DNA from: Aquiluna borgnonia | Lineage (GTDB): Bacteria > Actinomycetota > Actinomycetes > Actinomycetales > Microbacteriaceae | NCBI RefSeq assembly: GCF_013283855.1 | Contig: NZ_CP054056.1 | Location: 868,001-932,000, forward strand | Length of the DNA: 64,000 bases | Direction: 5' to 3' | In this document: piece after piece, positions 1-64,000 of the stretch | Numbering within the stretch: the stretch's first letter is position 1 | Layout of the letters: every line of letters begins with the position of its first letter | Position numbers and translations under genes: made by a program | The notes under the pieces: model-generated | The model's database searches: none | Told to the model about the DNA's origin: nothing | The model's input: only the letters and a program-made list of their open reading frames with translations

Positions 1-117
1 GCCGTGGGCGCCTTCTTCTTCAAGGCCAACCTTCACCAACTCCGCCATTACGTCATGCGGCGTGGCATTTGGCTCTAATTCAACGTATTCAACAAGCCAG
101 CTCAGAGGAACTCTCAT
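1..117 (-). CDS. pheT: Phenylalanine–tRNA ligase beta subunit, N-terminal fragment
   Basis: The first 39 codons of PheT, cut by the window edge. Reading the minus strand from 117 gives a protein beginning MRVPLSWLVEYV, the usual start of bacterial PheT. With PheS it forms the alpha2beta2 enzyme that charges tRNA-Phe in the cytoplasm. The ATG shares one base with the pheS stop codon (TAATG), so the two subunits are probably translationally coupled. Only the extreme N-terminus is visible, so nothing can be said about the tRNA-binding or editing domains. Confidence 0.93.
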   Translation of the reverse strand, partial: MRVPLSWLVEYVELEPNATPHDVMAELVKVGLEEEGAHG

Positions 118-1151
118 TAGATCACCGTTCCAAACTGCTGAGAAAAGCGAATGTCCGCCTCAACCATGTCGTGCATGTCCCTTACCCCGTTGCGGAACAT
201 CAGGGTGCGCTCAATTCCCATGCCAAATGCAAAGCCCGAATAGACCTCGGGGTCAATTCCAGCTGCCTTGAGCACATTCGGATTCACCATGCCGCAGCCG
301 CCCCACTCAACCCAGCGGGCACCACCCTTTGCCCCGGGGTGCCAGACATCCAGCTCCGCAGACGGTTCAGTGAAGGGAAAGAAGCTCGGGCGAAGGCGAA
401 TCTTTGCCTCGGGGCCAAACATCACCCGAGCAAAATGCTCCAAGGTGCCCTTTAGATCCGCCATGGTCAAACCCTTGTCAACGGCAAGGCCTTCGACCTG
501 ATGAAAAACCGGAGTGTGGGTCGCGTCTAGTTCGTCAGTCCTAAATACTCGACCCGGGCACAAAACATAAACTGGCAATTCACGCTCAAGAAGAGAGCGG
601 ACCTGCACCGGTGAAGTGTGAGTTCTGAGCAGCAGGTGATTTTCAACGGGAGCGACAAAGAACGTATCCTGCATGGCCCTTGCGGGGTGATCCGGGTGGA
701 AATTCAAAGCATCAAAATTGAACCACTCGTTTTCCAGCTCTGGGCCATCTGCGATTTCCCAACCCATGCCGACGAATACATCGCTAATTGAATCCATCAG
801 GAGTGAAAGCGGGTGCCTGGCTCCAACAGGAGCTACCCTCGAAGTTGCAGTTAGGTCTACTCGCTCGTTGGCCAAGGCCTGCGCCTGGGCAATTGCCTCA
901 AACTCTGCCTCTTTTTCCTCAAAGGCTGCCATTAGCTCAGCGCGGGCAGCACCCACTAGCTTTCCGGCTTCGGCCTTTTGGTCATTTGGAAGGTTCTTAA
1001 TCTGAGCGTTGAGCCTGGAAAGAGGAGATCCCTCTCCAATTACCTCGGCCTTAATCGCCTTGAGAGCCGAGAAATCTGCAGCTGTCTGCAAGCTCGCTAG
1101 GGAGCTGGCTAAAGCTTCGCTGACGATCTGGGCGTTGAGTAGTTCGGACAC
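117..1151 (-). CDS. pheS: Phenylalanine–tRNA ligase alpha subunit
   Basis: Catalytic subunit of phenylalanyl-tRNA synthetase, about 344 residues, normal for the family. An N-terminal coiled-coil tRNA-binding arm is followed by the class II catalytic core. Motif 2 is seen around FRTDELDATHTPVFHQ and motif 3 as GFAFGMGIERTLMF near the C-terminus. The frame is open up to 1223, but the residues before VSELLNAQ do not look like PheS and would overlap the upstream methyltransferase gene, so I place the start at GTG 1151 (GTG 1157 is equally possible). No strong ribosome binding site is visible. It lies 10 bases after the methyltransferase stop and is followed by pheT. Confidence 0.93.
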   Translation of the reverse strand: MSELLNAQIVSEALASSLASLQTAADFSALKAIKAEVIGEGSPLSRLNAQIKNLPNDQKAEAGKLVGAARAELMAAFEEKEAEFEAIAQAQALANERVDLTATSRVAPVGARHPLSLLMDSISDVFVGMGWEIADGPELENEWFNFDALNFHPDHPARAMQDTFFVAPVENHLLLRTHTSPVQVRSLLERELPVYVLCPGRVFRTDELDATHTPVFHQVEGLAVDKGLTMADLKGTLEHFARVMFGPEAKIRLRPSFFPFTEPSAELDVWHPGAKGGARWVEWGGCGMVNPNVLKAAGIDPEVYSGFAFGMGIERTLMFRNGVRDMHDMVEADIRFSQQFGTVI

Positions 1152-1161
1152 CCGCACAAGT

Positions 1162-1959
1162 TTAGTGATTGGCTTGAAGTTTGAAGGCGGAGGCATACAG
1201 GCAGACTGATGCCGCAGTCGCAAGATTCAAGGACTCCGCCTCTCCGTAAATAGGCAGTGCCACTACCTCATCCACCAGCTCTAGCAGCTCCTGCGATACC
1301 CCTTGGGCTTCGTTTCCAAATATCCACGCCGTAGGCCGGGTCAAATCCAGCTCAGACGACAAGATGCTTTTCCCCCCGGCGCTGGCGGCAAAAACCTGAA
1401 CACCGGAGGCCTGTAGAGATAGGACAACCGCTCTGGACTCCGCCTCAATAACACACGGAACGTGCAGGATGCTGCCCGCTGTCGCTCTCACAACCTTTGG
1501 GTTGTAGAGATCGACGCAGTCGCGACTAAAAATTACCCCGTCGGCCCCAGCCGCATCGGCGGCCCGAAGCACCGTCCCGGCATTTCCTGGGTCTTGGACC
1601 CGGTCCAAGATGGCGATAAGGCGTGGGGATGAATCGATCAAATCTGAGAGCTCAACGTCGAGCTGACCGACAACGGCAACAACGCCCTGAGGTGTTTTGG
1701 TGTCGGACAGTTTCTCCATGGCCCGCTGGGATGTCACCACCACAGGAACTTCCGCAGATCCCAGTTTTACAAACTCAGCGTCGTAGCGCTCCAATGCAGC
1801 CTCGGTGGCAAACACCTCTCGCGCCAAACTCGGGTCACGTGCGAGTTCCTTTAGACCCTGCGGACCCTCAAGCAAAAAGAGCCCGGTTTCAAACCGGGCG
1901 TCTTTTTGTTGAAGTGCAGCGACACCCTTTACCCTCGCGGATTTGGGGTCGTCAAGCAT
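1162..1959 (-). CDS. SpoU/TrmH-family RNA 2'-O-ribose methyltransferase
   Basis: A 265-residue SPOUT-class methyltransferase that would use S-adenosylmethionine to methylate a ribose in rRNA or tRNA; the exact site cannot be told from sequence. The N-terminal substrate-binding part (RFETGLFLLEGPQ) is followed by the knotted SpoU domain with typical motifs VQDPGNAGTVLRAADAAG, IFGNEAQGV and the C-terminal PIYGEAESLNLATAAS. The ATG at 1959 overlaps the rplT stop (TAATG). An earlier in-frame ATG at 2163 would run across rplT and encodes no recognisable sequence. The gene commonly sits between rplT and pheS in actinobacteria. A terminator-like hairpin lies inside its first 30 codons (see 1874–1906). 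Confidence 0.92.
   Translation of the reverse strand: MLDDPKSARVKGVAALQQKDARFETGLFLLEGPQGLKELARDPSLAREVFATEAALERYDAEFVKLGSAEVPVVVTSQRAMEKLSDTKTPQGVVAVVGQLDVELSDLIDSSPRLIAILDRVQDPGNAGTVLRAADAAGADGVIFSRDCVDLYNPKVVRATAGSILHVPCVIEAESRAVVLSLQASGVQVFAASAGGKSILSSELDLTRPTAWIFGNEAQGVSQELLELVDEVVALPIYGEAESLNLATAASVCLYASAFKLQANH
1874..1906 (-). terminator. Intrinsic-terminator-like hairpin inside the methyltransferase gene
   Basis: Arms GCCCGGTTT (1881–1889) and AAACCGGGC (1891–1899) form a perfect 9-bp inverted repeat. On the minus strand it is followed by TCTTTTTG, and on the plus strand by a similar T-run, so it could act in both directions. It lies about 60 bases after the methyltransferase start codon, in coding sequence, and downstream of infC–rpmI–rplT. 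It may end part of the ribosomal-protein transcript before pheST. Function is inferred from shape only. Confidence 0.6.
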
Positions 1960-2342
1960 TAGCTTGCCTTTTTGGCGTTCACGTCCTGAGGCAGCGCAGC
2001 CTTTGCCGAAGCAACCAGCGAGGCAAAAGCCTTTGCGTCGTGGATTGCCATGTCGGAGAGGATGCGGCGGTCGACCTCGATGCCGGCCAGGGCAAGCCCC
2101 TGGATGAAGCGGTTGTAGGTCATGCCGTTCAAGCGAGCTGCCGCGTTGATGCGCTGAATCCAAAGGCGACGGAAGTTACCCTTGTTCTTGCGACGGTCGT
2201 TGTATGCATAGACCAGCGAGTGCAGCAGCTGCTGCTTGGCCATGCGGTACAAGCGTGAACGCTGACCGCGGTAACCGTGTGCACGCTCCAGCGCTACGCG
2301 ACGCTTCTTCAGCGAGTTGACGGCGTTTTTTACTCTTGCCAT
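1959..2342 (-). CDS. rplT: 50S ribosomal protein L20
   Basis: Large-subunit protein L20, 127 residues, needed for early 50S assembly. The sequence is typical: [15 protein letters not shown] at the start, then the basic region with [15 protein letters not shown] and the globular part ending in a short alanine- and lysine-rich tail. It follows rpmI by 28 bases in the classic infC–rpmI–rplT operon. Its stop overlaps the methyltransferase start by one base. In some bacteria L20 represses this operon by binding the leader; no such site is evident here. Confidence 0.98.
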
Positions 2343-2370
2343 TTCTTACTCCTTATTGTTCGAGCGTCGG

Positions 2371-2565
2371 CTAGCGGCCGAGCTGGGTCTTTAGCTTCTT
2401 GAAATCTGCGGCGGACACTACCTGGTCCTGGTTCAGGCGACGGGTGCGCCTGGATGACTTGTGCTCCAGGTTGTGGCGCATGTTGATCTGCTGCTTCATC
2501 AGCTTGCCGCTGCCAGTAAAGCGGAAACGCTTTTTGGCGCCCGAGTGGGTCTTCATCTTCGGCAT
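2371..2565 (-). CDS. rpmI: 50S ribosomal protein L35
   Basis: Large-subunit protein L35, 64 residues, small and very basic. The start [20 protein letters not shown] is the family signature. It lies nine bases after the infC stop, and an AGGAGAG sequence a few bases before the ATG serves as ribosome binding site. Middle gene of infC–rpmI–rplT. Confidence 0.98.
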
Positions 2566-2574
2566 GATCTCTCC

Positions 2575-3156
2575 TTATTTCTCTTCAGTTGCCTTAGCCT
2601 GTTCGGCTTTAGCCTGGGCCTTTTTAGCTTCGGCCCTTGCCTCTGCCTTGTTCCTAAGCGGACCTATCACCATGACCATGTTGCGGCCATCGATCGAAGG
2701 ATTCGACTCCACAGAACCAAATTCAGTGACGCCTTCTGCAAGTCGCTGAAGCAACTTCACGCCCATCTCTGGACGTGACTGCTCGCGACCACGGAAAACA
2801 ACCATGACCTTGACCTTGTCGCCGGCTCCGAGGAATTTTCGAACCTGTCCAACCTTGGTTCCGAAGTCGTGATCGTCGATCTTCAGACCGAAGCGAACCG
2901 TCTTCAAAACGGTGTTGACCTGGTTCTTTCTAGCTTCGCGAACCTTTTGCGCCGCCTCGTACTTGAATTTGCCGTAGTCCATAACCTTGCAAACTGGAGG
3001 GACTGACCCCGGGGCAACCTCAACTAAATCAAGGTCTGCCTCGCGGGCCATTCTCAAAGCCTGGTCGATTGAAACAACGCCAACCTGTTCTCCGGATGGT
3101 CCAATGAGTCGAACTTCGGAAACACGAATACGCTCGTTGATGCGCGGATCGCTGAT
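2575..3156 (-). CDS. infC: Translation initiation factor IF-3 (ATC start codon)
   Basis: IF-3 binds the 30S subunit, prevents premature 50S joining and checks the start codon. The frame covers about 193 residues: an N-terminal domain starting [17 protein letters not shown], a linker, and the C-terminal domain with [13 protein letters not shown] and [16 protein letters not shown]. No ATG, GTG or TTG lies between the upstream in-frame stop and residue 37 or so, and the conserved N-terminus would be lost if a later codon were used. An AAGGAG (3163–3168) sits six bases before ATC 3156–3154, so translation very likely begins at ATC. Use of AUU or AUC for infC is known in other bacteria and lets IF-3 repress itself. 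The tail after the core is rich in Ala, Lys and Glu. Confidence 0.95.
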
Positions 3157-3162
3157 AACTAG

Positions 3163-3168
3163 CTCCTT
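3163..3168 (-). promoter_or_regulatory. Ribosome binding site fixing the ATC start of infC
   Basis: AAGGAG on the minus strand, separated by six bases from the ATC at 3156–3154. No ordinary start codon is available at a suitable distance, so this site decides the non-standard start of IF-3. Confidence 0.8.
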
Positions 3169-3331
3169 AGGTACCGTTTAGCTCGCGCAATGCGCGCAAA
3201 AGTCTCAAACGCTCAAACCCGGATACCTTTTAGAGGCGGTAGACAGGTGGGAATGTAATCCACTTTCACTGAGCAGTTGCTCAGAGCCTCAGGTAGCCTA
3301 GCAGAGCCAAGTAGGTTTTGAAAGAGGAATT

Positions 3332-3652
3332 TTGTCCGAGGAATACACCCGCGATATCGCAGAAGTCCCTGCCGTTGAAATCATCAACACCGCAGCGGTC
3401 CACCTAATGAGCGCGGCGGCCGTGCAATGCGGCCTAGCAGAGGACCAACCGGCAGATCTGGATGAAGCACGCAAACTGATTACCGCATTAGCTGGCTTGG
3501 TAACTGCCGCGGCGCCAGAAATTGGCGATCACCACGCTCGCCCACTCAGGGACGGATTGCGCTCACTCCAATTGGCATTCCGTGAGGCCAGTTCCTACCC
3601 GGACGAACCAGGCAAGGGGCCCGGCGAAAAATACACCGGGCCGGTCAATTAG
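3332..3652 (+). CDS. DUF1844 family protein
   Basis: A 106-residue protein of the DUF1844 family, small helical proteins of unknown function found in actinobacteria and other phyla. The first part (VEIINTAAVHLMSAAAVQCG) and the helical block DLDEARKLITALAGLV match the family. Translation starts at TTG 3332, preceded by AAGAGG at a good distance. It is divergent from infC, the position DUF1844 genes often take in actinobacteria. The C-terminus is Pro/Gly rich; its DNA contains an inverted repeat (GGCCCGG at 3618, CCGGGCC at 3636) without a T-run. It ends three bases before the convergent sseB-like gene. Confidence 0.88.
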   Translation: MSEEYTRDIAEVPAVEIINTAAVHLMSAAAVQCGLAEDQPADLDEARKLITALAGLVTAAAPEIGDHHARPLRDGLRSLQLAFREASSYPDEPGKGPGEKYTGPVN

Positions 3653-3655
3653 CTC

Positions 3656-4399
3656 TTAGACCGCGGCAAGCTGCAATGCAACCGAGTCAACAAGTTCAAT
3701 AAAGCGCCGGGTCTGAACCTTGCTGTTGAACTCTTGAACTACACCCTGAAGCTGATTTGCGCTCAGCCCGGGCATGATCCCAAGCCGCACCAGCAATTCC
3801 TCTCTTGCCAGATCAGAGCTGGGATCACCGTCCAAAAGCTCCACTGACGCAATGAAGTCAATGCCGGAGACCGCCTGACTCACCAAATCAGCCACCTCGG
3901 CGCTGTTGTGAGGAGCCACCCAGTCAAGACCCTGAGCCAAAGCAGCAAGAGCCGGTCTTCGGATTACGAACGCTGCGCCGGCTGGGTCCAGCACAACGCG
4001 CTCATGACCCTCTGAAGCTGCGGCCAAGGCAACTTTTTCAGCCGAAACGGGCACGGGACGAGCCTTTTGATTCCACCTGGACATTTCTGCCACTGAGCTA
4101 AAGGCAGGAATCGCAGTTTTTCCATCCGGGGTGCTAACAGCGACTATTGCCAGGTCTGCACTTTTATCAACCCGCTGACCGTGCGGACCCACCTCGCCCT
4201 CACCAAGTTCTGCAATGAGCGGAATCAATAGCCTTTGTCCAGACAGGGCCCGGATCAGCGACTCTTTATCAATTGGTGCTTGTCCGAGAAGGCCGGAAAT
4301 CTGCTCCGGGGCCCTTCCGTCATCACCTGACCACTCATTGGATTGGAACTGCCGCCCTTCCCAGGGCACGCCCGCAGAGTCGTGAAAGCGATCATGCAT
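3656..4399 (-). CDS. SseB-like domain protein
   Basis: A 247-residue protein with an SseB N-terminal domain: LLIPLIAELGEGEVG, then AIVAVSTPDGKTAIPAFSSVAEMSRW, and the segment VVLDPAGAAFVIRRPALAALAQG. SseB-like proteins behind the histidine genes are common in actinobacteria and have no established role. The ATG overlaps the priA stop (TGATG), so it is the last gene of the his transcript. A C-terminal half of about 90 residues may be a second small domain that I do not recognise. Confidence 0.82.
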   Translation of the reverse strand: MHDRFHDSAGVPWEGRQFQSNEWSGDDGRAPEQISGLLGQAPIDKESLIRALSGQRLLIPLIAELGEGEVGPHGQRVDKSADLAIVAVSTPDGKTAIPAFSSVAEMSRWNQKARPVPVSAEKVALAAASEGHERVVLDPAGAAFVIRRPALAALAQGLDWVAPHNSAEVADLVSQAVSGIDFIASVELLDGDPSSDLAREELLVRLGIMPGLSANQLQGVVQEFNSKVQTRRFIELVDSVALQLAAV

Positions 4400-5127
4400 C
4401 AGGAGTTAGCAATCTCCAGGGCCTCAATGAGTGTGAAACGGCCCGCGTAAAGCGATTTGCCCAGAATTGCGCCCTCTAGACCCAGAGGCGCCAACGCCTT
4501 TAGGTCGCGAATGTCCTGTAGTGAGGAGATACCCCCCGAGGCCACCACCGGCTTATCGGTCCGATCCATTACCTCTTTGAGAAGATCTAAATTCGGCCCC
4601 TTCAGGGTGCCATCCTTAGTCACATCGGTGACCACATAACGAGCGCATCCCGCGGCCTCAAGTCGCTCCAGGACTTCCCACAGGTCCCCGCCCTCCTTGG
4701 TCCAGCCCCTGGCAGCCAAAGTGTTGCCCCTCACGTCCAACCCAACAGCAATTTGGTCTGAGTATTTTGCTATTACACGCTCGGTCCAGTCTGGATTCTC
4801 CAGCGCTGCGGTGCCGAGGTTCACACGTGTCGCTCCCAAAGCGATAGCCGCCTCTAAAGACGCATCGTCTCGAATGCCCCCGGAAAGTTCTATTTTCGTT
4901 GCCCCTGCAGCTGCGACGACCTCCGCAATGACTGCCCGGTTCTCCCCTCTTCCAAAAGCAGCATCAAGGTCCACCAGGTGAATCCACTCGGCACCTGCTT
5001 GAATCCAGTCCATTGCCGCATCAAGCGGGTGACCAAAATCCTCTTCACTGCCAGCGACGCCCTGGGTCAGCCTGACGGCCTTTCCTCCAGCCACGTCAAC
5101 TGCGGGTAGTAATTCAAGTTTCACCAA
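4399..5127 (-). CDS. priA: Phosphoribosyl isomerase A (HisA, possibly also TrpF activity)
   Basis: (beta/alpha)8 isomerase of 242 residues that converts ProFAR to PRFAR in histidine synthesis. In actinobacteria the PriA form also isomerises PRA in tryptophan synthesis. Seen here: the first catalytic Asp in [13 protein letters not shown], the phosphate-binding SGGIRDD and ASGGISS loops, the second acid in [13 protein letters not shown], and the AARGW segment typical of PriA. No trpF lies in the window, so dual activity is inferred from family and phylum. It follows hisH by six bases and overlaps the sseB-like gene by one. Confidence 0.93.
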
Positions 5128-5133
5128 GTTCTC

Positions 5134-5763
5134 CTAGAGGGTTTCGATCCAATTTGACAGAAGTTTGAGTCCGGCTGGGCCTGATTTCTCTGGGTGAAAC
5201 TGGGTCGCACTCAATGGCCCATTCTCCACGGCGGCCAAGAATCTCTCACCGTGCTCGCTCCACGCCAATGAAGCAGGGATGAAAGGAGGTCGAATGTCCA
5301 ATTGCCACTGCTTGGCCGCATAGGAGTGCACAAAATAAAACCGCTCCCCCTCGATATCACTAAACAAGGATGAGTCTCCATCTGGCTCCACGATGGACCA
5401 ACCCATGTGGGGAAGAATTGGGGCCTCAAGCATTTCGACCACCCCTGGCCACTGCCCAAGTCCCTCAGTTTCAACACCGTGCTCGACCCCGTGCTCGAAC
5501 ATCACCTGCATTCCGACGCAGATTCCCAGAACCGGTCTTCCCGCAGTGAGCCTCTGATCAACTAAAGATCCGGCTTGAAACTTATTGAGCTCCCGCATCA
5601 CGGCTCCAAAGGCCCCAACACCGGGAAGAAGCATCCCATCAGCCTCTAACAGCCGCTTTCTATCGGAGGTCAACTCAACCGCAGCTCCCGCTTGCTCTAG
5701 GGCGCGGCAAACAGAGTGGACGTTACCGCTTCCGTAATCCAGAACCGCGACCGTTTTGGTCAC
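5134..5763 (-). CDS. hisH: Imidazole glycerol phosphate synthase, glutamine amidotransferase subunit
   Basis: Class I glutaminase subunit, 209 residues, that feeds ammonia to HisF in step five of histidine synthesis. The oxyanion strand and nucleophile are in GVGAFGAVM and [14 protein letters not shown] (Cys); the His/Glu pair is in [10 protein letters not shown]. It starts at GTG 5763, which overlaps the hisB stop by four bases (GTGA). Its partner hisF is not in the window. An AGTC-poor gap of only six bases separates it from priA. Confidence 0.95.
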
Positions 5764-6359
5764 AGACTTCCCTTAGTGCTTGGGACACCACTGACTCGCG
5801 GATCGATCGCCACCGCAGCGCGAAGTGCCCTGGCAAGTGCCTTGAATTGTGCTTCCGCAATGTGGTGAGGATCGCGGCCAGCTAGGACATTGACATGCAT
5901 AGTCAGCCCAGCGTTGAAGGCGATTGCCTCAAAAACGTGGCGAACCAGCGAGCCTGTGAAGTGACCGCCGATTAGGTGGAATTCGAAACCAGCGGGCTCG
6001 CCCGAATGCACTAAGAATGGCCTTCCAGAAACATCCACCACCGCCCTGGCTAAGGCCTCATCAAGCGGAACTGTTGCATCCCCGTAACGCCCAATACCCG
6101 CCTTATCACCGAGGGCTTGCTTCAGGGCCTGACCGAAAACAATGGCGGTGTCCTCAACTGTGTGGTGAGCATCAATCTCTATATCCCCCCTGGCAGCGAC
6201 CCTTAGGTCAATCAGTGAGTGCTTTGAGAGGGCGGTGAGCATGTGGTCGAAAAAAGGAACTCCCGTGTCTATGTGTGACACTCCGCTGCCGTCCAGATTG
6301 AGCTCGAGCTCAATTGATGACTCGCTTGTTTGACGAGAAAGCTTGGCAATGCGATTCAT
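5760..6359 (-). CDS. hisB: Imidazoleglycerol-phosphate dehydratase
   Basis: Mn-dependent dehydratase of 199 residues, sixth step of histidine synthesis, cytoplasmic and oligomeric. Metal-binding motifs typical of the family are present: [31 protein letters not shown] and [18 protein letters not shown]. It is the monofunctional form without a phosphatase domain. ATG at 6359; its stop overlaps the hisH GTG. The gap to hisC is 30 bases. Confidence 0.97.
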
Positions 6360-6389
6360 GAACGCCTCTTCGTTGGGATTTGGACCAGT

Positions 6390-7460
6390 TTAGCCCAGTA
6401 GCGGCTCGAGCTCACGGAGAAGTTTTGTCGTCTCAGCCTCTGTTCCTGCAGTAATGCGCAAGGTTCCTGGAATTCCCACATTCCTGACGATTACCCCGGC
6501 AGAGAGCAAACCATCAAAAACTGCTTCAGGGTCATTGAATCCAGCCACTAAAACAAAATTCGCACTCGACCTGTATGGCTGCAGACCAAGGTCCCTCGTG
6601 CGCTCGATGATTCGGTCGCGTTGGACCTTGATGCGCTCGACGTTTTCCAACATTCGATCCGCATGTCCTAGGGCAGCTCGAGCGGCCGCCTGCGTCAGGG
6701 CGGAGAGGTGGTAAGGAAGTCTGACTAGCCTCAAAGCGTCAACCACCGCTCCGTCGGCAGCGAGATACCCCACGCGCGCTCCAGCAAATGCAAACGCTTT
6801 GCTCATGGTTCTGCTTACAAGTAATCTCGGACGTCCGGGAAGCAGCGATATGGCACTCTCGCCGTCGTTGAACTCCGCGTAAGCTTCGTCCACCACCAAA
6901 ATTCCCTCGAACGAATCGTATGCAGCCCTAATTACCTCAAGGGAGATAGGGGTACCAGTTGGGTTATTGGGGTTGCACAAAATCACAAGCCCAGGTTTTG
7001 CCTCCGAAATCGCGTTCGCGACGTAACCCGGCGAAAGCTCAAATTCCGCTTCACGTGGCAACTCGCGATATGGCGTAAGTGTCAGCCTGGCGATGTTTGG
7101 GTACATCGAGTAAGTGGGCCCGAAACTCAGCGCCAAAGTCTGAGGTCCCCCAAACGCCTGAAAAACCTGAGTTAGCACTTCATTAGACCCGTTAGCAGCC
7201 CAAAGGTTTTCAGAGCTCAGATTGAAGCCGAGATACTTGGCGAAAAGTGAACGAAGCTCAACGAACTCACGATCTGGGTAGCGATTTAGACTCATAACCT
7301 CGGCGGCTAGTTCCTTGACAATGTCAAGTGCAACAGATTCTGGGATCCCGAAGGTGTTTTCGTTTACATTCAGCTGAACTGGCACGGCCAACTGTGGTGC
7401 CCCGTAGGGTTTCTGCCCCACTAGATCGGGGCGAAGGGGTAGGTCTTCTAGGCTGCTCAC
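6390..7460 (-). CDS. hisC: Histidinol-phosphate aminotransferase
   Basis: Class I/II PLP aminotransferase of about 356 residues that makes histidinol phosphate. Visible are LNVNENTFG near the N-terminus, the substrate pocket CNPNNPTGTP, VVDEAYAEF, and the PLP lysine in SRTMSKAFAFAGARVGY. The frame is open from TTG 7466; GTG 7460 gives the more usual N-terminus (SSLEDLPLRPDL) and is my choice, but neither has a clear ribosome binding site. It is the first gene of hisC–hisB–hisH–priA; hisD, which usually stands upstream in actinobacteria, is not here. Confidence 0.94.
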   Translation of the reverse strand: MSSLEDLPLRPDLVGQKPYGAPQLAVPVQLNVNENTFGIPESVALDIVKELAAEVMSLNRYPDREFVELRSLFAKYLGFNLSSENLWAANGSNEVLTQVFQAFGGPQTLALSFGPTYSMYPNIARLTLTPYRELPREAEFELSPGYVANAISEAKPGLVILCNPNNPTGTPISLEVIRAAYDSFEGILVVDEAYAEFNDGESAISLLPGRPRLLVSRTMSKAFAFAGARVGYLAADGAVVDALRLVRLPYHLSALTQAAARAALGHADRMLENVERIKVQRDRIIERTRDLGLQPYRSSANFVLVAGFNDPEAVFDGLLSAGVIVRNVGIPGTLRITAGTEAETTKLLRELEPLLG

Positions 7461-7482
7461 CAGCAAAGCCTACCGATGTGAA

Positions 7483-7788
7483 CTAGGGAAGAGCGATCTG
7501 CTGGCCCGGTTCTAGTTCGCTTGAAACTAAGGCGTTCATCAAAACAACATCAGCGATCCAATCTCGTGGATCCTGCGAGCCTGCGTGCTGTTCAGCCAGC
7601 GACCATAGCGAGTCTCCAGGTTGCACTGTTACATAAACGAGCTCCCCTGGAGTTTCGTTTCCTGCAACCGAACCGGAAATTGATGCAAAGGAGAAGCTAA
7701 CTGCAAGCGCCAGGATTGCGATTCCGCGAAAGAGCCTGCGAGGGTTGGTCAAGCGGTAAGAGGTAACTACTGACATGATCTCCATCAC
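7483..7788 (-). CDS. LysM-domain membrane protein, probable SOS-induced cell division inhibitor
   Basis: A 101-residue protein with a short basic N-terminus, one hydrophobic segment (about residues 22–42, FRGIAILALAVSFSFASI) and a C-terminal LysM domain (YVTVQPGDSLWSLAEQH ... LEPGQQIALP) that should bind peptidoglycan outside the membrane. LysM proteins divergent from lexA include YneA of Bacillus, DivS of Corynebacterium and Rv2719c of Mycobacterium, several of which halt division during the SOS response. Position, size and the LexA box 23 bases upstream support the same role here, but overall sequence similarity in this group is low. Start may be GTG 7788 or ATG 7785, both behind AGGAAA. 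Confidence 0.8.
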   Translation of the reverse strand: MMEIMSVVTSYRLTNPRRLFRGIAILALAVSFSFASISGSVAGNETPGELVYVTVQPGDSLWSLAEQHAGSQDPRDWIADVVLMNALVSSELEPGQQIALP

Positions 7789-7810
7789 TTTCCTGTTCGA
7801 TTTTTTGTTT

Positions 7811-7824
7811 CGAACATTTGTTCT
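7811..7824. promoter_or_regulatory. LexA box between the LysM gene and lexA
   Basis: CGAACATTTGTTCT matches the Gram-positive and actinobacterial LexA operator (CGAAC, four bases, GTTCG) with one mismatch at the last base. It lies 23 bases upstream of the LysM gene and 137 upstream of lexA, so it most directly covers the LysM promoter. An extra TGTTCGA (7794–7800) and TCGAACA (7810–7816) form an overlapping inverted repeat. Confidence 0.75.
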
Positions 7825-7888
7825 AAGTATAGAAACTTTTCCGGCAATTTCAAGATTTTCTTTTGAATATCTCGAAAATGTGTTTGGT

Positions 7889-7908
7889 TATTCGTAGTTA
7901 TACGAATA
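7889..7908. repeat. 20-bp perfect palindrome in the lexA upstream region
   Basis: Arms TATTCGTA (7889–7896) and TACGAATA (7901–7908) around GTTA. It lies 53 bases upstream of lexA. It does not have the CGAAC/GTTCG half-sites of LexA and could be an operator for another regulator or part of the lexA promoter; which is unknown. Confidence 0.55.
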
Positions 7909-7960
7909 CAGTTTCGACAGAAGTAGTGAAACAGGGGCCACTGACATTTTTGGAGGGCGC

Positions 7961-8584
7961 ATGGAAAACAGCGAACTAACGGACGTTCAGCAGCGAATTC
8001 TCGAGGTCATCCGGGATTCGATGAATAGACGGAACTACGCCCCCTCGATGCGCGAGATTGGCGAGTCGGTGGGCCTTAGCTCTACCGCCAGCGTTTCGCA
8101 CCAACTCAACAAACTTGAACTTCTCGGTTTCATCAGCCGCGACCCTCGGCGGCCTAGAACCATTGACCTCTTGGGCTCTGAAAGCCCCTCAGGTGAAATC
8201 ATTAGGGCAGACGCGGCAATGGTGCCTCTAGTGGGTCGAATTGCCGCTGGAGGACCAATCACGGCGGAACAAAACGTTGAAGATGTGTTCGCTCTCCCCC
8301 GGCAGCTGGTCGGGCAGGGCGATCTTTTCCTGCTCAAAGTCGTAGGAGAGTCCATGATCGACGCAGCTATTTGCGACGGAGACTGGGTCGTCGTTCGTCA
8401 GCAGCAGTCTGCGGAAAACGGAGACATTGTTGCGGCGCTGCTAGAGGATGAGGCCACAGTAAAGACATTCAAGCAGCGCGATGGACACACCTGGCTGCTT
8501 CCAAGAAATTCAGCATTCGAACCAATCCTCGGAGACCATGCCGTGATTCTCGGCAAGGTAGTTGCCGTCCTCAGGACTGTTTAG
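7961..8584 (+). CDS. lexA: LexA repressor
   Basis: SOS repressor and self-cleaving protease of 207 residues. The N-terminal winged helix-turn-helix covers about residues 1–70 ([24 protein letters not shown]). The cleavage site is Ala96-Gly97 in RIAAGG, the catalytic serine is Ser131 in VGESM and the lysine is Lys168 in EATVKTF. ATG at 7961 follows GGAGGG. The gene is divergent from the LysM gene with a LexA box between them, and its last 14 bases overlap the end of hflX on the other strand. Confidence 0.98.
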
Positions 8585-10001
8585 CCTCTTCCAGCTCCGC
8601 TGCTAGGTCTGGCTTCACAAAGGCGTGCAGTTTCGTGCCAGCCTCCACGTAGTCTGTCGATACCACGCGCCCCGCTAGGTGAGCCCTTGAAACCAAGTCA
8701 CCTCGGCTGTAGGGGACGACTCCTACGAACTCGATGTCTGGCTTTGGCAAACTTGCCGCTATTGCAGTTTCTAGCTCGGCAATTCCCAGACCTGTTCTGG
8801 CCGAGACCAAGAGTGAGCCAGGAACCAGGCCCCTGAGCCTAATCTGGTCTTCCTCCGAGACAAGGTCGGCCTTATTGAAGACAATCAACTCGGGAATAGC
8901 AGAAGCCTCCACTTCCGCCACGACCTCGTGGACAGTTCTAATTTGACCCAGGACGTCTGGATCGGTGGCATCAACTACATGGACGATCAAATTGGCGTGT
9001 GAAATTTCTTCGAGCGTTGAGCGAAAAGCCTCAACCAGCTGATGCGGCAGCTGCCGGACAAACCCTACGGTGTCGGCAATTGTGTACTGCCTGCCATCTG
9101 GCGTCTCGTGCTGTCGAACCGTGGGATCCAGGGTCGCAAACAGGGCGTTTTCGACCAAGACTCCAGCTTTGGTGAGGCGATTCAAAATTGAGGATTTACC
9201 CGCGTTGGTATATCCGGCTATTGCCACCTGCGGAACATTGGACTTCTGACGTTGTGACCGCTTGGTGTCCCTAGCACTCTTCATGGCGGCAATGTCCCTA
9301 CGAAGTTTCGCCATTTTGGTGTTGATGCGGCGGCGATCTAATTCAATCTTGGTTTCACCCGGGCCCCTTGAGCCGATTCCCATTCCACCGGCCGCCTGAC
9401 CTCCAGCCTGGCGCGACATAGATTCACCCCATCCTCGCAGTCGAGGAAGTAAGTATTCGAGCTGAGCCAGTTCAACCTGCGCTTTTCCTTCGCGGCTTTT
9501 CGCATGCTGAGCAAAGATGTCCAAAATAATTGCGGTGCGGTCCACCACTTTCACCTTGACCACATCTTCGAGAGCACGGCGCTGGGACGGCGCCAATTCG
9601 GCATTGGCGATTACCGTGTCAGCGCCAAGGGATTTGACTAAATCGTGAAGTTCTTTAGCCTTGCCTTTGCCAAGGTAAGTTGCTGGATCCGGCATGGAGC
9701 GTCGCTGAAGCAAACCGTCTAAAACATCAGCCCCAGCCGTCTCGGCGAGAGCAGCCAGCTCCCTCAGAGAATTTTCAGCGTCCGTCAGGGTTCCGCTCCC
9801 CCAGGTTCCAATTAGGACAACTTTCTCCAAGCGAAGTTGTCGGTATTCGACATCGGAGATGTCTTGAAGCTCGGTCGAAAGACCAGCAACCCTTCGTAAC
9901 GACTCCCTAGCCTCAAGATCAAGCTGATCCCCGTCGAATTCATTGCGCGGAGCAGCGGCTCCCCTCCTGAGAATGCGGTCTAGCGTCGATTCTTTTTCCA
10001 T
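8571..10001 (-). CDS. hflX: GTPase HflX
   Basis: Ribosome-associated GTPase of 476 residues; in other bacteria HflX splits stalled ribosomes under stress. An N-terminal nucleotide-binding-like domain and coiled coil (residues about 60–250, with glycine-rich [17 protein letters not shown]) precede the G domain: G1 [10 protein letters not shown]3 [11 protein letters not shown]4 FNKAD. It is a neighbour of lexA and dapF in many actinobacteria. The start ATG at 10001 is only 36 bases from the start of the divergent methyltransferase. Residues 1–45 before the conserved part are variable. Confidence 0.96.
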
Positions 10002-10037
10002 GTTCGTTAAACCCTATGCCTGTTATAGGTTTGCTCC

Positions 10038-10643
10038 ATGTCCCAGGAGCACTATTTCAGCGCCGAACCAAAAGGCCCCTCTCAAACTCGGGAGGTTTCC
10101 TTCACAGTTGCGGAGCGCCAATTCACCGTCCAAGCCTCTTCTGGAACTTTCAGCGCAACCAGGCTCGACCCAGGCACTTCAGTCCTACTGAGCTACAGCG
10201 AGGAGTTTCCCGACGAGGGCAACGTGCTGGACCTGGGATGTGGCTGGGGTCCAATCGCACTCAGCATTGCGGCAATAAAACCACAGACAAAGGTTTGGGC
10301 GCTAGACATAAATCAGCGGAGCCTAGATTTGGTTCGCTCTAATGCCAAGCGTTTGGGCCTTGAGAACGTCACCCCTAGCATCGCTGTCGACATTCCTGAA
10401 GACGTTGAGTTTTCAGCCATTTGGTCAAACCCACCGATTCGAATCGGCAAGGCTGCACTCCACGAACTGCTGACCACTTGGCTGCCCCGTCTCGAAATTG
10501 GTGGCCGAGCCATGTTGGTAGTCCAAAAACAACTCGGCTCGGATTCCCTTTTGAAGTGGATTCAGGAAGAGTTCCCTAACTTCACCGCGACCCGATTCTC
10601 AACCGACAAGGGTTATCGAATTCTTGAGGTCACTAAAGACTAA
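10038..10643 (+). CDS. RsmC-like class I methyltransferase
   Basis: A 201-residue SAM-dependent methyltransferase of the MTS/RsmC type, probably acting on guanine in 16S rRNA. Motif I is [12 protein letters not shown], the acidic residue after strand 2 is in [10 protein letters not shown], and the catalytic-type motif IV is NPPIRIG, as in N2-guanine rRNA methyltransferases. It is the single-domain form, without the N-terminal half of E. coli RsmC. Only 36 bases separate it from hflX; TATAGG lies eight bases before its ATG, consistent with a very short or absent leader. Its end overlaps dapF by 11 bases. Confidence 0.85.
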
Positions 10644-11499
10644 AAGTGCCCGTAAAGGTCAGCTCTGCCGGTCCAGAAATGGCCACATGCTCGCCGTCTT
10701 GGGTTGGGAACATCCTCACCCCAACCTCACCCCCGGGAACCTTTACCCTCCAGAAATTTTGACCGTTGTCAGCCCAATGCCTAATTGCCAAAGCGGCAGC
10801 CGCGATTCCGGTGCCGCAGCTCAACGTTTCTCCAACACCTCGCTCGTGCACTCGCATTGAAATGCTTGCCACGCCCTGAGTAATCAATGGGTCATCTAGC
10901 ACGACGAACTCCACATTCGCTCCGCTTCTAGGTGCGGGCTCAAGAGTCGGCGCCAAATGTAGTTGAAGCCCTTCAAGTTCCGCCATGTCCGCTAGCGCGA
11001 CGACCACGTGTGGATTTCCCAGGTTGAGCCCGAGGCCGGGCCTGGCTACCGAGAGTCCGGAAGTCCTGACTAAAAATTCCCCTCCGTCTACCTTCCACCT
11101 ACCTAGGTCGACCGCGAAACCAGTCGCCGTAGCCGTAACATCCTTGATTCCAGCCCGGGTAGCAATTGGGAGTGTGCTGCCGTCAACGATTTCCGACAAA
11201 CCCCGTGTGATCAAGTATCTCGCGAAGACTCGAATTCCGTTCCCGCACATCTCTGCCTTAGAGCCATCGGCATTGCGGTAATCCATGAACCATTCCGCGG
11301 CAGGCTCATCGTTCAGCAGGTGTGCCACCTCGCTGTTTTCAGTGCGTGTTACAAAAATCAGACCATCGGCCCCAATACCAAAGTGCCTGTCGCAAATCTG
11401 GGCGATAGCCTCTTCGCTCAAGTCCATGACCCCATCGAAGTCATTGATCATCACAAAGTCGTTGCCAGTGCCGTGTCCTTTGGTGAATTCGATGTTCAT
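10633..11499 (-). CDS. dapF: Diaminopimelate epimerase
   Basis: Converts LL- to meso-diaminopimelate for lysine and peptidoglycan synthesis. 288 residues. The two catalytic cysteines are in [14 protein letters not shown] and [14 protein letters not shown]. The start [19 protein letters not shown] is typical. ATG 11499 overlaps the miaA stop by four bases (ATGA). dapA and dapB are also in the window, all as separate loci of the same pathway. Confidence 0.96.
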
Positions 11500-12413
11500 A
11501 CCGAAAGCCTAATAACCTGGAGGGCTCGATCCACCAATCCCGGGCCATCATCCAACCAGTGGATTCGCCTATCCCTGCGGAACCACGACATTTGCCTGCG
11601 TGCGTAGCGATTAGTTAGAGCAATAGTCCCCTCAATGGCCTGATCTTGGGAAAGCTCGCCCATGAGCTGCCGAATAGCCTGGTCATAACCAATCGCACGC
11701 TTTGCAGTCCGGGAGAGCGGCGTCGTGGCCAACAGGCCACTAACTTCATCCACTAACCCTTCCTCCCACATCTGATGCACTCGCTTTCCGATGCGTTGCT
11801 TGAGGACGTCTCGCTCTACAGAGATTCCTATTTCAATGGTGGGAACCCAAAATGCCTGCTCCGGAAGAGTTGAGGGGTAGGGGTTACCAGTGATTTCGAT
11901 GACCTCTAGAGCCCTGATCACTCGCCTTTTGTTTTGGCTGGGTATTTTCGCAGCGGTAACCGGATCCAGCATCCCAAGGCGAGTGTGCATGGCTAGCGCA
12001 CCGACCAGTTCACACTCTGCCTCCAAGCGCGCCCGTAAGTCGGGATCGGTAGGCGAGAAATCTAATCCGTCCAAAGCCGCAGAAATGTAAAACATGCTTC
12101 CGCCCACAAACACCGCAATGTTTCCCCGCGCTTGAATTTCCAAGACTTTACTTCTGGCTATTTCCTGATACTGCAGGGCTGACATCTCATCACTGGGCGA
12201 AAGGACGTCAAACAGGTGATGGGGAAACTGCTGTCGGGCAACCTCAGGGAGCTTCGCGGTGCCGATGTCCATTCCTTTGTAAAGCTGCATTGCATCGCCG
12301 TTTATGATCTCAACCGGGCCACCAATTTTTCCCAGTTCGGACGCTAAGTCAAGGGCGAGCTGAGACTTACCAGAGGCAGTGGGGCCAACAATGGCGAGGA
12401 CTTTAGAGAGCAC
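11496..12413 (-). CDS. miaA: tRNA dimethylallyltransferase
   Basis: Transfers a dimethylallyl group to A37 of tRNAs reading U-starting codons; MiaB, encoded just upstream, then adds the methylthio group. About 305 residues. P-loop [16 protein letters not shown] near the N-terminus, then [19 protein letters not shown] and the [13 protein letters not shown] segment. The frame is open far upstream, but family alignments begin at KVLAIVGPT, so GTG 12413 is chosen; it overlaps the miaB end by 11 bases. Good family length. Confidence 0.95.
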
Positions 12414-13872
12414 TCTTCGGCCTGATTTGAATACCCAGGGAGACCTTCCCAGAACCAGGTGTGGGCACCCCGCAACTCTCCAGTTCCCTACGGTCGTGAG
12501 CATCGCCTCCGCGGGTCCGGCGCAGACTGTAATTACTCTCAGGACCCAAATCGGCAACCAGGTGGTACGGGGCGGCCTGAGTAATTTTCACCGAAACGAC
12601 ATCTCCGGGACGGGGCCGAGCCTCCCCTTCAGGAATCTCAAAGTGGACCAATCGGTTGTCTCTCGCTCTTCCTGAAAGCCTTTGGGTCTGGGCGTCTTTT
12701 CTGCCCTCTCCGGTGGCAACCAAAACCTCGACGGTTTTTCCGATTTGTTTCTGATTTTCTTTCCAGGCAATGTCGTTGACCAGAGCCAATAGCCGCTCAT
12801 ATCGTTCTTGAACAACTTCCTTTGGAAGTTGTTCGGGAAGCTCAGCGGCTGGTGTCCCCGGCCGCTTGGAATACTGGAATGTGTAAGCGGCGGCAAACCT
12901 AGATTCAGCGGCAACGCGAAGTGTCTCCTGGAAATCCTCTTCGGTCTCCCCGGGAAATCCAACGATTATGTCTGTAGTGATAGCTGCATCGGGAATTGCC
13001 GCCCTGACTCGGTCAAGAATTCCTAGGTATTTCTCACTTCGATAGCTTCGCCGCATCTGCTGCAGAATTCGGTCAGACCCTGACTGCAGTGGCATGTGAA
13101 GCTGGGGCATCACGTTGTGAGTCTCTGCCATGGCAGCGATAACGTCATCCGTGAAAGCGGCAGGGTGGGGAGAAGTGAAACGAACCCGCTCCAGCCCATC
13201 AATCTGACCGCACGCCCGCAAAAGCTTGGCAAAGGCGCCCTTGTCACCAAACTCGACACCATAGGTGTTGACGTTTTGCCCCAGAAGAGTTACCTCAATC
13301 GCGCCGTCGTCAACTAGGGCTTGAACCTCCGCGAGCACCTCCCCCGGCCGGCGATCCTTTTCCTTACCGCGAAGCGATGGCACGATGCAAAAAGTGCAGG
13401 TGTTATTGCAGCCCACAGAAATGGAAACCCAACCTGAGTAGGCAGATTCCCGCTTAGCGGGAAGTGTCGAGGGGAAAACCTCGAGTGATTCGAGGATCTC
13501 TACCTCTGCACTCTTGTTGTGGCGGGCACGCTCCAGAAGAACCGGCAAGGAGCCCATGTTATGGGTTCCGAAGACCACATCAACCCATGGAGCCCGATCC
13601 AAGATTGAATCCTGATCCTTTTGGGCCATGCAGCCACCCACAGCGATCTGCAGCCTGGGATTTGCTTGCTTCTTAGGAAGCATGGTGCCTAGGTTGCCGT
13701 AGAGCTTGTTGTCCGCGTTCTCCCTCACCGCACAGGTGTTGAAAACCACCACATCCGGTTCGTCGGTCTCGGCCTTGAGATATCCAGCTGCCTCCAGCAA
13801 GCCAGAAATGCGCTCACTGTCGTGAACGTTCATTTGGCAGCCGTAGGTGCGAACCTGATAGGTGTAAGTCAT
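12403..13872 (-). CDS. miaB: tRNA-2-methylthio-N6-dimethylallyladenosine synthase
   Basis: Radical-SAM methylthiotransferase of 489 residues with two 4Fe-4S clusters. N-terminal domain cysteines are in [23 protein letters not shown] and GGCMAQ; the radical-SAM motif is [13 protein letters not shown]; the TRAM domain lies at about 375–440. The last 40 residues (after PYHLVADLG) extend beyond the conserved core. It acts on i6A37 produced by MiaA, whose gene overlaps its 3' end. Confidence 0.96.
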
Positions 13873-13895
13873 AACCAGAGGGATTTTACCCGCAG

Positions 13896-14372
13896 TTATT
13901 CGATTTCACGCATGACGGAAAGAGCGAGCGAGGTTGAGAATCCTCGGCGAGCTAAAAAGCCAAGCATCCGGCGCTGTCGAGTCTGGGGGTCTAGTCCTTG
14001 CAGTCGAGCGGCTCTTTTCTTGACCAGATCCCTCACCAGCTCAAGCTCAATCTCTGAAGATACTGGTTCTAGAGCTTGTTCAATCAGGTCTGGAGCAACG
14101 CCTTTTTGACTCAGCTCCCGCGCCAAAATCCGCTTTGATTTTCCTCCGGCTGACATTCTTGAATTGACAAATGCCCTTGCAAAAGCGGCATCGTCAATAA
14201 GCTGTGCCTCCTGAAAGCGATCTAAAACCCGCAAGGAAATTTCCGAGGGAATCTCCCGTTTCTCAAGGACCTGAGCCAACTGATGCCGGGTTTTCATAGA
14301 CCTAGAAAGCTGATGAAGGAGAATGTTCTTTGCCCGCTGCTCTAGCTTTTCGGGGCTGGGTTCACTAGGCAT
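13896..14372 (-). CDS. recX: Regulatory protein RecX
   Basis: A 158-residue all-helical RecX that modulates RecA filaments. Repeated three-helix units are visible, with [13 protein letters not shown] in the second. ATG 14372 overlaps the recA 3' end by eight bases, so it is probably co-transcribed with recA and SOS controlled. Confidence 0.93.
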
Positions 14373-15429
14373 CGTTGGCGGCCTTGGCGACCACTGGGGC
14401 CTCCTCAGCTGGCAAGTCTGCTACTGCCCTTGGCACCCCAATCCCCAATTTCACCTTGATTTTGTGCTCAATGGTGTTCGCGACCTCGGGGTTTTCCTTG
14501 AGATAGCGACGCGAGTTCTCTTTACCCTGGCCAAGTTGCTCACCGTCGAAGGTGTACCAAGCACCGGACTTTTTCACTACCTCGTGCTCAACACCGAAGT
14601 CAATTAGACCGCCCTCACGGGAAATGCCCTCACCAAACATGATGTCAAACTCAGCCTGGCGGAATGGCGCTGCCAGCTTGTTCTTTACGACCTTGACCCT
14701 GGCTCGGTTTCCTACGGAATCCTGACCCTCTTTCAAGGTCTCAATACGACGGATGTCAAGCCTGACTGAAGCGTAGAACTTGAGTGCTTTTCCTCCAGAT
14801 GTGGTCTCTGGGGAACCGAAAAATACTCCGACCTTCTCACGCAACTGGTTGATGAAGATCGCGGTTGTTTTGGTGTTGCTCAGGGCACCGGTTAGTTTGC
14901 GAAGCGCCTGCGACATCAATCGCGCCTGGAGTCCGACGTGAGCATCGCCCATCTCGCCTTCAATTTCTGCCCTTGGTACCAGAGCAGCAACAGAGTCGAT
15001 GACAATGACGTCGATGGATCCCGAACGAATCAGCATGTCGGTAATTTCCAGGGCCTGCTCACCAGTGTCCGGCTGACTGACAAGAAGCGCATCAATGTCG
15101 ACACCGAGCTTTTTTGCATACTCTGGGTCCAGCGCGTGCTCGGCGTCGATGAATGCCGCGATCCCGCCTGCTCGCTGGGCATTTGCAATGGCGTGCAGCG
15201 CAACCGTGGTCTTTCCAGAAGATTCAGGACCGTAGATTTCTACAATTCGACCCTTCGGCAGGCCTCCGATTCCAAGCGCAGCGTCCAGAGCGATTGAGCC
15301 GGTAGGAATCGCCTCGATTGGAGCGCGCTCCTCGGTGCCCAGGCGCATCACGGAACCCTTACCGAACTGGCGGTCAATTTGCGCTAGAGCTGTCTCTAGA
15401 GCTTTCTCTCTATCGGATGGACTTGGCAT
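14365..15429 (-). CDS. recA: Recombinase RecA
   Basis: DNA recombinase and SOS coprotease of 354 residues. Walker [15 protein letters not shown], Walker B region [21 protein letters not shown]2 loop [21 protein letters not shown]. No intein interrupts it. ATG 15429 follows GAGG. A LexA box lies about 120 bases upstream (15550–15563). The acidic C-terminal tail is short and Ala/Glu rich. Confidence 0.99.
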
Positions 15430-15549
15430 AGTTTCCTCTTCTGTCGGGTCTAATCAAAAGCTATTGGTGCCGTGAGACATTTTTGGTAAACCGCAATAAA
15501 TCTGTGGAAAACCTTTGCTTTTCACTTACCTACGAGAACACTAAACGTT

Positions 15550-15563
15550 CGAACAAAATTTCG
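15550..15563. promoter_or_regulatory. LexA box upstream of recA
   Basis: CGAACAAAATTTCG matches the CGAAC-N4-GTTCG operator with one mismatch. It lies in the only gap of any size before recA, seven bases beyond the end of the DUF3046 gene. LexA control of recA is general in this phylum. Confidence 0.65.
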
Positions 15564-15569
15564 AATGAT

Positions 15570-15797
15570 TTAGTCGGCGTGTCTTTTTCGCGCCGGTGCA
15601 ACGCTCCAGCGCTCTTTTGGTACGCCCTGCTCCTTGCAGATTGCGAGCCAAATGGCTTTGGGGTCTTCCCCTTGAACAATTAGCTGCTGGGGTGTTTGAT
15701 CTCGGAGCTCAGTGAGCCTGATGTCTCTGAGTAAGACCTCGGAAAATTGAGTGCCGAATTCCTCGCGGAGTAGCTCTTGAAACTGGCTGAGTCTCAA
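15570..15797 (-). CDS. DUF3046 family protein
   Basis: A 75-residue actinobacterial protein of unknown function. The family pattern is clear: MRLSQFQELLREEFG, then RDIRLTELRDQTPQQ and GEDPKAIWLAICKEQGVP. It is almost always found beside recA. Its ATG overlaps the clgR stop region by four bases. Confidence 0.9.
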   Translation of the reverse strand: MRLSQFQELLREEFGTQFSEVLLRDIRLTELRDQTPQQLIVQGEDPKAIWLAICKEQGVPKERWSVAPARKRHAD

Positions 15798-16114
15798 AAT
15801 TTAGACTGGAGCAATCCAGCTTCAGTGACAAACGCGTCCGGCACGGTGTCGGGGATGTAAGTGTCGTCTAGGTAAATACCCTCTACCGAAGCAACGCGCT
15901 CTGAAACTTCTCGCATGACAACCGACAGCGGCACTCCAAGCGCCTCAGCAACTGATGACAAAATCTCGGACGAAACTTCCTTTTGGCCGCGCTCGACCTC
16001 GGATAGGTAGCCCAGAGCCACAGATGCCTTAGCCGCGACCTGACGCAACGTCTGCCCGCGACGAAGTCGGTGTGACCTTAGAACATCACCGATTTCCTGC
16101 CTGAGTAGTACCAA
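15794..16114 (-). CDS. clgR: ClgR-type XRE family transcriptional regulator
   Basis: A 106-residue regulator with a Cro/C1-type helix-turn-helix (RRGQTLRQVAAKASVALGYL to SEVERGQKEVSS). In actinobacteria ClgR, encoded between pgsA/cinA and recA, activates clpP and other protein-quality genes. The location supports this identity. The start is TTG 16114: an AGGAGG lies seven bases upstream, and the nearby ATG is out of frame. AGCGTTCGCT at 16162–16171 upstream is an inverted repeat that could be an autoregulatory site; this is only a guess. Confidence 0.85.
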   Translation of the reverse strand: MVLLRQEIGDVLRSHRLRRGQTLRQVAAKASVALGYLSEVERGQKEVSSEILSSVAEALGVPLSVVMREVSERVASVEGIYLDDTYIPDTVPDAFVTEAGLLQSKF

Positions 16115-16187
16115 TTCATTTCCTCCTGGAAGCTAACCTAGCGGCTTGCTGCGACAAAGTTAGCGTTCGCTTCTGAAAGTTTCCTGA

Positions 16188-16679
16188 CTATAAACCAGAA
16201 ACCAGCTGGATTTCATCCCCGAGGGCGGCGATGGCAGCCTCGGTTGCCCGGGCTCGGACTTCGGAGCGATCACCGTCAAAATGAAAAGCAAATACTTTTT
16301 CACCTAGCTCAGAGGACAAGCCAATGTAGACCGTGCCAGGCAAACGAAGACCAATCGACTCTGGGCCTGCGACACCAGTGGTGGCCAGGCCAATTGTCTT
16401 CTCGAACGACTCGGAGGCTTTTTGCGATAACCGTTGCCTCACACCGTGAGCCATTTGCGCGACCACCTCGGGGTCCACTGCACCCTGCTGCTGAATCAAC
16501 GACTGGTTGACACCAAGCATTTGGACCTTAATCGCATCCTGGTAGCTAATAACCCCGCCGAGGAAGACTCTGGATGCACCCGGAAAGTCCACAATCGCAG
16601 CGCAAACCTGACCCCCGGTCAGAGACTCGGCTATTGCCAGCCTCAGTCCTGCAAGGTGGCAGCGCTCTACCAAATTCAT
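16188..16679 (-). CDS. CinA C-terminal domain protein (nicotinamide-nucleotide amidase type)
   Basis: A 163-residue stand-alone CinA-C/PncC domain that in other bacteria deamidates NMN. Motifs: LAIAESLTGGQVCAAIVDFPGASRVF, ISYQDAIKVQMLGV, and ATTGVAGPES with GTVYIGL. The ATG at 16679 overlaps the pgsA stop by four bases (ATGA); an earlier in-frame ATG at 16763 would sit within pgsA and adds unrelated residues. The molybdopterin-binding half of full CinA is absent. Confidence 0.92.
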   Translation of the reverse strand: MNLVERCHLAGLRLAIAESLTGGQVCAAIVDFPGASRVFLGGVISYQDAIKVQMLGVNQSLIQQQGAVDPEVVAQMAHGVRQRLSQKASESFEKTIGLATTGVAGPESIGLRLPGTVYIGLSSELGEKVFAFHFDGDRSEVRARATEAAIAALGDEIQLVSGL

Positions 16680-17224
16680 CGGGCTGGCCTCAGATACTGC
16701 AAACCCGTGTACCAGGTCACTGCAACCGAAAAAACAATTACCGCCTGGGTTAGCGAGCCCCACCAGGAACCAAGTCCGTCAAATGGAGCAACTGCCATCG
16801 AGACACCAATTATTTGTATGACTGTCTTGAACTTGCCGCCGCCCGAGGCAGCAATCACTCGACGCTTTGCCACCGCTAGACGGTAAAGGGTGATGCCAGC
16901 TTCGCGAATCAGAATCAGAATGGTGGCCCACCACGGAACGGCATCCTGAATCGAAAGTGCGATCAAAGCGCCGGAAAGTAATGCTTTGTCTGCGATGGGG
17001 TCCAGAATTTTTCCGAGGTTGGTGACAAGGTTTCGCCTGCGAGCGATAGCTCCATCTATACCGTCTGTGGAGGCTGCAAGCACAAGCAGCACCAGGGCGA
17101 GCATTCGCTCGGCGAATGACTCCCAACCGGTGAGGATCAGCCACAGCACCAGTGGAACCATGAGAATCCGAAGCGAAGTTATTAGATTCGGAGTTTGACG
17201 GTAAAAAAAGGATCTAGAAGTCAT
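16676..17224 (-). CDS. pgsA: CDP-diacylglycerol–glycerol-3-phosphate 3-phosphatidyltransferase
   Basis: Membrane enzyme of 182 residues that starts phosphatidylglycerol synthesis. The CDP-alcohol phosphotransferase motif is complete: D-G-x2-A-R-x8-G-x3-D-x3-D in [19 protein letters not shown] and the following PIADK. About five or six membrane segments. It overlaps the ftsK end by 11 bases and is followed by the cinA domain gene, as in other actinobacteria. Other family members with different alcohol substrates cannot be excluded. Confidence 0.9.
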
Positions 17225-19700
17225 CGCGTCGCCCAGTCAGCTGCCAGGCGTCTTCGTCACCTTCATCGGCAGGGTCGCCCTCAACCACTGCAGTGGTATG
17301 CCCAGAGAGTCGGGCAAGGAGCTGAGGCAACTGGTCTGGCTTTACTAGAACATCCCTGGCCTTCGAGCCCTCGGATGGGCCAACCACTCCCCTAGATTCC
17401 AAAAGGTCCATCAGTCGCCCAGCTTTGGCGAAGCCAACCCTGAGCTTTCGCTGCAGCATAGAAGTTGAACCAAATTGCGAGTTCACAATCAGGTCTGCTG
17501 CTGCAAGCATAAGTTCAAGGTCATCACCCACTTCACTGTCAATCACCTTGGATGATTGCTGGGCGGTTACGTCGCTTCGGTAGTCAGGTTCCATCTGCTG
17601 CTTCACATGTGCTACCACTCGCTGCAGCTCATCCTCAGAGACCCAGGCACCCTGGACTCTGACCGGTTTGTTTGAGCCCATCGGGGCAAACAGAGCATCT
17701 CCCTGACCAACTAATTTTTCAGCACCGGGTTGATCCAAAATCACCCTGGAGTCGGTCACGGAAGAAACCGAGAAGGCCAAACGGGAGGGGACGTTTGCCT
17801 TGATCAGACCGGTAACCACATCCACCGAAGGCCGCTGGGTTGCTAGCACCAAGTGAATTCCAGAAGCACGAGCGAGCTGGGTGATGCGAACAATCGAATC
17901 TTCCACATCTCTGGGAGCCACAATCATGAGATCCGCAAGCTCGTCCACAACCACCAGAAGGTAGGGGTAGGGCTGAAGCTCTCGCCGGGAATTCTCAGGC
18001 AGTGAAACCTCGCCCGCAACAATTGCTCGATTGAAATCATCAATGTGCTTGAAGCCAAAGCTGGCTAAATCGTCGTAGCGAGAATCCATCTCCTTCACAA
18101 CCCACTGCAGCGCTTCTGCAGCCTTCTTGGGATTTGTGATGATGGGCGTAACTAGGTGCGGAACACCTTGGTAAACCGAGAGCTCCACACGCTTGGGGTC
18201 GATCAGAACCATGCGGACCTCGGATGGCTTGGATCGCATGAGGATGGAGGTGATCATCGAATTCACGAATGAGGATTTACCTGCACCGGTAGCACCAGCT
18301 ACTAAAAGATGGGGCATCTTCGCCAGGTTTGCGACCAGGTATCCACCCTCTACGTCCTTGCCGACTCCGATGGTTAGTGGGTGCGCGCTGGCTGCCGCGT
18401 TTTTGCTCCTCAGCACATCTCCGAGCGACACGGTTTCGCGATCGGTGTTTGGGATCTCAATGCCGATTGCACTCTTGCCTGGAATTGGGGCCAAAATTCG
18501 AACCTCGTTGGAGGCGACCGCGTACGAGATGTTGTTGCTCAAGCGCGTCACTGCCTCCACCTTGACGCCCGGGGCCAATTCCACTTCGTAACGTGTAACC
18601 GTTGGGCCGCGCTGAAACCCAGAGACCCGCGCCTCGACATCAAATTCCTTGAAAACGTCGTTGATGGCAGCAACAATCTGGTCGTTCACCTCAGTTTTTG
18701 CCTTCGGCGCCGTTCCGGGGGCCAGCAAATTTAGTGCGGGCAGAACGTATGCCCTATTGCTGCGCTGCGGAGATTTCGGGGCTGCATCGACCACATCAAT
18801 CGGTTCGGTAACCCCCTCCTCGCCCTGCATAAAGGCAAGATCAGAAACTGGATCGCTTACCTCGACCTCAGGGTAATCAGGCTCGAGGTGCTCATCGACG
18901 AAGTCATCTATGGCTTCAACCACGGCTGTTTCAAAGGCTTGCTCCTTTGACTCCGGCTTATTCCACCAGCTTGACTTCTTCCCATCAAAGGCGTCGATTA
19001 CATCAGTTTTCTTGGCTCCGAAAAGAAATTCGTAAAACTGAGTGATCCGAACTTTTATTTGATTGGGGGGAGTTCCGGTCATGATCAAAATAGAAACCAA
19101 AACCAACAAGCTCAGCGCCGGGACCGCACCCCAAATACTCAACAGGCTCAGCAGTGGTCCGCCGACCAACCAGCCAAATAGCCCTCCTGCCTGGGCTAAG
19201 CCCAGGGGCCCCTCAACGTTGGGACTTGGTGCGCCGCCAAAAATGTGGAAAAAGCCAGCGGTAACGCTCAGAAACATCCAGAATCCGACGGCGAATCTTG
19301 AGCTGTCTCGAACCGATGCCGGGTGTCTAAAGAGGTAGATGGCATAGACCAGGAAGACTGCCGGCAGCGCCAGTGATACCAGACCGAAAAGCATTCCAAA
19401 GGTGTAGGAGTGCACAGCGTTGGCCCAGGGTTCGCGAATCAGGAACCATGCAAATAGAGCCCCGAAAACGGACAGCAAAAATACAAAGAATGGGGCTCCG
19501 TCACGGCGCTGATCCTCAGCGAGTTTCTCAGTGGAGAACGCCCTCACCAAACGCCCCAGGAGGTGAGCGATGCCCATGTAGCTGGAAACCAAAACTTTGG
19601 AAAACGTCTGGCCGCTACCGGTGCTCCGCGCAGGTTTCCTGGCCGGGGTAGCCGCGCGCGATTTGCTCGGCCTTCTGGGAGGCGGGGTCTTTGAAGCCAT
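17214..19700 (-). CDS. ftsK: DNA translocase FtsK
   Basis: Chromosome-segregation motor of the division septum, 828 residues. A basic N-terminus rich in Pro/Arg/Ser is followed by four or five membrane segments (about 40–230), a short acidic linker, and the RecA-like motor with Walker [17 protein letters not shown] and Walker [14 protein letters not shown]. The C-terminal gamma domain ([21 protein letters not shown] and onward) is the winged helix that reads KOPS-type sites. It is at the short end for the family because the linker is small. ATG 19700. Confidence 0.97.
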
Positions 19701-19735
19701 GGGACAAAGCTAGCAAGCTGGTGCGGGAAATGGAT

Positions 19736-21418
19736 TTAGGCAGGGCGGGAGGAGTGCACAACGATTGGGATGATCATTGGCTTTCTGCGGTGAGCTTTGG
19801 CAACCCAACCGCCGATTGTGCGCCGAATCACCTGCTGCATCGTGTAGGTATCGCGAATACCCTCTCGAGCCGCAGCCGCAAGGGCCTTTTGAATTTCCGG
19901 AAGGATGTCGTCAAAGACGTGGTCCTCCTCGGCGTAGGCCCTAGCTCTAATCTCCGGCCCCTCGACCACTAAACCTGTCTTGGGATCAATGACGGCAAAG
20001 ATCGAGATGAAGCCCTCGGCCGCCAGAATCCTGCGGTCCTTTAAATCTTCATCGGTGATCTTTCCCACGGTCTTGCCGTCGACGTAGAGCATGTCGCACT
20101 TGACCTGCCCGACCACCTTCGCCACCCCAGCGGCCAGGTCTATGACTGCTCCATCCTGAACCACCAGAACCTGCTCCGAGGGGACCCCGGTCTGAATAGC
20201 AAGCTTTGCATTGGCATGGAGGTGCCTAGACTCCCCATGAATTGGAAACACGTTCTTGGGCTTCAAGATGTTGTAGCAGTAGAGCAGCTCCCCCGCCGCT
20301 GCGTGGCCCGAAACGTGCACCTTTGCATTTCCCTTGTGCACCACGTTGGCGCCTAGTCGAACCAGGCCGTCAATCACTCGGTAGACCGCATTTTCGTTTC
20401 CCGGGATTAGAGAAGAGGCCAATAGGACCGTATCCCCCTCGCCGATCACAATTCGATGATCCTGATTGGCAATTCTCGAGAGGACCGCCATGGGCTCTCC
20501 TTGGCTACCGGTGGACATCAAAACAATCCGATCATCAGGAAGCTCATCAATGTCATTTAGGTCAACGATCAGACCCTCGGGGACGCGAAGATAACCGAGC
20601 TCCGATGCGATGCCCATGTTGCGAACCATGCTGCGACCGACAAAAACCACCCGGCGACGATTAGCGTGAGCGGCATCTAGTACCTGTTGCACGCGGTGAA
20701 CGTGTGAGGAGAACGAGGCGACGACAACCTTGCCCGGAGTTTTACTGATGACGCTCTCGATTACCGGGCCAATGTCGCGCTCCAACGGGGTAAAGCCCGG
20801 GACATCGGCATTGGTGCTGTCGACCATGAACAGGTCAAGGCCCTCCTGGCCAATCTTGGCGAATGCCCTAAGGTCGGTAAGTCGCCCATCAAGTGGTAGC
20901 TGGTCCATTTTGAAATCACCGGTGGCCAACACGGTTCCTGCCGAGCTTCTAATGATGACCGCGAGTGAGTCTGGAATCGAGTGATTTACTGCGACAAATT
21001 CAAGTTCGAATGGGCCGAGGCGCTCAACCTGACCCTCCTTCACCGTGTGGGTGAAAGGGGTAATTCGATGCTCTTTGAGTTTTGCCTCAGCCAACGCAAG
21101 GGTGAGCTTGCTTCCGAGGATTGGCAAGTCTTTGCGCATCCCCAAAAGGTACGGCACCCCACCGATGTGGTCCTCGTGACCGTGAGTTAGGACTACGCCA
21201 ACGACGCGGTCCAGCTTGTCCTCTAGGTAGTTCAGGTCAGGAAGGATTAGGTCCACGCCGGGCTGGGTTTCCTCCGGAAACAGCACACCGCAATCCAGCA
21301 CCAGAATTTGCGAATTAATTTCAAACACGGTCATGTTTCGACCGATCTCCCCAATTCCGCCGAGGGGAATGATTCTCAGGACATCCGGCCTGAGGCTCGG
21401 TGGTGCTTTCAACTCCAC
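19736..21418 (-). CDS. rnj: Ribonuclease J
   Basis: Metallo-beta-lactamase/beta-CASP nuclease of 560 residues with endo- and 5'–3' exonuclease activity in mRNA decay and rRNA maturation. Zinc ligands are seen in LTHGHEDHIGGVPYLL, VNHSIPDS and ATGDFKMDQLP; the beta-CASP part contains STGSQGEPMAVLSR and HVSGHAAAGEL. It starts at GTG 21418, overlapping the dapA stop (TAGTG). The dapA–rnj pair is conserved in actinobacteria. Confidence 0.96.
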   Translation of the reverse strand: MELKAPPSLRPDVLRIIPLGGIGEIGRNMTVFEINSQILVLDCGVLFPEETQPGVDLILPDLNYLEDKLDRVVGVVLTHGHEDHIGGVPYLLGMRKDLPILGSKLTLALAEAKLKEHRITPFTHTVKEGQVERLGPFELEFVAVNHSIPDSLAVIIRSSAGTVLATGDFKMDQLPLDGRLTDLRAFAKIGQEGLDLFMVDSTNADVPGFTPLERDIGPVIESVISKTPGKVVVASFSSHVHRVQQVLDAAHANRRRVVFVGRSMVRNMGIASELGYLRVPEGLIVDLNDIDELPDDRIVLMSTGSQGEPMAVLSRIANQDHRIVIGEGDTVLLASSLIPGNENAVYRVIDGLVRLGANVVHKGNAKVHVSGHAAAGELLYCYNILKPKNVFPIHGESRHLHANAKLAIQTGVPSEQVLVVQDGAVIDLAAGVAKVVGQVKCDMLYVDGKTVGKITDEDLKDRRILAAEGFISIFAVIDPKTGLVVEGPEIRARAYAEEDHVFDDILPEIQKALAAAAREGIRDTYTMQQVIRRTIGGWVAKAHRRKPMIIPIVVHSSRPA

Positions 21419-22401
21419 TAGCGAGTGGTTCCAGCTACTTTGGGCAGGGCACCGCCGGCAGCGGCATTTCGGTCTGGGCGGAAGTTATCAAAACTCAAGC
21501 CTGGAACGCTAACCACCTGGTCAATGCCGGATTCGATGGCTGCCGCCTCGTGATCCTCTGGGCCAACCAGTGGCAAGCGAACCCTGGGCGAACCAATTTG
21601 GCCCAGGCCGTGCAGCACATACTTGGCTGCGACCGTCCCGGGAACATGGGTCATGATGGCGCGCTGCAGGGGCTCCAGGGCGTTGTGGACTTTCAGTGCG
21701 GAGTGGAAGTCGTTGGCATTGGTCGCATTCACCATCTCGCGATAGGCGTGCGGAGCGATGTTGGCTGTCACACCGATTAGGCCGGTGGCTCCAATTGAAA
21801 GGTGAGGCAAAACATTGCTGTCATCACCTGAGAAATACATCAGGCCAGTCTCAAGCATCAGGCGCGAAGCCTGAGCGAGGTCACCTTTGGCGTCTTTGAT
21901 CGCAACCACGTTGGGGTGCTTTCCGGCTCGGTGGAAAGTGTCATAAGAAATTGCAACTCCGGTTCGCCCTGGGATGTCGTACAGGATCACCGGAAGATTT
22001 GTTGCATCGGCGATGAGCCTGAAGTGAGTCAGGATTCCGGCCTGCGTCGGCTTGTTGTAGTAGGGAGTGACAATCATGACACCGTCGGCTCCCGCTTTTT
22101 CACTGGCCTTGTAGAGCTGAATTGCGTGTGCAGTCTCGTTGGAGCCACCGCCGGTAATGATCTTGGCGCGGCCACCAGATACCGACTTGCCCACCTCGAC
22201 GAGCTTTATCTTTTCCGCATCGGTCAGCGTAGAGGTCTCTCCGGTAGTGCCGGTGACGACAACGCCGTCGGCACCGTTGGAAATCACGTAGTCGATGTGA
22301 CGCTCCGTGGCATCCCAATCAACCTCGCCCTCGGGGGTCATGGGGGTCACCAGAGCGACCAGTACCTGACCAAATAAATCTCGCTGTTGCACCATTCCCA
22401 T
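21418..22401 (-). CDS. dapA: 4-hydroxy-tetrahydrodipicolinate synthase
   Basis: First committed enzyme of diaminopimelate/lysine synthesis, 327 residues, a (beta/alpha)8 aldolase. Signature GTTGETSTLTDAEKI, the proton-relay Tyr in ILYDIPGRTG and the Schiff-base Lys in VVAIKDAKGDL. ATG 22401 is only 48 bases from the divergent SulP gene, so both promoters lie in that gap. Also possible is the later ATG at 22395. Confidence 0.95.
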   Translation of the reverse strand: MGMVQQRDLFGQVLVALVTPMTPEGEVDWDATERHIDYVISNGADGVVVTGTTGETSTLTDAEKIKLVEVGKSVSGGRAKIITGGGSNETAHAIQLYKASEKAGADGVMIVTPYYNKPTQAGILTHFRLIADATNLPVILYDIPGRTGVAISYDTFHRAGKHPNVVAIKDAKGDLAQASRLMLETGLMYFSGDDSNVLPHLSIGATGLIGVTANIAPHAYREMVNATNANDFHSALKVHNALEPLQRAIMTHVPGTVAAKYVLHGLGQIGSPRVRLPLVGPEDHEAAAIESGIDQVVSVPGLSFDNFRPDRNAAAGGALPKVAGTTR

Positions 22402-22449
22402 AGCCTACCTGCCGACTCAAATACTTAGAAAGGAGTAGCCTTTTGATTC

Positions 22450-23703
22450 ATGCGCCAAAGACGGTCAGTAAAGCCCTGGACCGCGCACACCATTCGAAAT
22501 TTACTGGCAGGTCTCACAGTCGCCGTAGTGGCCCTTCCGTTGGCTCTGGCATTCGGAATAGGTTCAGGATTGGGTGCAGAAGCAGGTCTAGTTACAGCAA
22601 TAGTCGCGGGCGTGCTGGCTGCAGCATTCGGGGGAAGTAAGTATCAGGTCTCTGGGCCTACCGGCGCCATGACTGTCATATTGATTCCAATTGTTGCCAG
22701 CTATGGCCCGGCAGCAGTGCTGCAAATAGGCCTGATGGCCGCTGGATTCTTGATTATTGCTGCAGCCCTGAGGCTCGGGAAACACATTCATCGCCTTCCC
22801 ACCTCTTTGATTGAAGGCTTCACTGCCGGCATCGCAATCGTGATTGCCCTGCAGCAGGTTGCCTTTGTCCTCGGCGTTGAACTGGAAGCGAATCAGCACA
22901 TCTGGGAATCGGTGGTCGTTGAGGTGCGAACCTGGCTCGAGCAACCAGAGCCAACCGCTCTCTTGCTTGGAACACTGGTCGTTGTAGTCAATATTTTTGG
23001 GGCGAACCGTTGGCCCAAACTCCCTCTCGCGCTAATTTCAGTTTCAATGGCCACACTGGTGACTCAAGCCTTAGGTCTTGAGATGCAGCAAATCGGAGAA
23101 CTACCAAGCGGGCTTGGCAGCCCGAATTTTGACTTTTTGACCTCAGGTAACTGGCTCAACCTTTTACTACCGGCCCTTGCAGTCGCCTTCCTGGCGGGCC
23201 TGGAGGGTTTGCTTTCGGCAAAAATTGCAGATCGGCTGGCTCGAGACGATTCGCACAACCCAGATAGAGAACTGCTTGGGCAGGGTCTGGCAAACATTGC
23301 GGTCCCGTTTTTTGGCGGGGTTCCCGCAACCGCGGCGCTGGCGAGAACGGCCGTGAATGTTAGAGCGGGTGCGACCAGCCGAGTCGCCGCGGTGAGCCAC
23401 GGGATATTTCTTCTGATTTTTGTGCTGTTGCTATCCGAGTGGATTTCGCTGATTCCACTGGCAGCTCTGGGCGGAGTGCTGATAGCCACCGCCTACCACA
23501 TGGTCCGAATTGAAGAGCTGGTAACTACAGCAAGGACTTCCCGGCTCGACGGGTTTGTGCTGGTGACAACACTCGTCGCCACTGTGATGCTGGATCTCAT
23601 CAGCGCACTCGCGATTGGGCTGGTCCTCTACCTGAGCCTAAGAAAAACCAAGCTCAGCGAGCGAAAAATTCCAATTGACTTCGAAGAGACCCTCGGGGAC
23701 TAA
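22450..23703 (+). CDS. SulP-family anion transporter without STAS domain
   Basis: Integral membrane transporter of 417 residues, probably for sulfate, bicarbonate or another anion. The SulP signature region is visible (VALPLALAFGIGSGLGAEAG, then YQVSGPTGAMTV), with ten or more hydrophobic segments and the conserved VPFFGGVPATAALARTAVN. The protein stops right after the last membrane segment, so the cytoplasmic STAS domain found in most SulP proteins is missing. AAAGGAG lies 14 bases before the ATG, further than usual; no other in-frame start precedes it. It ends four bases inside thyX. Confidence 0.87.
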   Translation: MRQRRSVKPWTAHTIRNLLAGLTVAVVALPLALAFGIGSGLGAEAGLVTAIVAGVLAAAFGGSKYQVSGPTGAMTVILIPIVASYGPAAVLQIGLMAAGFLIIAAALRLGKHIHRLPTSLIEGFTAGIAIVIALQQVAFVLGVELEANQHIWESVVVEVRTWLEQPEPTALLLGTLVVVVNIFGANRWPKLPLALISVSMATLVTQALGLEMQQIGELPSGLGSPNFDFLTSGNWLNLLLPALAVAFLAGLEGLLSAKIADRLARDDSHNPDRELLGQGLANIAVPFFGGVPATAALARTAVNVRAGATSRVAAVSHGIFLLIFVLLLSEWISLIPLAALGGVLIATAYHMVRIEELVTTARTSRLDGFVLVTTLVATVMLDLISALAIGLVLYLSLRKTKLSERKIPIDFEETLGD

Positions 23704-24428
23704 GGGGCGACGCGACCGTTTGCGTTGAAGGATTCGTAGGTTAGCGGCATTAGCTCGGCCCAGTAGGTTTCCATCTGCTCCGCAACCATCTCGATCTCTC
23801 GCTGCGGGAACGACGGGAAATGGGTGCCCTCGCGCTGGGTTCGCAGCGATAGGAAATTCATCAGTGCCCTGGCGTTCATGGTGACATACATGCTCGAGTA
23901 AATGTTCAGTGGAAGCACAATTCGCGCCACCTCACGTGCCACGCCGGCCTCCAGCATCCGCTGGTAGGCCTCATAAGCCGACCGGGTGACCGCCATGGTC
24001 TCTTGCTGCACAAGTGCAGTCTGTTCTGCGGTGCCGTCCTGAAACTCGTAGTGACCGGGCTTTCCAACCTGAATCAGCTTGCGCTCAGGACCCGGGACAT
24101 AAAAGACAGGCCGCAGCTCACGGTAGCGGCCAGACTCCTCGTTGTATGAGGCGATACGGTGCCGCATGAACTCGCGAAATACAAAAATTGGCGCCTGAAC
24201 ATAAAAGGTCAGCGAGGTGTGCTCAAACGGTGATCCGTGACGATCGCGCATCAGATAGTTGATCAAACCCTTGTCGCGCTTGAGGGTGTCAGCGTCGGCA
24301 GCCCTGGCAGATTCCAGCGTCTGCTCTCCCTGGGTTGATACCCGAGCGGCGAATAAGACATCCGCGTCGTTTGCCGAAGCCTTGATTAGCTCGACGGTCA
24401 TCTCTGATCTGAATTCGATTTCGCTCAC
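23700..24428 (-). CDS. thyX: Flavin-dependent thymidylate synthase
   Basis: Makes dTMP from dUMP using FAD and methylene-tetrahydrofolate, 242 residues. The ThyX motif RHRIASYNEESGRY is intact, followed by SLRTQREGTHFPS near the C-terminus. The frame opens at 24479, but GTG 24428 (SEIEFRSEM) gives the family's usual beginning; ATG 24401 is an alternative. No thyA lies in the window. It is divergent from the thioredoxin gene. Confidence 0.95.
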   Translation of the reverse strand: MSEIEFRSEMTVELIKASANDADVLFAARVSTQGEQTLESARAADADTLKRDKGLINYLMRDRHGSPFEHTSLTFYVQAPIFVFREFMRHRIASYNEESGRYRELRPVFYVPGPERKLIQVGKPGHYEFQDGTAEQTALVQQETMAVTRSAYEAYQRMLEAGVAREVARIVLPLNIYSSMYVTMNARALMNFLSLRTQREGTHFPSFPQREIEMVAEQMETYWAELMPLTYESFNANGRVAP

Positions 24429-24503
24429 AGTGCTAAAGCCTAGAGCAGGCAAAAAGTAAAAAAGCGCAACACTCCGCAACGGCAGGGGTCGATGACTTAG
24501 CCT

Positions 24504-24953
24504 TTGGGAGTGGAAATTTCAGGGATCTGGCTTGTGGCAGCTTTAGTGGGCTTCGCAACCCTGACTGGCCTGCTATTTCGCTCCTTTCAGGGGAAGGGAC
24601 GAACCGTTGAATCCGCTGAGCAAATTGACCTGGCCCGTCTCGGGGCCCAAAAAAATGGTTTCCCCGTCGAGCAACTTGGGAAAAAAGCAACTCTGCTGCA
24701 ATTTTCAACTGAGTACTGCGGCCAATGCCCAGGAGTGAGACGGGCACTATCACAGCTGGAGTATCGAATTGGAGGGGTGCTGCACGCCGAGGTGGATATC
24801 ACTGAACGCCTCGACCTAGCAGCACACTTCAAAGTGTCACAAACCCCTACGGTCTTTATCCTTGACCCCAAGGGGAAAATAAGATTTAGGGTTTCCGGGG
24901 TTCCCAAGCCCGGCATTATTCAGCAGGAACTGGCAAAACTAGGAGCAAAATGA
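24504..24953 (+). CDS. Membrane-anchored thioredoxin-like protein
   Basis: A 149-residue protein with one N-terminal membrane segment (about residues 6–26) and a thioredoxin fold. The active site is YCGQCPG rather than CGPC, and the cis-proline is in QTPTVF. The start could be TTG 24504 or GTG 24510; no good ribosome binding site is seen. Its stop overlaps the start of the DUF4395 gene by four bases. Such thioredoxin–DUF4395 pairs are common in actinobacteria and suggest a redox partnership at the membrane, with the substrate unknown. Confidence 0.82.
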   Translation: MGVEISGIWLVAALVGFATLTGLLFRSFQGKGRTVESAEQIDLARLGAQKNGFPVEQLGKKATLLQFSTEYCGQCPGVRRALSQLEYRIGGVLHAEVDITERLDLAAHFKVSQTPTVFILDPKGKIRFRVSGVPKPGIIQQELAKLGAK

Positions 24954-25399
24954 GCAACAACCTGATAGACCCCCGTGGCCCAAGATTCGGAGCGGCCATC
25001 ACCAGCGTGATTTCGCTGACAGCCTTCTTCCTGGCGACCTCAGTTTTTGGAGGACCGCAAATCGCCTACTGGCTAATCCTGCTGCTAACCGTTCTTTTTA
25101 GCTGGAGCGTAATTTCGCCACCCACCCACCCTTACGCCAGCATCTTCAAATCACTCGTTCGACCCAGACTCCGCCCTCCAATTGAGTTGGAAGATCCGCG
25201 CCCCCCGCAGTTTGCCCAAAAGGTTGGACTGGGCTTCGCCCTGTTTGGAACGCTAGGTGGAATTGTGTTCGGTGGCTGGGCCATCACTCTGAGCGCGGGC
25301 TTCATTTTTGTTGCGGCGTTTCTGAACGCAGCTTTCAACTTCTGCTTAGGCTGCCAGATGTATTTAGGGCTTAGAAGGGTCGGCATTCTCAAAAAGTGA
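24950..25399 (+). CDS. DUF4395 membrane protein
   Basis: A 149-residue membrane protein of the DUF4395 family with four membrane segments, in the order of two N-terminal (VISLTAFFLATSVFGG and WLILLLTVLFSW) and two C-terminal. The family marker NFCLGC (a CxxC pair) sits near the C-terminus, and DPRGPRFGAAIT opens the protein. It is coupled to the thioredoxin-like gene (ATGA). The last 36 bases overlap the convergent TPR gene. Function unknown; the CxxC next to a thioredoxin suggests electron transfer across the membrane. Confidence 0.85.
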   Translation: MSNNLIDPRGPRFGAAITSVISLTAFFLATSVFGGPQIAYWLILLLTVLFSWSVISPPTHPYASIFKSLVRPRLRPPIELEDPRPPQFAQKVGLGFALFGTLGGIVFGGWAITLSAGFIFVAAFLNAAFNFCLGCQMYLGLRRVGILKK

Positions 25400-25807
25400 G
25401 ATGGCCTTGCGAATTGACTTTCTAGCTAATTTGCGATCGCCCACCGCTTCGTGTGCCTCTCCGAGGCGGAACCAGAGCTGCCAGTCGCCAAGGTTTAACC
25501 CAACAGCTTCCTTGATTCTCTGAAACTCTCGCTCGGCGCTCTCTTTGGTTGCCCTACCGCTGGGCCTAAGCTCTAGCTCCAGCGGCGGTAGCTGATTCAA
25601 CCTGGAGAGTTTTTGAGCGGCTAGGCCGAAGCGAATTTCAATCAGGATTGCCCAAATGGCAAATCCGGGCAAAACCAGCATTGCAGCGCCCATCGCTTTC
25701 GCCACCCAATTTGGATCAAGCAGCAGCAAGACACCTTTTTGTCCAAGCAGCAGGGCATAAAGCCCCGCAAATAACGCCATGACGCCAACCCAGATTTTTG
25801 TGGACAC
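25364..25807 (-). CDS. Membrane protein with TPR-like C-terminal domain
   Basis: A 147-residue protein of unknown function. Two membrane segments (about 6–25 and 36–58) are followed by a cytoplasmic part with one or two tetratricopeptide-like helices (NLGDWQLWFRLGEAHEAVGD). It starts at GTG 25807, overlapping the dapB stop by one base, so it is translated after dapB. The C-terminal 11 codons overlap the end of the DUF4395 gene. A similar gene beside dapB occurs in other Microbacteriaceae, as I recall. Confidence 0.75.
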   Translation of the reverse strand: MSTKIWVGVMALFAGLYALLLGQKGVLLLLDPNWVAKAMGAAMLVLPGFAIWAILIEIRFGLAAQKLSRLNQLPPLELELRPSGRATKESAEREFQRIKEAVGLNLGDWQLWFRLGEAHEAVGDRKLARKSIRKAISLFENADPSKP

Positions 25808-26532
25808 TAACTATTCACAACCTGATCCAAACCAATGGTTAGGCCCTTGGCACCAACCGCGAACTCCAAAGCCAACCGAATGCCGTTCGAGTAGGCGCGA
25901 TGCGTCAAGACATTGTGCGAGATTGTGAGGGTCTCATCCGATGCACCGAATACCACGTCTTGCTTGGCAGAAATTCCAGCCAGTCGCACCGAATGAATCG
26001 GAACTCCAGCAATCACCTCTCCCCTGGCAGCCTGGTCAACGCCGGGAATCAACCGTGATGGAAGCCCCTGTCGAGCATGAGCAATCTGCTCGGCGGTGCG
26101 AACGGCAGTTCCCGAAGGTGAGTCAACTTTTCCGGCGTGGTGGGCCTCGATAATTTCCACCTGGTCGAAGTACTTCGCTGCCATTGCAGCAAACTGCGTA
26201 CCGAGCATTGAACCTATTGAGAAATTGGGGATTACCACTGCGGCTGCCTCAGGGTTTACGGAGAGCAGTTTCTTCACTTCCATCAGTTTCAACTCAGACC
26301 ACCCGGAAGTGCCAACCACAACCTTCATTCCACTGGAAATCGCAAATTCCACCACCGTAGGGCTCACCTCTGGAAGCGTGAAGTCAATCACAACGTCTGC
26401 GCCGAGCATCTGATCAAGACTCGATGAGGAATTGAGGGCGGAGTGAAGCTTCAGGTTTGCATCCGCATCAATAAGTTCAAGGGCAAGCTGGCCCATTCGG
26501 CCGGTGGCTCCGACAACGGATACGGAAATCAT
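25807..26532 (-). CDS. dapB: 4-hydroxy-tetrahydrodipicolinate reductase
   Basis: Second enzyme of the diaminopimelate branch, 241 residues, NAD(P)H dependent. The nucleotide loop is VVGATGRMGQ, and the substrate/catalytic motif is EIIEAHHAGKVDSPSGTA. The frame is open to 26589 but alignment to the family starts at ISVSVVGATG, giving ATG 26532, 13 bases after the protease stop. Confidence 0.95.
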   Translation of the reverse strand: MISVSVVGATGRMGQLALELIDADANLKLHSALNSSSSLDQMLGADVVIDFTLPEVSPTVVEFAISSGMKVVVGTSGWSELKLMEVKKLLSVNPEAAAVVIPNFSIGSMLGTQFAAMAAKYFDQVEIIEAHHAGKVDSPSGTAVRTAEQIAHARQGLPSRLIPGVDQAARGEVIAGVPIHSVRLAGISAKQDVVFGASDETLTISHNVLTHRAYSNGIRLALEFAVGAKGLTIGLDQVVNS

Positions 26533-26545
26533 GCTGATAAACCTA

Positions 26546-27856
26546 TCAAGCCAGAGCTTCAAGTGACTCGAGACCCTCGCCGACTGCAATTAGTGAGCTT
26601 GGGCTGGAGAGGATATCCTGAGCGACCTGCTGAATCTGGTCCAAAGTCACCGACCTAAAGCGTTCCATAACCTCGCCAACAGAAAGGTATTCGCCTGTTC
26701 CAATTTCTGCGGAGAGCAATCGATTCATTCTGGCCAGGCTGCTCTCATAGCGCAGTGCTAGACCCCCGGTGATATTGCCAAGTGCTAGGTCGTATTCCGC
26801 CTTGGTTACCCCACCTTGGGCAAGCTCGGTAAAGATCTCCCACATCAGCTTGGTTACTGCCACGGCATTATCAGGTCCGGTTCCTGCATAAATGCCGAAG
26901 TAACCGGCATCTGAGTAACCTTGCTGATAGCTGTAGGTGGAGTAAGCCAAACCGCGCTCCTCGCGAATGCCCTGGTAGAGCCTGGAGGACATGCCGCCTC
27001 CCAAAATGGTATTCATCAAACCAAGTGCGTAGCGGCGCTCATCGTTGCCCCTAATGCTCTGAAAACCAAGTAGCACGTTAGCCTGCGCGACATCCTTTTC
27101 GACCTGGCGGAATTTAACTGAGCTACCTAGGACTGATGGCTCAAGACTTCTTCGCTGCGCTGGGAAAGACCCTGAGAGCCAGCCAGCTCGAGCCAGTTCA
27201 GCCTCCACCAGAGCCACAACCCTCTCGTGGCTCACTCCTCCGGCAACGGTGATAACCAAGTTCTCGGGTCGATAGTGCAGTTTGTAGTGGGCAAATACCG
27301 AATCCCTATCCACCGCATTGATTGTCTGGTTGGTTCCGCCGATTGGCCGGCCGAGCTCATGAGATCCGAGCAGCGCCTCGGCGAGAGCCTCATGGGCAAC
27401 ATCCTCGGGGTCATCCTCGTTCATCGCGAGTTCTTCAAGAATCACGGTTCGCTCGGTTTGAAAGTCCGAATCATCGATGCGTGCAGAGGTAAACATGTCA
27501 GTCAACACATCAAGTGCAAGCGGCAGAGCCGCGTTCTGAACCCTTGCGTAGTAACTGGTGTACTCCTTGGCAGTCGCCGCGTTTGCTGAACCACCAACAG
27601 AGTCAAAAGCTACCGAAATATCCTTTTGCCCCATTCGGGCTGTGCCCTTGAAAAGCAGGTGCTCGAGAAAGTGAGTGGACCCGAAGTGGCCTCCGGTTTC
27701 ATCCCTGGACCCCACTGCGACCGAAGCTGCCACTGCAACCGAAGGTGCGCCGGGCACTTCCTCGGTGAGAATGCGAACACCGCTGGGCAGCACAGAGCGC
27801 GAAACTCTGGCTGCCTCAGCGGTGAACGATAGGGACTTATTCAGTTCGAAGAGCAA
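26546..27856 (-). CDS. M16-family zinc peptidase (PepR/processing-peptidase type)
   Basis: A 436-residue metalloprotease. The inverted zinc motif is HFLEHLLFKGT, with the third ligand glutamate in ILEELAMNEDDPED. The second half is the inactive M16 C-domain, with GGMSSRLYQGIREERGLAYS. In mycobacteria pepR follows gpsI (pnp) in the same way. It starts at TTG 27856, three bases after the pnp stop; no ribosome binding site is obvious, so translation may be coupled to pnp. Confidence 0.92.
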   Translation of the reverse strand: MLFELNKSLSFTAEAARVSRSVLPSGVRILTEEVPGAPSVAVAASVAVGSRDETGGHFGSTHFLEHLLFKGTARMGQKDISVAFDSVGGSANAATAKEYTSYYARVQNAALPLALDVLTDMFTSARIDDSDFQTERTVILEELAMNEDDPEDVAHEALAEALLGSHELGRPIGGTNQTINAVDRDSVFAHYKLHYRPENLVITVAGGVSHERVVALVEAELARAGWLSGSFPAQRRSLEPSVLGSSVKFRQVEKDVAQANVLLGFQSIRGNDERRYALGLMNTILGGGMSSRLYQGIREERGLAYSTYSYQQGYSDAGYFGIYAGTGPDNAVAVTKLMWEIFTELAQGGVTKAEYDLALGNITGGLALRYESSLARMNRLLSAEIGTGEYLSVGEVMERFRSVTLDQIQQVAQDILSSPSSLIAVGEGLESLEALA

Positions 27857-27859
27857 GGC

Positions 27860-30079
27860 TTACTCGGCTTCTGAAGCGCTTTCTTCGCCCTCTACAACCG
27901 GGGAGAGCGATAGCTTTCCACGGTCATCGATCTTGGTGATTTCAACCTGAAGCTTCTGGCCCACCTCGAGAACATCCTCGACGTTCTCAACACGCTTGCC
28001 ACCGGAGATCTTCTTGAGCTCTGATACGTGCAGCAGTCCGTCCTTGCCAGGCATCAACGACACGAAGGCACCGAAGGTAGCCAGCTTGACTACGGTTCCG
28101 AGGAAACGCTCACCAATCTCTGGGATGTGAGGGTTGGCAATAGCGTTGATGGCTGCCTTGGCTGCCTCCGCACTCTGGCCGTTGGTGGCGCCGATGTAGA
28201 CCGTGCCATCGTCCTCGATAGAGATGTCTGCTCCAGTGTCCTCTTGGATCTGGTTGATCATCTTGCCCTTTGGTCCGATGACCTCACCGATCTTGTCGAC
28301 CGGAATCTTCACTGCAATCACGCGAGGGGCATATGGGGATAGTTCGTCTGGCTCATCGATAGCCTCGAGCATTACGTCGAGGATAAAGGTGCGAGCCTCC
28401 TTGGCCTGAGTTAGCGCTCCGGCTAGGACAGATGCTGGAATACCATCCAGCTTGGTGTCCAGCTGGATAGCAGTCACAAATTCACGGGTTCCGGCAACCT
28501 TGAAGTCCATATCTCCCAGTGCGTCCTCCGCACCCAAAATATCGGTCAAAGCCGCGTACTGCACCTTGCCGTCAACAGTGTCGGAGATTAGACCCATTGC
28601 GATACCGGCCACTGGCGCACGCAGCGGCACTCCAGCGTTTAGCAACGACAGGGTTGAAGCACAAACCGAGCCCATGGAAGTTGAGCCGTTAGAACCGAGC
28701 GCTTCAGAAACCTGGCGAATTGCATACGGGAAGTCTTCGCGCTTTGGAAGCACCGGAACCAAGGCGCGCTCTGCAAGAGCACCGTGACCAATTTCGCGAC
28801 GCTTTGGTGAACCAACGCGACCGGTCTCTCCGGTTGAGTAGGGAGGGAAGTTGTAGTGGTGCATGTAGTGCTTTGAGGTCTCTGGGGTCAGGGCATCTAG
28901 CTGCTGCTCCATCTTCAGCATGTTCAAGGTGGTGACACCAAGAATCTGGGTCTCACCGCGCTGGAAAATAGCCGAACCGTGAGTGCGCGGGATAACCGCA
29001 ACCTCGCAGTCCAGTGGACGAATGTCACGCAGGCCACGACCGTCGATGCGGATGCCCTCTTTGAGGACACGGGTGCGCATGACCTTCTTGGTCACAGACT
29101 TGTATGCTGCTGAGAACTGAGCCATCTCAGCCTCGGAAAGAGTTGCAGACAGCTGCTCCTTAACCTTGGCCTTCAAAGTGTCGTCAGCCTCCTGTCGGGA
29201 CTGCTTGTCAGCAATCTGGTAGATCGAGACAAGTTCAGTCTCGGCCGCACCTGAAACAGCTGCGTAAACCTCATCCGAGTAGGGCAGGAAGACCGGGAAC
29301 TCCGCGGTTGGCTTGGCAGCCGACTTGGCTAGTTCAACCTGAGCGCGGACCAATTCCTTGATGAAGGGCTTGGAGGCCTCCAGGCCCTGGGCTACAACCT
29401 CTTCGGTTGGAGCAATCGCACCGGCAGCAATTAGGTCCAGGGAGACTTCGGTGGCCTCAGCCTCAACCATCATGATTGCCACGTCTTCTTTGCCATCTTC
29501 GATGACAACTCGACCGGCAACCACCATGTCGAACACAGCGTTAGCTAGCTGGGAGTGCTTCGGGAAGGCAACCCACTGCCCATCAATTAGAGCAACACGA
29601 ACACCGGCAACTGGTCCGGAGAATGGCAGTCCAGCAAGCTGAGTAGACATTGAAGCTGCGTTGATCGCAACAACGTCATAGAGCTCATCCGGCTCAATCG
29701 ACATAACTGTGACTACTACCTGGATCTCATTGCGCAGACCGTCAACGAACGATGGGCGCAGTGGACGGTCAATTAGGCGAGCGGCCAAGATGGCGGCAGT
29801 GGAAGGGCGACCCTCACGACGGAAGAATGAGCCTGGGATTTTTCCTGCGGCATACATGCGCTCTTCAACGTCAATTGTCAGAGGGAAAAAGTCGAACTGA
29901 TCCTTTGGCTGCTTGGATGCAGTGGTCGCCGAGAAGAGCATGGTCTCCTCGTCGATGTAGACGGCTGCGGATCCCGCTGCCTGCTGGGCTAGCCTGCCGG
30001 TTTCAAAGCGCACAACGCGCTTGCCGTGCTTGCCATTGTCAATGATTGCTTCTGCGTATTTGATTTCTGGGCCTTCCAT
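27860..30079 (-). CDS. pnp: Polyribonucleotide nucleotidyltransferase
   Basis: 3'–5' phosphorolytic RNase (GpsI type) of 739 residues. Two RNase PH domains flank a helical region; the KH domain shows [19 protein letters not shown] and the S1 domain [18 protein letters not shown]. The start ATG 30079 has AAGGAG five bases upstream; the longer open frame to 30133 adds residues foreign to the family. A gap of about 250 bases with a palindrome separates it from rpsO. In other bacteria pnp is autoregulated through its leader. Confidence 0.97.
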
Positions 30080-30283
30080 GGCCACTCCTTCTTTTGTTGC
30101 GCAGCAAATTCGGGGAATTCTCCCCTGATGCATGCTGGAGGTAGGCCGATCGGCCTAAATGAAGTGCTGGTCGTCAGTAAAAGCACCTGGGGACAATGGA
30201 CCCAGATAATTCCACCGAGGACCCGCCTTCGCTTCCTCTTAGCTAAAGCCTAACAACCAAATGGCAAAAACCCTAGGAAATGC
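30080..30283 (-). promoter_or_regulatory. pnp upstream/leader region
   Basis: No gene fits here. Besides the rpsO-side terminator it contains a 16-bp perfect palindrome (30142–30157), a GGGGA-N4-TCCCC inverted repeat about 35 bases before the pnp start, and short complementary pieces GTGCT/AGCAC. A structured 5' leader is likely because PNPase and RNase act on pnp leaders in other bacteria; no promoter element stands out. Confidence 0.45.
30142..30157. repeat. 16-bp perfect palindrome in the pnp leader
   Basis: TAGGCCGATCGGCCTA reads the same on both strands. With no spacer it suits a dimeric DNA-binding protein more than an RNA hairpin. It lies 62 bases before the pnp start. Confidence 0.6.
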
Positions 30284-30317
30284 AAAGCCCCCACTCGATT
30301 GCGCGAGAGGGGGCTTT
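30284..30317 (-). terminator. Terminator hairpin after rpsO
   Basis: AAAGCCCCC (30284 on) pairs with GGGGGCTTT (to 30317), and an inner CTCG/CGAG pairs around an ATTGCG loop, with a single A·A mismatch between. It lies 13 bases after the rpsO stop on the minus strand. The T-run is interrupted (CTTTGCATTT), so it may act partly as terminator and partly as a processing site between rpsO and pnp. Confidence 0.75.
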
Positions 30318-30330
30318 GGGTAAATTTCAG

Positions 30331-30600
30331 TTATCGGCGGAGTCCGAGACGCTCAATTAGGGAGCGGTAGCGGCTAATGTCCACGTTCTGAAGGTAGCCG
30401 AGTAGACGGCGACGCTGACCAACCAGCAGCAGTAGTCCACGACGTGAGTGGTGGTCGTGCTTGTGGTCCTTCAGGTGCTCGGTGAGGTCTGCGATTCGGC
30501 GGCTCAGCACTGCAATCTGCACCTCTGGGCTACCGGTGTCGCCCTTGGTGATGGCGTACTCCTCGATGATCTGGGTCTTTACCTTAGGGTCTAGAGCCAT
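30331..30600 (-). CDS. rpsO: 30S ribosomal protein S15
   Basis: Small-subunit protein of 89 residues that binds 16S rRNA early in assembly. Typical sequence: [35 protein letters not shown] and the C-terminal [16 protein letters not shown] 30600 follows AAGGAA at a good distance; the open frame further upstream is not family sequence. It lies upstream of pnp as in most bacteria. Confidence 0.98.
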
Positions 30601-30713
30601 ATGCTGTTCCTTCCAATCGCTGCGCGGCGCCCTGAACCCAGTGTTCAAAGCTCTCTTTATCCGCGGCCGTTTCACGGCAACCCGAGAATTCTAGGGGGAA
30701 TTGCAAGTTTTGG

Positions 30714-31301
30714 CTAGGCCGTGGTTCCCTCATCGCCCGGCGCTAGCGGGGTCGGCTCAACGTACTTGTTACCGTCGTAAAAGGATCTAGTCGGTTTGAG
30801 CGTAAAAATCACGTGAATTACAAACACGGCAAATCCAAGTGCAAAAATCGGTGCAATCAGAAAAATTATGGTCATCCAGCTCTCCGGCGGCAATTCTGCG
30901 CCGGTTGGAACGTCATCGGTGTAGAAGCTCCAGGCAATTACCAGTGAGCCGATGATTGCAAAAATGGAATACGCAATAGGGACCAACAGCAGGTAAAGCC
31001 ACTTAGCGCTAAAGCCGGCATCATGAAAGCGCCTGGCGGTGATGGCCAAACCAGGGACAAACAGAACCAGGTTGGCGATGTTGGTCAGCGGGGTCGGCTG
31101 GGTGACAACCGAGTTCAATACCTCTTGCCAGTCCTCGCTAGCAGGCGTAACCGGTGGCCATATCACGGACTCCAATGTTCCAAGTACCAGGCCCAACAAA
31201 ATCACGAAGAGGACCCAGTACCAGAACTCTGCCCTGGTGGCACGTCCTCGAAAGTTTACGTAATTGCGGAACCCAGAGGAGATTGCATCGAAAAAGGTCA
31301 T
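30714..31301 (-). CDS. DUF805 family membrane protein
   Basis: A 195-residue membrane protein of unknown function. DUF805 hallmarks: the N-terminal FRGRATRAEFWYWVLF, and ITARRFHDAGFSAKW after the second segment. Four membrane segments are predicted by eye. The C-terminus (about 25 residues) is soluble and Pro rich. It follows ribF by nine bases and precedes rpsO by 113 bases in which I see only a possible weak stem (GGGTTGCCG to CGGCC). Confidence 0.86.
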   Translation of the reverse strand: MTFFDAISSGFRNYVNFRGRATRAEFWYWVLFVILLGLVLGTLESVIWPPVTPASEDWQEVLNSVVTQPTPLTNIANLVLFVPGLAITARRFHDAGFSAKWLYLLLVPIAYSIFAIIGSLVIAWSFYTDDVPTGAELPPESWMTIIFLIAPIFALGFAVFVIHVIFTLKPTRSFYDGNKYVEPTPLAPGDEGTTA

Positions 31302-31310
31302 GGCTTAAAC

Positions 31311-32237
31311 CTACTCCCCGAGAATGTCTCTTGCTTTGGCCACATCTTGAGAGATCTGGTCTATAAGCGCATCCACACTCTCGAACTTTGCCCAGCCGCG
31401 AACCTGAGCTACAAAAACCGCCGTTACTTCCCTACCGTAGAGGTCGAGGTCGTCCCTGCCGATCACGTGGGACTCCAGCAGTCTCGGGACCTCAGCCACA
31501 GAGTCATTGGTTCCTACGGAGTGGGCCGCAGGATAGCGATTTTCACCGTCTACGAGGTAACCGGCGTAAACGCCATCGGCGGGAAGGTAGCCCTCGGAGG
31601 ACCGTGAAAAATTTGCGGTTGGAAACCCAAACGTTCGACCCAGTTTCTTACCGTGTTCGATTAGGCCACTCACTTCATGTTCACGACCTAGCATCAGGGC
31701 GGCTAAATCGACTCGCCCCTTGTCCAGAACAGCTCGAAGATCGCTGGAAGAAATCTTCCGGCCAGCCAAAAGCACGTGAGGAACTTCCCTCACCCTGAAT
31801 CCAAGAGCCATGCCCAGTTCCCGCAGCGTTTCAATGTTTCCAGCCCCGCCAGCGCCAAAGGTGAAATCCTCACCGACAAACACCATTTTGGTATTCAGGG
31901 GAACCAGGTGACGCTCGGCAAATGCGAGCGGGCTCAGGCCTGCAAGCTCCGAGGTGAACTCAAGATTCAGAAGCACCTCTACGCCCGAGTGATCAAGCAA
32001 CTGGCTCTTTTGACCTGCTCCCGTGATGGGCTTTGGGCAGTTTTCCGGATCAAACAAAGCAAGCGGGTGACGGTCGAAGGAAATGACGGTAGGAACCAGT
32101 GCTGACTCATGTGCATAGTCGACCAGCTCATGAAGCAGCTGCTGATGTCCGAGGTGGATACCGTCGAACTTGCCGATCGCTACAGCACTCGACTGAAACT
32201 CTGCTTCAAACTGCTGGGGATCAGTTATCTGAAACAC
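31311..32237 (-). CDS. ribF: Bifunctional riboflavin kinase/FAD synthetase
   Basis: Makes FMN and FAD from riboflavin, 308 residues. The N-terminal adenylyltransferase half shows AIGKFDGIHLGHQQLL and VFVGEDFTFGAGGAGN; the C-terminal kinase half has LGRTFGFPTANFS and PADGVYAGYL. GTG 32237 overlaps the end of the upstream membrane-protein gene by 17 bases. Confidence 0.96.
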   Translation of the reverse strand: MFQITDPQQFEAEFQSSAVAIGKFDGIHLGHQQLLHELVDYAHESALVPTVISFDRHPLALFDPENCPKPITGAGQKSQLLDHSGVEVLLNLEFTSELAGLSPLAFAERHLVPLNTKMVFVGEDFTFGAGGAGNIETLRELGMALGFRVREVPHVLLAGRKISSSDLRAVLDKGRVDLAALMLGREHEVSGLIEHGKKLGRTFGFPTANFSRSSEGYLPADGVYAGYLVDGENRYPAAHSVGTNDSVAEVPRLLESHVIGRDDLDLYGREVTAVFVAQVRGWAKFESVDALIDQISQDVAKARDILGE

Positions 32238-32616
32238 TTCGCCTTCTCAGCCAAATCAAACCCAGCACGGGCAAAACCAGCGGCACGTAACCGTAGCCGG
32301 CCCCAAAGTTCGACCATACCGAAGGGTGGGCGAACAGCTCTGGAAGTGCATAACTCAGCCCACCAACCGCGATGACACCGATTAGTTCAAACCAAACCGT
32401 AAACCGAGCGATAAGGGGCCAGGGCCGATCGCTTTTGGCTAGAGAAATTGTCGCCAAAACATAAACAGCAGCAGACAGAGCAGACAGCGAATAGGCAACA
32501 GGAGCTTGGTCAAACTCGGTCAGCAGTTGAAAAGCTGCCCGAGCTGAAGCTGATAGGGCAAACACTCCGTAGATTGCGATTAGAAGGGTGCCAACACCCA
32601 AAGACCTTTTAGCCAC
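32221..32616 (-). CDS. Hypothetical four-segment membrane protein
   Basis: A 131-residue protein I cannot assign to a family. It starts at GTG 32616. Four hydrophobic segments (about 8–28, 41–60, 70–92 and 108–124) with short loops and a basic C-terminus (LIWLRRRSVSDN). It overlaps ribF by 17 bases and stands between the phosphate-uptake genes and ribF. The length, start and overlap argue that it is a real gene. Confidence 0.65.
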   Translation of the reverse strand: MAKRSLGVGTLLIAIYGVFALSASARAAFQLLTEFDQAPVAYSLSALSAAVYVLATISLAKSDRPWPLIARFTVWFELIGVIAVGGLSYALPELFAHPSVWSNFGAGYGYVPLVLPVLGLIWLRRRSVSDN

Positions 32617-32634
32617 CGCTATAGGCTACCGAAT

Positions 32635-33678
32635 TTACTCGGCCTCCGAGACCGCCTCAGGAGTTGGCAAGCCCTGGGCTACCACTGCTGCTGATGCGAT
32701 GCGCACCTCTTCAGACAAGAAGCCCAAAGTCGATGCTCCAAGGAGCCCTTGGCTGTCTTGGCGAACCAGGAACCTGCCGGCTGCGCGCTTCAACAAGGTG
32801 TCCTCACCGCAGAGACTCATGATCAGAGGGAAGGCTGCCGCGTATGGAGCACCGGCATTTTCCTGTCCGGCTAGAGCAATGGCCTCTTTCTCCGGGTCAT
32901 AGTTAGCAGTGACGCTGGTCTCACTCTTGACAAAATCAAACTGAGTGGCTGCGAAGGTCAGCGATTCCAGGCTGGGTTCGACGGAGTTGCCTTCGGCGTC
33001 GACAACGTTTGCCAAAGTCATGCCCGAGTAGAGAGCTTCGGACAGTGCGATGAGGGCAATACCGCCCTCCGGAAGTTCAAAAATTGAGTCTTGCTGCTCT
33101 GACTCATCGGGCTGCAACAGGCTAAATGTAGTTCCGGTTCCAGCGATTTGAGCAGTCCAGTTCTCCATGGCAGTTATGGCAGCCTGTGGGGACGCAGGAG
33201 AAACCTCAATAGGTAGGTCACTGAGAATTAGGTCGGGGTTTGCCTCTGCAATAGCTGGATCTGACCAGTTGGTGATAGTGCCGGAGAAGATTCCTTGCAC
33301 CGCCTCTGCGGTTAGGTTCAAGAGGAAGGCCTCAGAGTTCATGAAAACGACGGCGGCCCCATCCATCGCAACCGGAACCGTAGTGAACGGGGAGCAGGGC
33401 TCGTAGGCTTCGCGGGCAATGACGATGTCTGCGCCTTCTACGGCTGCGCCTGGCTCAATAGACATTGCAGATTCACAACCGGTAGCGACTAAGTCGGCCC
33501 ACTGGTAGCTGACATCGGTGACCAGTGTGGGGGCTGCGAGGGCAACATTGCCCTCCTCACAGTTGTAGCTGCGCTCGGCAATCTCCACCAGCACGGAATC
33601 AGGAATTGGTGGGTCACAGGCCGTCAGGGTCAGTAGCACCACTGAGGCGAGGACGGAAGCTGATAGAGCCTTGCGCAT
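32635..33678 (-). CDS. PstS-like lipoprotein, diverged substrate-binding protein
   Basis: A 347-residue lipoprotein: signal peptide with lipobox LTAC, mature Cys at residue 21. The fold is that of PstS, seen best in VQGIFSGTITNWSDPAIAEA, which matches the PstS hinge region, and in the later PYAAAFPLIMSLCG. However the phosphate-binding loops (GSGSS, SGTG, ASD) of its neighbour PstS are absent; the equivalent stretch reads VATGCESAMSIEPG. It follows pstS by 69 bases after a hairpin. It may bind another oxyanion, act as a scavenger or sensor, or have lost binding. Confidence 0.78.
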   Translation of the reverse strand: MRKALSASVLASVVLLTLTACDPPIPDSVLVEIAERSYNCEEGNVALAAPTLVTDVSYQWADLVATGCESAMSIEPGAAVEGADIVIAREAYEPCSPFTTVPVAMDGAAVVFMNSEAFLLNLTAEAVQGIFSGTITNWSDPAIAEANPDLILSDLPIEVSPASPQAAITAMENWTAQIAGTGTTFSLLQPDESEQQDSIFELPEGGIALIALSEALYSGMTLANVVDAEGNSVEPSLESLTFAATQFDFVKSETSVTANYDPEKEAIALAGQENAGAPYAAAFPLIMSLCGEDTLLKRAAGRFLVRQDSQGLLGASTLGFLSEEVRIASAAVVAQGLPTPEAVSEAE

Positions 33679-33699
33679 TTTGTTTCTCTTTCTAGTAGT

Positions 33700-33731
33700 A
33701 GAGGGAGTGCCTGCTAACAGACACTCCCTCT
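33700..33731 (-). repeat. Hairpin between pstS and the PstS-like gene
   Basis: Perfect 10-bp arms AGAGGGAGTG (33700–33709) and CACTCCCTCT (33722–33731) with a 12-base loop, directly after the pstS stop and before the ribosome binding site of the next gene. No T-run follows, so it more likely protects or partly ends the pstS transcript than acts as a full terminator. Confidence 0.65.
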
Positions 33732-33747
33732 CAACTTAGTTTGTTAC

Positions 33748-34749
33748 TTAGTCGATCGTCGCAACTAGCTTGTTGGCGTTGGAAAGGAACTTGCCGGTGA
33801 AGGCAACGTAACCCTTTGCAGCGGCCTTTGCAGGTGCACAGGTGTTCAGCATGTAGTCGAAGAAGCCACGAACTGCATCTGCCTTGGCAGTACCGTTCTT
33901 GGTTGGAGCCATGCCGTAAGCAACTAGGGTCACAGAGTATCCACCAGCTACCTTCTTGTTGTAGTCGAATAGCACCGCGCCGTTGGACTTCATGGACTGA
34001 GCCGCTAGGAACTTAGCGGAGGCTGCAACAGTTGCCTTCACGTACTGACCAGCACCGTTCTTGATGGCAGCGATGCCGAAGTTGGTGGTCAGGGTGTCTG
34101 CTAGGTCGAAGTAACCGATCGAGTAAGGCAGAGTCTGCATGGTGTTCTTGACACCCTGGCTCTTGTCACCGGCAGTACCGAAAGTCTTGCCAGCAGCGGT
34201 GGTCCAGACGTCGTTGACCTTCCATGGGGAGCCAACTACCTGCTTCATCCAGTTGGAGAAGTTGTTCGAGGTGCCGGAAGAGTCCTTACGGTAGACCACG
34301 TTGATGGTCTCGTTCGGTAGCTTGACACCCTTGTTTAGGTCAGCAATCGCCTTGTCGTTCCACTTGGTGACTTCACCTAGGAAGATCTTGCTCAGGGTTG
34401 GACCGTCCAGGCGAAGTGCCTTGAGCTCAGGGACGTTGTAGGCAATTGCGATTGGGCCTGCGATTACTGGAACATAAGTGAAGTTCTTAGGTGCTCCAGA
34501 GGAGTACAGCGAGTCAGAAGCTCCGAAGTTAGTGGTTCCGTTTGCGAACTGGGTCTTACCAGTTCCCGAACCGGTTGGGTTGTAGGTAACGCTGTGCTCG
34601 GTGTAAGCAGAGCGGCACTCGTTGATCATTACGGCTGCGTATGAGGATCCGCTACCGGTGATGGTCTCGCCTGCGTTTGCAGCTGGAGCCAGAATAAGGC
34701 TGGACAGTGCAATTGCGGAGGCAGCCATGATTGCAAGAGGCTTGCGCAT
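33748..34749 (-). CDS. pstS: Phosphate ABC transporter substrate-binding protein
   Basis: Periplasm-side (extracytoplasmic) phosphate-binding protein, 333 residues. A Sec signal peptide ends near ANAGE; there is no lipobox cysteine, so it is probably secreted or held by other means, unusual for a Gram-positive. Phosphate loops are present: TGSGSSYAAVM, NPTGSGTGKTQF, FGASDSLY and RKDSSGTSNNF. It follows pstB by 108 bases that hold PHO-box-like repeats, so it can be expressed on its own. ATG 34749 is preceded by AAGGAG. Confidence 0.94.
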   Translation of the reverse strand: MRKPLAIMAASAIALSSLILAPAANAGETITGSGSSYAAVMINECRSAYTEHSVTYNPTGSGTGKTQFANGTTNFGASDSLYSSGAPKNFTYVPVIAGPIAIAYNVPELKALRLDGPTLSKIFLGEVTKWNDKAIADLNKGVKLPNETINVVYRKDSSGTSNNFSNWMKQVVGSPWKVNDVWTTAAGKTFGTAGDKSQGVKNTMQTLPYSIGYFDLADTLTTNFGIAAIKNGAGQYVKATVAASAKFLAAQSMKSNGAVLFDYNKKVAGGYSVTLVAYGMAPTKNGTAKADAVRGFFDYMLNTCAPAKAAAKGYVAFTGKFLSNANKLVATID

Positions 34750-34833
34750 GTTTTTTCTCCTTGTGTGATGTCACGTGACTCCTTTAGCCAACGTGATGGA
34801 ACTTAACTTCGTCTAGTAACCGTCTTACGGGTT

Positions 34834-34862
34834 GGCGAACGAAAGGTTAATGAATGATTAAC
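34834..34862 (-). promoter_or_regulatory. PHO-box-like direct repeats before pstS
   Basis: On the minus strand three heptamers begin every 11 bases: GTTAATC (from 34862), ATTAACC (from 34851) and GTTCGCC (from 34840). They resemble the actinobacterial PhoP repeat (GTTCACC in 11-base units). The first overlaps the pstB stop codon. Match quality is moderate. Confidence 0.5.
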
Positions 34863-35637
34863 CGAAGTGACCGTTTACGTAAGCGTTGGTGCGCTCGTCA
34901 ATTGGCCCATGGAAGATCTTGTCGGTGGCACCAAATTCAACAACGTGACCCGGCTCTCCATCCTCCGCTAGGAAGAATGCGGTCTGGTCTGCGATTCGCT
35001 GCGCCTGCTGCATGTTGTGAGTCACGATGACAATGGTCATCGACTCCTTCAACTCAAGAATGGTCTCCTCGATACGGCGTGTGGAACCTGGGTCAAGCGC
35101 TGAACAAGGCTCATCCATCAGCAATACCTCTGGCATCATCGCGAGTGAACGAGCAATGCATAGACGCTGTTGCTGGCCACCGGAAAGCGAGATAGCTGGC
35201 TCGCCTAGGCGATCCTTAACCTCGTTCCACATAGACGCTCTGCGCAGTGACTCCTCAACCAGCTCGCCACCACCCTTTTCTATAGAGCGGCCCGACAGCT
35301 TCAGGCCCGAGAGAACGTTCTCTTTGATGGACATGGTTGGGAATGGGTTTGGCTTCTGGAAAACCATGCCGATCTTCAGCCTGACGTTGACCGGGTCGGT
35401 CCCTGGCTCGTAGATGTCATCACCGTCCAGCATGACTCGTCCAGCAAAGCCCGCAGAGGGAATGAGTTCGTGCATGCGGTTTAGGGTGCGAATAAAGGTG
35501 GACTTTCCGCAGCCCGATGGTCCAATCAGTGCTGTGACCTGGTTGCTTGGGAATTCGAGGTTCACGTCTTTGAGGACGTGTCTCGAACCGAACCAGACGT
35601 TTACGTTGTCAGCCCTCAAGTGTGATGCGACGCTCAT
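34858..35637 (-). CDS. pstB: Phosphate ABC transporter ATP-binding protein
   Basis: ATPase subunit of 259 residues. Walker [20 protein letters not shown], the PstB-specific [19 protein letters not shown], signature [16 protein letters not shown] and Walker [17 protein letters not shown] 35637 overlaps the pstA stop (TAATG). PHO-box-like repeats begin at its stop codon. Confidence 0.97.
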
Positions 35638-36713
35638 TATTTTTTGCCTTTCTTTGCAGAAGGAGTCGAGTTGGAGGCCAACCTTGCGGCGGCGAAAATT
35701 ACACCAACGAGGATCATGATGACCAGAGCCGCACCCCAGGCGCGGTCAACGGCGTAGTCATATCCCAGGTTTACGTTCTGGTAGAGGTATGTGGGTAAGG
35801 AGGACATGCCGCCAGCGAAGATGTTCAAGTTAGTTTCGTTGGCATTGAAAGTGGTCAATAGCAGAGGAGCTGTCTCACCAATAACACGCGCAATGCCCAA
35901 GAGCATCGCGGTGATAATTCCCGAGCGAGCAGCTGGCAAGGTCACCATCAGGAAAGCCTTGTAGCTTGGGGCTCCAAGCGCGAGGGCTCCGTTCCTAAGC
36001 TCCTTGGGCACAAGTCGCAACGATTCCTCGGCCACTCGGGCAACGGTGGGGAGCATCAGAGGAACCAGCGCCAGGGAGCCTGCGTAACCGGCGAACTGCG
36101 AGTAACCCGAGGCAATTAGGGCCGCGTAGATAAACAAACCGGAAACCACAGATGGAAGACCGGACATAGCCTGAAGCAGGGTTCTGATGAATCCACGGCT
36201 CTTGCCCTGGGTCTCCGTGATGTAAACGGCGGTTAGCACACCAAGCGGAACAGTGATGACCGTGGTCAGGCCAACAATCATCAGAGTTCCCAAAATTGAG
36301 TGACCCACACCACCAAAGCTAAGGTCCGAAGTCGGCGCCACGTAGCGGTTGTTTTGATAGAAAAAATGCGGGCTTAGCGCCTGGGAGCCGGCCTGAATTA
36401 CTGACCACAGGACTGAGATCAGCAGCACGAGAACGAAGAAGGACAGGAACAAAGTCACGACTACCAGCAAGCCATCCAAGATTCCACGTCGGCCGTAGCC
36501 TACAAAACCAGCGAAGCCGCCTCCGACTATCTGCAGGGGGAGGAAAACAAGAAGCAACACGACCATGAAGTCCCAGCCGGTTGCAAAGAAAACCAGTGAG
36601 GCGATGGCCAGTGGGATCACGGAACCGGCAATCATGGCAATTCTCAGACCCGCGGAAATCTTGCTCCATGGAGCTGCGTTCTTCGGCCTCTCGACGGCAG
36701 TTACAAAACTCAC
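35637..36713 (-). CDS. pstA: Phosphate ABC transporter permease PstA
   Basis: Membrane permease of about 358 residues. An N-terminal hydrophobic part precedes the ABC permease core ([20 protein letters not shown], then [19 protein letters not shown], the EAA loop). GTG 36713 is chosen: GGAGG lies eight bases upstream, and it overlaps the pstC stop by four bases (GTGA). The earlier ATG 36728 is possible but has no binding site. Confidence 0.94.
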
Positions 36714-37690
36714 TGTGCTTTCCTCCATGGCTGGGCCTTTGCCACGATGAAGGAGGCAAGGGCGTTTACAATCAGCGTTACGACGAACAGCACCACACCT
36801 GCCGCCATTAGACCCTCGACTTCTTGAGCGTTGGCCTCACCGAACTTGGAAAGAATCAGGGACGCTACGTTTCCACCCTCTGGCTCCAAAATCTGAGCCC
36901 AGTTGAAACGGTCGAAAACCAGGTTCAAAACGAAGTAGATTGCAACGGTCTCACCCATGGCTCGACCAAGTCCCAGCAGTACACCACCAACGATTCCAGA
37001 TGCGGAGGTTGGGAGAATCACCTTGCGGAAGGTCGACTCAGCGTTTCCTCCAAGCGCCAACGAAGCTTTGATGACTTCGTGGTCCATCTGGCTGAAGATT
37101 TCTCGCGTTACCGAGGCGATAATCGGAACGATCATGGTCCCCAAAACCAAGGCTGCAATGAACGGAGAGTTTAGGTAGTTACCCTCTTCGTGGGCGAAAA
37201 TTGGGATCCAGCTCAAGCCACCGTTCAGCATTTCCGCCCAACCAGCCGCGACCGGTGAGAACACCATCAAGCCCCACAAACCAACGACAACGGAAGGGAT
37301 TGCTGCGAGCAAGTCAATCAAAAGAGTTGCAATCTTTGAGAGCGACTTTGGAGCCAAAAACTCAATGAAGTAGGCGATGGAAATTGCTAGGGGAACAGCA
37401 TAAGCAACGGCCAGAGCAGCGATTAGCAGCGTTCCGTAAAGCATTGGACCAATGCGCATCAGAATTGGGTCTGTGGAGTTATCCCAGCCCGCACCCGTAA
37501 CGAATGCGAGGACTCCCTGCTCTGCGAATGCCGGCCAGGCGCGACCCAGCAAGAACACCAGAACCAGCAGAATGATCACAATCGCCGAGTAGGCCGCTGC
37601 GTTTGCTAGGCCAAAAAAGATCTTGTCGGCGAGCAAAAAGGGCTTTGCCTCAAGGCGTCGCGGTTTAGCAACGGGCTGCTCAGTACTCAT
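36710..37690 (-). CDS. pstC: Phosphate ABC transporter permease PstC
   Basis: Membrane permease of 326 residues, first gene of the phosphate cluster. Six or more membrane segments with the family segments YGTLLIAALAVAYAVPLAIS and the EAA loop LALGGNAESTFRKVILPTA. ATG 37690. Four PHO-box-like repeats lie directly upstream (37713–37752). The order pstC–pstA–pstB–pstS differs from the common pstS-first arrangement, and no phoU is present in the window. Confidence 0.95.
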   Translation of the reverse strand: MSTEQPVAKPRRLEAKPFLLADKIFFGLANAAAYSAIVIILLVLVFLLGRAWPAFAEQGVLAFVTGAGWDNSTDPILMRIGPMLYGTLLIAALAVAYAVPLAISIAYFIEFLAPKSLSKIATLLIDLLAAIPSVVVGLWGLMVFSPVAAGWAEMLNGGLSWIPIFAHEEGNYLNSPFIAALVLGTMIVPIIASVTREIFSQMDHEVIKASLALGGNAESTFRKVILPTSASGIVGGVLLGLGRAMGETVAIYFVLNLVFDRFNWAQILEPEGGNVASLILSKFGEANAQEVEGLMAAGVVLFVVTLIVNALASFIVAKAQPWRKAQ

Positions 37691-37712
37691 GCCCTCAAGA
37701 GTGGAGTCAATT

Positions 37713-37752
37713 GATTGAATTTAGTGAAACAGTAAGTAAACGACTGGTGAAC
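37713..37752 (-). promoter_or_regulatory. PHO-box-like tandem 11-bp repeats before pstC
   Basis: On the minus strand heptamers begin exactly every 11 bases: GTTCACC (from 37752), GTTTACT (37741), GTTTCAC (37730) and TTCAATC (37719). The first equals the core of the Streptomyces PhoP direct repeat; the others are variants. The spacing and the location 23–62 bases before the pstC start support control by a PhoP-type response regulator under phosphate limitation. Confidence 0.7.
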
Positions 37753-37764
37753 TGCTTTTGATGT

Positions 37765-38142
37765 TCAAGCAAATGTTGCGGGGACTCCAGTCCAAATCTG
37801 CTGCATTCGAACCAGCATCACCACAACAGTCAGGACGCCGGCCCCAAGCACAACGGTAGACCAGCGACTGCGCTCAACCAGAGCCCATATCATCGCCGCA
37901 ACTGGGACAAAAATAGCCACCAGCAGATAGCCGAAAAACTCCCAGGTGTCGACCACGGCCCGCTGTCCCAATACCACCAAGGTAATGGAGGCGATCAGCT
38001 GCATCAGAAGCCCAAATTCACTCACTGCCGTAAGCGCCAGTGAGAACCCTGAGGGTCGGCGACCAATAAGGCCAAGCAGCACCAGTAACAACCCGGCCCC
38101 AAGGCCAAACCAGACCTGCGCCAAATACCACCACTCAAGCAC
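37765..38142 (-). CDS. Hypothetical four-segment membrane protein after truB
   Basis: A 125-residue membrane protein of unknown function. Four hydrophobic segments: about 5–22, 35–57, 63–83 and 90–110. The open frame continues upstream through truB, but translation from GTG 38142, eight bases before the truB stop, gives a sensible protein (LEWWYLAQVWFGLGAG). Coupling to truB is likely. The C-terminus reads MLVRMQQIWTGVP. It ends 12 bases before the PHO-box-like repeats. Confidence 0.65.
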   Translation of the reverse strand: MLEWWYLAQVWFGLGAGLLLVLLGLIGRRPSGFSLALTAVSEFGLLMQLIASITLVVLGQRAVVDTWEFFGYLLVAIFVPVAAMIWALVERSRWSTVVLGAGVLTVVVMLVRMQQIWTGVPATFA

Positions 38143-39001
38143 TAAATACCTCCGGGAAGACCACCATAGATTTGTGCTGTGACCCGGCAGGTTCCAAAAT
38201 GGCCAGCAGATCACCCTGCCAAAGACCTGCAAATGTCCCAGAACTGCCAGCTGAAATCCTCTTGCCGTGAACGACATCCCTGGCCTGATTCGCATTGAGT
38301 TCAATCAAGGGAAATACTTCACGAGCTGCATCCACCAAAGAAAGTGGATGAATGTCGCCATCCAGTACTGAGGCGTCTTTCACGTCAAAGTTTCCGATTT
38401 GGGTTCGCCGAAGGGCTCGAAGGTGCCCGCCTACTCCCAGGGCGACTCCGATATCTCTAGCCAGCGCTCTGATGTAGGTCCCGGAGGAGCAGTGAACCTC
38501 GACGTCAAACTCGATAAGACCGGAGTCATGCCGAATATTTGAGGTGAGATGAAAGTCAAAAATTGTTACCGGACGAGACTTGAGTTCGACCTCATGCCCC
38601 TGTCGCACCAAATCATAGGAGCGCTTGCCATCAACCTTTATCGCGCTAACCGAGGATGGCACCTGAGAGATGTCACCCCTGAGCAGGGCGATCTGGGATT
38701 GAATGTCTGCCTCGCCAAGGTGCGAGGCGTCAGCCGAAAAAACAATTTCACCTTCGGCATCATCAGTATGGGTGGCCTGGCCAAGACGAATCGTCGCGCT
38801 GTATCTCTTATCCGAACCTGAGATAAATTGCAAAAGTTTGGTGCCGCTGTCCACCCCGAGGACCAACAGACCGGTTGCCATCGGGTCCAACGTTCCCGCG
38901 TGACCTATCTTTCGGGTCCCCATAATGCCGCGCAGTTTGGCAACGACATCGTGCGAGGTCCAGCCCGGTTGCTTATCGATCAGCACCAGAGACCCGGCCA
39001 C
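38135..39001 (-). CDS. truB: tRNA pseudouridine(55) synthase
   Basis: Forms pseudouridine 55 in tRNA, 288 residues. The catalytic aspartate is in GHAGTLDPMATGLLVLGV; VDGKRSYDLVRQG and CSSGTYIRALARDIG are also typical. The C-terminal part is the PUA-like domain. GTG 39001 overlaps the rbfA stop by one base (TAGTG). Confidence 0.96.
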   Translation of the reverse strand: MAGSLVLIDKQPGWTSHDVVAKLRGIMGTRKIGHAGTLDPMATGLLVLGVDSGTKLLQFISGSDKRYSATIRLGQATHTDDAEGEIVFSADASHLGEADIQSQIALLRGDISQVPSSVSAIKVDGKRSYDLVRQGHEVELKSRPVTIFDFHLTSNIRHDSGLIEFDVEVHCSSGTYIRALARDIGVALGVGGHLRALRRTQIGNFDVKDASVLDGDIHPLSLVDAAREVFPLIELNANQARDVVHGKRISAGSSGTFAGLWQGDLLAILEPAGSQHKSMVVFPEVFSA

Positions 39002-39432
39002 TAGTCCTCCAGGTTTTTAGGCTTGATGTAGGGGTCAGCTTCGCCGGCCGGTTGGGCGTTTTTGGAAAGTTGCTCAACCTCTTTATCCCTGCGCTTGGCC
39101 TCCGCTAGAAGATCAGCGAGGGCACCTGCGGATGCCGGCATCTCATCGTGAACCAATTCGATAGTCGGTGTCACCCTGATGCCCAACTGTCTGCCGATGG
39201 CTCCGCGAAGTTTTCCCTTGTTGCGCTCCAAAATTTCCTTGGACTGCTCCAACTCCTCTGTCCCGCCAAGCACCGTGTAAAACAGTCTTGCCTGCGTGAG
39301 GTCGGGAGTTACCCGGACATCGGTTATGGTTACAAATCCCAGATCCGGATCCTTCACAACTTCAACCAGTGCCTCGGCTGCGAGGACCTTGATGCGCTCC
39401 CCCAGCCTTCGAGCACGTGCGTGATCAACCAC
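39001..39432 (-). CDS. rbfA: Ribosome-binding factor A
   Basis: 30S maturation factor of 143 residues with the KH-like fold (RVTPDLTQARLFYTVLGG, then LRGAIGRQLGIRVTPTIELV). It has a charged C-terminal tail. GTG 39432 overlaps the infB stop (TAGTG), continuing the chain of one-base couplings in nusA–ylxR–infB–rbfA–truB. Confidence 0.95.
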   Translation of the reverse strand: MVDHARARRLGERIKVLAAEALVEVVKDPDLGFVTITDVRVTPDLTQARLFYTVLGGTEELEQSKEILERNKGKLRGAIGRQLGIRVTPTIELVHDEMPASAGALADLLAEAKRRDKEVEQLSKNAQPAGEADPYIKPKNLED

Positions 39433-42041
39433 TAGACCCTCGGCTTCTCGACCATCTCGTAGGTTTCAATAACGTCATCCACCAGAATGTCGTTGAAGTC
39501 ACCCAGTCCGATACCACACTCGTAGTCGGTCTTGACTTCGGTCGCATCGTCCTTGAAGCGCTTGAGCGAGTCGACCTTTAGACCTTCCTTGATCATGACG
39601 CCATCGCGCAGCACTCGGGCCATGGCGTTGCGTCGAATCAAACCGGAGCGCACATAAGAACCAGCAATGGTTCCAAACTTCGAGGACTTGAAGATCTCTC
39701 GAACCTCTGCGGTACCCATTTGCTTCTCTTCGTACTCTGGCTTGAGCATGCCCTTGAGCGAGCTCTCAATGTCGTCCAGCGCGTTGTAGATGACGCTGTA
39801 GAAACGAACGTCGACGCCCTCGCGGTCGGCACGCTCCCGGGCTTTGTTGTCGGGACGCACGTTGAAACCGATGATGACCGCAGAGTCCACGGTTGCCAGG
39901 TTGACGTCCGACTCGGTAATTGCACCAACACCGCGGTGAATGATGCGCAGCTGCACTGAATCGTCCACGACGATCTTGAGCAAGCTGTCCTCCAGAGCCT
40001 CAACAGCACCGGAAACGTCACCCTTGATAATGAGGTTGAGTGACTCGACCTTGCCCTCTTCAAGGGCCTTGGTGAAGTCTTCAAGCGACATCTTCTTGCG
40101 CGTCTTGGCAAGCAGGGCATTGCGATCGGCAGCCTCGCGCTTTTCAGCAATCTGGCGAGCTTGACGCTCATCTTCTGCAACCACAAAGGTGTCTCCAGCG
40201 CGAGGCACCGACTGAAGTCCCAAAACCTGAACAGGTCTGGATGGGAACGCCTTTTCAACAGCCACGCCATTCTCGTCAAACATGGCACGAACGCGACCGT
40301 GAGAGCTTCCAGCCACAATCGCATCTCCAACCTCAAGGGTTCCAGACTGAATCAGGACTGTTGCTACCGAACCACGACCGCGGTCTAGGTTGGCTTCAAT
40401 GGCTACGCCTCGAGCATCCTTGTTAGGGTTAGCCCGCAGGTCTAAGGCCGCATCAGCGGTCAGCAAGACCGCATCGAGCAACTGCTCGATGCCCATGCCC
40501 TTCAAAGCTGAGACGTCAACGAACATAACGTCGCCACCGTATTCCTCGGCCACCAAACCAAACTCGGTTAGCTGTTGGCGAATCTTGGCCGGGTTGGCAC
40601 CTTCTTTGTCGACCTTGTTCACGGCGACAACGATTGGCACCTGGGCAGCCTGGGCGTGGTTCAGCGCCTCAATAGTCTGAGGCATGACGCCGTCATCCGC
40701 CGCTACCACCAAGATGGCAATGTCTGTCACCTGAGTACCGCGAGCACGCATAGCGGTGAAGGCTTCGTGACCCGGGGTGTCAATGAAGGTGATGGCGCGC
40801 TCAATACCCTCGTGCATGGCGTGAACCTGGTAGGCACCGATGTGCTGGGTGATGCCGCCGGCCTCACCTGCCACGACATTGGCGTTTCGAATCGAGTCAA
40901 GCAATTTGGTCTTACCGTGGTCAACGTGACCCATAACGGTTACAACCGGAGGCCTTGGAAGTAGATCCTCGTCATCCTCGTCATCGATATCGGTTGAAAT
41001 GTTGAGACCGAAGCCCTCGAAGAGCTCGCGCTCTTCGTCCTCTGGAGAAACCACCTCAACCTTGTAACCCAGCTCGACGCCGAGAATCTGGAAGGTGTCC
41101 TCATCAAGCGATGCGGTGGCGGTTGCCATCTGCCCAAGGTGGAACAGCACGGTGATCAACTGACCAGCGTTTGCGCCAATCTTGTCGGCAAAGTCCTGGA
41201 TTGAAGATCCCCTGCGAAGACGAACCACTGTGGTTCCGTCGCCGCGAGGCACCATCGCACCGCCAAGGCTCGGAGCCTCTCTCTGCTCAAATTCTTCTCT
41301 CTTGGTTCTCTTCGACTTTCGGTTCTTACTCTTTGAACCACCCTTACCGAAGGCACCTGCGGTGCCAGCACCGCGACCAGCTCGGCCCGCTGGTCCTGGA
41401 CGGCCCGGAGCACCAGCTGATGGAGCACCGAATCCAGGAGCACCGCCCGGGCGAGGTGAACCAAAGCCTGCTCCCGCAGGTCTAGGCGCACCGCCGGGAC
41501 GAGGAGCTCCACCGGGGCGGGGCGCGCCAGCTGGACGCGGTCCACCCTGACCCGGCCTTGGGGCACCGCCGGGGCGAGGACCGCGGCCCATGCCCTGGTT
41601 GGAACTGAAGGGGTTGTTACCAGGGCGAGCCATTGGGCGAGGAATGCCCATGCCCTGGTTGGAGCTAAAAGGATTGTTTCCGGGGCGAGGAATGCCCTGC
41701 AGCGGTGTTGGAGCGGAAGCAGCCGGAGCTGCAGGAGCCGCCGGGGCTGCTGGTGTCGCTGGTGTCGCTGGTGCAGCGGCTGCCGGGGCAGCGGGAGCTG
41801 GAGGCTTCGGAGCCGCTGGGGCTGGGGTTGCCGCTGGAGCTGCTGCTTCTGGCTTTGCTTCGCGCTTGGCAGCTGGCTTCTCGACCTTAGGGAAGGCAGC
41901 GCGCAGCTTTGCCGCTACCGGAGGGGTGATGGTGGAAGAACCACCTTTGACATACTCACCAAGCTCTTCAAGCTTGGATAGAGCGATCTTGGTGTCAATG
42001 CCAAGTTCTTTTGCGAGGTCGTATACGCGTGGAAGCGCCAC
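39432..42041 (-). CDS. infB: Translation initiation factor IF-2
   Basis: GTPase that brings initiator tRNA to the 30S subunit, 869 residues. An N-terminal IF2_N domain ([20 protein letters not shown]) is followed by a long Ala/Pro and Gly/Arg/Pro linker (about residues 60–270) with near-identical copies of [14 protein letters not shown] and many APRPGG units. The G domain has G1 [12 protein letters not shown]3 DTPGH and G4 NKVDK; then domains II–IV. GTG 42041 follows AGGAG, part of which is paired in a hairpin (42050–42074). Confidence 0.97.
41441..41700 (-). repeat. In-frame repeats in the IF-2 linker
   Basis: Two copies of a 14-residue unit ([14 protein letters not shown]) lie at about 41580–41700, their DNA differing at several third positions, followed by a run of APRPGG-type hexapeptides at about 41440–41560. 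Such low-complexity linkers are usual in actinobacterial IF-2; the synonymous differences show the units are not a recent duplication. Confidence 0.7.
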
Positions 42042-42049
42042 TTATTTCT

Positions 42050-42074
42050 CCTGTTCAGGGCCTCCCTGAACAGG
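42050..42074 (-). promoter_or_regulatory. Hairpin covering the infB ribosome binding site
   Basis: Perfect 11-bp arms CCTGTTCAGGG (42050–42060) and CCCTGAACAGG (42064–42074) with a three-base loop. On the minus strand the 3' arm ends AACAGG and the next bases are AGAAATAAGTG, so three bases of the AGGAG site for infB are inside the stem. It could lower or regulate infB translation. No T-run, so not a terminator. Confidence 0.65.
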
Positions 42075-42097
42075 CAGGCCTTAGTTGTGAGTGGGTC

Positions 42098-42367
42098 TCA
42101 TTTCGAGGTACTCATCGTGTTTCCAGCATCATTTCTTGCCTGTCTGTGCCAGGCCTCAAATTCGGTGATGACCACCGAGCCCAAGGCTTTTGTGAACCCA
42201 TTTCGAGAAATTGCCAGCTCCGCACATTGGAAGTGAAACCAAACTCCCCTGCCGAGAAGACTTTTTTGGTCATCCGGAACAAGGAGCCCGTTTTGACTAA
42301 CAGCACGAAACAAGGCGCTTCTCGAATCGCGTCGGCGACAGCCAACGCAGGTTCTTGTTGGCTCCAT
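42098..42367 (-). CDS. ylxR: YlxR family RNA-binding protein
   Basis: An 89-residue DUF448/YlxR protein. Family motifs are RTCVGCRRRDSRSALFR and GRGVWFHFQCAELAI. The role is uncertain; YlxR-type proteins bind nucleic acid and in some species affect transcription or RNase P. ATG 42367 gives the usual EPTRTCVGC start; TTG 42385 is possible. It lies between nusA (24 bases) and infB. Confidence 0.9.
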   Translation of the reverse strand: MEPTRTCVGCRRRDSRSALFRAVSQNGLLVPDDQKSLLGRGVWFHFQCAELAISRNGFTKALGSVVITEFEAWHRQARNDAGNTMSTSK

Positions 42368-42391
42368 ACTAGGCCATGGGACCAAGGAGCA

Positions 42392-43369
42392 CTAGCCCTC
42401 GAGGATCGAATCGGGCTGAATGTCAATCTTGGCGCCGGTTAGCTTGGCGGCCAATCTGGCATTCTGACCCTCTTTGCCGATCGCTAGCGAGAGCTGGAAA
42501 TCCGGGACCAGCACACGGACTGCCTTGGTTGCAGCGTCGATGACAAAGGCGTCGGAAACTCTTGCGGGAGACAGTGCGTGGGCAACGAAACGAGCCAAAT
42601 CTTCGTTGAAGTCCACGACATCAATTTTTTCCTCGTTGAGTTCCGCAGATACCGCTCTCACTCGCTGGCCCAACTCGCCGATGCATGCTCCCTTGGCGTT
42701 GATTCCTGGCTCCTTGGCGATGACCGCGATCTTGGTGCGGTGTCCGGCCTCCCTTGCCACAGAGGCAATCTCGACTTGACCGGAGGCAACCTCGGGAACC
42801 TCTAGGGCGAACAGTTTTCGCACCAGACCCGGGTGAGTTCTTGAAACGGTAATCTGAGGTCCGCGCGGTCCCCGCTGCACCGAAGTTACATAGACCCTGA
42901 TTCGGGTGCCGTGCGCGTAATTCTCCCCGGGAACCTGCTCCTCCGGAGGCATAAGAGCCTCAATGGAGCCCAGGTTCACATAGACCATGTTTGACCTAGA
43001 GCCCTGCTGAATTACACCGGCAACGATATCGCCCTCGCGCCCCTTGAATTCTCCGAGCAATCCCTCGTCGGCTATCTCCCTCATGCGCTGGGCAATAACC
43101 TGCTTGGCCGCATAGGCAGCAACCCGACCAAAGCCCTCTGGGGTGACATCTTTTTCGCCAATTTGCTCGCCCGACTCATCAAGTTCGGGGGCTAGCACGG
43201 TAACGTGTCCGGTTTTGCGGTCGAGCTGAGCCCTCGGGCCCTTGGCGTGATCTTGAGAATTCTTGAGATAAGCGGCCAAAATCGCGGCTTCGATGATGTT
43301 TACCAAATCATCGAATGGAATCTCTTTTTCACGCTCTAAAAGGCGTAACACCGAAATGTCGATGTCCAT
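42392..43369 (-). CDS. nusA: Transcription termination/antitermination factor NusA
   Basis: RNA polymerase-binding factor of 325 residues. N-terminal domain (LEREKEIPFDDLVNIIEAAI), S1 domain (GDIVAGVIQQGSRSNMVYVN) and two KH domains with AKEPGINAKGACIGELGQRV and LSLAIGKEGQNARLAAKL. It lacks C-terminal acidic repeats, as usual in actinobacteria. ATG 43369. Immediately upstream is proS, not rimP. Confidence 0.96.
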   Translation of the reverse strand: MDIDISVLRLLEREKEIPFDDLVNIIEAAILAAYLKNSQDHAKGPRAQLDRKTGHVTVLAPELDESGEQIGEKDVTPEGFGRVAAYAAKQVIAQRMREIADEGLLGEFKGREGDIVAGVIQQGSRSNMVYVNLGSIEALMPPEEQVPGENYAHGTRIRVYVTSVQRGPRGPQITVSRTHPGLVRKLFALEVPEVASGQVEIASVAREAGHRTKIAVIAKEPGINAKGACIGELGQRVRAVSAELNEEKIDVVDFNEDLARFVAHALSPARVSDAFVIDAATKAVRVLVPDFQLSLAIGKEGQNARLAAKLTGAKIDIQPDSILEG

Positions 43370-43389
43370 TTGCCGCTCCTTGTGTTCTG

Positions 43390-45162
43390 TTATGACCGCG
43401 CAGCCATTAGCTGAGCTACTGCAGATTCTAGCTTTACCTGGACGCGCTCGCCGCTGCGTCTATTCCACAGCTCCACCTCGCCATCTGCTACCCCGCGGCC
43501 GCAGATGATGATCCAAGGGACACCAATTAGCTCTGCATCCGCGAACTTGACCCCGGGGCTGACCTTTTGGCGATCGTCTAGCATGGCGGAAAGTCCGAGA
43601 GCTTCAGCCTCAGCGGCCAGCTTCTCGGCAGCTAGGAAAGGCTCTTCGTCCTTGCCTGCGGCAATGATGTGAACATCTGCGGGGGCGACTGCCTCCGGCC
43701 AGATCAGGCCGTTGGTGTCATTATTAGCCTCGGCAATTACCGCGACCAATCGAGTCACTCCGATTCCATAGGAGCCCATGGTAACCGTCACGAGCTTGCC
43801 ATTTTCATCTAGCACCTTGAGATCCAGCGCCTCTGCGTACTTGCGGCCGAGCTGGAAGACGTGACCGATCTCTATACCGCGAGCAAGCTCGAGAGGCCCC
43901 GAGCCATCCGGGGCCGGGTCTCCGGCTCGAATCTCGGCAATATCTGCAATGCCGTCCGCCTCAAAGTCTCTGCCGTAGGTGAGGTTCCAGACATGGTGCT
44001 GGTCCACATTTGCACCGGTAATCCATGCGCTTCCCCTGGCAATTCTTGGGTCGAGCAGATAGCGAATACCGCTTGCAGCCTTCTCACCGAGGAACTGAGC
44101 CCCGGCTTGAACCGGACCGATGTAGCCCTTGACCAGCTGCGGGAACTTAGCGAAGTCTGCCTCCGTCGCAGCCTCGACCTCATTGGGGCCAAACCATGCC
44201 TCGGCGCGCTTCTGGTCAACCTCGCGATCTCCAGGAACACCGACCACAACCAGCTCTCGCTTGCCCTCCGGTGAGGTGAGTGCCAGCACCACATTCTTCA
44301 GGGTGTCAGCAGCGCTCCACGGACCTGATGCCCTGGGGTGAGCTTGATTTGAGTAGTCAACCAAGGTGGCAATGGTTGGGGTGTTTGGGGAAGGGTGGGT
44401 TTCAGCGGCTGGATTCTTAGAGCCGTCAACATCCGCCGCAACTGCAAAGCGCACAGCCTCAACGTTTGCGGCAAATCCGCCCGGTGAGCGAACAAAGGTG
44501 TCCTCGCCGATTTCTGAGGGGTTTAGAAATTCCTCAGATTTTGAGCCGCCCATGGCACCGGCATCTGCCTTAACAACTGCATACTCAACACCAAGTCGCT
44601 GGAAAATGCGCTCGTAGGCATCACGCTGCGCCTGATAGCTAGCGGCCAAACCCTCATCCGAAACATCAAAGGAGTAGGCGTCCTTCATTACAAATTCACG
44701 TCCGCGAAGCAGGCCCGCCCTAGGTCTTGCCTCATCTCGGTACTTGTTCTGAATCTGGTAGATACACAGCGGCAGGTCTTTGTAGGAGGTGTAAAGGTCC
44801 TTCACCAAAAGGGTGAAGACCTCCTCGTGAGTTGGGGCAAGCAGGTAATCGGCCTTTTTGCGGTCCTGAAGCCTAAAGAGATTGTCGCCGTATTCTTCCC
44901 AGCGACCGGTGGCCTCGTAGGGTTCGCGTGGCAGCAGGGCTGGAAAGAAAACTTCCTGCGCTCCAGCATTGGCCATCTCTTCGCGCACAATCTTTTCGAT
45001 CTTGGCCTTGACCATCAGTCCCAGTGGCAGCCAGGTAAAAATACCCGGCGCGTTCTTGCGAATGTATCCAGCTCTCACCAAAAGGCGGTGGCTATCGACC
45101 TCAGCATCAGCTGGATCTTCTCGAAGCGTGCGGAGAAATAGTGAGCTCAGGCGAATAGGCAT
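43390..45162 (-). CDS. proS: Proline–tRNA ligase
   Basis: Class II synthetase of 590 residues, bacterial type with an editing insertion (about 225–400) between motifs 2 and 3. Motif 2 region is [17 protein letters not shown] and motif 3 [15 protein letters not shown]. The C-terminal anticodon-binding domain follows. ATG 45162. It stands directly before nusA, with only 20 bases between, where rimP is normally found. Confidence 0.96.
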
Positions 45163-45176
45163 GGGCTCAATGTTAG

Positions 45177-46334
45177 CTACTTGTCAGCGACCATTACCTG
45201 AGCTGTACCAAGAATGCTGGGGTCCATCTCCGCTGCAATTCGGTTTGCCTCTTCGATCAAAGTTGCAACAATCTCACTCTCGGGAACGGTCTTGACGACC
45301 TCCCCCTTCACAAAGATCTGGCCCTTGCCATTACCCGAGGCAACACCAAGATCCGCTTCTCTGGCTTCGCCGGGACCGTTCACCACACAGCCCATGACGG
45401 CAACTCGGATCGGAACGGTCAAGTGCTGCAGTCCCTCGGTCACATTGTTTGCAAGGGTGTAGACATCGACTTGAGCACGCCCACAGCTCGGGCAAGAAAC
45501 AATCTCCAGCTTTCTTGGGCGAAGGTTGAGGGACTCGAGGATCTGAGAGCCGACCTTGATTTCTTCAACCGGCGGGGCTGAAAGGGAAACTCGAATGGTG
45601 TCGCCGATACCCTTGGCCAGGAGGGCGCCAAAGGCAACGGAAGACTTGATGGTTCCCTGAAAGGCCGGACCCGCCTCGGTTACCCCAAGGTGAAGCGGCC
45701 AGTCTCCACGCTCCGATAGCAGCTCATAGGCCTTCACCATGACAACTGGGTCGTTGTGCTTGACAGAAATTTTGAAGTCGTGGAAGTCGTGCTCTTCGAA
45801 CAGGCTCGCCTCCCAAACTGCAGACTCAACAAGAGCCTCAGGGGTGGCCTTGCCGTACTTCTCCAGAAGACGTGGGTCCAGTGAGCCAGCATTGACGCCG
45901 ATGCGAATTGAAACTCCCGCGGCTTTTGCGGCCCTGGCAATTTCGCCAACCTGGTCGTCGAACTTGCGAATGTTTCCAGGGTTCACACGGACCGCGCCAC
46001 AGCCGGCATCAATTGCTTGAAACACGTACTTGGGCTGGAAGTGGATGTCCGCGATGACTGGAATCTGAGAGCGCTTCGCGATGATGGGAAGTCGATCGGC
46101 GTCATCCTGAGAAGGAACCGCCACGCGCACAATGTCGCAGCCGGAAGCCGTTAGCTCCGCAATCTGCTGCAGGGTCGCATTCACATCGGTGGTTGGAGTG
46201 GTGGTCATGGACTGCACGGAGATGGGGGCATCGCCACCGACCGCAACCTTCCCCACCATGATCTGGCGGGTCTTTCGGCGCGGAGCCAAAGTTGGTGGAG
46301 GAGTTTTTGGAAGACCAAGGTTTACGGCTGGCAA
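45177..46334 (-). CDS. ispG: (E)-4-hydroxy-3-methylbut-2-enyl-diphosphate synthase
   Basis: 4Fe-4S enzyme of the MEP isoprenoid pathway, 385 residues. Cluster cysteines are in [12 protein letters not shown] and [11 protein letters not shown]; the TIM-barrel part contains [15 protein letters not shown] and [13 protein letters not shown]. It starts at TTG 46334 behind AGGGA. The order dxr–rseP-like–ispG is conserved in actinobacteria and puts two MEP steps in one locus. Confidence 0.95.
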
Positions 46335-46388
46335 TGTTGTCCCTTCATACTGCCCACAAGCATAAACAGCTCAGCTGAAACTTTGTTC

Positions 46389-47690
46389 CTAGCCCAGCGA
46401 GATTGGATTGAGTATGTCGGCCAGGATCACCAAAATTCCAACGGCTATTAAGACCAGCCACATCGAATACGCCAGCGGGAGAGCTTTGGCGTTGTCAATC
46501 GCACCGGGGTCTGCTTTGCCCAAAATCCGGTAGGTGCGGCGCTTGATTGACTCGTAGATTGCTCCCAGCACGTGACCGCCATCGAGCGGTAGAAGCGGAA
46601 TCAAATTGAAGGCGAACAGCGCGAGATTAAGTGACCCCAGCAGCATCAGCAAAGTGGCAAGTTTGGATTCCAGGGGGATGTTTGCAGATCCAACCTCCCC
46701 GGCAATCTGACCCACTCCAACAATGGAGACCACTCCAGCTGGGTCTCGCTCGCTGAAACCCAAGGTGGACGCCGCTACCGCCCAAACCTCCTGGGGCAAT
46801 CGCAGAATGAAATCAAAGGTTGATCTTGTGGCATCAAATGCATAACTCGTCGCTTCGGTGAGCGGCAAGGGGACATTTTGAGGCTGAAGTATTACACCGA
46901 TCAGCGGGCGAAATTCGGTGATGGGAGCTCCAGCCTCATCGCGCTGAACCTCCCCGTTTTGGGAGTAAACCGGACGCTCGGTGAAAATAGGGGTCAGCGT
47001 CACAAACACCAGCTCATCCCCGCGCCTCACCTCAAGCGTTGAGCTGGCACCCAGATTCTGATTGAAGCCGTCAATAATCTCTTCCCACTGGGAGACCATC
47101 TGCCCGTTGACGCCCACCACCACATCGCCGGGCATTAGACCTGCCTGGGCAGCCGGAGACAGCGGCGCTTCCGAGGGGCAATTACCTTCGATGTCAACCT
47201 CTGTGCACTGAGCGACCCCATCGATAGTGAGGCTGTTTTGCATAGTCCCAATGCCTGCGAGCGCCGAGACTATAAGCACGAAGCCCAGGATCAGATTCAT
47301 AACGGGTCCGCCGAGCATGACGACGATTTTCTTCCAGGGGCTCAGTTGATGGAATTGACGACCATTATCTGATTCGGAAATCTCTTCGCGCTCAGCATTA
47401 CGGGCTTCTGCAATCCAGCGCGCGAAAGGTCCCCTGGCTGGTTTTTTCTCGGGTGGGAACATGCCGGTCATCAAGATGTAGCCGCCAAGCGGAATCGCCT
47501 TGATGCCAAATTCCGTCTCACCCCTGCGCCAAGACTTGACCGTCGGACCGAACCCAACCATGAATTGCTTGACGCGAACATTGAAGTATTTCGCCGGTAG
47601 GTAGTGACCCAGCTCATGAAGGCCGATGGAAAGCGCTATGCCGACAACTACCACCAGGATTCCGGCGAGGTAGGAAATTACGTCAAGCAT
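46389..47690 (-). CDS. Site-2 protease, RseP/Rip1 type (M50)
   Basis: Intramembrane zinc protease of 433 residues. The active site is GLHELGHYLPAK in the first membrane segment; the third ligand aspartate is in NLIPLLPLDGGHV near the C-terminus. One PDZ domain lies between (AGLMPGDVVVGVNGQMV). In mycobacteria the homologue Rip1 degrades anti-sigma factors. Whether it acts on the membrane partner of the ECF factor at 61.5 kb is an open idea. Confidence 0.94.
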   Translation of the reverse strand: MLDVISYLAGILVVVVGIALSIGLHELGHYLPAKYFNVRVKQFMVGFGPTVKSWRRGETEFGIKAIPLGGYILMTGMFPPEKKPARGPFARWIAEARNAEREEISESDNGRQFHQLSPWKKIVVMLGGPVMNLILGFVLIVSALAGIGTMQNSLTIDGVAQCTEVDIEGNCPSEAPLSPAAQAGLMPGDVVVGVNGQMVSQWEEIIDGFNQNLGASSTLEVRRGDELVFVTLTPIFTERPVYSQNGEVQRDEAGAPITEFRPLIGVILQPQNVPLPLTEATSYAFDATRSTFDFILRLPQEVWAVAASTLGFSERDPAGVVSIVGVGQIAGEVGSANIPLESKLATLLMLLGSLNLALFAFNLIPLLPLDGGHVLGAIYESIKRRTYRILGKADPGAIDNAKALPLAYSMWLVLIAVGILVILADILNPISLG

Positions 47691-47717
47691 TCCTCAAGGC
47701 TAACCCAGGGCGGAGAC

Positions 47718-48806
47718 TTAGAGATTTGCTATCAGCGAATCTGCAGTAACCCTGGCCCAGCGCTCCGCTTCCAAAACCGCTGCAAGACTTAGCTCTGCGG
47801 TTGGCACATGTTGGGAAACACATGACTCAATCACATCGAAGATTTGGTCAAATCGAAGTGCTCCCGCATGGAAAGCCTCAACAGCCTGCTCGTTAGAGGC
47901 GTTATAGACGGCCGGGAAGGTGCTGCCAGCCATGCCAACCTCACGAGCTAGCCGGAGAGAACCGAACACCGCCTCGTCTACCGGCTCAAATGTCCAGGTG
48001 TGGGATTTGGTCCAATCCACAGCCTGAGCCACTCCCGCCAAGCGCTCCGGCCACATCATTCCCAGCGCTATCGGAAGTTTCATGTCAGGTGGGGAGCACT
48101 GGGCAATCACAGACCCATCCACAAACTCAACCATTGAGTGCACAACAGACTGCGGGTGGACGGTTACCTCGATACGCTCAAACGGGACGTCAAACAGTAG
48201 GTGGGCCTCAATCACCTCCAAGCCTTTGTTGACCAGCGAGGCTGAATTTGTGGTCACCACCTTCCCCATGTCCCATGTTGGATGCCTAAGAGCCTGAGCG
48301 GGCGTTACCTGGGCAAGTTGAGCTTTGCTGAAGCCTCGGAACGGCCCGCCCGACGCGGTGAGGATTAGCTTTTGCACCTCCGAATTTTTACCTGCGAGCA
48401 TCGCTTGGGCAATGGCGCTGTGTTCTGAATCAACCGGGACAATTTGTCCGGGTTTTGAAAGCTGCTTTACCAGCGGTCCGCCCACAATCAGGGACTCTTT
48501 GTTCGCTAGCGCCAGGGTCCTGCCCCGCTCGAGGGCCGCCACTGTAACCGCAAGGCCCGCAGAACCGGTCATTCCATTGAGCACCACATCGCAACTTTGA
48601 CTTCTAACCAGAGCTGCCGCTGCATCGGGACCGACTGCCATTTTTGATTCGGTCAACCCAAACTCTTCAGCCTGAGCTCGCAAAAGGTCCAGATTCCTAA
48701 AGCCGCTGAGGCCGACTACCTTGAGTCGATCGGGGTTGGCACGAATCACTTCCAGTGCCTGGGTCCCAATCGAACCTGTCGAACCGATAACAATGACTTC
48801 GCGCAT
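47718..48806 (-). CDS. dxr: 1-deoxy-D-xylulose-5-phosphate reductoisomerase
   Basis: Second enzyme of the MEP pathway, NADPH dependent, 362 residues. N-terminal IVIGSTGSIGTQALEV, metal/substrate site VPVDSEHSAIAQA, the loop LTASGGPFRGF, and VHPQSVVHSMVEFVDG. The start is ATG 48806; the frame is open further upstream but that part is antisense to gabT and not family sequence. It is 78 bases from the divergent gabT. Confidence 0.96.
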   Translation of the reverse strand: MREVIVIGSTGSIGTQALEVIRANPDRLKVVGLSGFRNLDLLRAQAEEFGLTESKMAVGPDAAAALVRSQSCDVVLNGMTGSAGLAVTVAALERGRTLALANKESLIVGGPLVKQLSKPGQIVPVDSEHSAIAQAMLAGKNSEVQKLILTASGGPFRGFSKAQLAQVTPAQALRHPTWDMGKVVTTNSASLVNKGLEVIEAHLLFDVPFERIEVTVHPQSVVHSMVEFVDGSVIAQCSPPDMKLPIALGMMWPERLAGVAQAVDWTKSHTWTFEPVDEAVFGSLRLAREVGMAGSTFPAVYNASNEQAVEAFHAGALRFDQIFDVIESCVSQHVPTAELSLAAVLEAERWARVTADSLIANL

Positions 48807-48872
48807 GACTGAAAGCTTAGAACTACCCAAGAATCTTGAGTGAACTTGGCTTCTCCTGACGTCCTCTGAAAT

Positions 48873-48878
48873 TAGACT
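48873..48878 (+). promoter_or_regulatory. Possible -10 element giving a leaderless gabT mRNA
   Basis: TAGACT ends six bases before the gabT ATG, the spacing that puts transcription start at the A of ATG. No ribosome binding site at a useful distance is present. Leaderless mRNAs are common in actinobacteria. No convincing -35. Confidence 0.45.
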
Positions 48879-48884
48879 TAGGGC

Positions 48885-50213
48885 ATGAGCCTTGAGCAAA
48901 AAAGAATTCTCGTCACCCCTATTCCAGGTCCAACCTCCACCAAGATGCAAGAGCGTCGCAAGGAAGTAATTGCGGCTGGTGTGGGAACCCTGCTGCCGAT
49001 CTTCATCGATGAGGCCCACGGTGCCATCATGAAGGACGTTGACGGCAACCAACTGATTGACATGGGTAGCGGCATTGGCGTAGTGACCATCGGTCACACC
49101 AACCAGCGCGTGGTCGAAGCAGTGCAAAATCAGGTTGCGAAGCTAACCCACACGCTCTTCACAGTTGCCCCTTACGAGCCTTACGTTCGAGTTGGTGAGC
49201 TTCTCGTCAAGCACGCTCCAGGAAACTTCAAGAAAAAGGCCGCATTCTTCAACTCAGGTGCCGAAGCAGTTGAGAACGCCGTCAAGATTGCTCGCAAGGC
49301 GACTGGGCGAACTGAAATTGCAGTATTTGACCACGCCTACCACGGCCGCACCAACCTCACCATGAGCATGAACTTCAAGATGCACCCCTATGGCACCGGC
49401 TTCGGTCCGCTGGCGGGAAGTGTCCACCACGCGCCCATGAGCTACCCGTTCCGAGATTCAGAGGGAATGACCGGTGAAGAAGCGGCAACTCGGGCAATTA
49501 CCTACCTGGAGAAGCGGGTGGGAGCCACCCAGCTGGCAGCAGTTTTCATTGAACCAATCCAGGGTGAGGGAGGATTCATCGTTCCAGCCCCCGGCTTCCT
49601 CAGGACCCTGGGATCCTGGTGCCGCGCCAACGGCATCGTCATGGTTGCCGATGAGGTGCAGTCGGGTATTGCGAGAACTGGCAAGTGGTTTGCCTGCGAG
49701 TGGGAGGAGGGCTTCGAGCCAGACCTGATCACCGTTGCCAAGGGAATCGCCGGCGGCATGCCGCTGTCCGGTGTAGTCGGCAGAGCCGAGATTATGGACG
49801 CCTCGCACGCGGGTGGCCTTGGAGGAACCTTTGGAGGCTCCCCCACCGCTACCGCTGCCGGAGTGGCAGTGCTTGAGCAGCTGGAAGAAGGTGGCTGGCT
49901 CGAGCGAGCATTAGAAATTGAAGCGCTCCTTTACTCAAGATTGAATGATCTGAAGTCATCGCACCCCGTTATCGGCGATGTAAGAGGCAAGGGTGCAATG
50001 GTTGCCATTGAACTGGTGGAACCCGGCACCAAGAAGCCAAATCCCCCTGCCGTAGAGGCTTTGGTGAAGCACTGCCACGAGAATGGTGTGCTAATCCTGA
50101 ATGCCGGAACCTACAACAACGTGATTCGGTTCCTTCCTCCACTCGCCATCACTGATGAGCTGCTTACAGATGCTCTAGATGTGCTCGCTGCCGGTTTGGC
50201 AAAGTTGGCATAA
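48885..50213 (+). CDS. gabT: 4-aminobutyrate–2-oxoglutarate aminotransferase
   Basis: Class III PLP enzyme of 442 residues that converts GABA to succinate semialdehyde. PLP-phosphate loop FFNSGAEAVENAVKIAR, Asp in MVADEVQSGIARTGKWF, and PLP lysine in ITVAKGIAGGMPLSG. The N-terminal IPGPTSTKMQERR is typical of bacterial GabT. It is the last step of a putrescine route encoded nearby. A strong terminator follows (50231–50255). It is probably leaderless. Confidence 0.9.
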   Translation: MSLEQKRILVTPIPGPTSTKMQERRKEVIAAGVGTLLPIFIDEAHGAIMKDVDGNQLIDMGSGIGVVTIGHTNQRVVEAVQNQVAKLTHTLFTVAPYEPYVRVGELLVKHAPGNFKKKAAFFNSGAEAVENAVKIARKATGRTEIAVFDHAYHGRTNLTMSMNFKMHPYGTGFGPLAGSVHHAPMSYPFRDSEGMTGEEAATRAITYLEKRVGATQLAAVFIEPIQGEGGFIVPAPGFLRTLGSWCRANGIVMVADEVQSGIARTGKWFACEWEEGFEPDLITVAKGIAGGMPLSGVVGRAEIMDASHAGGLGGTFGGSPTATAAGVAVLEQLEEGGWLERALEIEALLYSRLNDLKSSHPVIGDVRGKGAMVAIELVEPGTKKPNPPAVEALVKHCHENGVLILNAGTYNNVIRFLPPLAITDELLTDALDVLAAGLAKLA

Positions 50214-50230
50214 ACCCCTTAGTGTGGCTG

Positions 50231-50255
50231 AAGGGGCTCAGATGAGCCCCTTTTT
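50231..50255 (+). terminator. Intrinsic terminator of gabT
   Basis: GGGGCTC (50233–50239), loop AGAT, GAGCCCC (50244–50250), then TTTTT. Perfect stem, flanked by AA on the 5' side pairing with the T-run. It begins 17 bases after the gabT stop and separates gabT from the next aminotransferase. Confidence 0.93.
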
Positions 50256-50286
50256 GGAATCAAGTCAGAATCGAAGGTGATTCATC

Positions 50287-51648
50287 GTGCAGGCCTACGG
50301 CGACAGAGAGCGCCTAGACAACCTTTTTAGGGAAGAGAACAACCGCTACATCCTCACCCACCCGGCATCTCGTGAGAACCATGAGAAGGCCCTGGGTCCA
50401 ATGGTTGAGGGCGTTCCGATGATCTGGATGTCCAAGTGGCCAGGACCATATCCTGTCTACGTGGAGCACGCCAAGGGCGCTCACTTCACCGACGTGGATG
50501 GCAACATGTACACCGACTTCTGCCTTGGTGACACCGGCGCAATGTGCGGACACGCTCCAGACCCAACCGTCAAGGCTGTTCAGAACCAGATTGCCAAGGG
50601 TTCGACTTTTATGCTTCCCACCGAGGATGCAATTGCCTCAGCAAGTTTGCTGGCCGAGCGCTTCGGTCTGCCGAAGTGGCAGTTCACCCTCAGTGCAACT
50701 GATGCCAACCGTCACATGCTTCGCTACTCCAGGCACGTCACTGGACGTTCCAAGATTGCAATCCACGACTACTGCTACCACGGCACCGTCGACGAAACAT
50801 TTGCCGTGATGGACGATGCGGGAAACACAGTTCCCCGCAGGGACAACGTTGGAAAGCCGATCGACCTCAAAGAAACCACGGTGGTAATTCCATTCAACGA
50901 CCTTGAGGCGGCTGAACGGGCTTTCGCAACCGGTGAGGTGGCGGCCATGCTTATGGAGCCGGCCCTCACCAATATCGGCATTGTGCTCCCCCAGCCCGGA
51001 TACCTCGAGGGCATGCAGGAGCTGTGCCTGAAGTACGACGTGATTTGGATTCTGGATGAAACCCACACCATCTCGGCTGGCCCCGGAGGTATGACCAGGA
51101 AGTACAACCTTCAGCCAGACGCTGTAGTTCTCGGCAAAACAATTGGCGGTGGAGTACCGGTTGGTGCATTTGGCCTGACCCAGGAATTGGCGATGCGAAT
51201 TGCGACCTCTACGAACCTGGAGTCGATCGACATTGGAGGCGTTGGTGGCACACTGGCAGGAAACGCTTTGTCCATGGCAGCGGTGAGGGCAACCCTCTCA
51301 GAGGTTTTGACCCCGAAAGCTTTCGAGCGAATGGAAAAACTTGCCGAGCTGTGGGTTGCAAATGTTCAGCAGGTAATTGATGAGTTCGAACTGCCCTGGC
51401 AGGTTTCAAGAATTGGTTGCCGCGGCGAGTACAGCTTCCGAGCTACCGCTCCGATCACCGGCCGAGAGGCAGCCGATGCTGATGACTTTGAATTGCAGCA
51501 GTACCTGCAGCTTCACGCCATTAACCGCGGCATCCTGATGACTCCCTTCCACAACATGGCCTTGATGTCACCGGCTACAGATGAGGAAGATGTTGCTCAT
51601 CACCACGCGCACTTCCGCGAGGCAGTCGAAGCTCTATACAGGGACTAG
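50287..51648 (+). CDS. Class III aminotransferase, glutamate-1-semialdehyde aminomutase-like
   Basis: A 453-residue PLP enzyme resembling the HemL branch of class III. DGNMYTDFCLGDTGAMCGHA replaces the usual HemL start, SATDANRHMLRYSRHVTGR stands where most members have GTEA, and the PLP lysine is in VVLGKTIGGGVPVGAFG with Asp in IWILDETHTIS. It lacks other HemL features, so it is not the tetrapyrrole enzyme. The neighbours suggest an amine or omega-amino acid substrate. GTG 50287 is preceded by AAGGTGA. Its end overlaps potC by four bases. Confidence 0.78.
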   Translation: MQAYGDRERLDNLFREENNRYILTHPASRENHEKALGPMVEGVPMIWMSKWPGPYPVYVEHAKGAHFTDVDGNMYTDFCLGDTGAMCGHAPDPTVKAVQNQIAKGSTFMLPTEDAIASASLLAERFGLPKWQFTLSATDANRHMLRYSRHVTGRSKIAIHDYCYHGTVDETFAVMDDAGNTVPRRDNVGKPIDLKETTVVIPFNDLEAAERAFATGEVAAMLMEPALTNIGIVLPQPGYLEGMQELCLKYDVIWILDETHTISAGPGGMTRKYNLQPDAVVLGKTIGGGVPVGAFGLTQELAMRIATSTNLESIDIGGVGGTLAGNALSMAAVRATLSEVLTPKAFERMEKLAELWVANVQQVIDEFELPWQVSRIGCRGEYSFRATAPITGREAADADDFELQQYLQLHAINRGILMTPFHNMALMSPATDEEDVAHHHAHFREAVEALYRD

Positions 51649-52439
51649 GAACGAAGCTTTTTAGCTCTCAGGCTTGCCCTGACCTGCACCACCATCACGA
51701 TTGCGATCGCAATGATGAACACCAGCGAGCCAATCACGTTAGCCTCCGGTGGGATGCCCCTGGCTGCTGCGGTGTAGACGAACTTGGGGAAAGTGGTCTC
51801 GGGTCCTGAGTTGAATTGCGTGATGATGAAATCATCAAAGCTGAGCGCGAACGAGAGCATCGCCGCTGCCATGATTCCAGGCAGCAGCAATGGGAAAGTT
51901 ATTCTCCAAAAAACCTGTCTGGCATTGGCGTAGAGGTCGCGTCCGGCCTCTTCAAGTCTTGGGTCAAGCGTGGCAACTCTCGCCTTGACCGTAACCACCA
52001 CAAAGCTAAGGGTGAACATCACGTGAGCAACCACGATGGTCCAAAAACCTTTTGAGATCCCAACGTTCAGGAACTGAGCAGCCAAGCCAGCTCCCATGAC
52101 AACCTCTGGGGTTGCCATCGGCAAAAACAGCAGGAGGTTGGTGGCGGCGCGCCCCTTGAATTTATAGCGTCCCAGTGCAATTGCGATGGCAGTACCCAGG
52201 GCGGTGGAAATTAGTGTGGAAATGATTGCAATGGCAACAGAATTTCCAAACGCCTCACAGACCACCGGCTGGTCGCACATGTTTAGCCAGTTGTCGAAGG
52301 TGAACTCTTTCCAGACAATGTTGGACTTCTCCACCTTGTTGAAGGAGAAAACAAAGGTGTAGGCGATCGGAATGAGGGTGAAAATAAATGCCAGTGCAAC
52401 GTAAGTCGGCAGTAGGTACTTCCCCAGCGAAAACTTCAC
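51645..52439 (-). CDS. potC: Polyamine ABC transporter permease PotC
   Basis: Membrane permease of 264 residues, six membrane segments, with the ABC permease loop EEAGRDLYANARQVFWRITFP and the typical ending for PotC. GTG 52439 overlaps the potB stop by four bases (GTGA). Last gene of potD–potA–potB–potC. Family members carry spermidine or putrescine. Confidence 0.88.
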   Translation of the reverse strand: MKFSLGKYLLPTYVALAFIFTLIPIAYTFVFSFNKVEKSNIVWKEFTFDNWLNMCDQPVVCEAFGNSVAIAIISTLISTALGTAIAIALGRYKFKGRAATNLLLFLPMATPEVVMGAGLAAQFLNVGISKGFWTIVVAHVMFTLSFVVVTVKARVATLDPRLEEAGRDLYANARQVFWRITFPLLLPGIMAAAMLSFALSFDDFIITQFNSGPETTFPKFVYTAAARGIPPEANVIGSLVFIIAIAIVMVVQVRASLRAKKLRS

Positions 52440-53350
52440 AGCAGGTCCTCTGTTCCACTCTTGCGGACATACATCGAGACCAAGATCACAATTGCTGCCA
52501 TCAGCATTACTGACAGAGCTGAAGCCGTTGGGTAATCCTGAATGCGGAAGAAGTTTGCCTCAACTACGTTTCCAATCATGGCGGTGTCGCTGCCTCCGAG
52601 GAAGTCGCGAGAGGCCGAGACGTAGTCTCCGGAAATTGGGATGAAGGTCAGCAGGGTTCCTGAAATCACACCTGGGAGTGAGAGCGGGAAGGTTATCTTC
52701 CAGAAGGTCTTGGCAGGGTTTGCATAGAGGTCTGCTCCGGCCTCGACCAACCTGATGTCCAGGCGCTCAAGTGAGGTGTAGATCGGTAGGGTCATAAATG
52801 GGATGAAGTTGTAGGTGAGACCAGCGATCACGGCAAAGTCGGTTCCAATGATGTACTGCCCCTCGGCCAACAAACCTAGCGATGAGATGAACTGTGTCAC
52901 CGGTGACTCATTGGAAAAGATTTGCTTCCAAGCGAAGGTCCTCAGCAAAAAGCTGATGAAGAACGGAGCGATGACAAGGGTCAGTAGCAGTGCCTGCAGC
53001 AGTGGCTTATTTCTGGCTTTCACACCGATGAAGTAGGCAATTGGGTAGCTGATCAGAAGGGCCATTAGGGTTGCGACCAGCGCGTAGGCAAAGCTGCGCA
53101 GGATTTGCGGCAAATACTGGTCCACGGCATAGGCATAATTTGAAATTTGCACCGCGTAGTCATACATCCCGATTTCCCCGGTCATCGAGGCAGTCTTAAG
53201 CGAGGTGATAACCAGCGAAACAAAAGGCGTCAGGAAGAACAGCCCCAGGTAAATCATTCCGGGGGCCAGCAGAATAAACGCAACCCTAGAAGAGTTTGTT
53301 AGTTCAGTCTTCTTTGCCGATGAACCCTGACCCAGCGCTACAAATGCCAA
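52436..53350 (-). CDS. potB: Polyamine ABC transporter permease PotB
   Basis: Membrane permease of 304 residues with six segments and the loop VEAGADLYANPAKTFWKITF. It starts at TTG 53350: AGGAG lies six bases upstream, at the end of potA. It forms the channel with PotC. Confidence 0.88.
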   Translation of the reverse strand: MAFVALGQGSSAKKTELTNSSRVAFILLAPGMIYLGLFFLTPFVSLVITSLKTASMTGEIGMYDYAVQISNYAYAVDQYLPQILRSFAYALVATLMALLISYPIAYFIGVKARNKPLLQALLLTLVIAPFFISFLLRTFAWKQIFSNESPVTQFISSLGLLAEGQYIIGTDFAVIAGLTYNFIPFMTLPIYTSLERLDIRLVEAGADLYANPAKTFWKITFPLSLPGVISGTLLTFIPISGDYVSASRDFLGGSDTAMIGNVVEANFFRIQDYPTASALSVMLMAAIVILVSMYVRKSGTEDLL

Positions 53351-53353
53351 GGC

Positions 53354-54484
53354 CTACTCCTCGTCGTTATCTGCCTTGAGTGGCAGATCGCTCAGACCAA
53401 AGGCGTGCTCAACCTTCCAGCTGACCCAGACGTGCGCACCGAGTTCTACAACCGGGCTCTTGCCCACGTTCTGGGCAAATACCGTGATGTCACCAAATCC
53501 AGGAACGTCAATGAGGTACTGGTTTGAAACACCGGTGAAACGGATGTCGATAATCTCCCCGGGTCCAACCAGGTTGTGGTCAGAGTTTAGATCTGGCTTC
53601 TCCTCGTGGAAGGTCGCCTTCTCAGGACGAACTCCAAGCGCTACCTTTCCGGAGTGCTTTTCACTGCGAGCCTTGGGGGCTGCGATGCGCTGGCCGTTGC
53701 AGCTAATCGAAATGGTGTTCGAGTTTTCCTCAACCACCTCGCCGACAAAAATGTTGGACTGCCCTAGGAACCTTGCAACGAATGCGGTTTTTGGCCGGTC
53801 GTAAAGGGCTTCTGGAGCGCCCATCTGCTCAATCTGACCGCGATTCATTACCGCTACGGTGTCGGCCATATCCATGGCCTCCTCCTGGTCGTGAGTGACG
53901 TGCAGGAAGGTAAGGCCGACTTCCATTTGGATTGCCTTGAGCTCAACCTGCATTTGCCTGCGAAGCTTCAGGTCCAGCGCTCCCAGAGGCTCATCAAGAA
54001 GGAGCAGGGCTGGGCGATTCACCAGGGCGCGGGCCAAAGCCACCCGCTGCTGCTGACCTCCGGAGAGTTGCTGAGGCTTGCGCTGAGCTAGATGCTCTAG
54101 CTCGACTAGGGCGAGCGACTCGGTGGCCTTCTTGAGAGGCTCCGCGACCTTGCGCTGACGAAGGCCGAAGGCCACGTTCTCCAAAATCGTCATGTGCGGG
54201 AAAAGCGCGTAATTCTGAAAAACGGTGTTGACCGGGCGCTCGTGAGGCTTGGTGGCGGTAACGTCCTTGCCACCGATTAGTACTCGACCTGAGGTTGGTT
54301 CCTCTAAGCCGGCAACAATACGAAGCGTTGTAGTTTTTCCGCAACCCGAAGGCCCCAGCAGGGCGAAGAACTCGCCCGCTGGGATCTTCAGATCGAGATT
54401 TTCAATTGCCGTAAAGCCGGGGAATTCCTTGCGGATTCCTACCAGCTCTAGGTCCTGACCCCTGGCTACGAAGTCAGTCGCCAC
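53354..54484 (-). CDS. potA: Polyamine ABC transporter ATP-binding protein PotA
   Basis: ATPase of 376 residues. Walker A LLGPSGCGKTTTLRIVAG, signature [16 protein letters not shown], Walker B LLLLDEPLGALDLKLR, and a C-terminal TOBE domain (LGVRPEKATF). GTG 54484 abuts the potD stop without a gap. Confidence 0.92.
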   Translation of the reverse strand: MATDFVARGQDLELVGIRKEFPGFTAIENLDLKIPAGEFFALLGPSGCGKTTTLRIVAGLEEPTSGRVLIGGKDVTATKPHERPVNTVFQNYALFPHMTILENVAFGLRQRKVAEPLKKATESLALVELEHLAQRKPQQLSGGQQQRVALARALVNRPALLLLDEPLGALDLKLRRQMQVELKAIQMEVGLTFLHVTHDQEEAMDMADTVAVMNRGQIEQMGAPEALYDRPKTAFVARFLGQSNIFVGEVVEENSNTISISCNGQRIAAPKARSEKHSGKVALGVRPEKATFHEEKPDLNSDHNLVGPGEIIDIRFTGVSNQYLIDVPGFGDITVFAQNVGKSPVVELGAHVWVSWKVEHAFGLSDLPLKADNDEE

Positions 54485-55720
54485 CTATGCGCCCAGCAAT
54501 ACGTTTTGCCACGCGGTAGCGAAGCGCTGCTCCTCCTGGCCGGTTAGGGCGCGGAAGGTGTGAACATTCGCCAGGAACTCCTCCGATGGGAAGATCAGTG
54601 GGTTCTCGGCCAGCTCAGGGTCGAGCTTCATCATCTCTTCCTTGGCGCCAACCACTGGAGTTACGTAGTTCACGTAGGCAGCGAGCTCCGCGGCGTTCAC
54701 TGGGTCGTAGTAGTAGTTGATTAGAGCTTCTGCGTTCTTCTTGTGAGCCGATCCCATAGGAACCACAAAGGTGTCAGCGGAGATGGTTGAACCAGTGTCT
54801 GGAATAACAAATCCGAAGCGATCTTCCTCAACCTCGAAGTTCAAAATCGTGGTGTCTCCAGACCAAGCAAGGGCCACGATGATGTTGCCGTTTACCAGGT
54901 CCTCACCGTAGGAGTTGCCCTTGATGTTGAAGATTTGACCGGATGAAACCTGAGCCGCGATGAACTCTACAGCTGCGTTGAATGCATCCTCGGTCAGCGA
55001 GTTGGGGTCGGTGATGTCAACGCCCTGGCTCAGCAGGGTTAGACCAACCGAGTCGCGCATTTCCGAAATCAGACCAACGCGGCCCTTCAGCTCTGGAGCC
55101 CAGACATCTGCAATCGAGGTTGGGGCATCCTTGCCGGTTGCCTCCTTGTACATCGCCTTGTTGTAGACGATGCCACCGATGATGCCCTGGTAGGGAACGC
55201 TCAAGGTGCGCTCTGGGTCGTTGGCGTTGCCGAGATAGGCAGGAGCCAAGTTGGCCACCTTGTTTGGCATGTTGGCGTTATCCATGGTCTGGAGGTAGCC
55301 CAGACCGATCATGCGGTCCGCCAACCAGTTGGTCGGGCAGGCAACGTCAAATCCTGGGTCGGTGCCAAGCGCTAGCTGGTCCTTTACCTTTGCGTACCAG
55401 GTGTCGTTGTCATCGATTTCCATCATGTACTCGACCTTGATGCCAGACTGCTCGGTGAAACGGTTCAGAGTTGGGTAGGAACCGTCATCCTCGCCATCCA
55501 TGTAAAGCGGCCAGTTGTGCCAGACCAACACCTTCTCAGAGTCCGAAAGGTCTTCAGCAGGAGTAAGGGCACTCTCGGTACCGCTGGAACATGAGGCCAG
55601 AGTCAGAGCGGTTGCGGTTCCACCCAGGCCAAGTAGGGCTGCACGACGTGAAAGCATCTTGCTTCTTGCCATCTGCACTAGCTGACGCATCATTGGGTCT
55701 TGAGGAAGGCCTTGATTCAT
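54485..55720 (-). CDS. potD: Polyamine-binding lipoprotein PotD, Tat-exported
   Basis: Extracytoplasmic binding protein of 411 residues. The N-terminus has a twin-arginine motif SRRAALLGLG followed by a lipobox LASC, so it should be exported folded by Tat and then lipidated. The mature part shows the PotD/PotF pattern (VWHNWPLYMD near the start, PYQGIIGGIVYNKAMY). First gene of the transporter operon; 139 bases upstream lie between it and the dehydrogenase, probably with its promoter. A weak stem with TTTTT (CCCA, then TGGG; minus strand, near 55820–55838) may end the dehydrogenase transcript. Confidence 0.9.
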   Translation of the reverse strand: MNQGLPQDPMMRQLVQMARSKMLSRRAALLGLGGTATALTLASCSSGTESALTPAEDLSDSEKVLVWHNWPLYMDGEDDGSYPTLNRFTEQSGIKVEYMMEIDDNDTWYAKVKDQLALGTDPGFDVACPTNWLADRMIGLGYLQTMDNANMPNKVANLAPAYLGNANDPERTLSVPYQGIIGGIVYNKAMYKEATGKDAPTSIADVWAPELKGRVGLISEMRDSVGLTLLSQGVDITDPNSLTEDAFNAAVEFIAAQVSSGQIFNIKGNSYGEDLVNGNIIVALAWSGDTTILNFEVEEDRFGFVIPDTGSTISADTFVVPMGSAHKKNAEALINYYYDPVNAAELAAYVNYVTPVVGAKEEMMKLDPELAENPLIFPSEEFLANVHTFRALTGQEEQRFATAWQNVLLGA

Positions 55721-55859
55721 TTCAATCTCCTACTTTCCACCGATTCCTAGTCAGTGGTTCATTTACCTGATCATGGACTTAGCTAGCGGGGGCACCGAAG
55801 CAAGGGAAAGTTTGTCACAAAAACCCACCCCTTGGGACCATGAAACTTATTTTTTACCT

Positions 55860-57296
55860 TCAGTCTCCGATGTAGCTCATGACGTGCTTTAAGCGGGTGT
55901 AATCCTCGAAGCCGTAGTGGGAGAGATCTTTGCCGTATCCGGAGTGCTTAAAGCCACCGTGCGGCATCTCTGCAACCAGCGGAATGTGGGTGTTAATCCA
56001 GACCGCACCGAAGTCCAAGTGCTTTGCAAAGCGCATGGCCCTGGAGTGGTTTGATGTCCAAACCGATGAGGCCAACCCGTACTTGACATCGTTGGCCCAC
56101 TTCAGTGCCTGGGCATCATCGGTGAACTTCTGAACGGTAATAACAGGTCCAAAAATCTCGTCCTGGATATGCTCATCGGTCTGTTTCAAACCTGAAAGCA
56201 CGGTTGGCTCCATGAAGTAACCCTCGGTTCCAATCTGGTGGCCACCGGTTTCGATGCGAGCGTGATCTGGGAGGCGGTCAATGAATCCCTTTACCCGCTC
56301 AAGCTGGTTGACGTTATTTACCGGACCAAACAGGATGTCCTCTTCACTCGGCTTTCCGACCTTTGCCGATGCCTTGACTTCGGCAATCAGGTGGACCATG
56401 AACTCGTCATATGCCGATTCCTGAACCAGCAATCGAGTTGCCGCTGTGCAGTCTTGACCCGCATTGAAGAAGCCGGCGGCAACAATGCCCGCTGCTGCCT
56501 TGGCGAAATCTGCATCAGCAAAAACGATTACCGGTGCCTTGCCACCGAGCTCCAGGTGAACACGCTTGAGGTCATTAGCGGCAGACTTTGCCACCTCCAT
56601 TCCGGCACGCACGCTACCGGTGATGGAAACCATCTGGGGAATGCCGTTTTCAATCATGGCTCGACCGGTGTCGCGGTTTCCGGTTACCACGTTGAACACT
56701 CCCGCTGGCAGGAACTCAGCTGCAATCTCAGCAAGCAGCAGGGTTGATGCTGGGGTCGTATCAGAAGGCTTCAGCACGATGGTGTTACCCGCTGCGATAG
56801 CCGGGGCAAACTTCCAAGTCGCCATGTTTAGCGGATAGTTCCAAGGGGTTACCTGACCAATCACACCAATGGGCTCGCGTCGGATCATTGAGGTGTGGTC
56901 ACGAAGGTATTCTCCGGCCGAGCGCCCCTCGAGGTTTCTGGCAGCTCCAGCAAAGAAACGAATCTGGTCAACCGACGGCATGATCTCGTAGTCAACCAAG
57001 GTGCTCAGTGGCTTGCCGGTGTTCTCGGACTCAATCTCCGCGGCCTCTTTGGCGCGAGCCTCTAGGGCATCTGCAATTCGGAAAAGCGCGAGCTGGCGCT
57101 CGGAAGGTGTGGTTTGACCCCACTCCTCAAAAGCTTTTTGGGCCACCTCGAAGGCAGCGTTAACATCCTCGGCTGAGGACACTGCGGCGTGCGCATAGAC
57201 CTGACCAGTAGACGGATTGATGACATCGCTGGTTTCGCCAGAGGCCGCAGCTACGCTCTGGCCGCCGATGAAATTCTTCAGTTGCTTGATTGACAC
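55860..57296 (-). CDS. Aminobutyraldehyde/aldehyde dehydrogenase
   Basis: NAD-dependent ALDH of 478 residues, best fitting gamma-aminobutyraldehyde dehydrogenase (PatD/PuuC group). Cofactor loop VTPWNYPLNMATWKFAPAI, Glu in LELGGKAP, catalytic Cys in FFNAGQDCTAATRLL, and a C-terminal SGYGKDLSHYGFEDYTRLKH typical of the aminobutyraldehyde branch. It would turn 4-aminobutanal into GABA, between the putrescine aminotransferase and GabT. GTG 57296 has GAGGAG eight bases upstream. It is divergent from the AsnC regulator. Confidence 0.87.
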   Translation of the reverse strand: MSIKQLKNFIGGQSVAAASGETSDVINPSTGQVYAHAAVSSAEDVNAAFEVAQKAFEEWGQTTPSERQLALFRIADALEARAKEAAEIESENTGKPLSTLVDYEIMPSVDQIRFFAGAARNLEGRSAGEYLRDHTSMIRREPIGVIGQVTPWNYPLNMATWKFAPAIAAGNTIVLKPSDTTPASTLLLAEIAAEFLPAGVFNVVTGNRDTGRAMIENGIPQMVSITGSVRAGMEVAKSAANDLKRVHLELGGKAPVIVFADADFAKAAAGIVAAGFFNAGQDCTAATRLLVQESAYDEFMVHLIAEVKASAKVGKPSEEDILFGPVNNVNQLERVKGFIDRLPDHARIETGGHQIGTEGYFMEPTVLSGLKQTDEHIQDEIFGPVITVQKFTDDAQALKWANDVKYGLASSVWTSNHSRAMRFAKHLDFGAVWINTHIPLVAEMPHGGFKHSGYGKDLSHYGFEDYTRLKHVMSYIGD

Positions 57297-57453
57297 AGCA
57301 ATAACTCCTCGTTGAGCGGTTTAGGTTTTGACTCTAGACCGAAAAAGTGCTTTTCAACATCAAAATTTGCAAACTCAACCGATTTCGTGCTGTTGACTGA
57401 ATTTTTCTTCGAATTTCTATGAGTTTGGACTGTCCCACACCATACTTGGAGCC

Positions 57454-57927
57454 ATGTCAAGAATGCTAAGAACCAGGCAATCCCAACTCGATGAAGTGTC
57501 TAAGCAGATCATTGAGCAACTTCAGCAAGATGGCCGGCGCTCATATTCCGAAATAGGCAAGGTTGTAGGCCTTTCAGAGGCGGCAATCCGGCAGCGCGTG
57601 CAGAAACTTACGGAGTCGGGTGTTATGCAGGTTGTTGCCGTCACAGACCCGATGCGCCTTGGCTTTAAGCGCCAGGCCATGATTGGAATCAAGTGCATGG
57701 GAAACGCCACAGATGTCGCGGAGGCGCTGACCAAGTTTGCTTCGGTCGACTATGTCGTCCTGACCGCCGGCAGCTTTGATGTCCTGGCCGAAGTGGTCTG
57801 CGAGGACGATGAAGACCTGATTCAGCTCCTCAATTCGCAGATTAGAGCACTCCCAGGAGTAATCTCTTCTGAGACCTTCGTTTACCTGAAGCTGCACAAA
57901 CAGTTTTACAGCTGGGGAACTCGCTAG
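57454..57927 (+). CDS. Lrp/AsnC family transcriptional regulator
   Basis: A 157-residue regulator: N-terminal helix-turn-helix (SYSEIGKVVGLSEAAIRQRV), then a RAM ligand domain. It sits between the dehydrogenase and the putrescine-type aminotransferase and probably controls both, with polyamine, GABA or a related amino acid as effector. CATACT ends seven bases before the ATG, so its mRNA may have little or no leader. The 157-base gap to the dehydrogenase is AT rich and holds GAAAA/TTTTC inverted pieces that could be operators. Confidence 0.88.
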   Translation: MSRMLRTRQSQLDEVSKQIIEQLQQDGRRSYSEIGKVVGLSEAAIRQRVQKLTESGVMQVVAVTDPMRLGFKRQAMIGIKCMGNATDVAEALTKFASVDYVVLTAGSFDVLAEVVCEDDEDLIQLLNSQIRALPGVISSETFVYLKLHKQFYSWGTR

Positions 57928-57961
57928 GGAACCAATAACGACGTAGTTAGAAGTGATAGAG

Positions 57962-59446
57962 ATGGCTAAAGAAAAAAGCCAGAAGAACCCGCTTGCCAAA
58001 CTCTTTGGCGCGAAGTCCAAGCCTGGGAAATCAACCCGAGCACCTCTGGCTCTGCTAGAGGCAAAGGCCAAGGGAAAGACAATCTCCGATAAGGAGCTGC
58101 AACGCAGCGCTAAGGATCACCTTTGGTTGCACTTCACCCGCCACTCCCCCTTCCAGACCGGTGACATGCTCATAATCGAACGAGCCGAGGGTCACTACCT
58201 TTTCGACTCAAAGGGGAACCGTGTGATTGACGGTCTCAGCGGCCTATTTGCTGCCAATGCCGGCCATGGTCGCCAGGAGCTTGCCGATGCAGCGGCGAAG
58301 CAGATGGTTCAGCTTGATTTCATGCCGCTGTGGGGGCTTGCCTATCCGGGTGCAATTGAATTGGCGGAGCGCTTGCTCAGCTACGCCCCAAAAGACCTAA
58401 ACCGAATCTTCTTCACCACTGGCGGTGGCGAAGCTGTTGAAACCGCTTGGAAAATCGCAAAGCAGTATTTTAAGCTGACCGGAAAACCAACCAAAACCAA
58501 AGTCATTTCCAGGATGACGGCTTACCACGGAACAAGTCACGGGGCTCTTTCGATCACCGGAATTGCAGCCATGAAGGCCGTATTTGAGCCGCTGGTTCCC
58601 TCAACTATTCGCGTTCCCAACACCAACTGGTATCGGAACTCCCACCTCCACGAGAGCGAGGAAGCCTTTGGAATATGGGCTGCCAACCGCGTTGAAGAGG
58701 CGATATTGATGGAGGGACCTGACACGGTTGCCGCTATCTTCGTGGAACCAATTCAGAACTCGGGCGGCTGCTTCACGGCCCACCCTGCCTACTACAAGCG
58801 GCTTCGTGAAATTTGCGATAAGTACGATGTGATTCTGGTCGCCGATGAAACTATCACCGGCTATGGCCGCTCCGGCGAGATGTTTGCGTGCCAAAGGTAC
58901 GGAATTGAGCCCGACATGATGATTACAGCTAAGGCAATCACCTCGGGGGCGCAACCCCTGGGCGCGTTGTTTATGAAGGAGAAATTCTTCGAGCCCTACA
59001 AAGAGGGAACCACAATCCTGCCTCACGGCTACACCTTTGCGGCCCATCCGGTTGCCTGCGCGGTTGCCTTGGCAAACCTGGACATCTACGACAGAGAAAA
59101 GTTGGTGGATAACGTCCGAACCAACTCACCGATCTTCCGTAAGACACTGGAGAAGTTGTACGACCTCCCGATTGTGGGTGATGTGAGAGGCGATGGCTAC
59201 TTCTTCGCCATCGAATTGGTCAAAGACCAGAAGACCAAAGAGACCTTCACCAAAGCTGAGTCAGAGAAGCTCCTCAGAGGGTTTTTGAGTAAGGCCTTGT
59301 ATGACGCTGGTCTTTATGCCCGTGCTGATGACCGAGGCGATCCTGTTGTTCAGGTTGCTCCTCCGCTGACGATGGGTCCCAAGGACTTCGATGAAATGGA
59401 GCGCATAATTCGCCAGGTCCTGAAAGAGGCGTGGAAGCGAATCTAA
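57962..59446 (+). CDS. Class III aminotransferase, probable putrescine–pyruvate type
   Basis: A PLP enzyme of about 494 residues, similar to SpuC-like omega-amine:pyruvate aminotransferases. DGLSGLFAANAGHGRQEL, FFTTGGGEAVETAWKIA, MTAYHGTSHGALS, Asp in VADETITGYGRSG and PLP lysine in MITAKAITSGAQPLG. A Lys-rich N-terminal extension of about 40 residues precedes the core. ATG 57962 is chosen over GTG 57953. The last 173 bases overlap the convergent P-loop gene. It would start putrescine breakdown; beta-alanine or other amines are alternatives. Confidence 0.85.
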   Translation: MAKEKSQKNPLAKLFGAKSKPGKSTRAPLALLEAKAKGKTISDKELQRSAKDHLWLHFTRHSPFQTGDMLIIERAEGHYLFDSKGNRVIDGLSGLFAANAGHGRQELADAAAKQMVQLDFMPLWGLAYPGAIELAERLLSYAPKDLNRIFFTTGGGEAVETAWKIAKQYFKLTGKPTKTKVISRMTAYHGTSHGALSITGIAAMKAVFEPLVPSTIRVPNTNWYRNSHLHESEEAFGIWAANRVEEAILMEGPDTVAAIFVEPIQNSGGCFTAHPAYYKRLREICDKYDVILVADETITGYGRSGEMFACQRYGIEPDMMITAKAITSGAQPLGALFMKEKFFEPYKEGTTILPHGYTFAAHPVACAVALANLDIYDREKLVDNVRTNSPIFRKTLEKLYDLPIVGDVRGDGYFFAIELVKDQKTKETFTKAESEKLLRGFLSKALYDAGLYARADDRGDPVVQVAPPLTMGPKDFDEMERIIRQVLKEAWKRI

Positions 59447-60266
59447 CATCCTCATCTGATTTGTAATCTGAGCGGGCGGGTGAAAAAGAGACGAGCTTGC
59501 CTTGCTTTCCGGCCACAAAGACAGCGCCGTTTACTGACAGGGATTCGGCGGTCCGATTCCAAGTTTCAGAGTGCGCAGGGCTCAGTTCCACACGTAAACC
59601 AAAATTTAGTGAATCCCGCTGGTCCAAAAGCCACGGCTGCTGGGTGACCAGAAGCGCCTGCATCTCGAGCATTGACCCGATTCTGACTATGTCCAAGACT
59701 TGCTCAAGAAACTCAGGTTCTCTAATGGATCGCTCAAGAGCGTCAAAGATTATTAGCAAAGGTTCGCTAGCACGTTGCTGAGACCGGCGCTCAATTTCGC
59801 TGCTCATGCGCTCTAGAAAGGCCGATGGGTGCAAAGCTTTTGTAGCAAAGCCGTAGGAGGGGGACAGCCTTTGAGGAAACTCCGTCACCAGCAAGACCTC
59901 GCCCTGAAAAGTGCCACCGATTTCACGTGCCAGAGTGGTCTTACCGCTTCCGGTCGGCCCGACTACCAGCCCGTGGAAAACAACATGGTTCAGCGGGTTT
60001 GTTATAAATTCTCCGGAATCAAGTTCGAACAGCGACCCCGCCGGCATATCCCGTCGAGCCTCATCATCGGTGGGCAAAGCCTCGGACTGGGCGGATATGG
60101 GACTGCTAATAATTTTTCGCCAGACTCTCGAAAAGTTATCAAGGGCAATTTTCGTCGCCAAACCCTGGCGCGCTGATCTAGCTCGCTTAGCCCTCAGGAT
60201 GAGAGCTGTAGCCACCAGCACCAGTGAGAGGGTCGTTAGGGCGAATATCAGAGTAAGAATGTCCAT
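59274..60266 (-). CDS. Membrane-anchored P-loop ATPase of unknown function
   Basis: A 330-residue protein I cannot place in a named family. One N-terminal membrane segment (about 3–25), a basic stretch, then a P-loop domain with Walker A VVGPTGSGKTTLAREI and Walker B PLLIIFDALERS; QALLVTQQPWLLD looks like a sensor region, as in FtsK/HerA/TraG-type ATPases. The last 57 residues are antisense to the conserved end of the aminotransferase and are polar (many Gln, His, Arg), so the C-terminus may have been extended by loss of a stop. It is divergent from ogt, with an inverted pair of DnaA-box matches in between. Confidence 0.7.
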   Translation of the reverse strand: MDILTLIFALTTLSLVLVATALILRAKRARSARQGLATKIALDNFSRVWRKIISSPISAQSEALPTDDEARRDMPAGSLFELDSGEFITNPLNHVVFHGLVVGPTGSGKTTLAREIGGTFQGEVLLVTEFPQRLSPSYGFATKALHPSAFLERMSSEIERRSQQRASEPLLIIFDALERSIREPEFLEQVLDIVRIGSMLEMQALLVTQQPWLLDQRDSLNFGLRVELSPAHSETWNRTAESLSVNGAVFVAGKQGKLVSFSPARSDYKSDEDVRFASTPLSGPGELCAPFHRSPWDPSSAEEQPEQQDRLGHQHGHKDQRHTRPYSKTL

Positions 60267-60310
60267 CCGCCAAGGATTGCGCCCACCGTCTCGGCTAATG
60301 AACCACGAAG

Positions 60311-60344
60311 AGAAATTGTGGATAACTAGTTATGCACAATTTCT
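60311..60344. promoter_or_regulatory. 34-bp palindrome made of two inverted DnaA-box matches
   Basis: Outer arms AGAAATTGTG (60311–60320) and CACAATTTCT (60335–60344) and an inner ATAACTAGTTAT pair perfectly, with one mismatched pair (60321/60334). Inside are TGTGGATAA (60317–60325, the complement of TTATCCACA) and TTATGCACA (60330–60338), both matching the DnaA-box consensus TTWTNCACA, head to head with a CTAG spacer. The centre is equidistant from the two divergent start codons. Confidence 0.75.
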
Positions 60345-60388
60345 GACTGTGTCGTTTTCGCTCAAATACGATTCGCCATACTTTAGCC

Positions 60389-60889
60389 ATGGACTCAATT
60401 TTGCAGGCAAGCGTAAGTTTTGACTCTCCACTGGGTCGACTGAGGGTGGGAGCAACCACCAAGGGCCTAAGTGCAGTGGACTTCGTCAGTCATACTGGCG
60501 GGCCGTTGGACTTCAGTGGGGACCCAACCGCCCGCGAACACTGCCTGGCTGCTCGCGACTGGCTGGAGCGCTACTTTGAGGGAGAGCAAAACCCCTATGG
60601 GGGCTCTCTAGATTTGCAGGGAACTGTTTTTCAGCAGGAGGTATGGGCTCAGATCAGCCGTGCGGGTTTCGGGGAGACGCTAACCTACGGCGAAATTGCT
60701 TCCTCCATAATGCGGCCCTTGGCCTCAAGGGCTGTTGGGGCAGCCGTGGGAGCAAACCCGGTCCCCCTCGTTATTCCCTGTCATCGCGTTCTCGGTTCTG
60801 GAGGGAAAATCACCGGTTATTCCGGAGGGGAAGGCATCCCCACCAAACAAAAGCTTCTCAAGCTTGAGGGAATCGAATACCTGGCATGA
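60389..60889 (+). CDS. ogt: Methylated-DNA–protein-cysteine methyltransferase
   Basis: Suicide repair enzyme for O6-alkylguanine, 166 residues. The acceptor cysteine is in VIPCHRVLG; the helix-turn-helix and arginine finger are in TLTYGEIASSIMRPLASRAVG. No Ada regulatory domain. ATG 60389; CATACT ends six bases upstream, consistent with a leaderless mRNA. Its stop overlaps the tag start by four bases (ATGA), forming a two-gene alkylation-repair operon. Confidence 0.96.
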   Translation: MDSILQASVSFDSPLGRLRVGATTKGLSAVDFVSHTGGPLDFSGDPTAREHCLAARDWLERYFEGEQNPYGGSLDLQGTVFQQEVWAQISRAGFGETLTYGEIASSIMRPLASRAVGAAVGANPVPLVIPCHRVLGSGGKITGYSGGEGIPTKQKLLKLEGIEYLA

Positions 60890-61452
60890 GTCACACCAGG
60901 GTGCACAGTGACGGGATTGAGCGTTGCAACTGGGTAACTAATGACCAGATTTACATCGAATACCACGATCGCGAGTGGGGCACGCCAAACCGCAATCACC
61001 AGCAACTCTTTGAAGCGATATGCCTGGAGAGTTTTCAAGCGGGGTTGAGCTGGTTGACCATTCTGAAGCGCCGCGAAGGGTTCCGAAGCGCATTCGAAGG
61101 TTTTGAAGTAGATGTGGTGGCTCAATTCGATGAACTGAAAATCGAATCACTCATGCAGAATCCAGAAATCATCAGAAATCGGGCCAAAATTCAGTCAGCA
61201 GTAAAAAATGCACGAGTTGTCCTAGATCGCCAAATTGACCTGGTTGAGCTTGTTTGGAGATTCGCCCCAGACCCTATTGCTAAGCATCCAGAGACTTTTG
61301 CATGGAGAGCCACAAGTGCTGAGTCCGACGCCCTAAGCAGGGAGCTGAAAAAACTGGGGTTTAGCTTCGTTGGTTCCACCACAATGTATGCCCTGATGCA
61401 GTCCAGCGGTTTGATTCAGGACCACGCTCCCGGTTGTTTTCGCAATTTGTGA
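60886..61452 (+). CDS. tag: DNA-3-methyladenine glycosylase I
   Basis: Removes 3-methyladenine from DNA, 188 residues. Zinc ligands are probably the Cys in ERCNWV near the N-terminus, a nearby His, and the His/Cys in DHAPGCF at the C-terminus. EYHDREWG and LSWLTILKRREGFR are family motifs. Coupled to ogt. Confidence 0.95.
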   Translation: MSHTRVHSDGIERCNWVTNDQIYIEYHDREWGTPNRNHQQLFEAICLESFQAGLSWLTILKRREGFRSAFEGFEVDVVAQFDELKIESLMQNPEIIRNRAKIQSAVKNARVVLDRQIDLVELVWRFAPDPIAKHPETFAWRATSAESDALSRELKKLGFSFVGSTTMYALMQSSGLIQDHAPGCFRNL

Positions 61453-61464
61453 AATTATTGCGTC

Positions 61465-61481
61465 GTTGAGCACACCTCAAC
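61465..61481. repeat. Small inverted repeat before the sigma factor gene
   Basis: GTTGAG (61465–61470) and CTCAAC (61476–61481) around CACAC, in the 41-base gap between tag and the sigma factor gene. It may be an operator; it lacks the T-run of a terminator. Confidence 0.4.
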
Positions 61482-61493
61482 CATGGGAGACAA

Positions 61494-61976
61494 ATGACTG
61501 AACAAGAATTCAACGAACTTTTCCGAGCGCAGCAAGCGGAGCTGACACGCTTCACAACCCGACGCGCGCCAGTGGAGGACGTAGAGGATTTACTCAGTGA
61601 TTTGTTCGCTCTAGCCTGGCAAAAGCGTGACCTCATCCCAAGGGGCTTGGAGCTCCCCTGGCTCTATAAGTCTGCAAGATTTTTGATTTCCAACCACAAC
61701 CGGAAGCAGGCGGGACGGCGAATAATTCTTTCCACCCTGCGGGAACCAGAGTGTGCGCCGAGTGCCGAATCGATCGCCCTCGCCGACGTCTCCCTGGCCG
61801 CTGCCTGGAAACGGATAGCTCCGAGGGAGCAGGAAATCATCTCGCTGTGGGCCTTTGAGGGCCTGGAGGTAGCCGAAATCGCAACCGTGCTCGGTAGGAG
61901 CAAAAATGCGATTGCCATTGCCCTAAGCCGCGCAAAAAGCCGACTGGCCCAAGAACTTGAAATTGAAAATAACTAG
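61494..61976 (+). CDS. ECF-type RNA polymerase sigma factor
   Basis: A 160-residue group 4 sigma factor. Region 2 spans about 5–70 (EDVEDLLSDLFALAWQKRD, then LPWLYKSARFLISNHNRKQ) and region 4 about 100–155 (ISLWAFEGLEVAEIATVLGR, SKNAIAIALSRAKSRL). GGGAGA precedes the ATG. A membrane protein follows after 16 bases, presumably its regulator. I see no clear ECF promoter motif in the short upstream gap. Confidence 0.9.
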   Translation: MTEQEFNELFRAQQAELTRFTTRRAPVEDVEDLLSDLFALAWQKRDLIPRGLELPWLYKSARFLISNHNRKQAGRRIILSTLREPECAPSAESIALADVSLAAAWKRIAPREQEIISLWAFEGLEVAEIATVLGRSKNAIAIALSRAKSRLAQELEIENN

Positions 61977-61992
61977 GATCTGGTGACACATT

Positions 61993-63321
61993 ATGGATAT
62001 GGATAAAGAACAAGAGCTTCGCCATCGAATCGCTAACGCAGATCCCGCGCAGGAAGTTGCCCTGCCAGAAAACCTCTTTGATCAAGCTCGGTCTCGAAAA
62101 CCTCAGAGGCAGCCGAACCCTCGCTCCCTGCAAATTGGAATTGGCGGGATGGCACTGGCGTCCCTAGCTCTAGTTTCAGCTCTGACAATCCCGCAGCTGC
62201 TAAAACCGGCTCCACTTTTCACCCTAGCCGCGGGTGGCTCCAGTATCAATGCAGCAGCAGAGACCGCACAGATGGCAGCTGACGCCAAGGCGACCATGTA
62301 TTGGCCTGGATACATTGAGTATCAGCACACCGCCGACGGGCTATCCGATCAGGGCGGAAAGGGAAAGATTTATCAGGCCCAACTGGTTGGTGCGCCGACT
62401 CAGATCCTAGAAAAGCTGATGGCCTACTTCGGCGTTTCTGGCGAGATCAAGCGTGATGAATGGGCCACCGACCTTTACCCCAGTTACAGTGTCCAATCTA
62501 AAACTGGAACCGTTGAGACATACCTGAGCATCTACTGGTCAGGCACTGGAAACTGGAACTACTCACAGTACGACTCCAGCCTCTGGGCCTGCAGTGCGAC
62601 GGAATCTTCCGACTCTGAGAACCAAACGGAAGTTTGTGAGAGCCCTAAACCAACCCCTGAACTCATTCCAACCAAAGAGGAGATGGAAAGCCAGGCCAGA
62701 GCCATTTTCGAGGGCCTTGGTGTTACAACAGCCGGCCTCACCTTCAAATCCTTCAGGGATGATTGGGGCGGTTCAGTTTATGCAGATATGAGCCATGAGG
62801 GCATGACACTTCCAGTGGCTCTCTCCGTCGGCTGGGATTCACGCGGAGAAATTTCATTTGTCTCGGGAGCTAGCTTTGAGATGGTCGAGCGAGGAGAGTT
62901 CAACACAGTCTCTCCGCTAGAAGCTATGAATCGCATTAAAGCCGGCTCCTGGTATGGCTCTCCCCCATCCAGTTACTACGAGAACCAAAGTGTTGGAATC
63001 GCACGCGATTCTGCAATTGCGACCGAGGACATTGCTACCGAGGCTGTGGAAGCGGTCGACTCCATCGCTGTGGACGAACCAGCTCCGGACACTCCAGTTG
63101 AACCACAGATTGTGCAGTTAGTCGTCAACCGATCCGAGGCCGCAATGCTCGGAGTTTGGGACAGCGTGGGAGGTTTCTGGCTGGTCCCCGGCTACGTGCT
63201 GTTCAATGACCAGGGATGGTTCGACTCGATTATCGCCCTGGAAGAAGGCGTCATTGAGCTTCCAAAGTACGAGGAAGTAATGCCTTTGATTGAGCCAGCT
63301 CCCCTAACCAAGGAGGACTAA
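61993..63321 (+). CDS. Membrane protein partnered with the ECF sigma factor
   Basis: A 442-residue protein with a short cytoplasmic N-terminus (about 1–45, LRHRIANADPAQEVALPENL), one membrane segment (about 48–70) and a large outside domain of about 370 residues. The leader-like ADPA segment is seen in actinobacterial proteins encoded after ECF sigma genes. It has no zinc-binding anti-sigma motif. The outside part is rich in aromatic residues and contains one probable disulfide pair (WACSATESS and TEVCESPK); near the C-terminus is a long Asp/Glu/Ala-rich stretch. It may restrain the sigma factor or sense the envelope; no named family recognised outside the membrane. Confidence 0.72.
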   Translation: MDMDKEQELRHRIANADPAQEVALPENLFDQARSRKPQRQPNPRSLQIGIGGMALASLALVSALTIPQLLKPAPLFTLAAGGSSINAAAETAQMAADAKATMYWPGYIEYQHTADGLSDQGGKGKIYQAQLVGAPTQILEKLMAYFGVSGEIKRDEWATDLYPSYSVQSKTGTVETYLSIYWSGTGNWNYSQYDSSLWACSATESSDSENQTEVCESPKPTPELIPTKEEMESQARAIFEGLGVTTAGLTFKSFRDDWGGSVYADMSHEGMTLPVALSVGWDSRGEISFVSGASFEMVERGEFNTVSPLEAMNRIKAGSWYGSPPSSYYENQSVGIARDSAIATEDIATEAVEAVDSIAVDEPAPDTPVEPQIVQLVVNRSEAAMLGVWDSVGGFWLVPGYVLFNDQGWFDSIIALEEGVIELPKYEEVMPLIEPAPLTKED

Positions 63322-64000
63322 AAGCCCTCTGGGACACTCAGTTCGATCAAATCACCCAACTGGCGGGCCGAAAGGCCTGCCAGTTTTGCTATCTCCGGGA
63401 TTTGCTGGGCGGACTCCAAGTTGTTCTCTAGGGCGGCCCTGACGAATGCTCCTTTAGCCTTCTTGTTGAAGTGGTTTAGAGCTTTTCCAGATTTGGCATC
63501 CAGCACCTCAACAAAATAGCTTTCACGATCTGGAATTGGATTTAGCGCTGCGTAGCTTTTGGAACGCATATCCAGTATTGGTCCAATCATTCTTGGCCAA
63601 ACCGCTTCGTGGGCCTGCTGCCAAAGCTTGGCCAGATTCACCCCTGGAACTTTCGCTCCGGCTGAGAATCGATAATAGGGAATATGCTCTGAGGCGGGCA
63701 AAAGTCCGAACAGGGCCGACTGAATAAACAAATTAGTTCTGACGCGCTGCTTGGCAGAGTCCGAAAGGGTTTGGTAGTCAAGGGCGTCGTAAAGCGTCCC
63801 GGTGTACCGCTCAATGGCGGGCATTGTTGGCGCCTGCATCAAATTTCGCATTGCGAGCAAATCTGCCTCGGGATTTTTACCCAACTTCAGGGCTGCAATC
63901 GCTTTGGTTTTCGATTTCAGCTCGCGACTTAGCTTCTGAATCAGTAGGTCCCTCGCAGGGTCGAGGGCCGCCCAAATGATGGCCTGTCTATTCATAGAAA
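63318..64000 (-). CDS. yaaA: Peroxide stress protein YaaA, N-terminus beyond the window
   Basis: YaaA/DUF328 family: limits iron-driven oxidative damage in E. coli. Family features seen are APTMPAIERYTGTLYDALD, SALFGLLPASEHIPYYRFSA and VSHFNKAHKG-like NHFNKKAKGAFVRA. The frame continues to the window end; an ATG at 63995 exists, but the family's opening LLPPSEGK block of about 25 residues would lie beyond 64000, so the gene is cut. It ends four bases inside the upstream plus-strand operon. Confidence 0.85.
   Translation of the reverse strand, partial: SMNRQAIIWAALDPARDLLIQKLSRELKSKTKAIAALKLGKNPEADLLAMRNLMQAPTMPAIERYTGTLYDALDYQTLSDSAKQRVRTNLFIQSALFGLLPASEHIPYYRFSAGAKVPGVNLAKLWQQAHEAVWPRMIGPILDMRSKSYAALNPIPDRESYFVEVLDAKSGKALNHFNKKAKGAFVRAALENNLESAQQIPEIAKLAGLSARQLGDLIELSVPEGF
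63358..63387 (+). terminator. Terminator-like hairpin after the sigma factor operon
   Basis: AACTGGCGGGCC (63358–63369) pairs with GGCCTGCCAGTT (63374–63385) around a GAAA loop, with one G·U pair, followed by TT. It lies 37 bases after the stop of the membrane protein and inside the 3' end of the convergent yaaA gene. Confidence 0.65.

Follow-up and report, generated by a model that had tools for sequence, protein, structure and literature searches.

Comparison of 22 genomes of the genus indicates that the palindrome upstream of ogt is composed of two independent single-box promoter elements placed back to back, and is not one functional unit. Each element would consist of one DnaA box that points to the gene it serves, with its centre some 55 bp ahead of a leaderless-type start carrying only a -10 element. 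Bound DnaA would most likely act from there as an activator of both the ogt-tag operon and the divergent ATPase gene, a reading that we consider moderately probable. The coordinates of the features are given in Table 1.

Table 1. Features of the ogt upstream region, numbered from the first nucleotide of the window
Feature	Position	Strand	Remarks
34-bp palindrome, two back-to-back single-box promoter elements	60311..60344	.	
DnaA box TTATGCACA facing ogt	60330..60338	+	centre 60334, 55 bp before ogt ATG
DnaA box TTATCCACA facing the divergent ATPase gene	60317..60325	-	centre 60321, 55 bp before ATPase ATG
Putative -10 (CATACT) of the leaderless ogt promoter	60377..60382	+	no recognisable -35
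Putative -10 (AATCCT) of the leaderless ATPase promoter	60273..60278	-	
ogt, O6-methylguanine-DNA methyltransferase	60389..60889	+	Pfam PF01035, 5.3e-29; NCBIfam TIGR00589
tag, 3-methyladenine-DNA glycosylase I	60886..61452	+	Pfam PF03352, 2.5e-65
Divergent membrane P-loop ATPase	59274..60266	-	AAA_22 match at its cut-off

In the window, which is the whole stretch of 64,000 nucleotides analysed, positions 60311 to 60344 read AGAAATTGTGGATAACTAGTTATGCACAATTTCT, a palindrome of 34 bp in which one pair is mismatched. No other zero-gap palindrome of the window has 17-bp arms and up to two mismatched pairs. The two boxes are arranged head to head with a 4-bp gap in this genome (G000), and they are the only matches to TTATNCACA in the window (60317-60325 and 60330-60338). 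Both the palindrome and the box pair agreed with the original prediction, as did the placing of the palindrome centre midway between the start codons at 60266 and 60389. The distances from the box centres to their own start codons (60321 to 60266 and 60334 to 60389) are exactly 55 bp each, and it is because each box lies about 55 bp from its own start that the centre falls at the midpoint. Head-to-head pairs within 18 bp were found once in the window and in 0 of 200 first-order Markov windows. Single-box matches had an expected mean of 0.71; since 15 of 100 shuffles reached at least two matches, the number of boxes alone is unremarkable. The search for further copies that had been proposed was carried out, and the 24-bp core of the palindrome had no second copy with up to three mismatches in the 1,362,706-bp genome. 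By eye, the outermost 6 bp of the palindrome arms (AGAAAT/ATTTCT) were not conserved in relatives.

The ogt and tag genes overlap by 4 bp, and the tag product matched TIGR00624 with an E value of 2.1e-64, under the cut-off of that family (216.5 of 232.5 bits). The family matches of the divergent ATPase itself were weak, the AAA_22 match standing at its cut-off, and its relatives in the genus gave weak matches to FtsK_SpoIIIE, TrwB, EccC and the DNA-import ATPase CedB. A P-loop was present in 11 of the 12 divergent proteins of the genus, the protein of G020 being the one without it, and BLASTP with the G000 protein matched 10 of the 11 others at 24 to 43% identity. We read the divergent gene as encoding a fast-evolving FtsK/HerA-like DNA-pump ATPase. 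Directly past tag, at 61494-63321 of the window, lie a sigma-70 region 4 gene (ECF-like) and then a gene without Pfam matches.

To follow the ogt-facing box across the genus, its upstream regions were compared in the 20 of 22 genomes in which ogt was located. The start codons of ogt and of the ATPase gene were chosen by us, and for ogt, among several possible codons, the one just after a -10-like hexamer was taken. A box facing ogt (TTNTNCACA) was present in 18 of the 20 genomes, its centre lying at -54 to -58 of the start codon in 14 of them and at -45/-46, approximately one helical turn nearer the start, in 4. TTWTNCACA was found within 150 bp of ogt in 18 of 20 genomes; dinucleotide shuffles averaged 0.30 such genomes, and the highest count in 500 of them was 2. 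In G016 a degenerate GTTTCCACA was found at -58 of ogt, and in G020 there was no box facing ogt. When the boxes were masked, the ogt upstream regions formed 15 groups at 75% identity, with a median identity of 0.58 (0.57 for shuffled regions). Since the masked regions drift to near-shuffled identity, the boxes do not simply reflect shared ancestry. Both the match of the box to the consensus and its conservation at the orthologous promoter (18/20, in a fixed register) are as in a DnaA-regulated promoter.

The second box was found to track the divergent gene. An ATPase-type gene diverges from ogt in 12 of the 20 genomes, and in 11 of these 12 a box faces it 54 to 56 bp before its start: at 55 bp in G000, G003, G012, G018, G017, G002 and G001, at 56 bp in G006, G010 and G005, and at 54 bp in G020. 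The first in-frame ATG served as the start in nine of these 11 genomes; for G012 the second ATG was used and for G020 a GTG. The first ATG of G012 would give 40 bp, and in G017 and G018, which are closely related to G012, the ATG used is the only one. G019 has the divergent gene and no box facing it. In the 8 genomes whose upstream gene runs in the same direction as ogt, no away-facing box was found within 220 bp, and these genomes, lacking the divergent gene, carried at most one box each. The head-to-head pair occurred in 8 of the 22 genomes, once in each and always before ogt (the reversed control pattern gave 0), with a gap of 1, 3, 4, 14 or 15 bp; in G006 it forms a perfect 23-bp palindrome. 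Because the presence of each box follows the gene that it faces and not the other box, and because the gap ranges between 1 and 15 bp, the palindrome is not supported as a regulatory unit. As for the conservation in close relatives on which the original prediction had been staked, the boxes are kept at fixed distances from their genes, but their mutual spacing is not. DnaA-type control of the repair operon and the ATPase gene, as had been proposed, accords with the DnaA type of the boxes and with one kind of control that is probably common to both genes, but not with the palindrome as its unit.

The promoters were then aligned on the start codon. In the ogt set, A was found at -11 in 13 of 20 and T at -7 in 18 of 20, and in the ATPase set each of these was found in 11 of 12. 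If the transcript begins at the start codon, A-11 and T-7 are the two most critical positions of the -10 element. The whole -10 hexamer of the ATPase set was no better than in shuffled sequences (2.92 each), and the -35 was no better than shuffled in the ogt and ATPase sets (2.25 versus 2.49 and 2.44 matches of 6). Both promoters look leaderless and without a -35, the leaderless starts being presumed; for ogt, this appearance is in part the result of choice, since its starts were partly picked by the -10-like hexamer. The combination of an upstream site in constant position, a second possible position one helical turn closer and no -35 would be expected of an activator in contact with RNA polymerase. 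In the mechanism proposed, DnaA bound at -55 would contact RNA polymerase, and this contact would activate the ogt-tag operon in one direction and the gene for the FtsK/HerA-like ATPase in the other, so that the expression of both would depend on the DnaA level or its ATP state.

Boxes of the same class were found in G000 in the dnaA promoter, in the dnaA-dnaN gap and before dnaB. These share with the ogt and ATPase boxes the 9-mer class and the flank preferences; they differ in that each of those sites has several boxes, whereas the ogt and ATPase promoters have one box each. Tandem pairs occurred in 21 of the 22 genomes. Those of G000 are confined to the dnaA upstream region, the dnaA-dnaN gap and the dnaB upstream region, and four or more pairs of other genomes seem to be located elsewhere than at dnaA, dnaN or dnaB. 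Tail-to-tail pairs occurred once in each of 15 of the 22 genomes; that of G000, the only one placed individually, is in the dnaA promoter. At the dnaB site of G000 (genome positions 1348134-1348307), six DnaA boxes are packed into roughly 170 bp upstream of dnaB (PF03796, 1.4e-92), and this cluster is about 14.5 kb away from the start of the genome, the site of dnaA. Several relatives have tandem boxes at a similar distance from dnaA-type boxes.

The identity of the protein reading the boxes was judged from their flanks. In the boxes of the tandem-pair regions, mostly those of dnaA, dnaN and dnaB, A occupied -6 in 37 of 61, G occupied -5 in 33 and R occupied +5 in 57; boxes that had a tandem neighbour had been removed from this set, and the flank positions were not used in finding the sites. 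The ogt and ATPase boxes gave 19, 17 and 28 of 29, respectively, and the mostly coding chance sites of G000 gave 6, 11 and 22 of 39. Fisher p values for the ogt and ATPase boxes versus the mostly coding sites were 3e-5 (A at -6), 0.014 (G at -5) and 0.0065 (G at +5), which are rough and overstate independence, since the distinct 25-mer sites come from related genomes. The variation within the ogt and ATPase boxes (A, T or C at position 3 and mostly C at position 5) was also in agreement with that of the dnaA, dnaN and dnaB boxes. The boxes thus show an origin-type site preference that extends beyond the 9-mer. Given that the flank preferences match those of the dnaA, dnaN and dnaB boxes and differ from those of mostly coding sites, DnaA is the likeliest reader of the ogt and ATPase boxes.

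Further promoters in the genus were inspected for the same element. The pattern TTATCCACA-N48..54-ATG gave 59 rows in the 22 genomes and 3 with the reversed control; since 59 is close to our own rough chance estimate of about 55, no excess is claimed, and the pattern is not obviously in excess genome-wide. For dprA, 20 loci were found and 18 were read, the partial locus of G005 and that of G009 being left out. Eight of the 18 promoters had TTATCCACA or TTCTCCACA, which lay at -55/-56 in four genomes, nine had by eye a CAACA variant in place of CCACA, which is a poor DnaA box, and one was degenerate; counting TTCTCCACA, a TTWTCMACAG-like element precedes dprA in 17 of the 18 readable genomes. 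The nadK-recN locus was dropped as a target. Of 18 loci, 17 were readable (G002 was left out), and 6 of these had TGTGGATAA at -72/-69 of nadK. The match lies in the apparent coding end of the preceding gene, which we take to be tlyA-like, and it was absent where the neighbour differs. In G000, boxes were also carried by an SSB paralogue, MerR and antitoxin-like genes (crude ORF calling, longest first), and among these promoters only the RHH-like one clearly recurs, by matched strings, so that these genes count as leads. This small antitoxin-like gene (genome positions 66856-66918; RHH-like by eye, with a weak DUF6290 match) has TTATCCACAGATTT about 55 bp upstream, and similar strings were found in 6 other genomes, with TGATACC repeats.

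Outside the genus, 66 of 195 Microbacteriaceae genomes, picked by us among small genomes and high scorers, were read, and 54 of them had an assignable ogt start; the counts include a few upstream windows, for example those of G144 and G154, that seem to be wrongly placed. The TTNTNCACA box was found within 200 bp of ogt in 9 of the 66 (0.89 expected) and TTWTNCACA within the same distance in 3 (0.33 expected). Near-matches with at least 6 of 7 letters before ogt in the 54 genomes fell at -55 to -57 in 10 cases, at -81 to -84 in 11 and elsewhere in 4, and those in reverse orientation numbered 6 and were scattered. A putative Rhodoluna lacicola genome had TTCTCCACA at exactly -55 of ogt, and no such box was found in the stretch read upstream of ogt in a putative Aurantimicrobium minutum genome (G102). 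Many high-GC relatives had TCCTCCCCA, a poor DnaA box, near -83 of ogt. The ogt promoters of other Microbacteriaceae also contained TGTCCGA centred at -46/-47, with 26 matches in the 54 genomes.

GTCRS-N9..12-TANNNT, which we take to correspond approximately to the PafBC motif, was found before ogt in 25 of the 66 other Microbacteriaceae (0.9 expected) and in 0 of the 20 genomes of the genus (0.36 expected). Thus, a motif similar to that of the PafBC (RecA-NDp) damage promoters of mycobacteria is found at ogt elsewhere in the family, in contrast to its absence from the ogt promoters of the genus. A LexA DNA-binding domain was present in 21 of the 22 genus genomes. The ogt gap contained no copy of GAACNNNNGTTC, presumably the LexA SOS-box motif, whose copies in the window were only at 7812 and 26100, and a LexA SOS promoter at ogt was discarded for that reason. 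The window carries lexA at 7812-8581, with the SOS-box-like GAACATTTGTTC just upstream.

A different activator could read this DnaA-box-like site and control repair and DNA-uptake genes (ogt-tag, the FtsK-like ATPase gene and dprA), which we regard as rather doubtful. The dprA elements are TTWTCAACAG in 9 of the 18 readable genomes (by eye), and the element near -83 in other genera is often TCCTCCMCA (15 matches at -81 to -85 in the 54 genomes), which is unlike a DnaA box. Set against this, the dnaA, dnaN and dnaB boxes, unlike mostly coding sites, agree with these boxes in their flanks and in how positions 3 and 5 vary. It is also general knowledge that DnaA typically binds a lone 9-mer without symmetry, and that dimeric regulators seldom use such a site. 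Single boxes are weak targets of DnaA in E. coli (PMC11317965), which would speak for another reader; the protein there favours double boxes 2 to 3 bp apart, and only 13 of its 32 consensus TTATCCACA sites lie within detected DnaA-bound regions, according to the same source. The G000 boxes, head to head with a 4-bp gap, do not form such a double box, which is an E. coli preference and not a definition. If DnaA is the reader, it could instead act as a repressor, lowering ogt and ATPase expression at high DnaA-ATP. This appears improbable, since DnaA at -55 would not cover the core promoter and the lack of a -35 is more in keeping with activation; in its favor, uvrB is repressed by DnaA in E. 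coli (PMC6015884), and the -45 class of boxes lies close to the -35 region.

The near-perfect symmetry in G000 and the perfect 23-bp palindrome in G006 would be in accordance with a single operator for a dimeric regulator, as the original prediction had allowed. Nevertheless, neither fixed spacing nor joint presence of the half-sites was found: the gap takes values of 1, 3, 4, 14 or 15 bp, half of the element is absent where one gene is absent, and the outer arms are not conserved. The variable gaps and the loss of a half-element with its gene led us to reject this reading, to which we attach very little weight. A site for titration or reactivation of DnaA (datA/DARS-like) seems equally improbable. 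Two consensus-like boxes would suit it, but there are only one or two boxes, held at a fixed distance from and in a fixed orientation to two start codons, where a several-box cluster with no tie to start codons would be typical, and a denser cluster, of six boxes, lies elsewhere, upstream of dnaB. Activation by DnaA fits better than titration or a dimer operator because of the fixed distance and the missing -35, and any link to the cell cycle would be putative.

DnaA is an established regulator of the E. coli repair and replication genes uvrB and polA (PMC8203912), and DnaA boxes likewise lie before repair or replication genes at E. coli uvrB, polA, nrdA and mutH/DARS2 (PMC8203912, PMC11317965). 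The E. coli promoters differ from the present layout, in which a leaderless-type promoter with only a -10 has one box at a constant -55. This layout occurs twice, in back-to-back orientation and without a tandem double box, and the target is an alkylation-repair operon. In the literature searched, no report was found of DnaA boxes at ogt, at dprA or in Microbacteriaceae. A DnaA-box promoter for ogt-tag would thus be a new target, DnaA control of repair genes being already known.

More tentatively, it is possible that in this streamlined freshwater lineage DnaA serves as a class-I-like activator of leaderless promoters, bound to one box near -55 of each, and so runs a small regulon (ogt-tag, the FtsK/HerA-like ATPase gene, dprA and toxin-antitoxin genes). 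Such a regulon might span repair, DNA uptake and mobile DNA, in contrast to the PafBC-like ogt promoter found in 25 of 66 other Microbacteriaceae and in none of the genus, and in a lineage related to naturally transformable strains. Rhodoluna lacicola and Aurantimicrobium photophilum are naturally transformable, according to PMC11577799, and for R. lacicola an increase of putative competence genes in darkness is described in PMC8591293. The dprA lead is therefore testable, and the transformability of R. lacicola also makes a test of the ogt box practical.

That both boxes keep one and the same spacing to the gene they face suggests a coupling of DNA repair to DnaA in these freshwater bacteria. 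What determines whether DnaA activates or represses is listed as an open question in PMC8203912, and activation of ogt-tag by DnaA, if true, would provide a simple rule, one box in one place, that bears on it. If DnaA activates ogt-tag from -55, the amount or ATP state of the initiator would set how much alkylation repair is available at the time of fork start.
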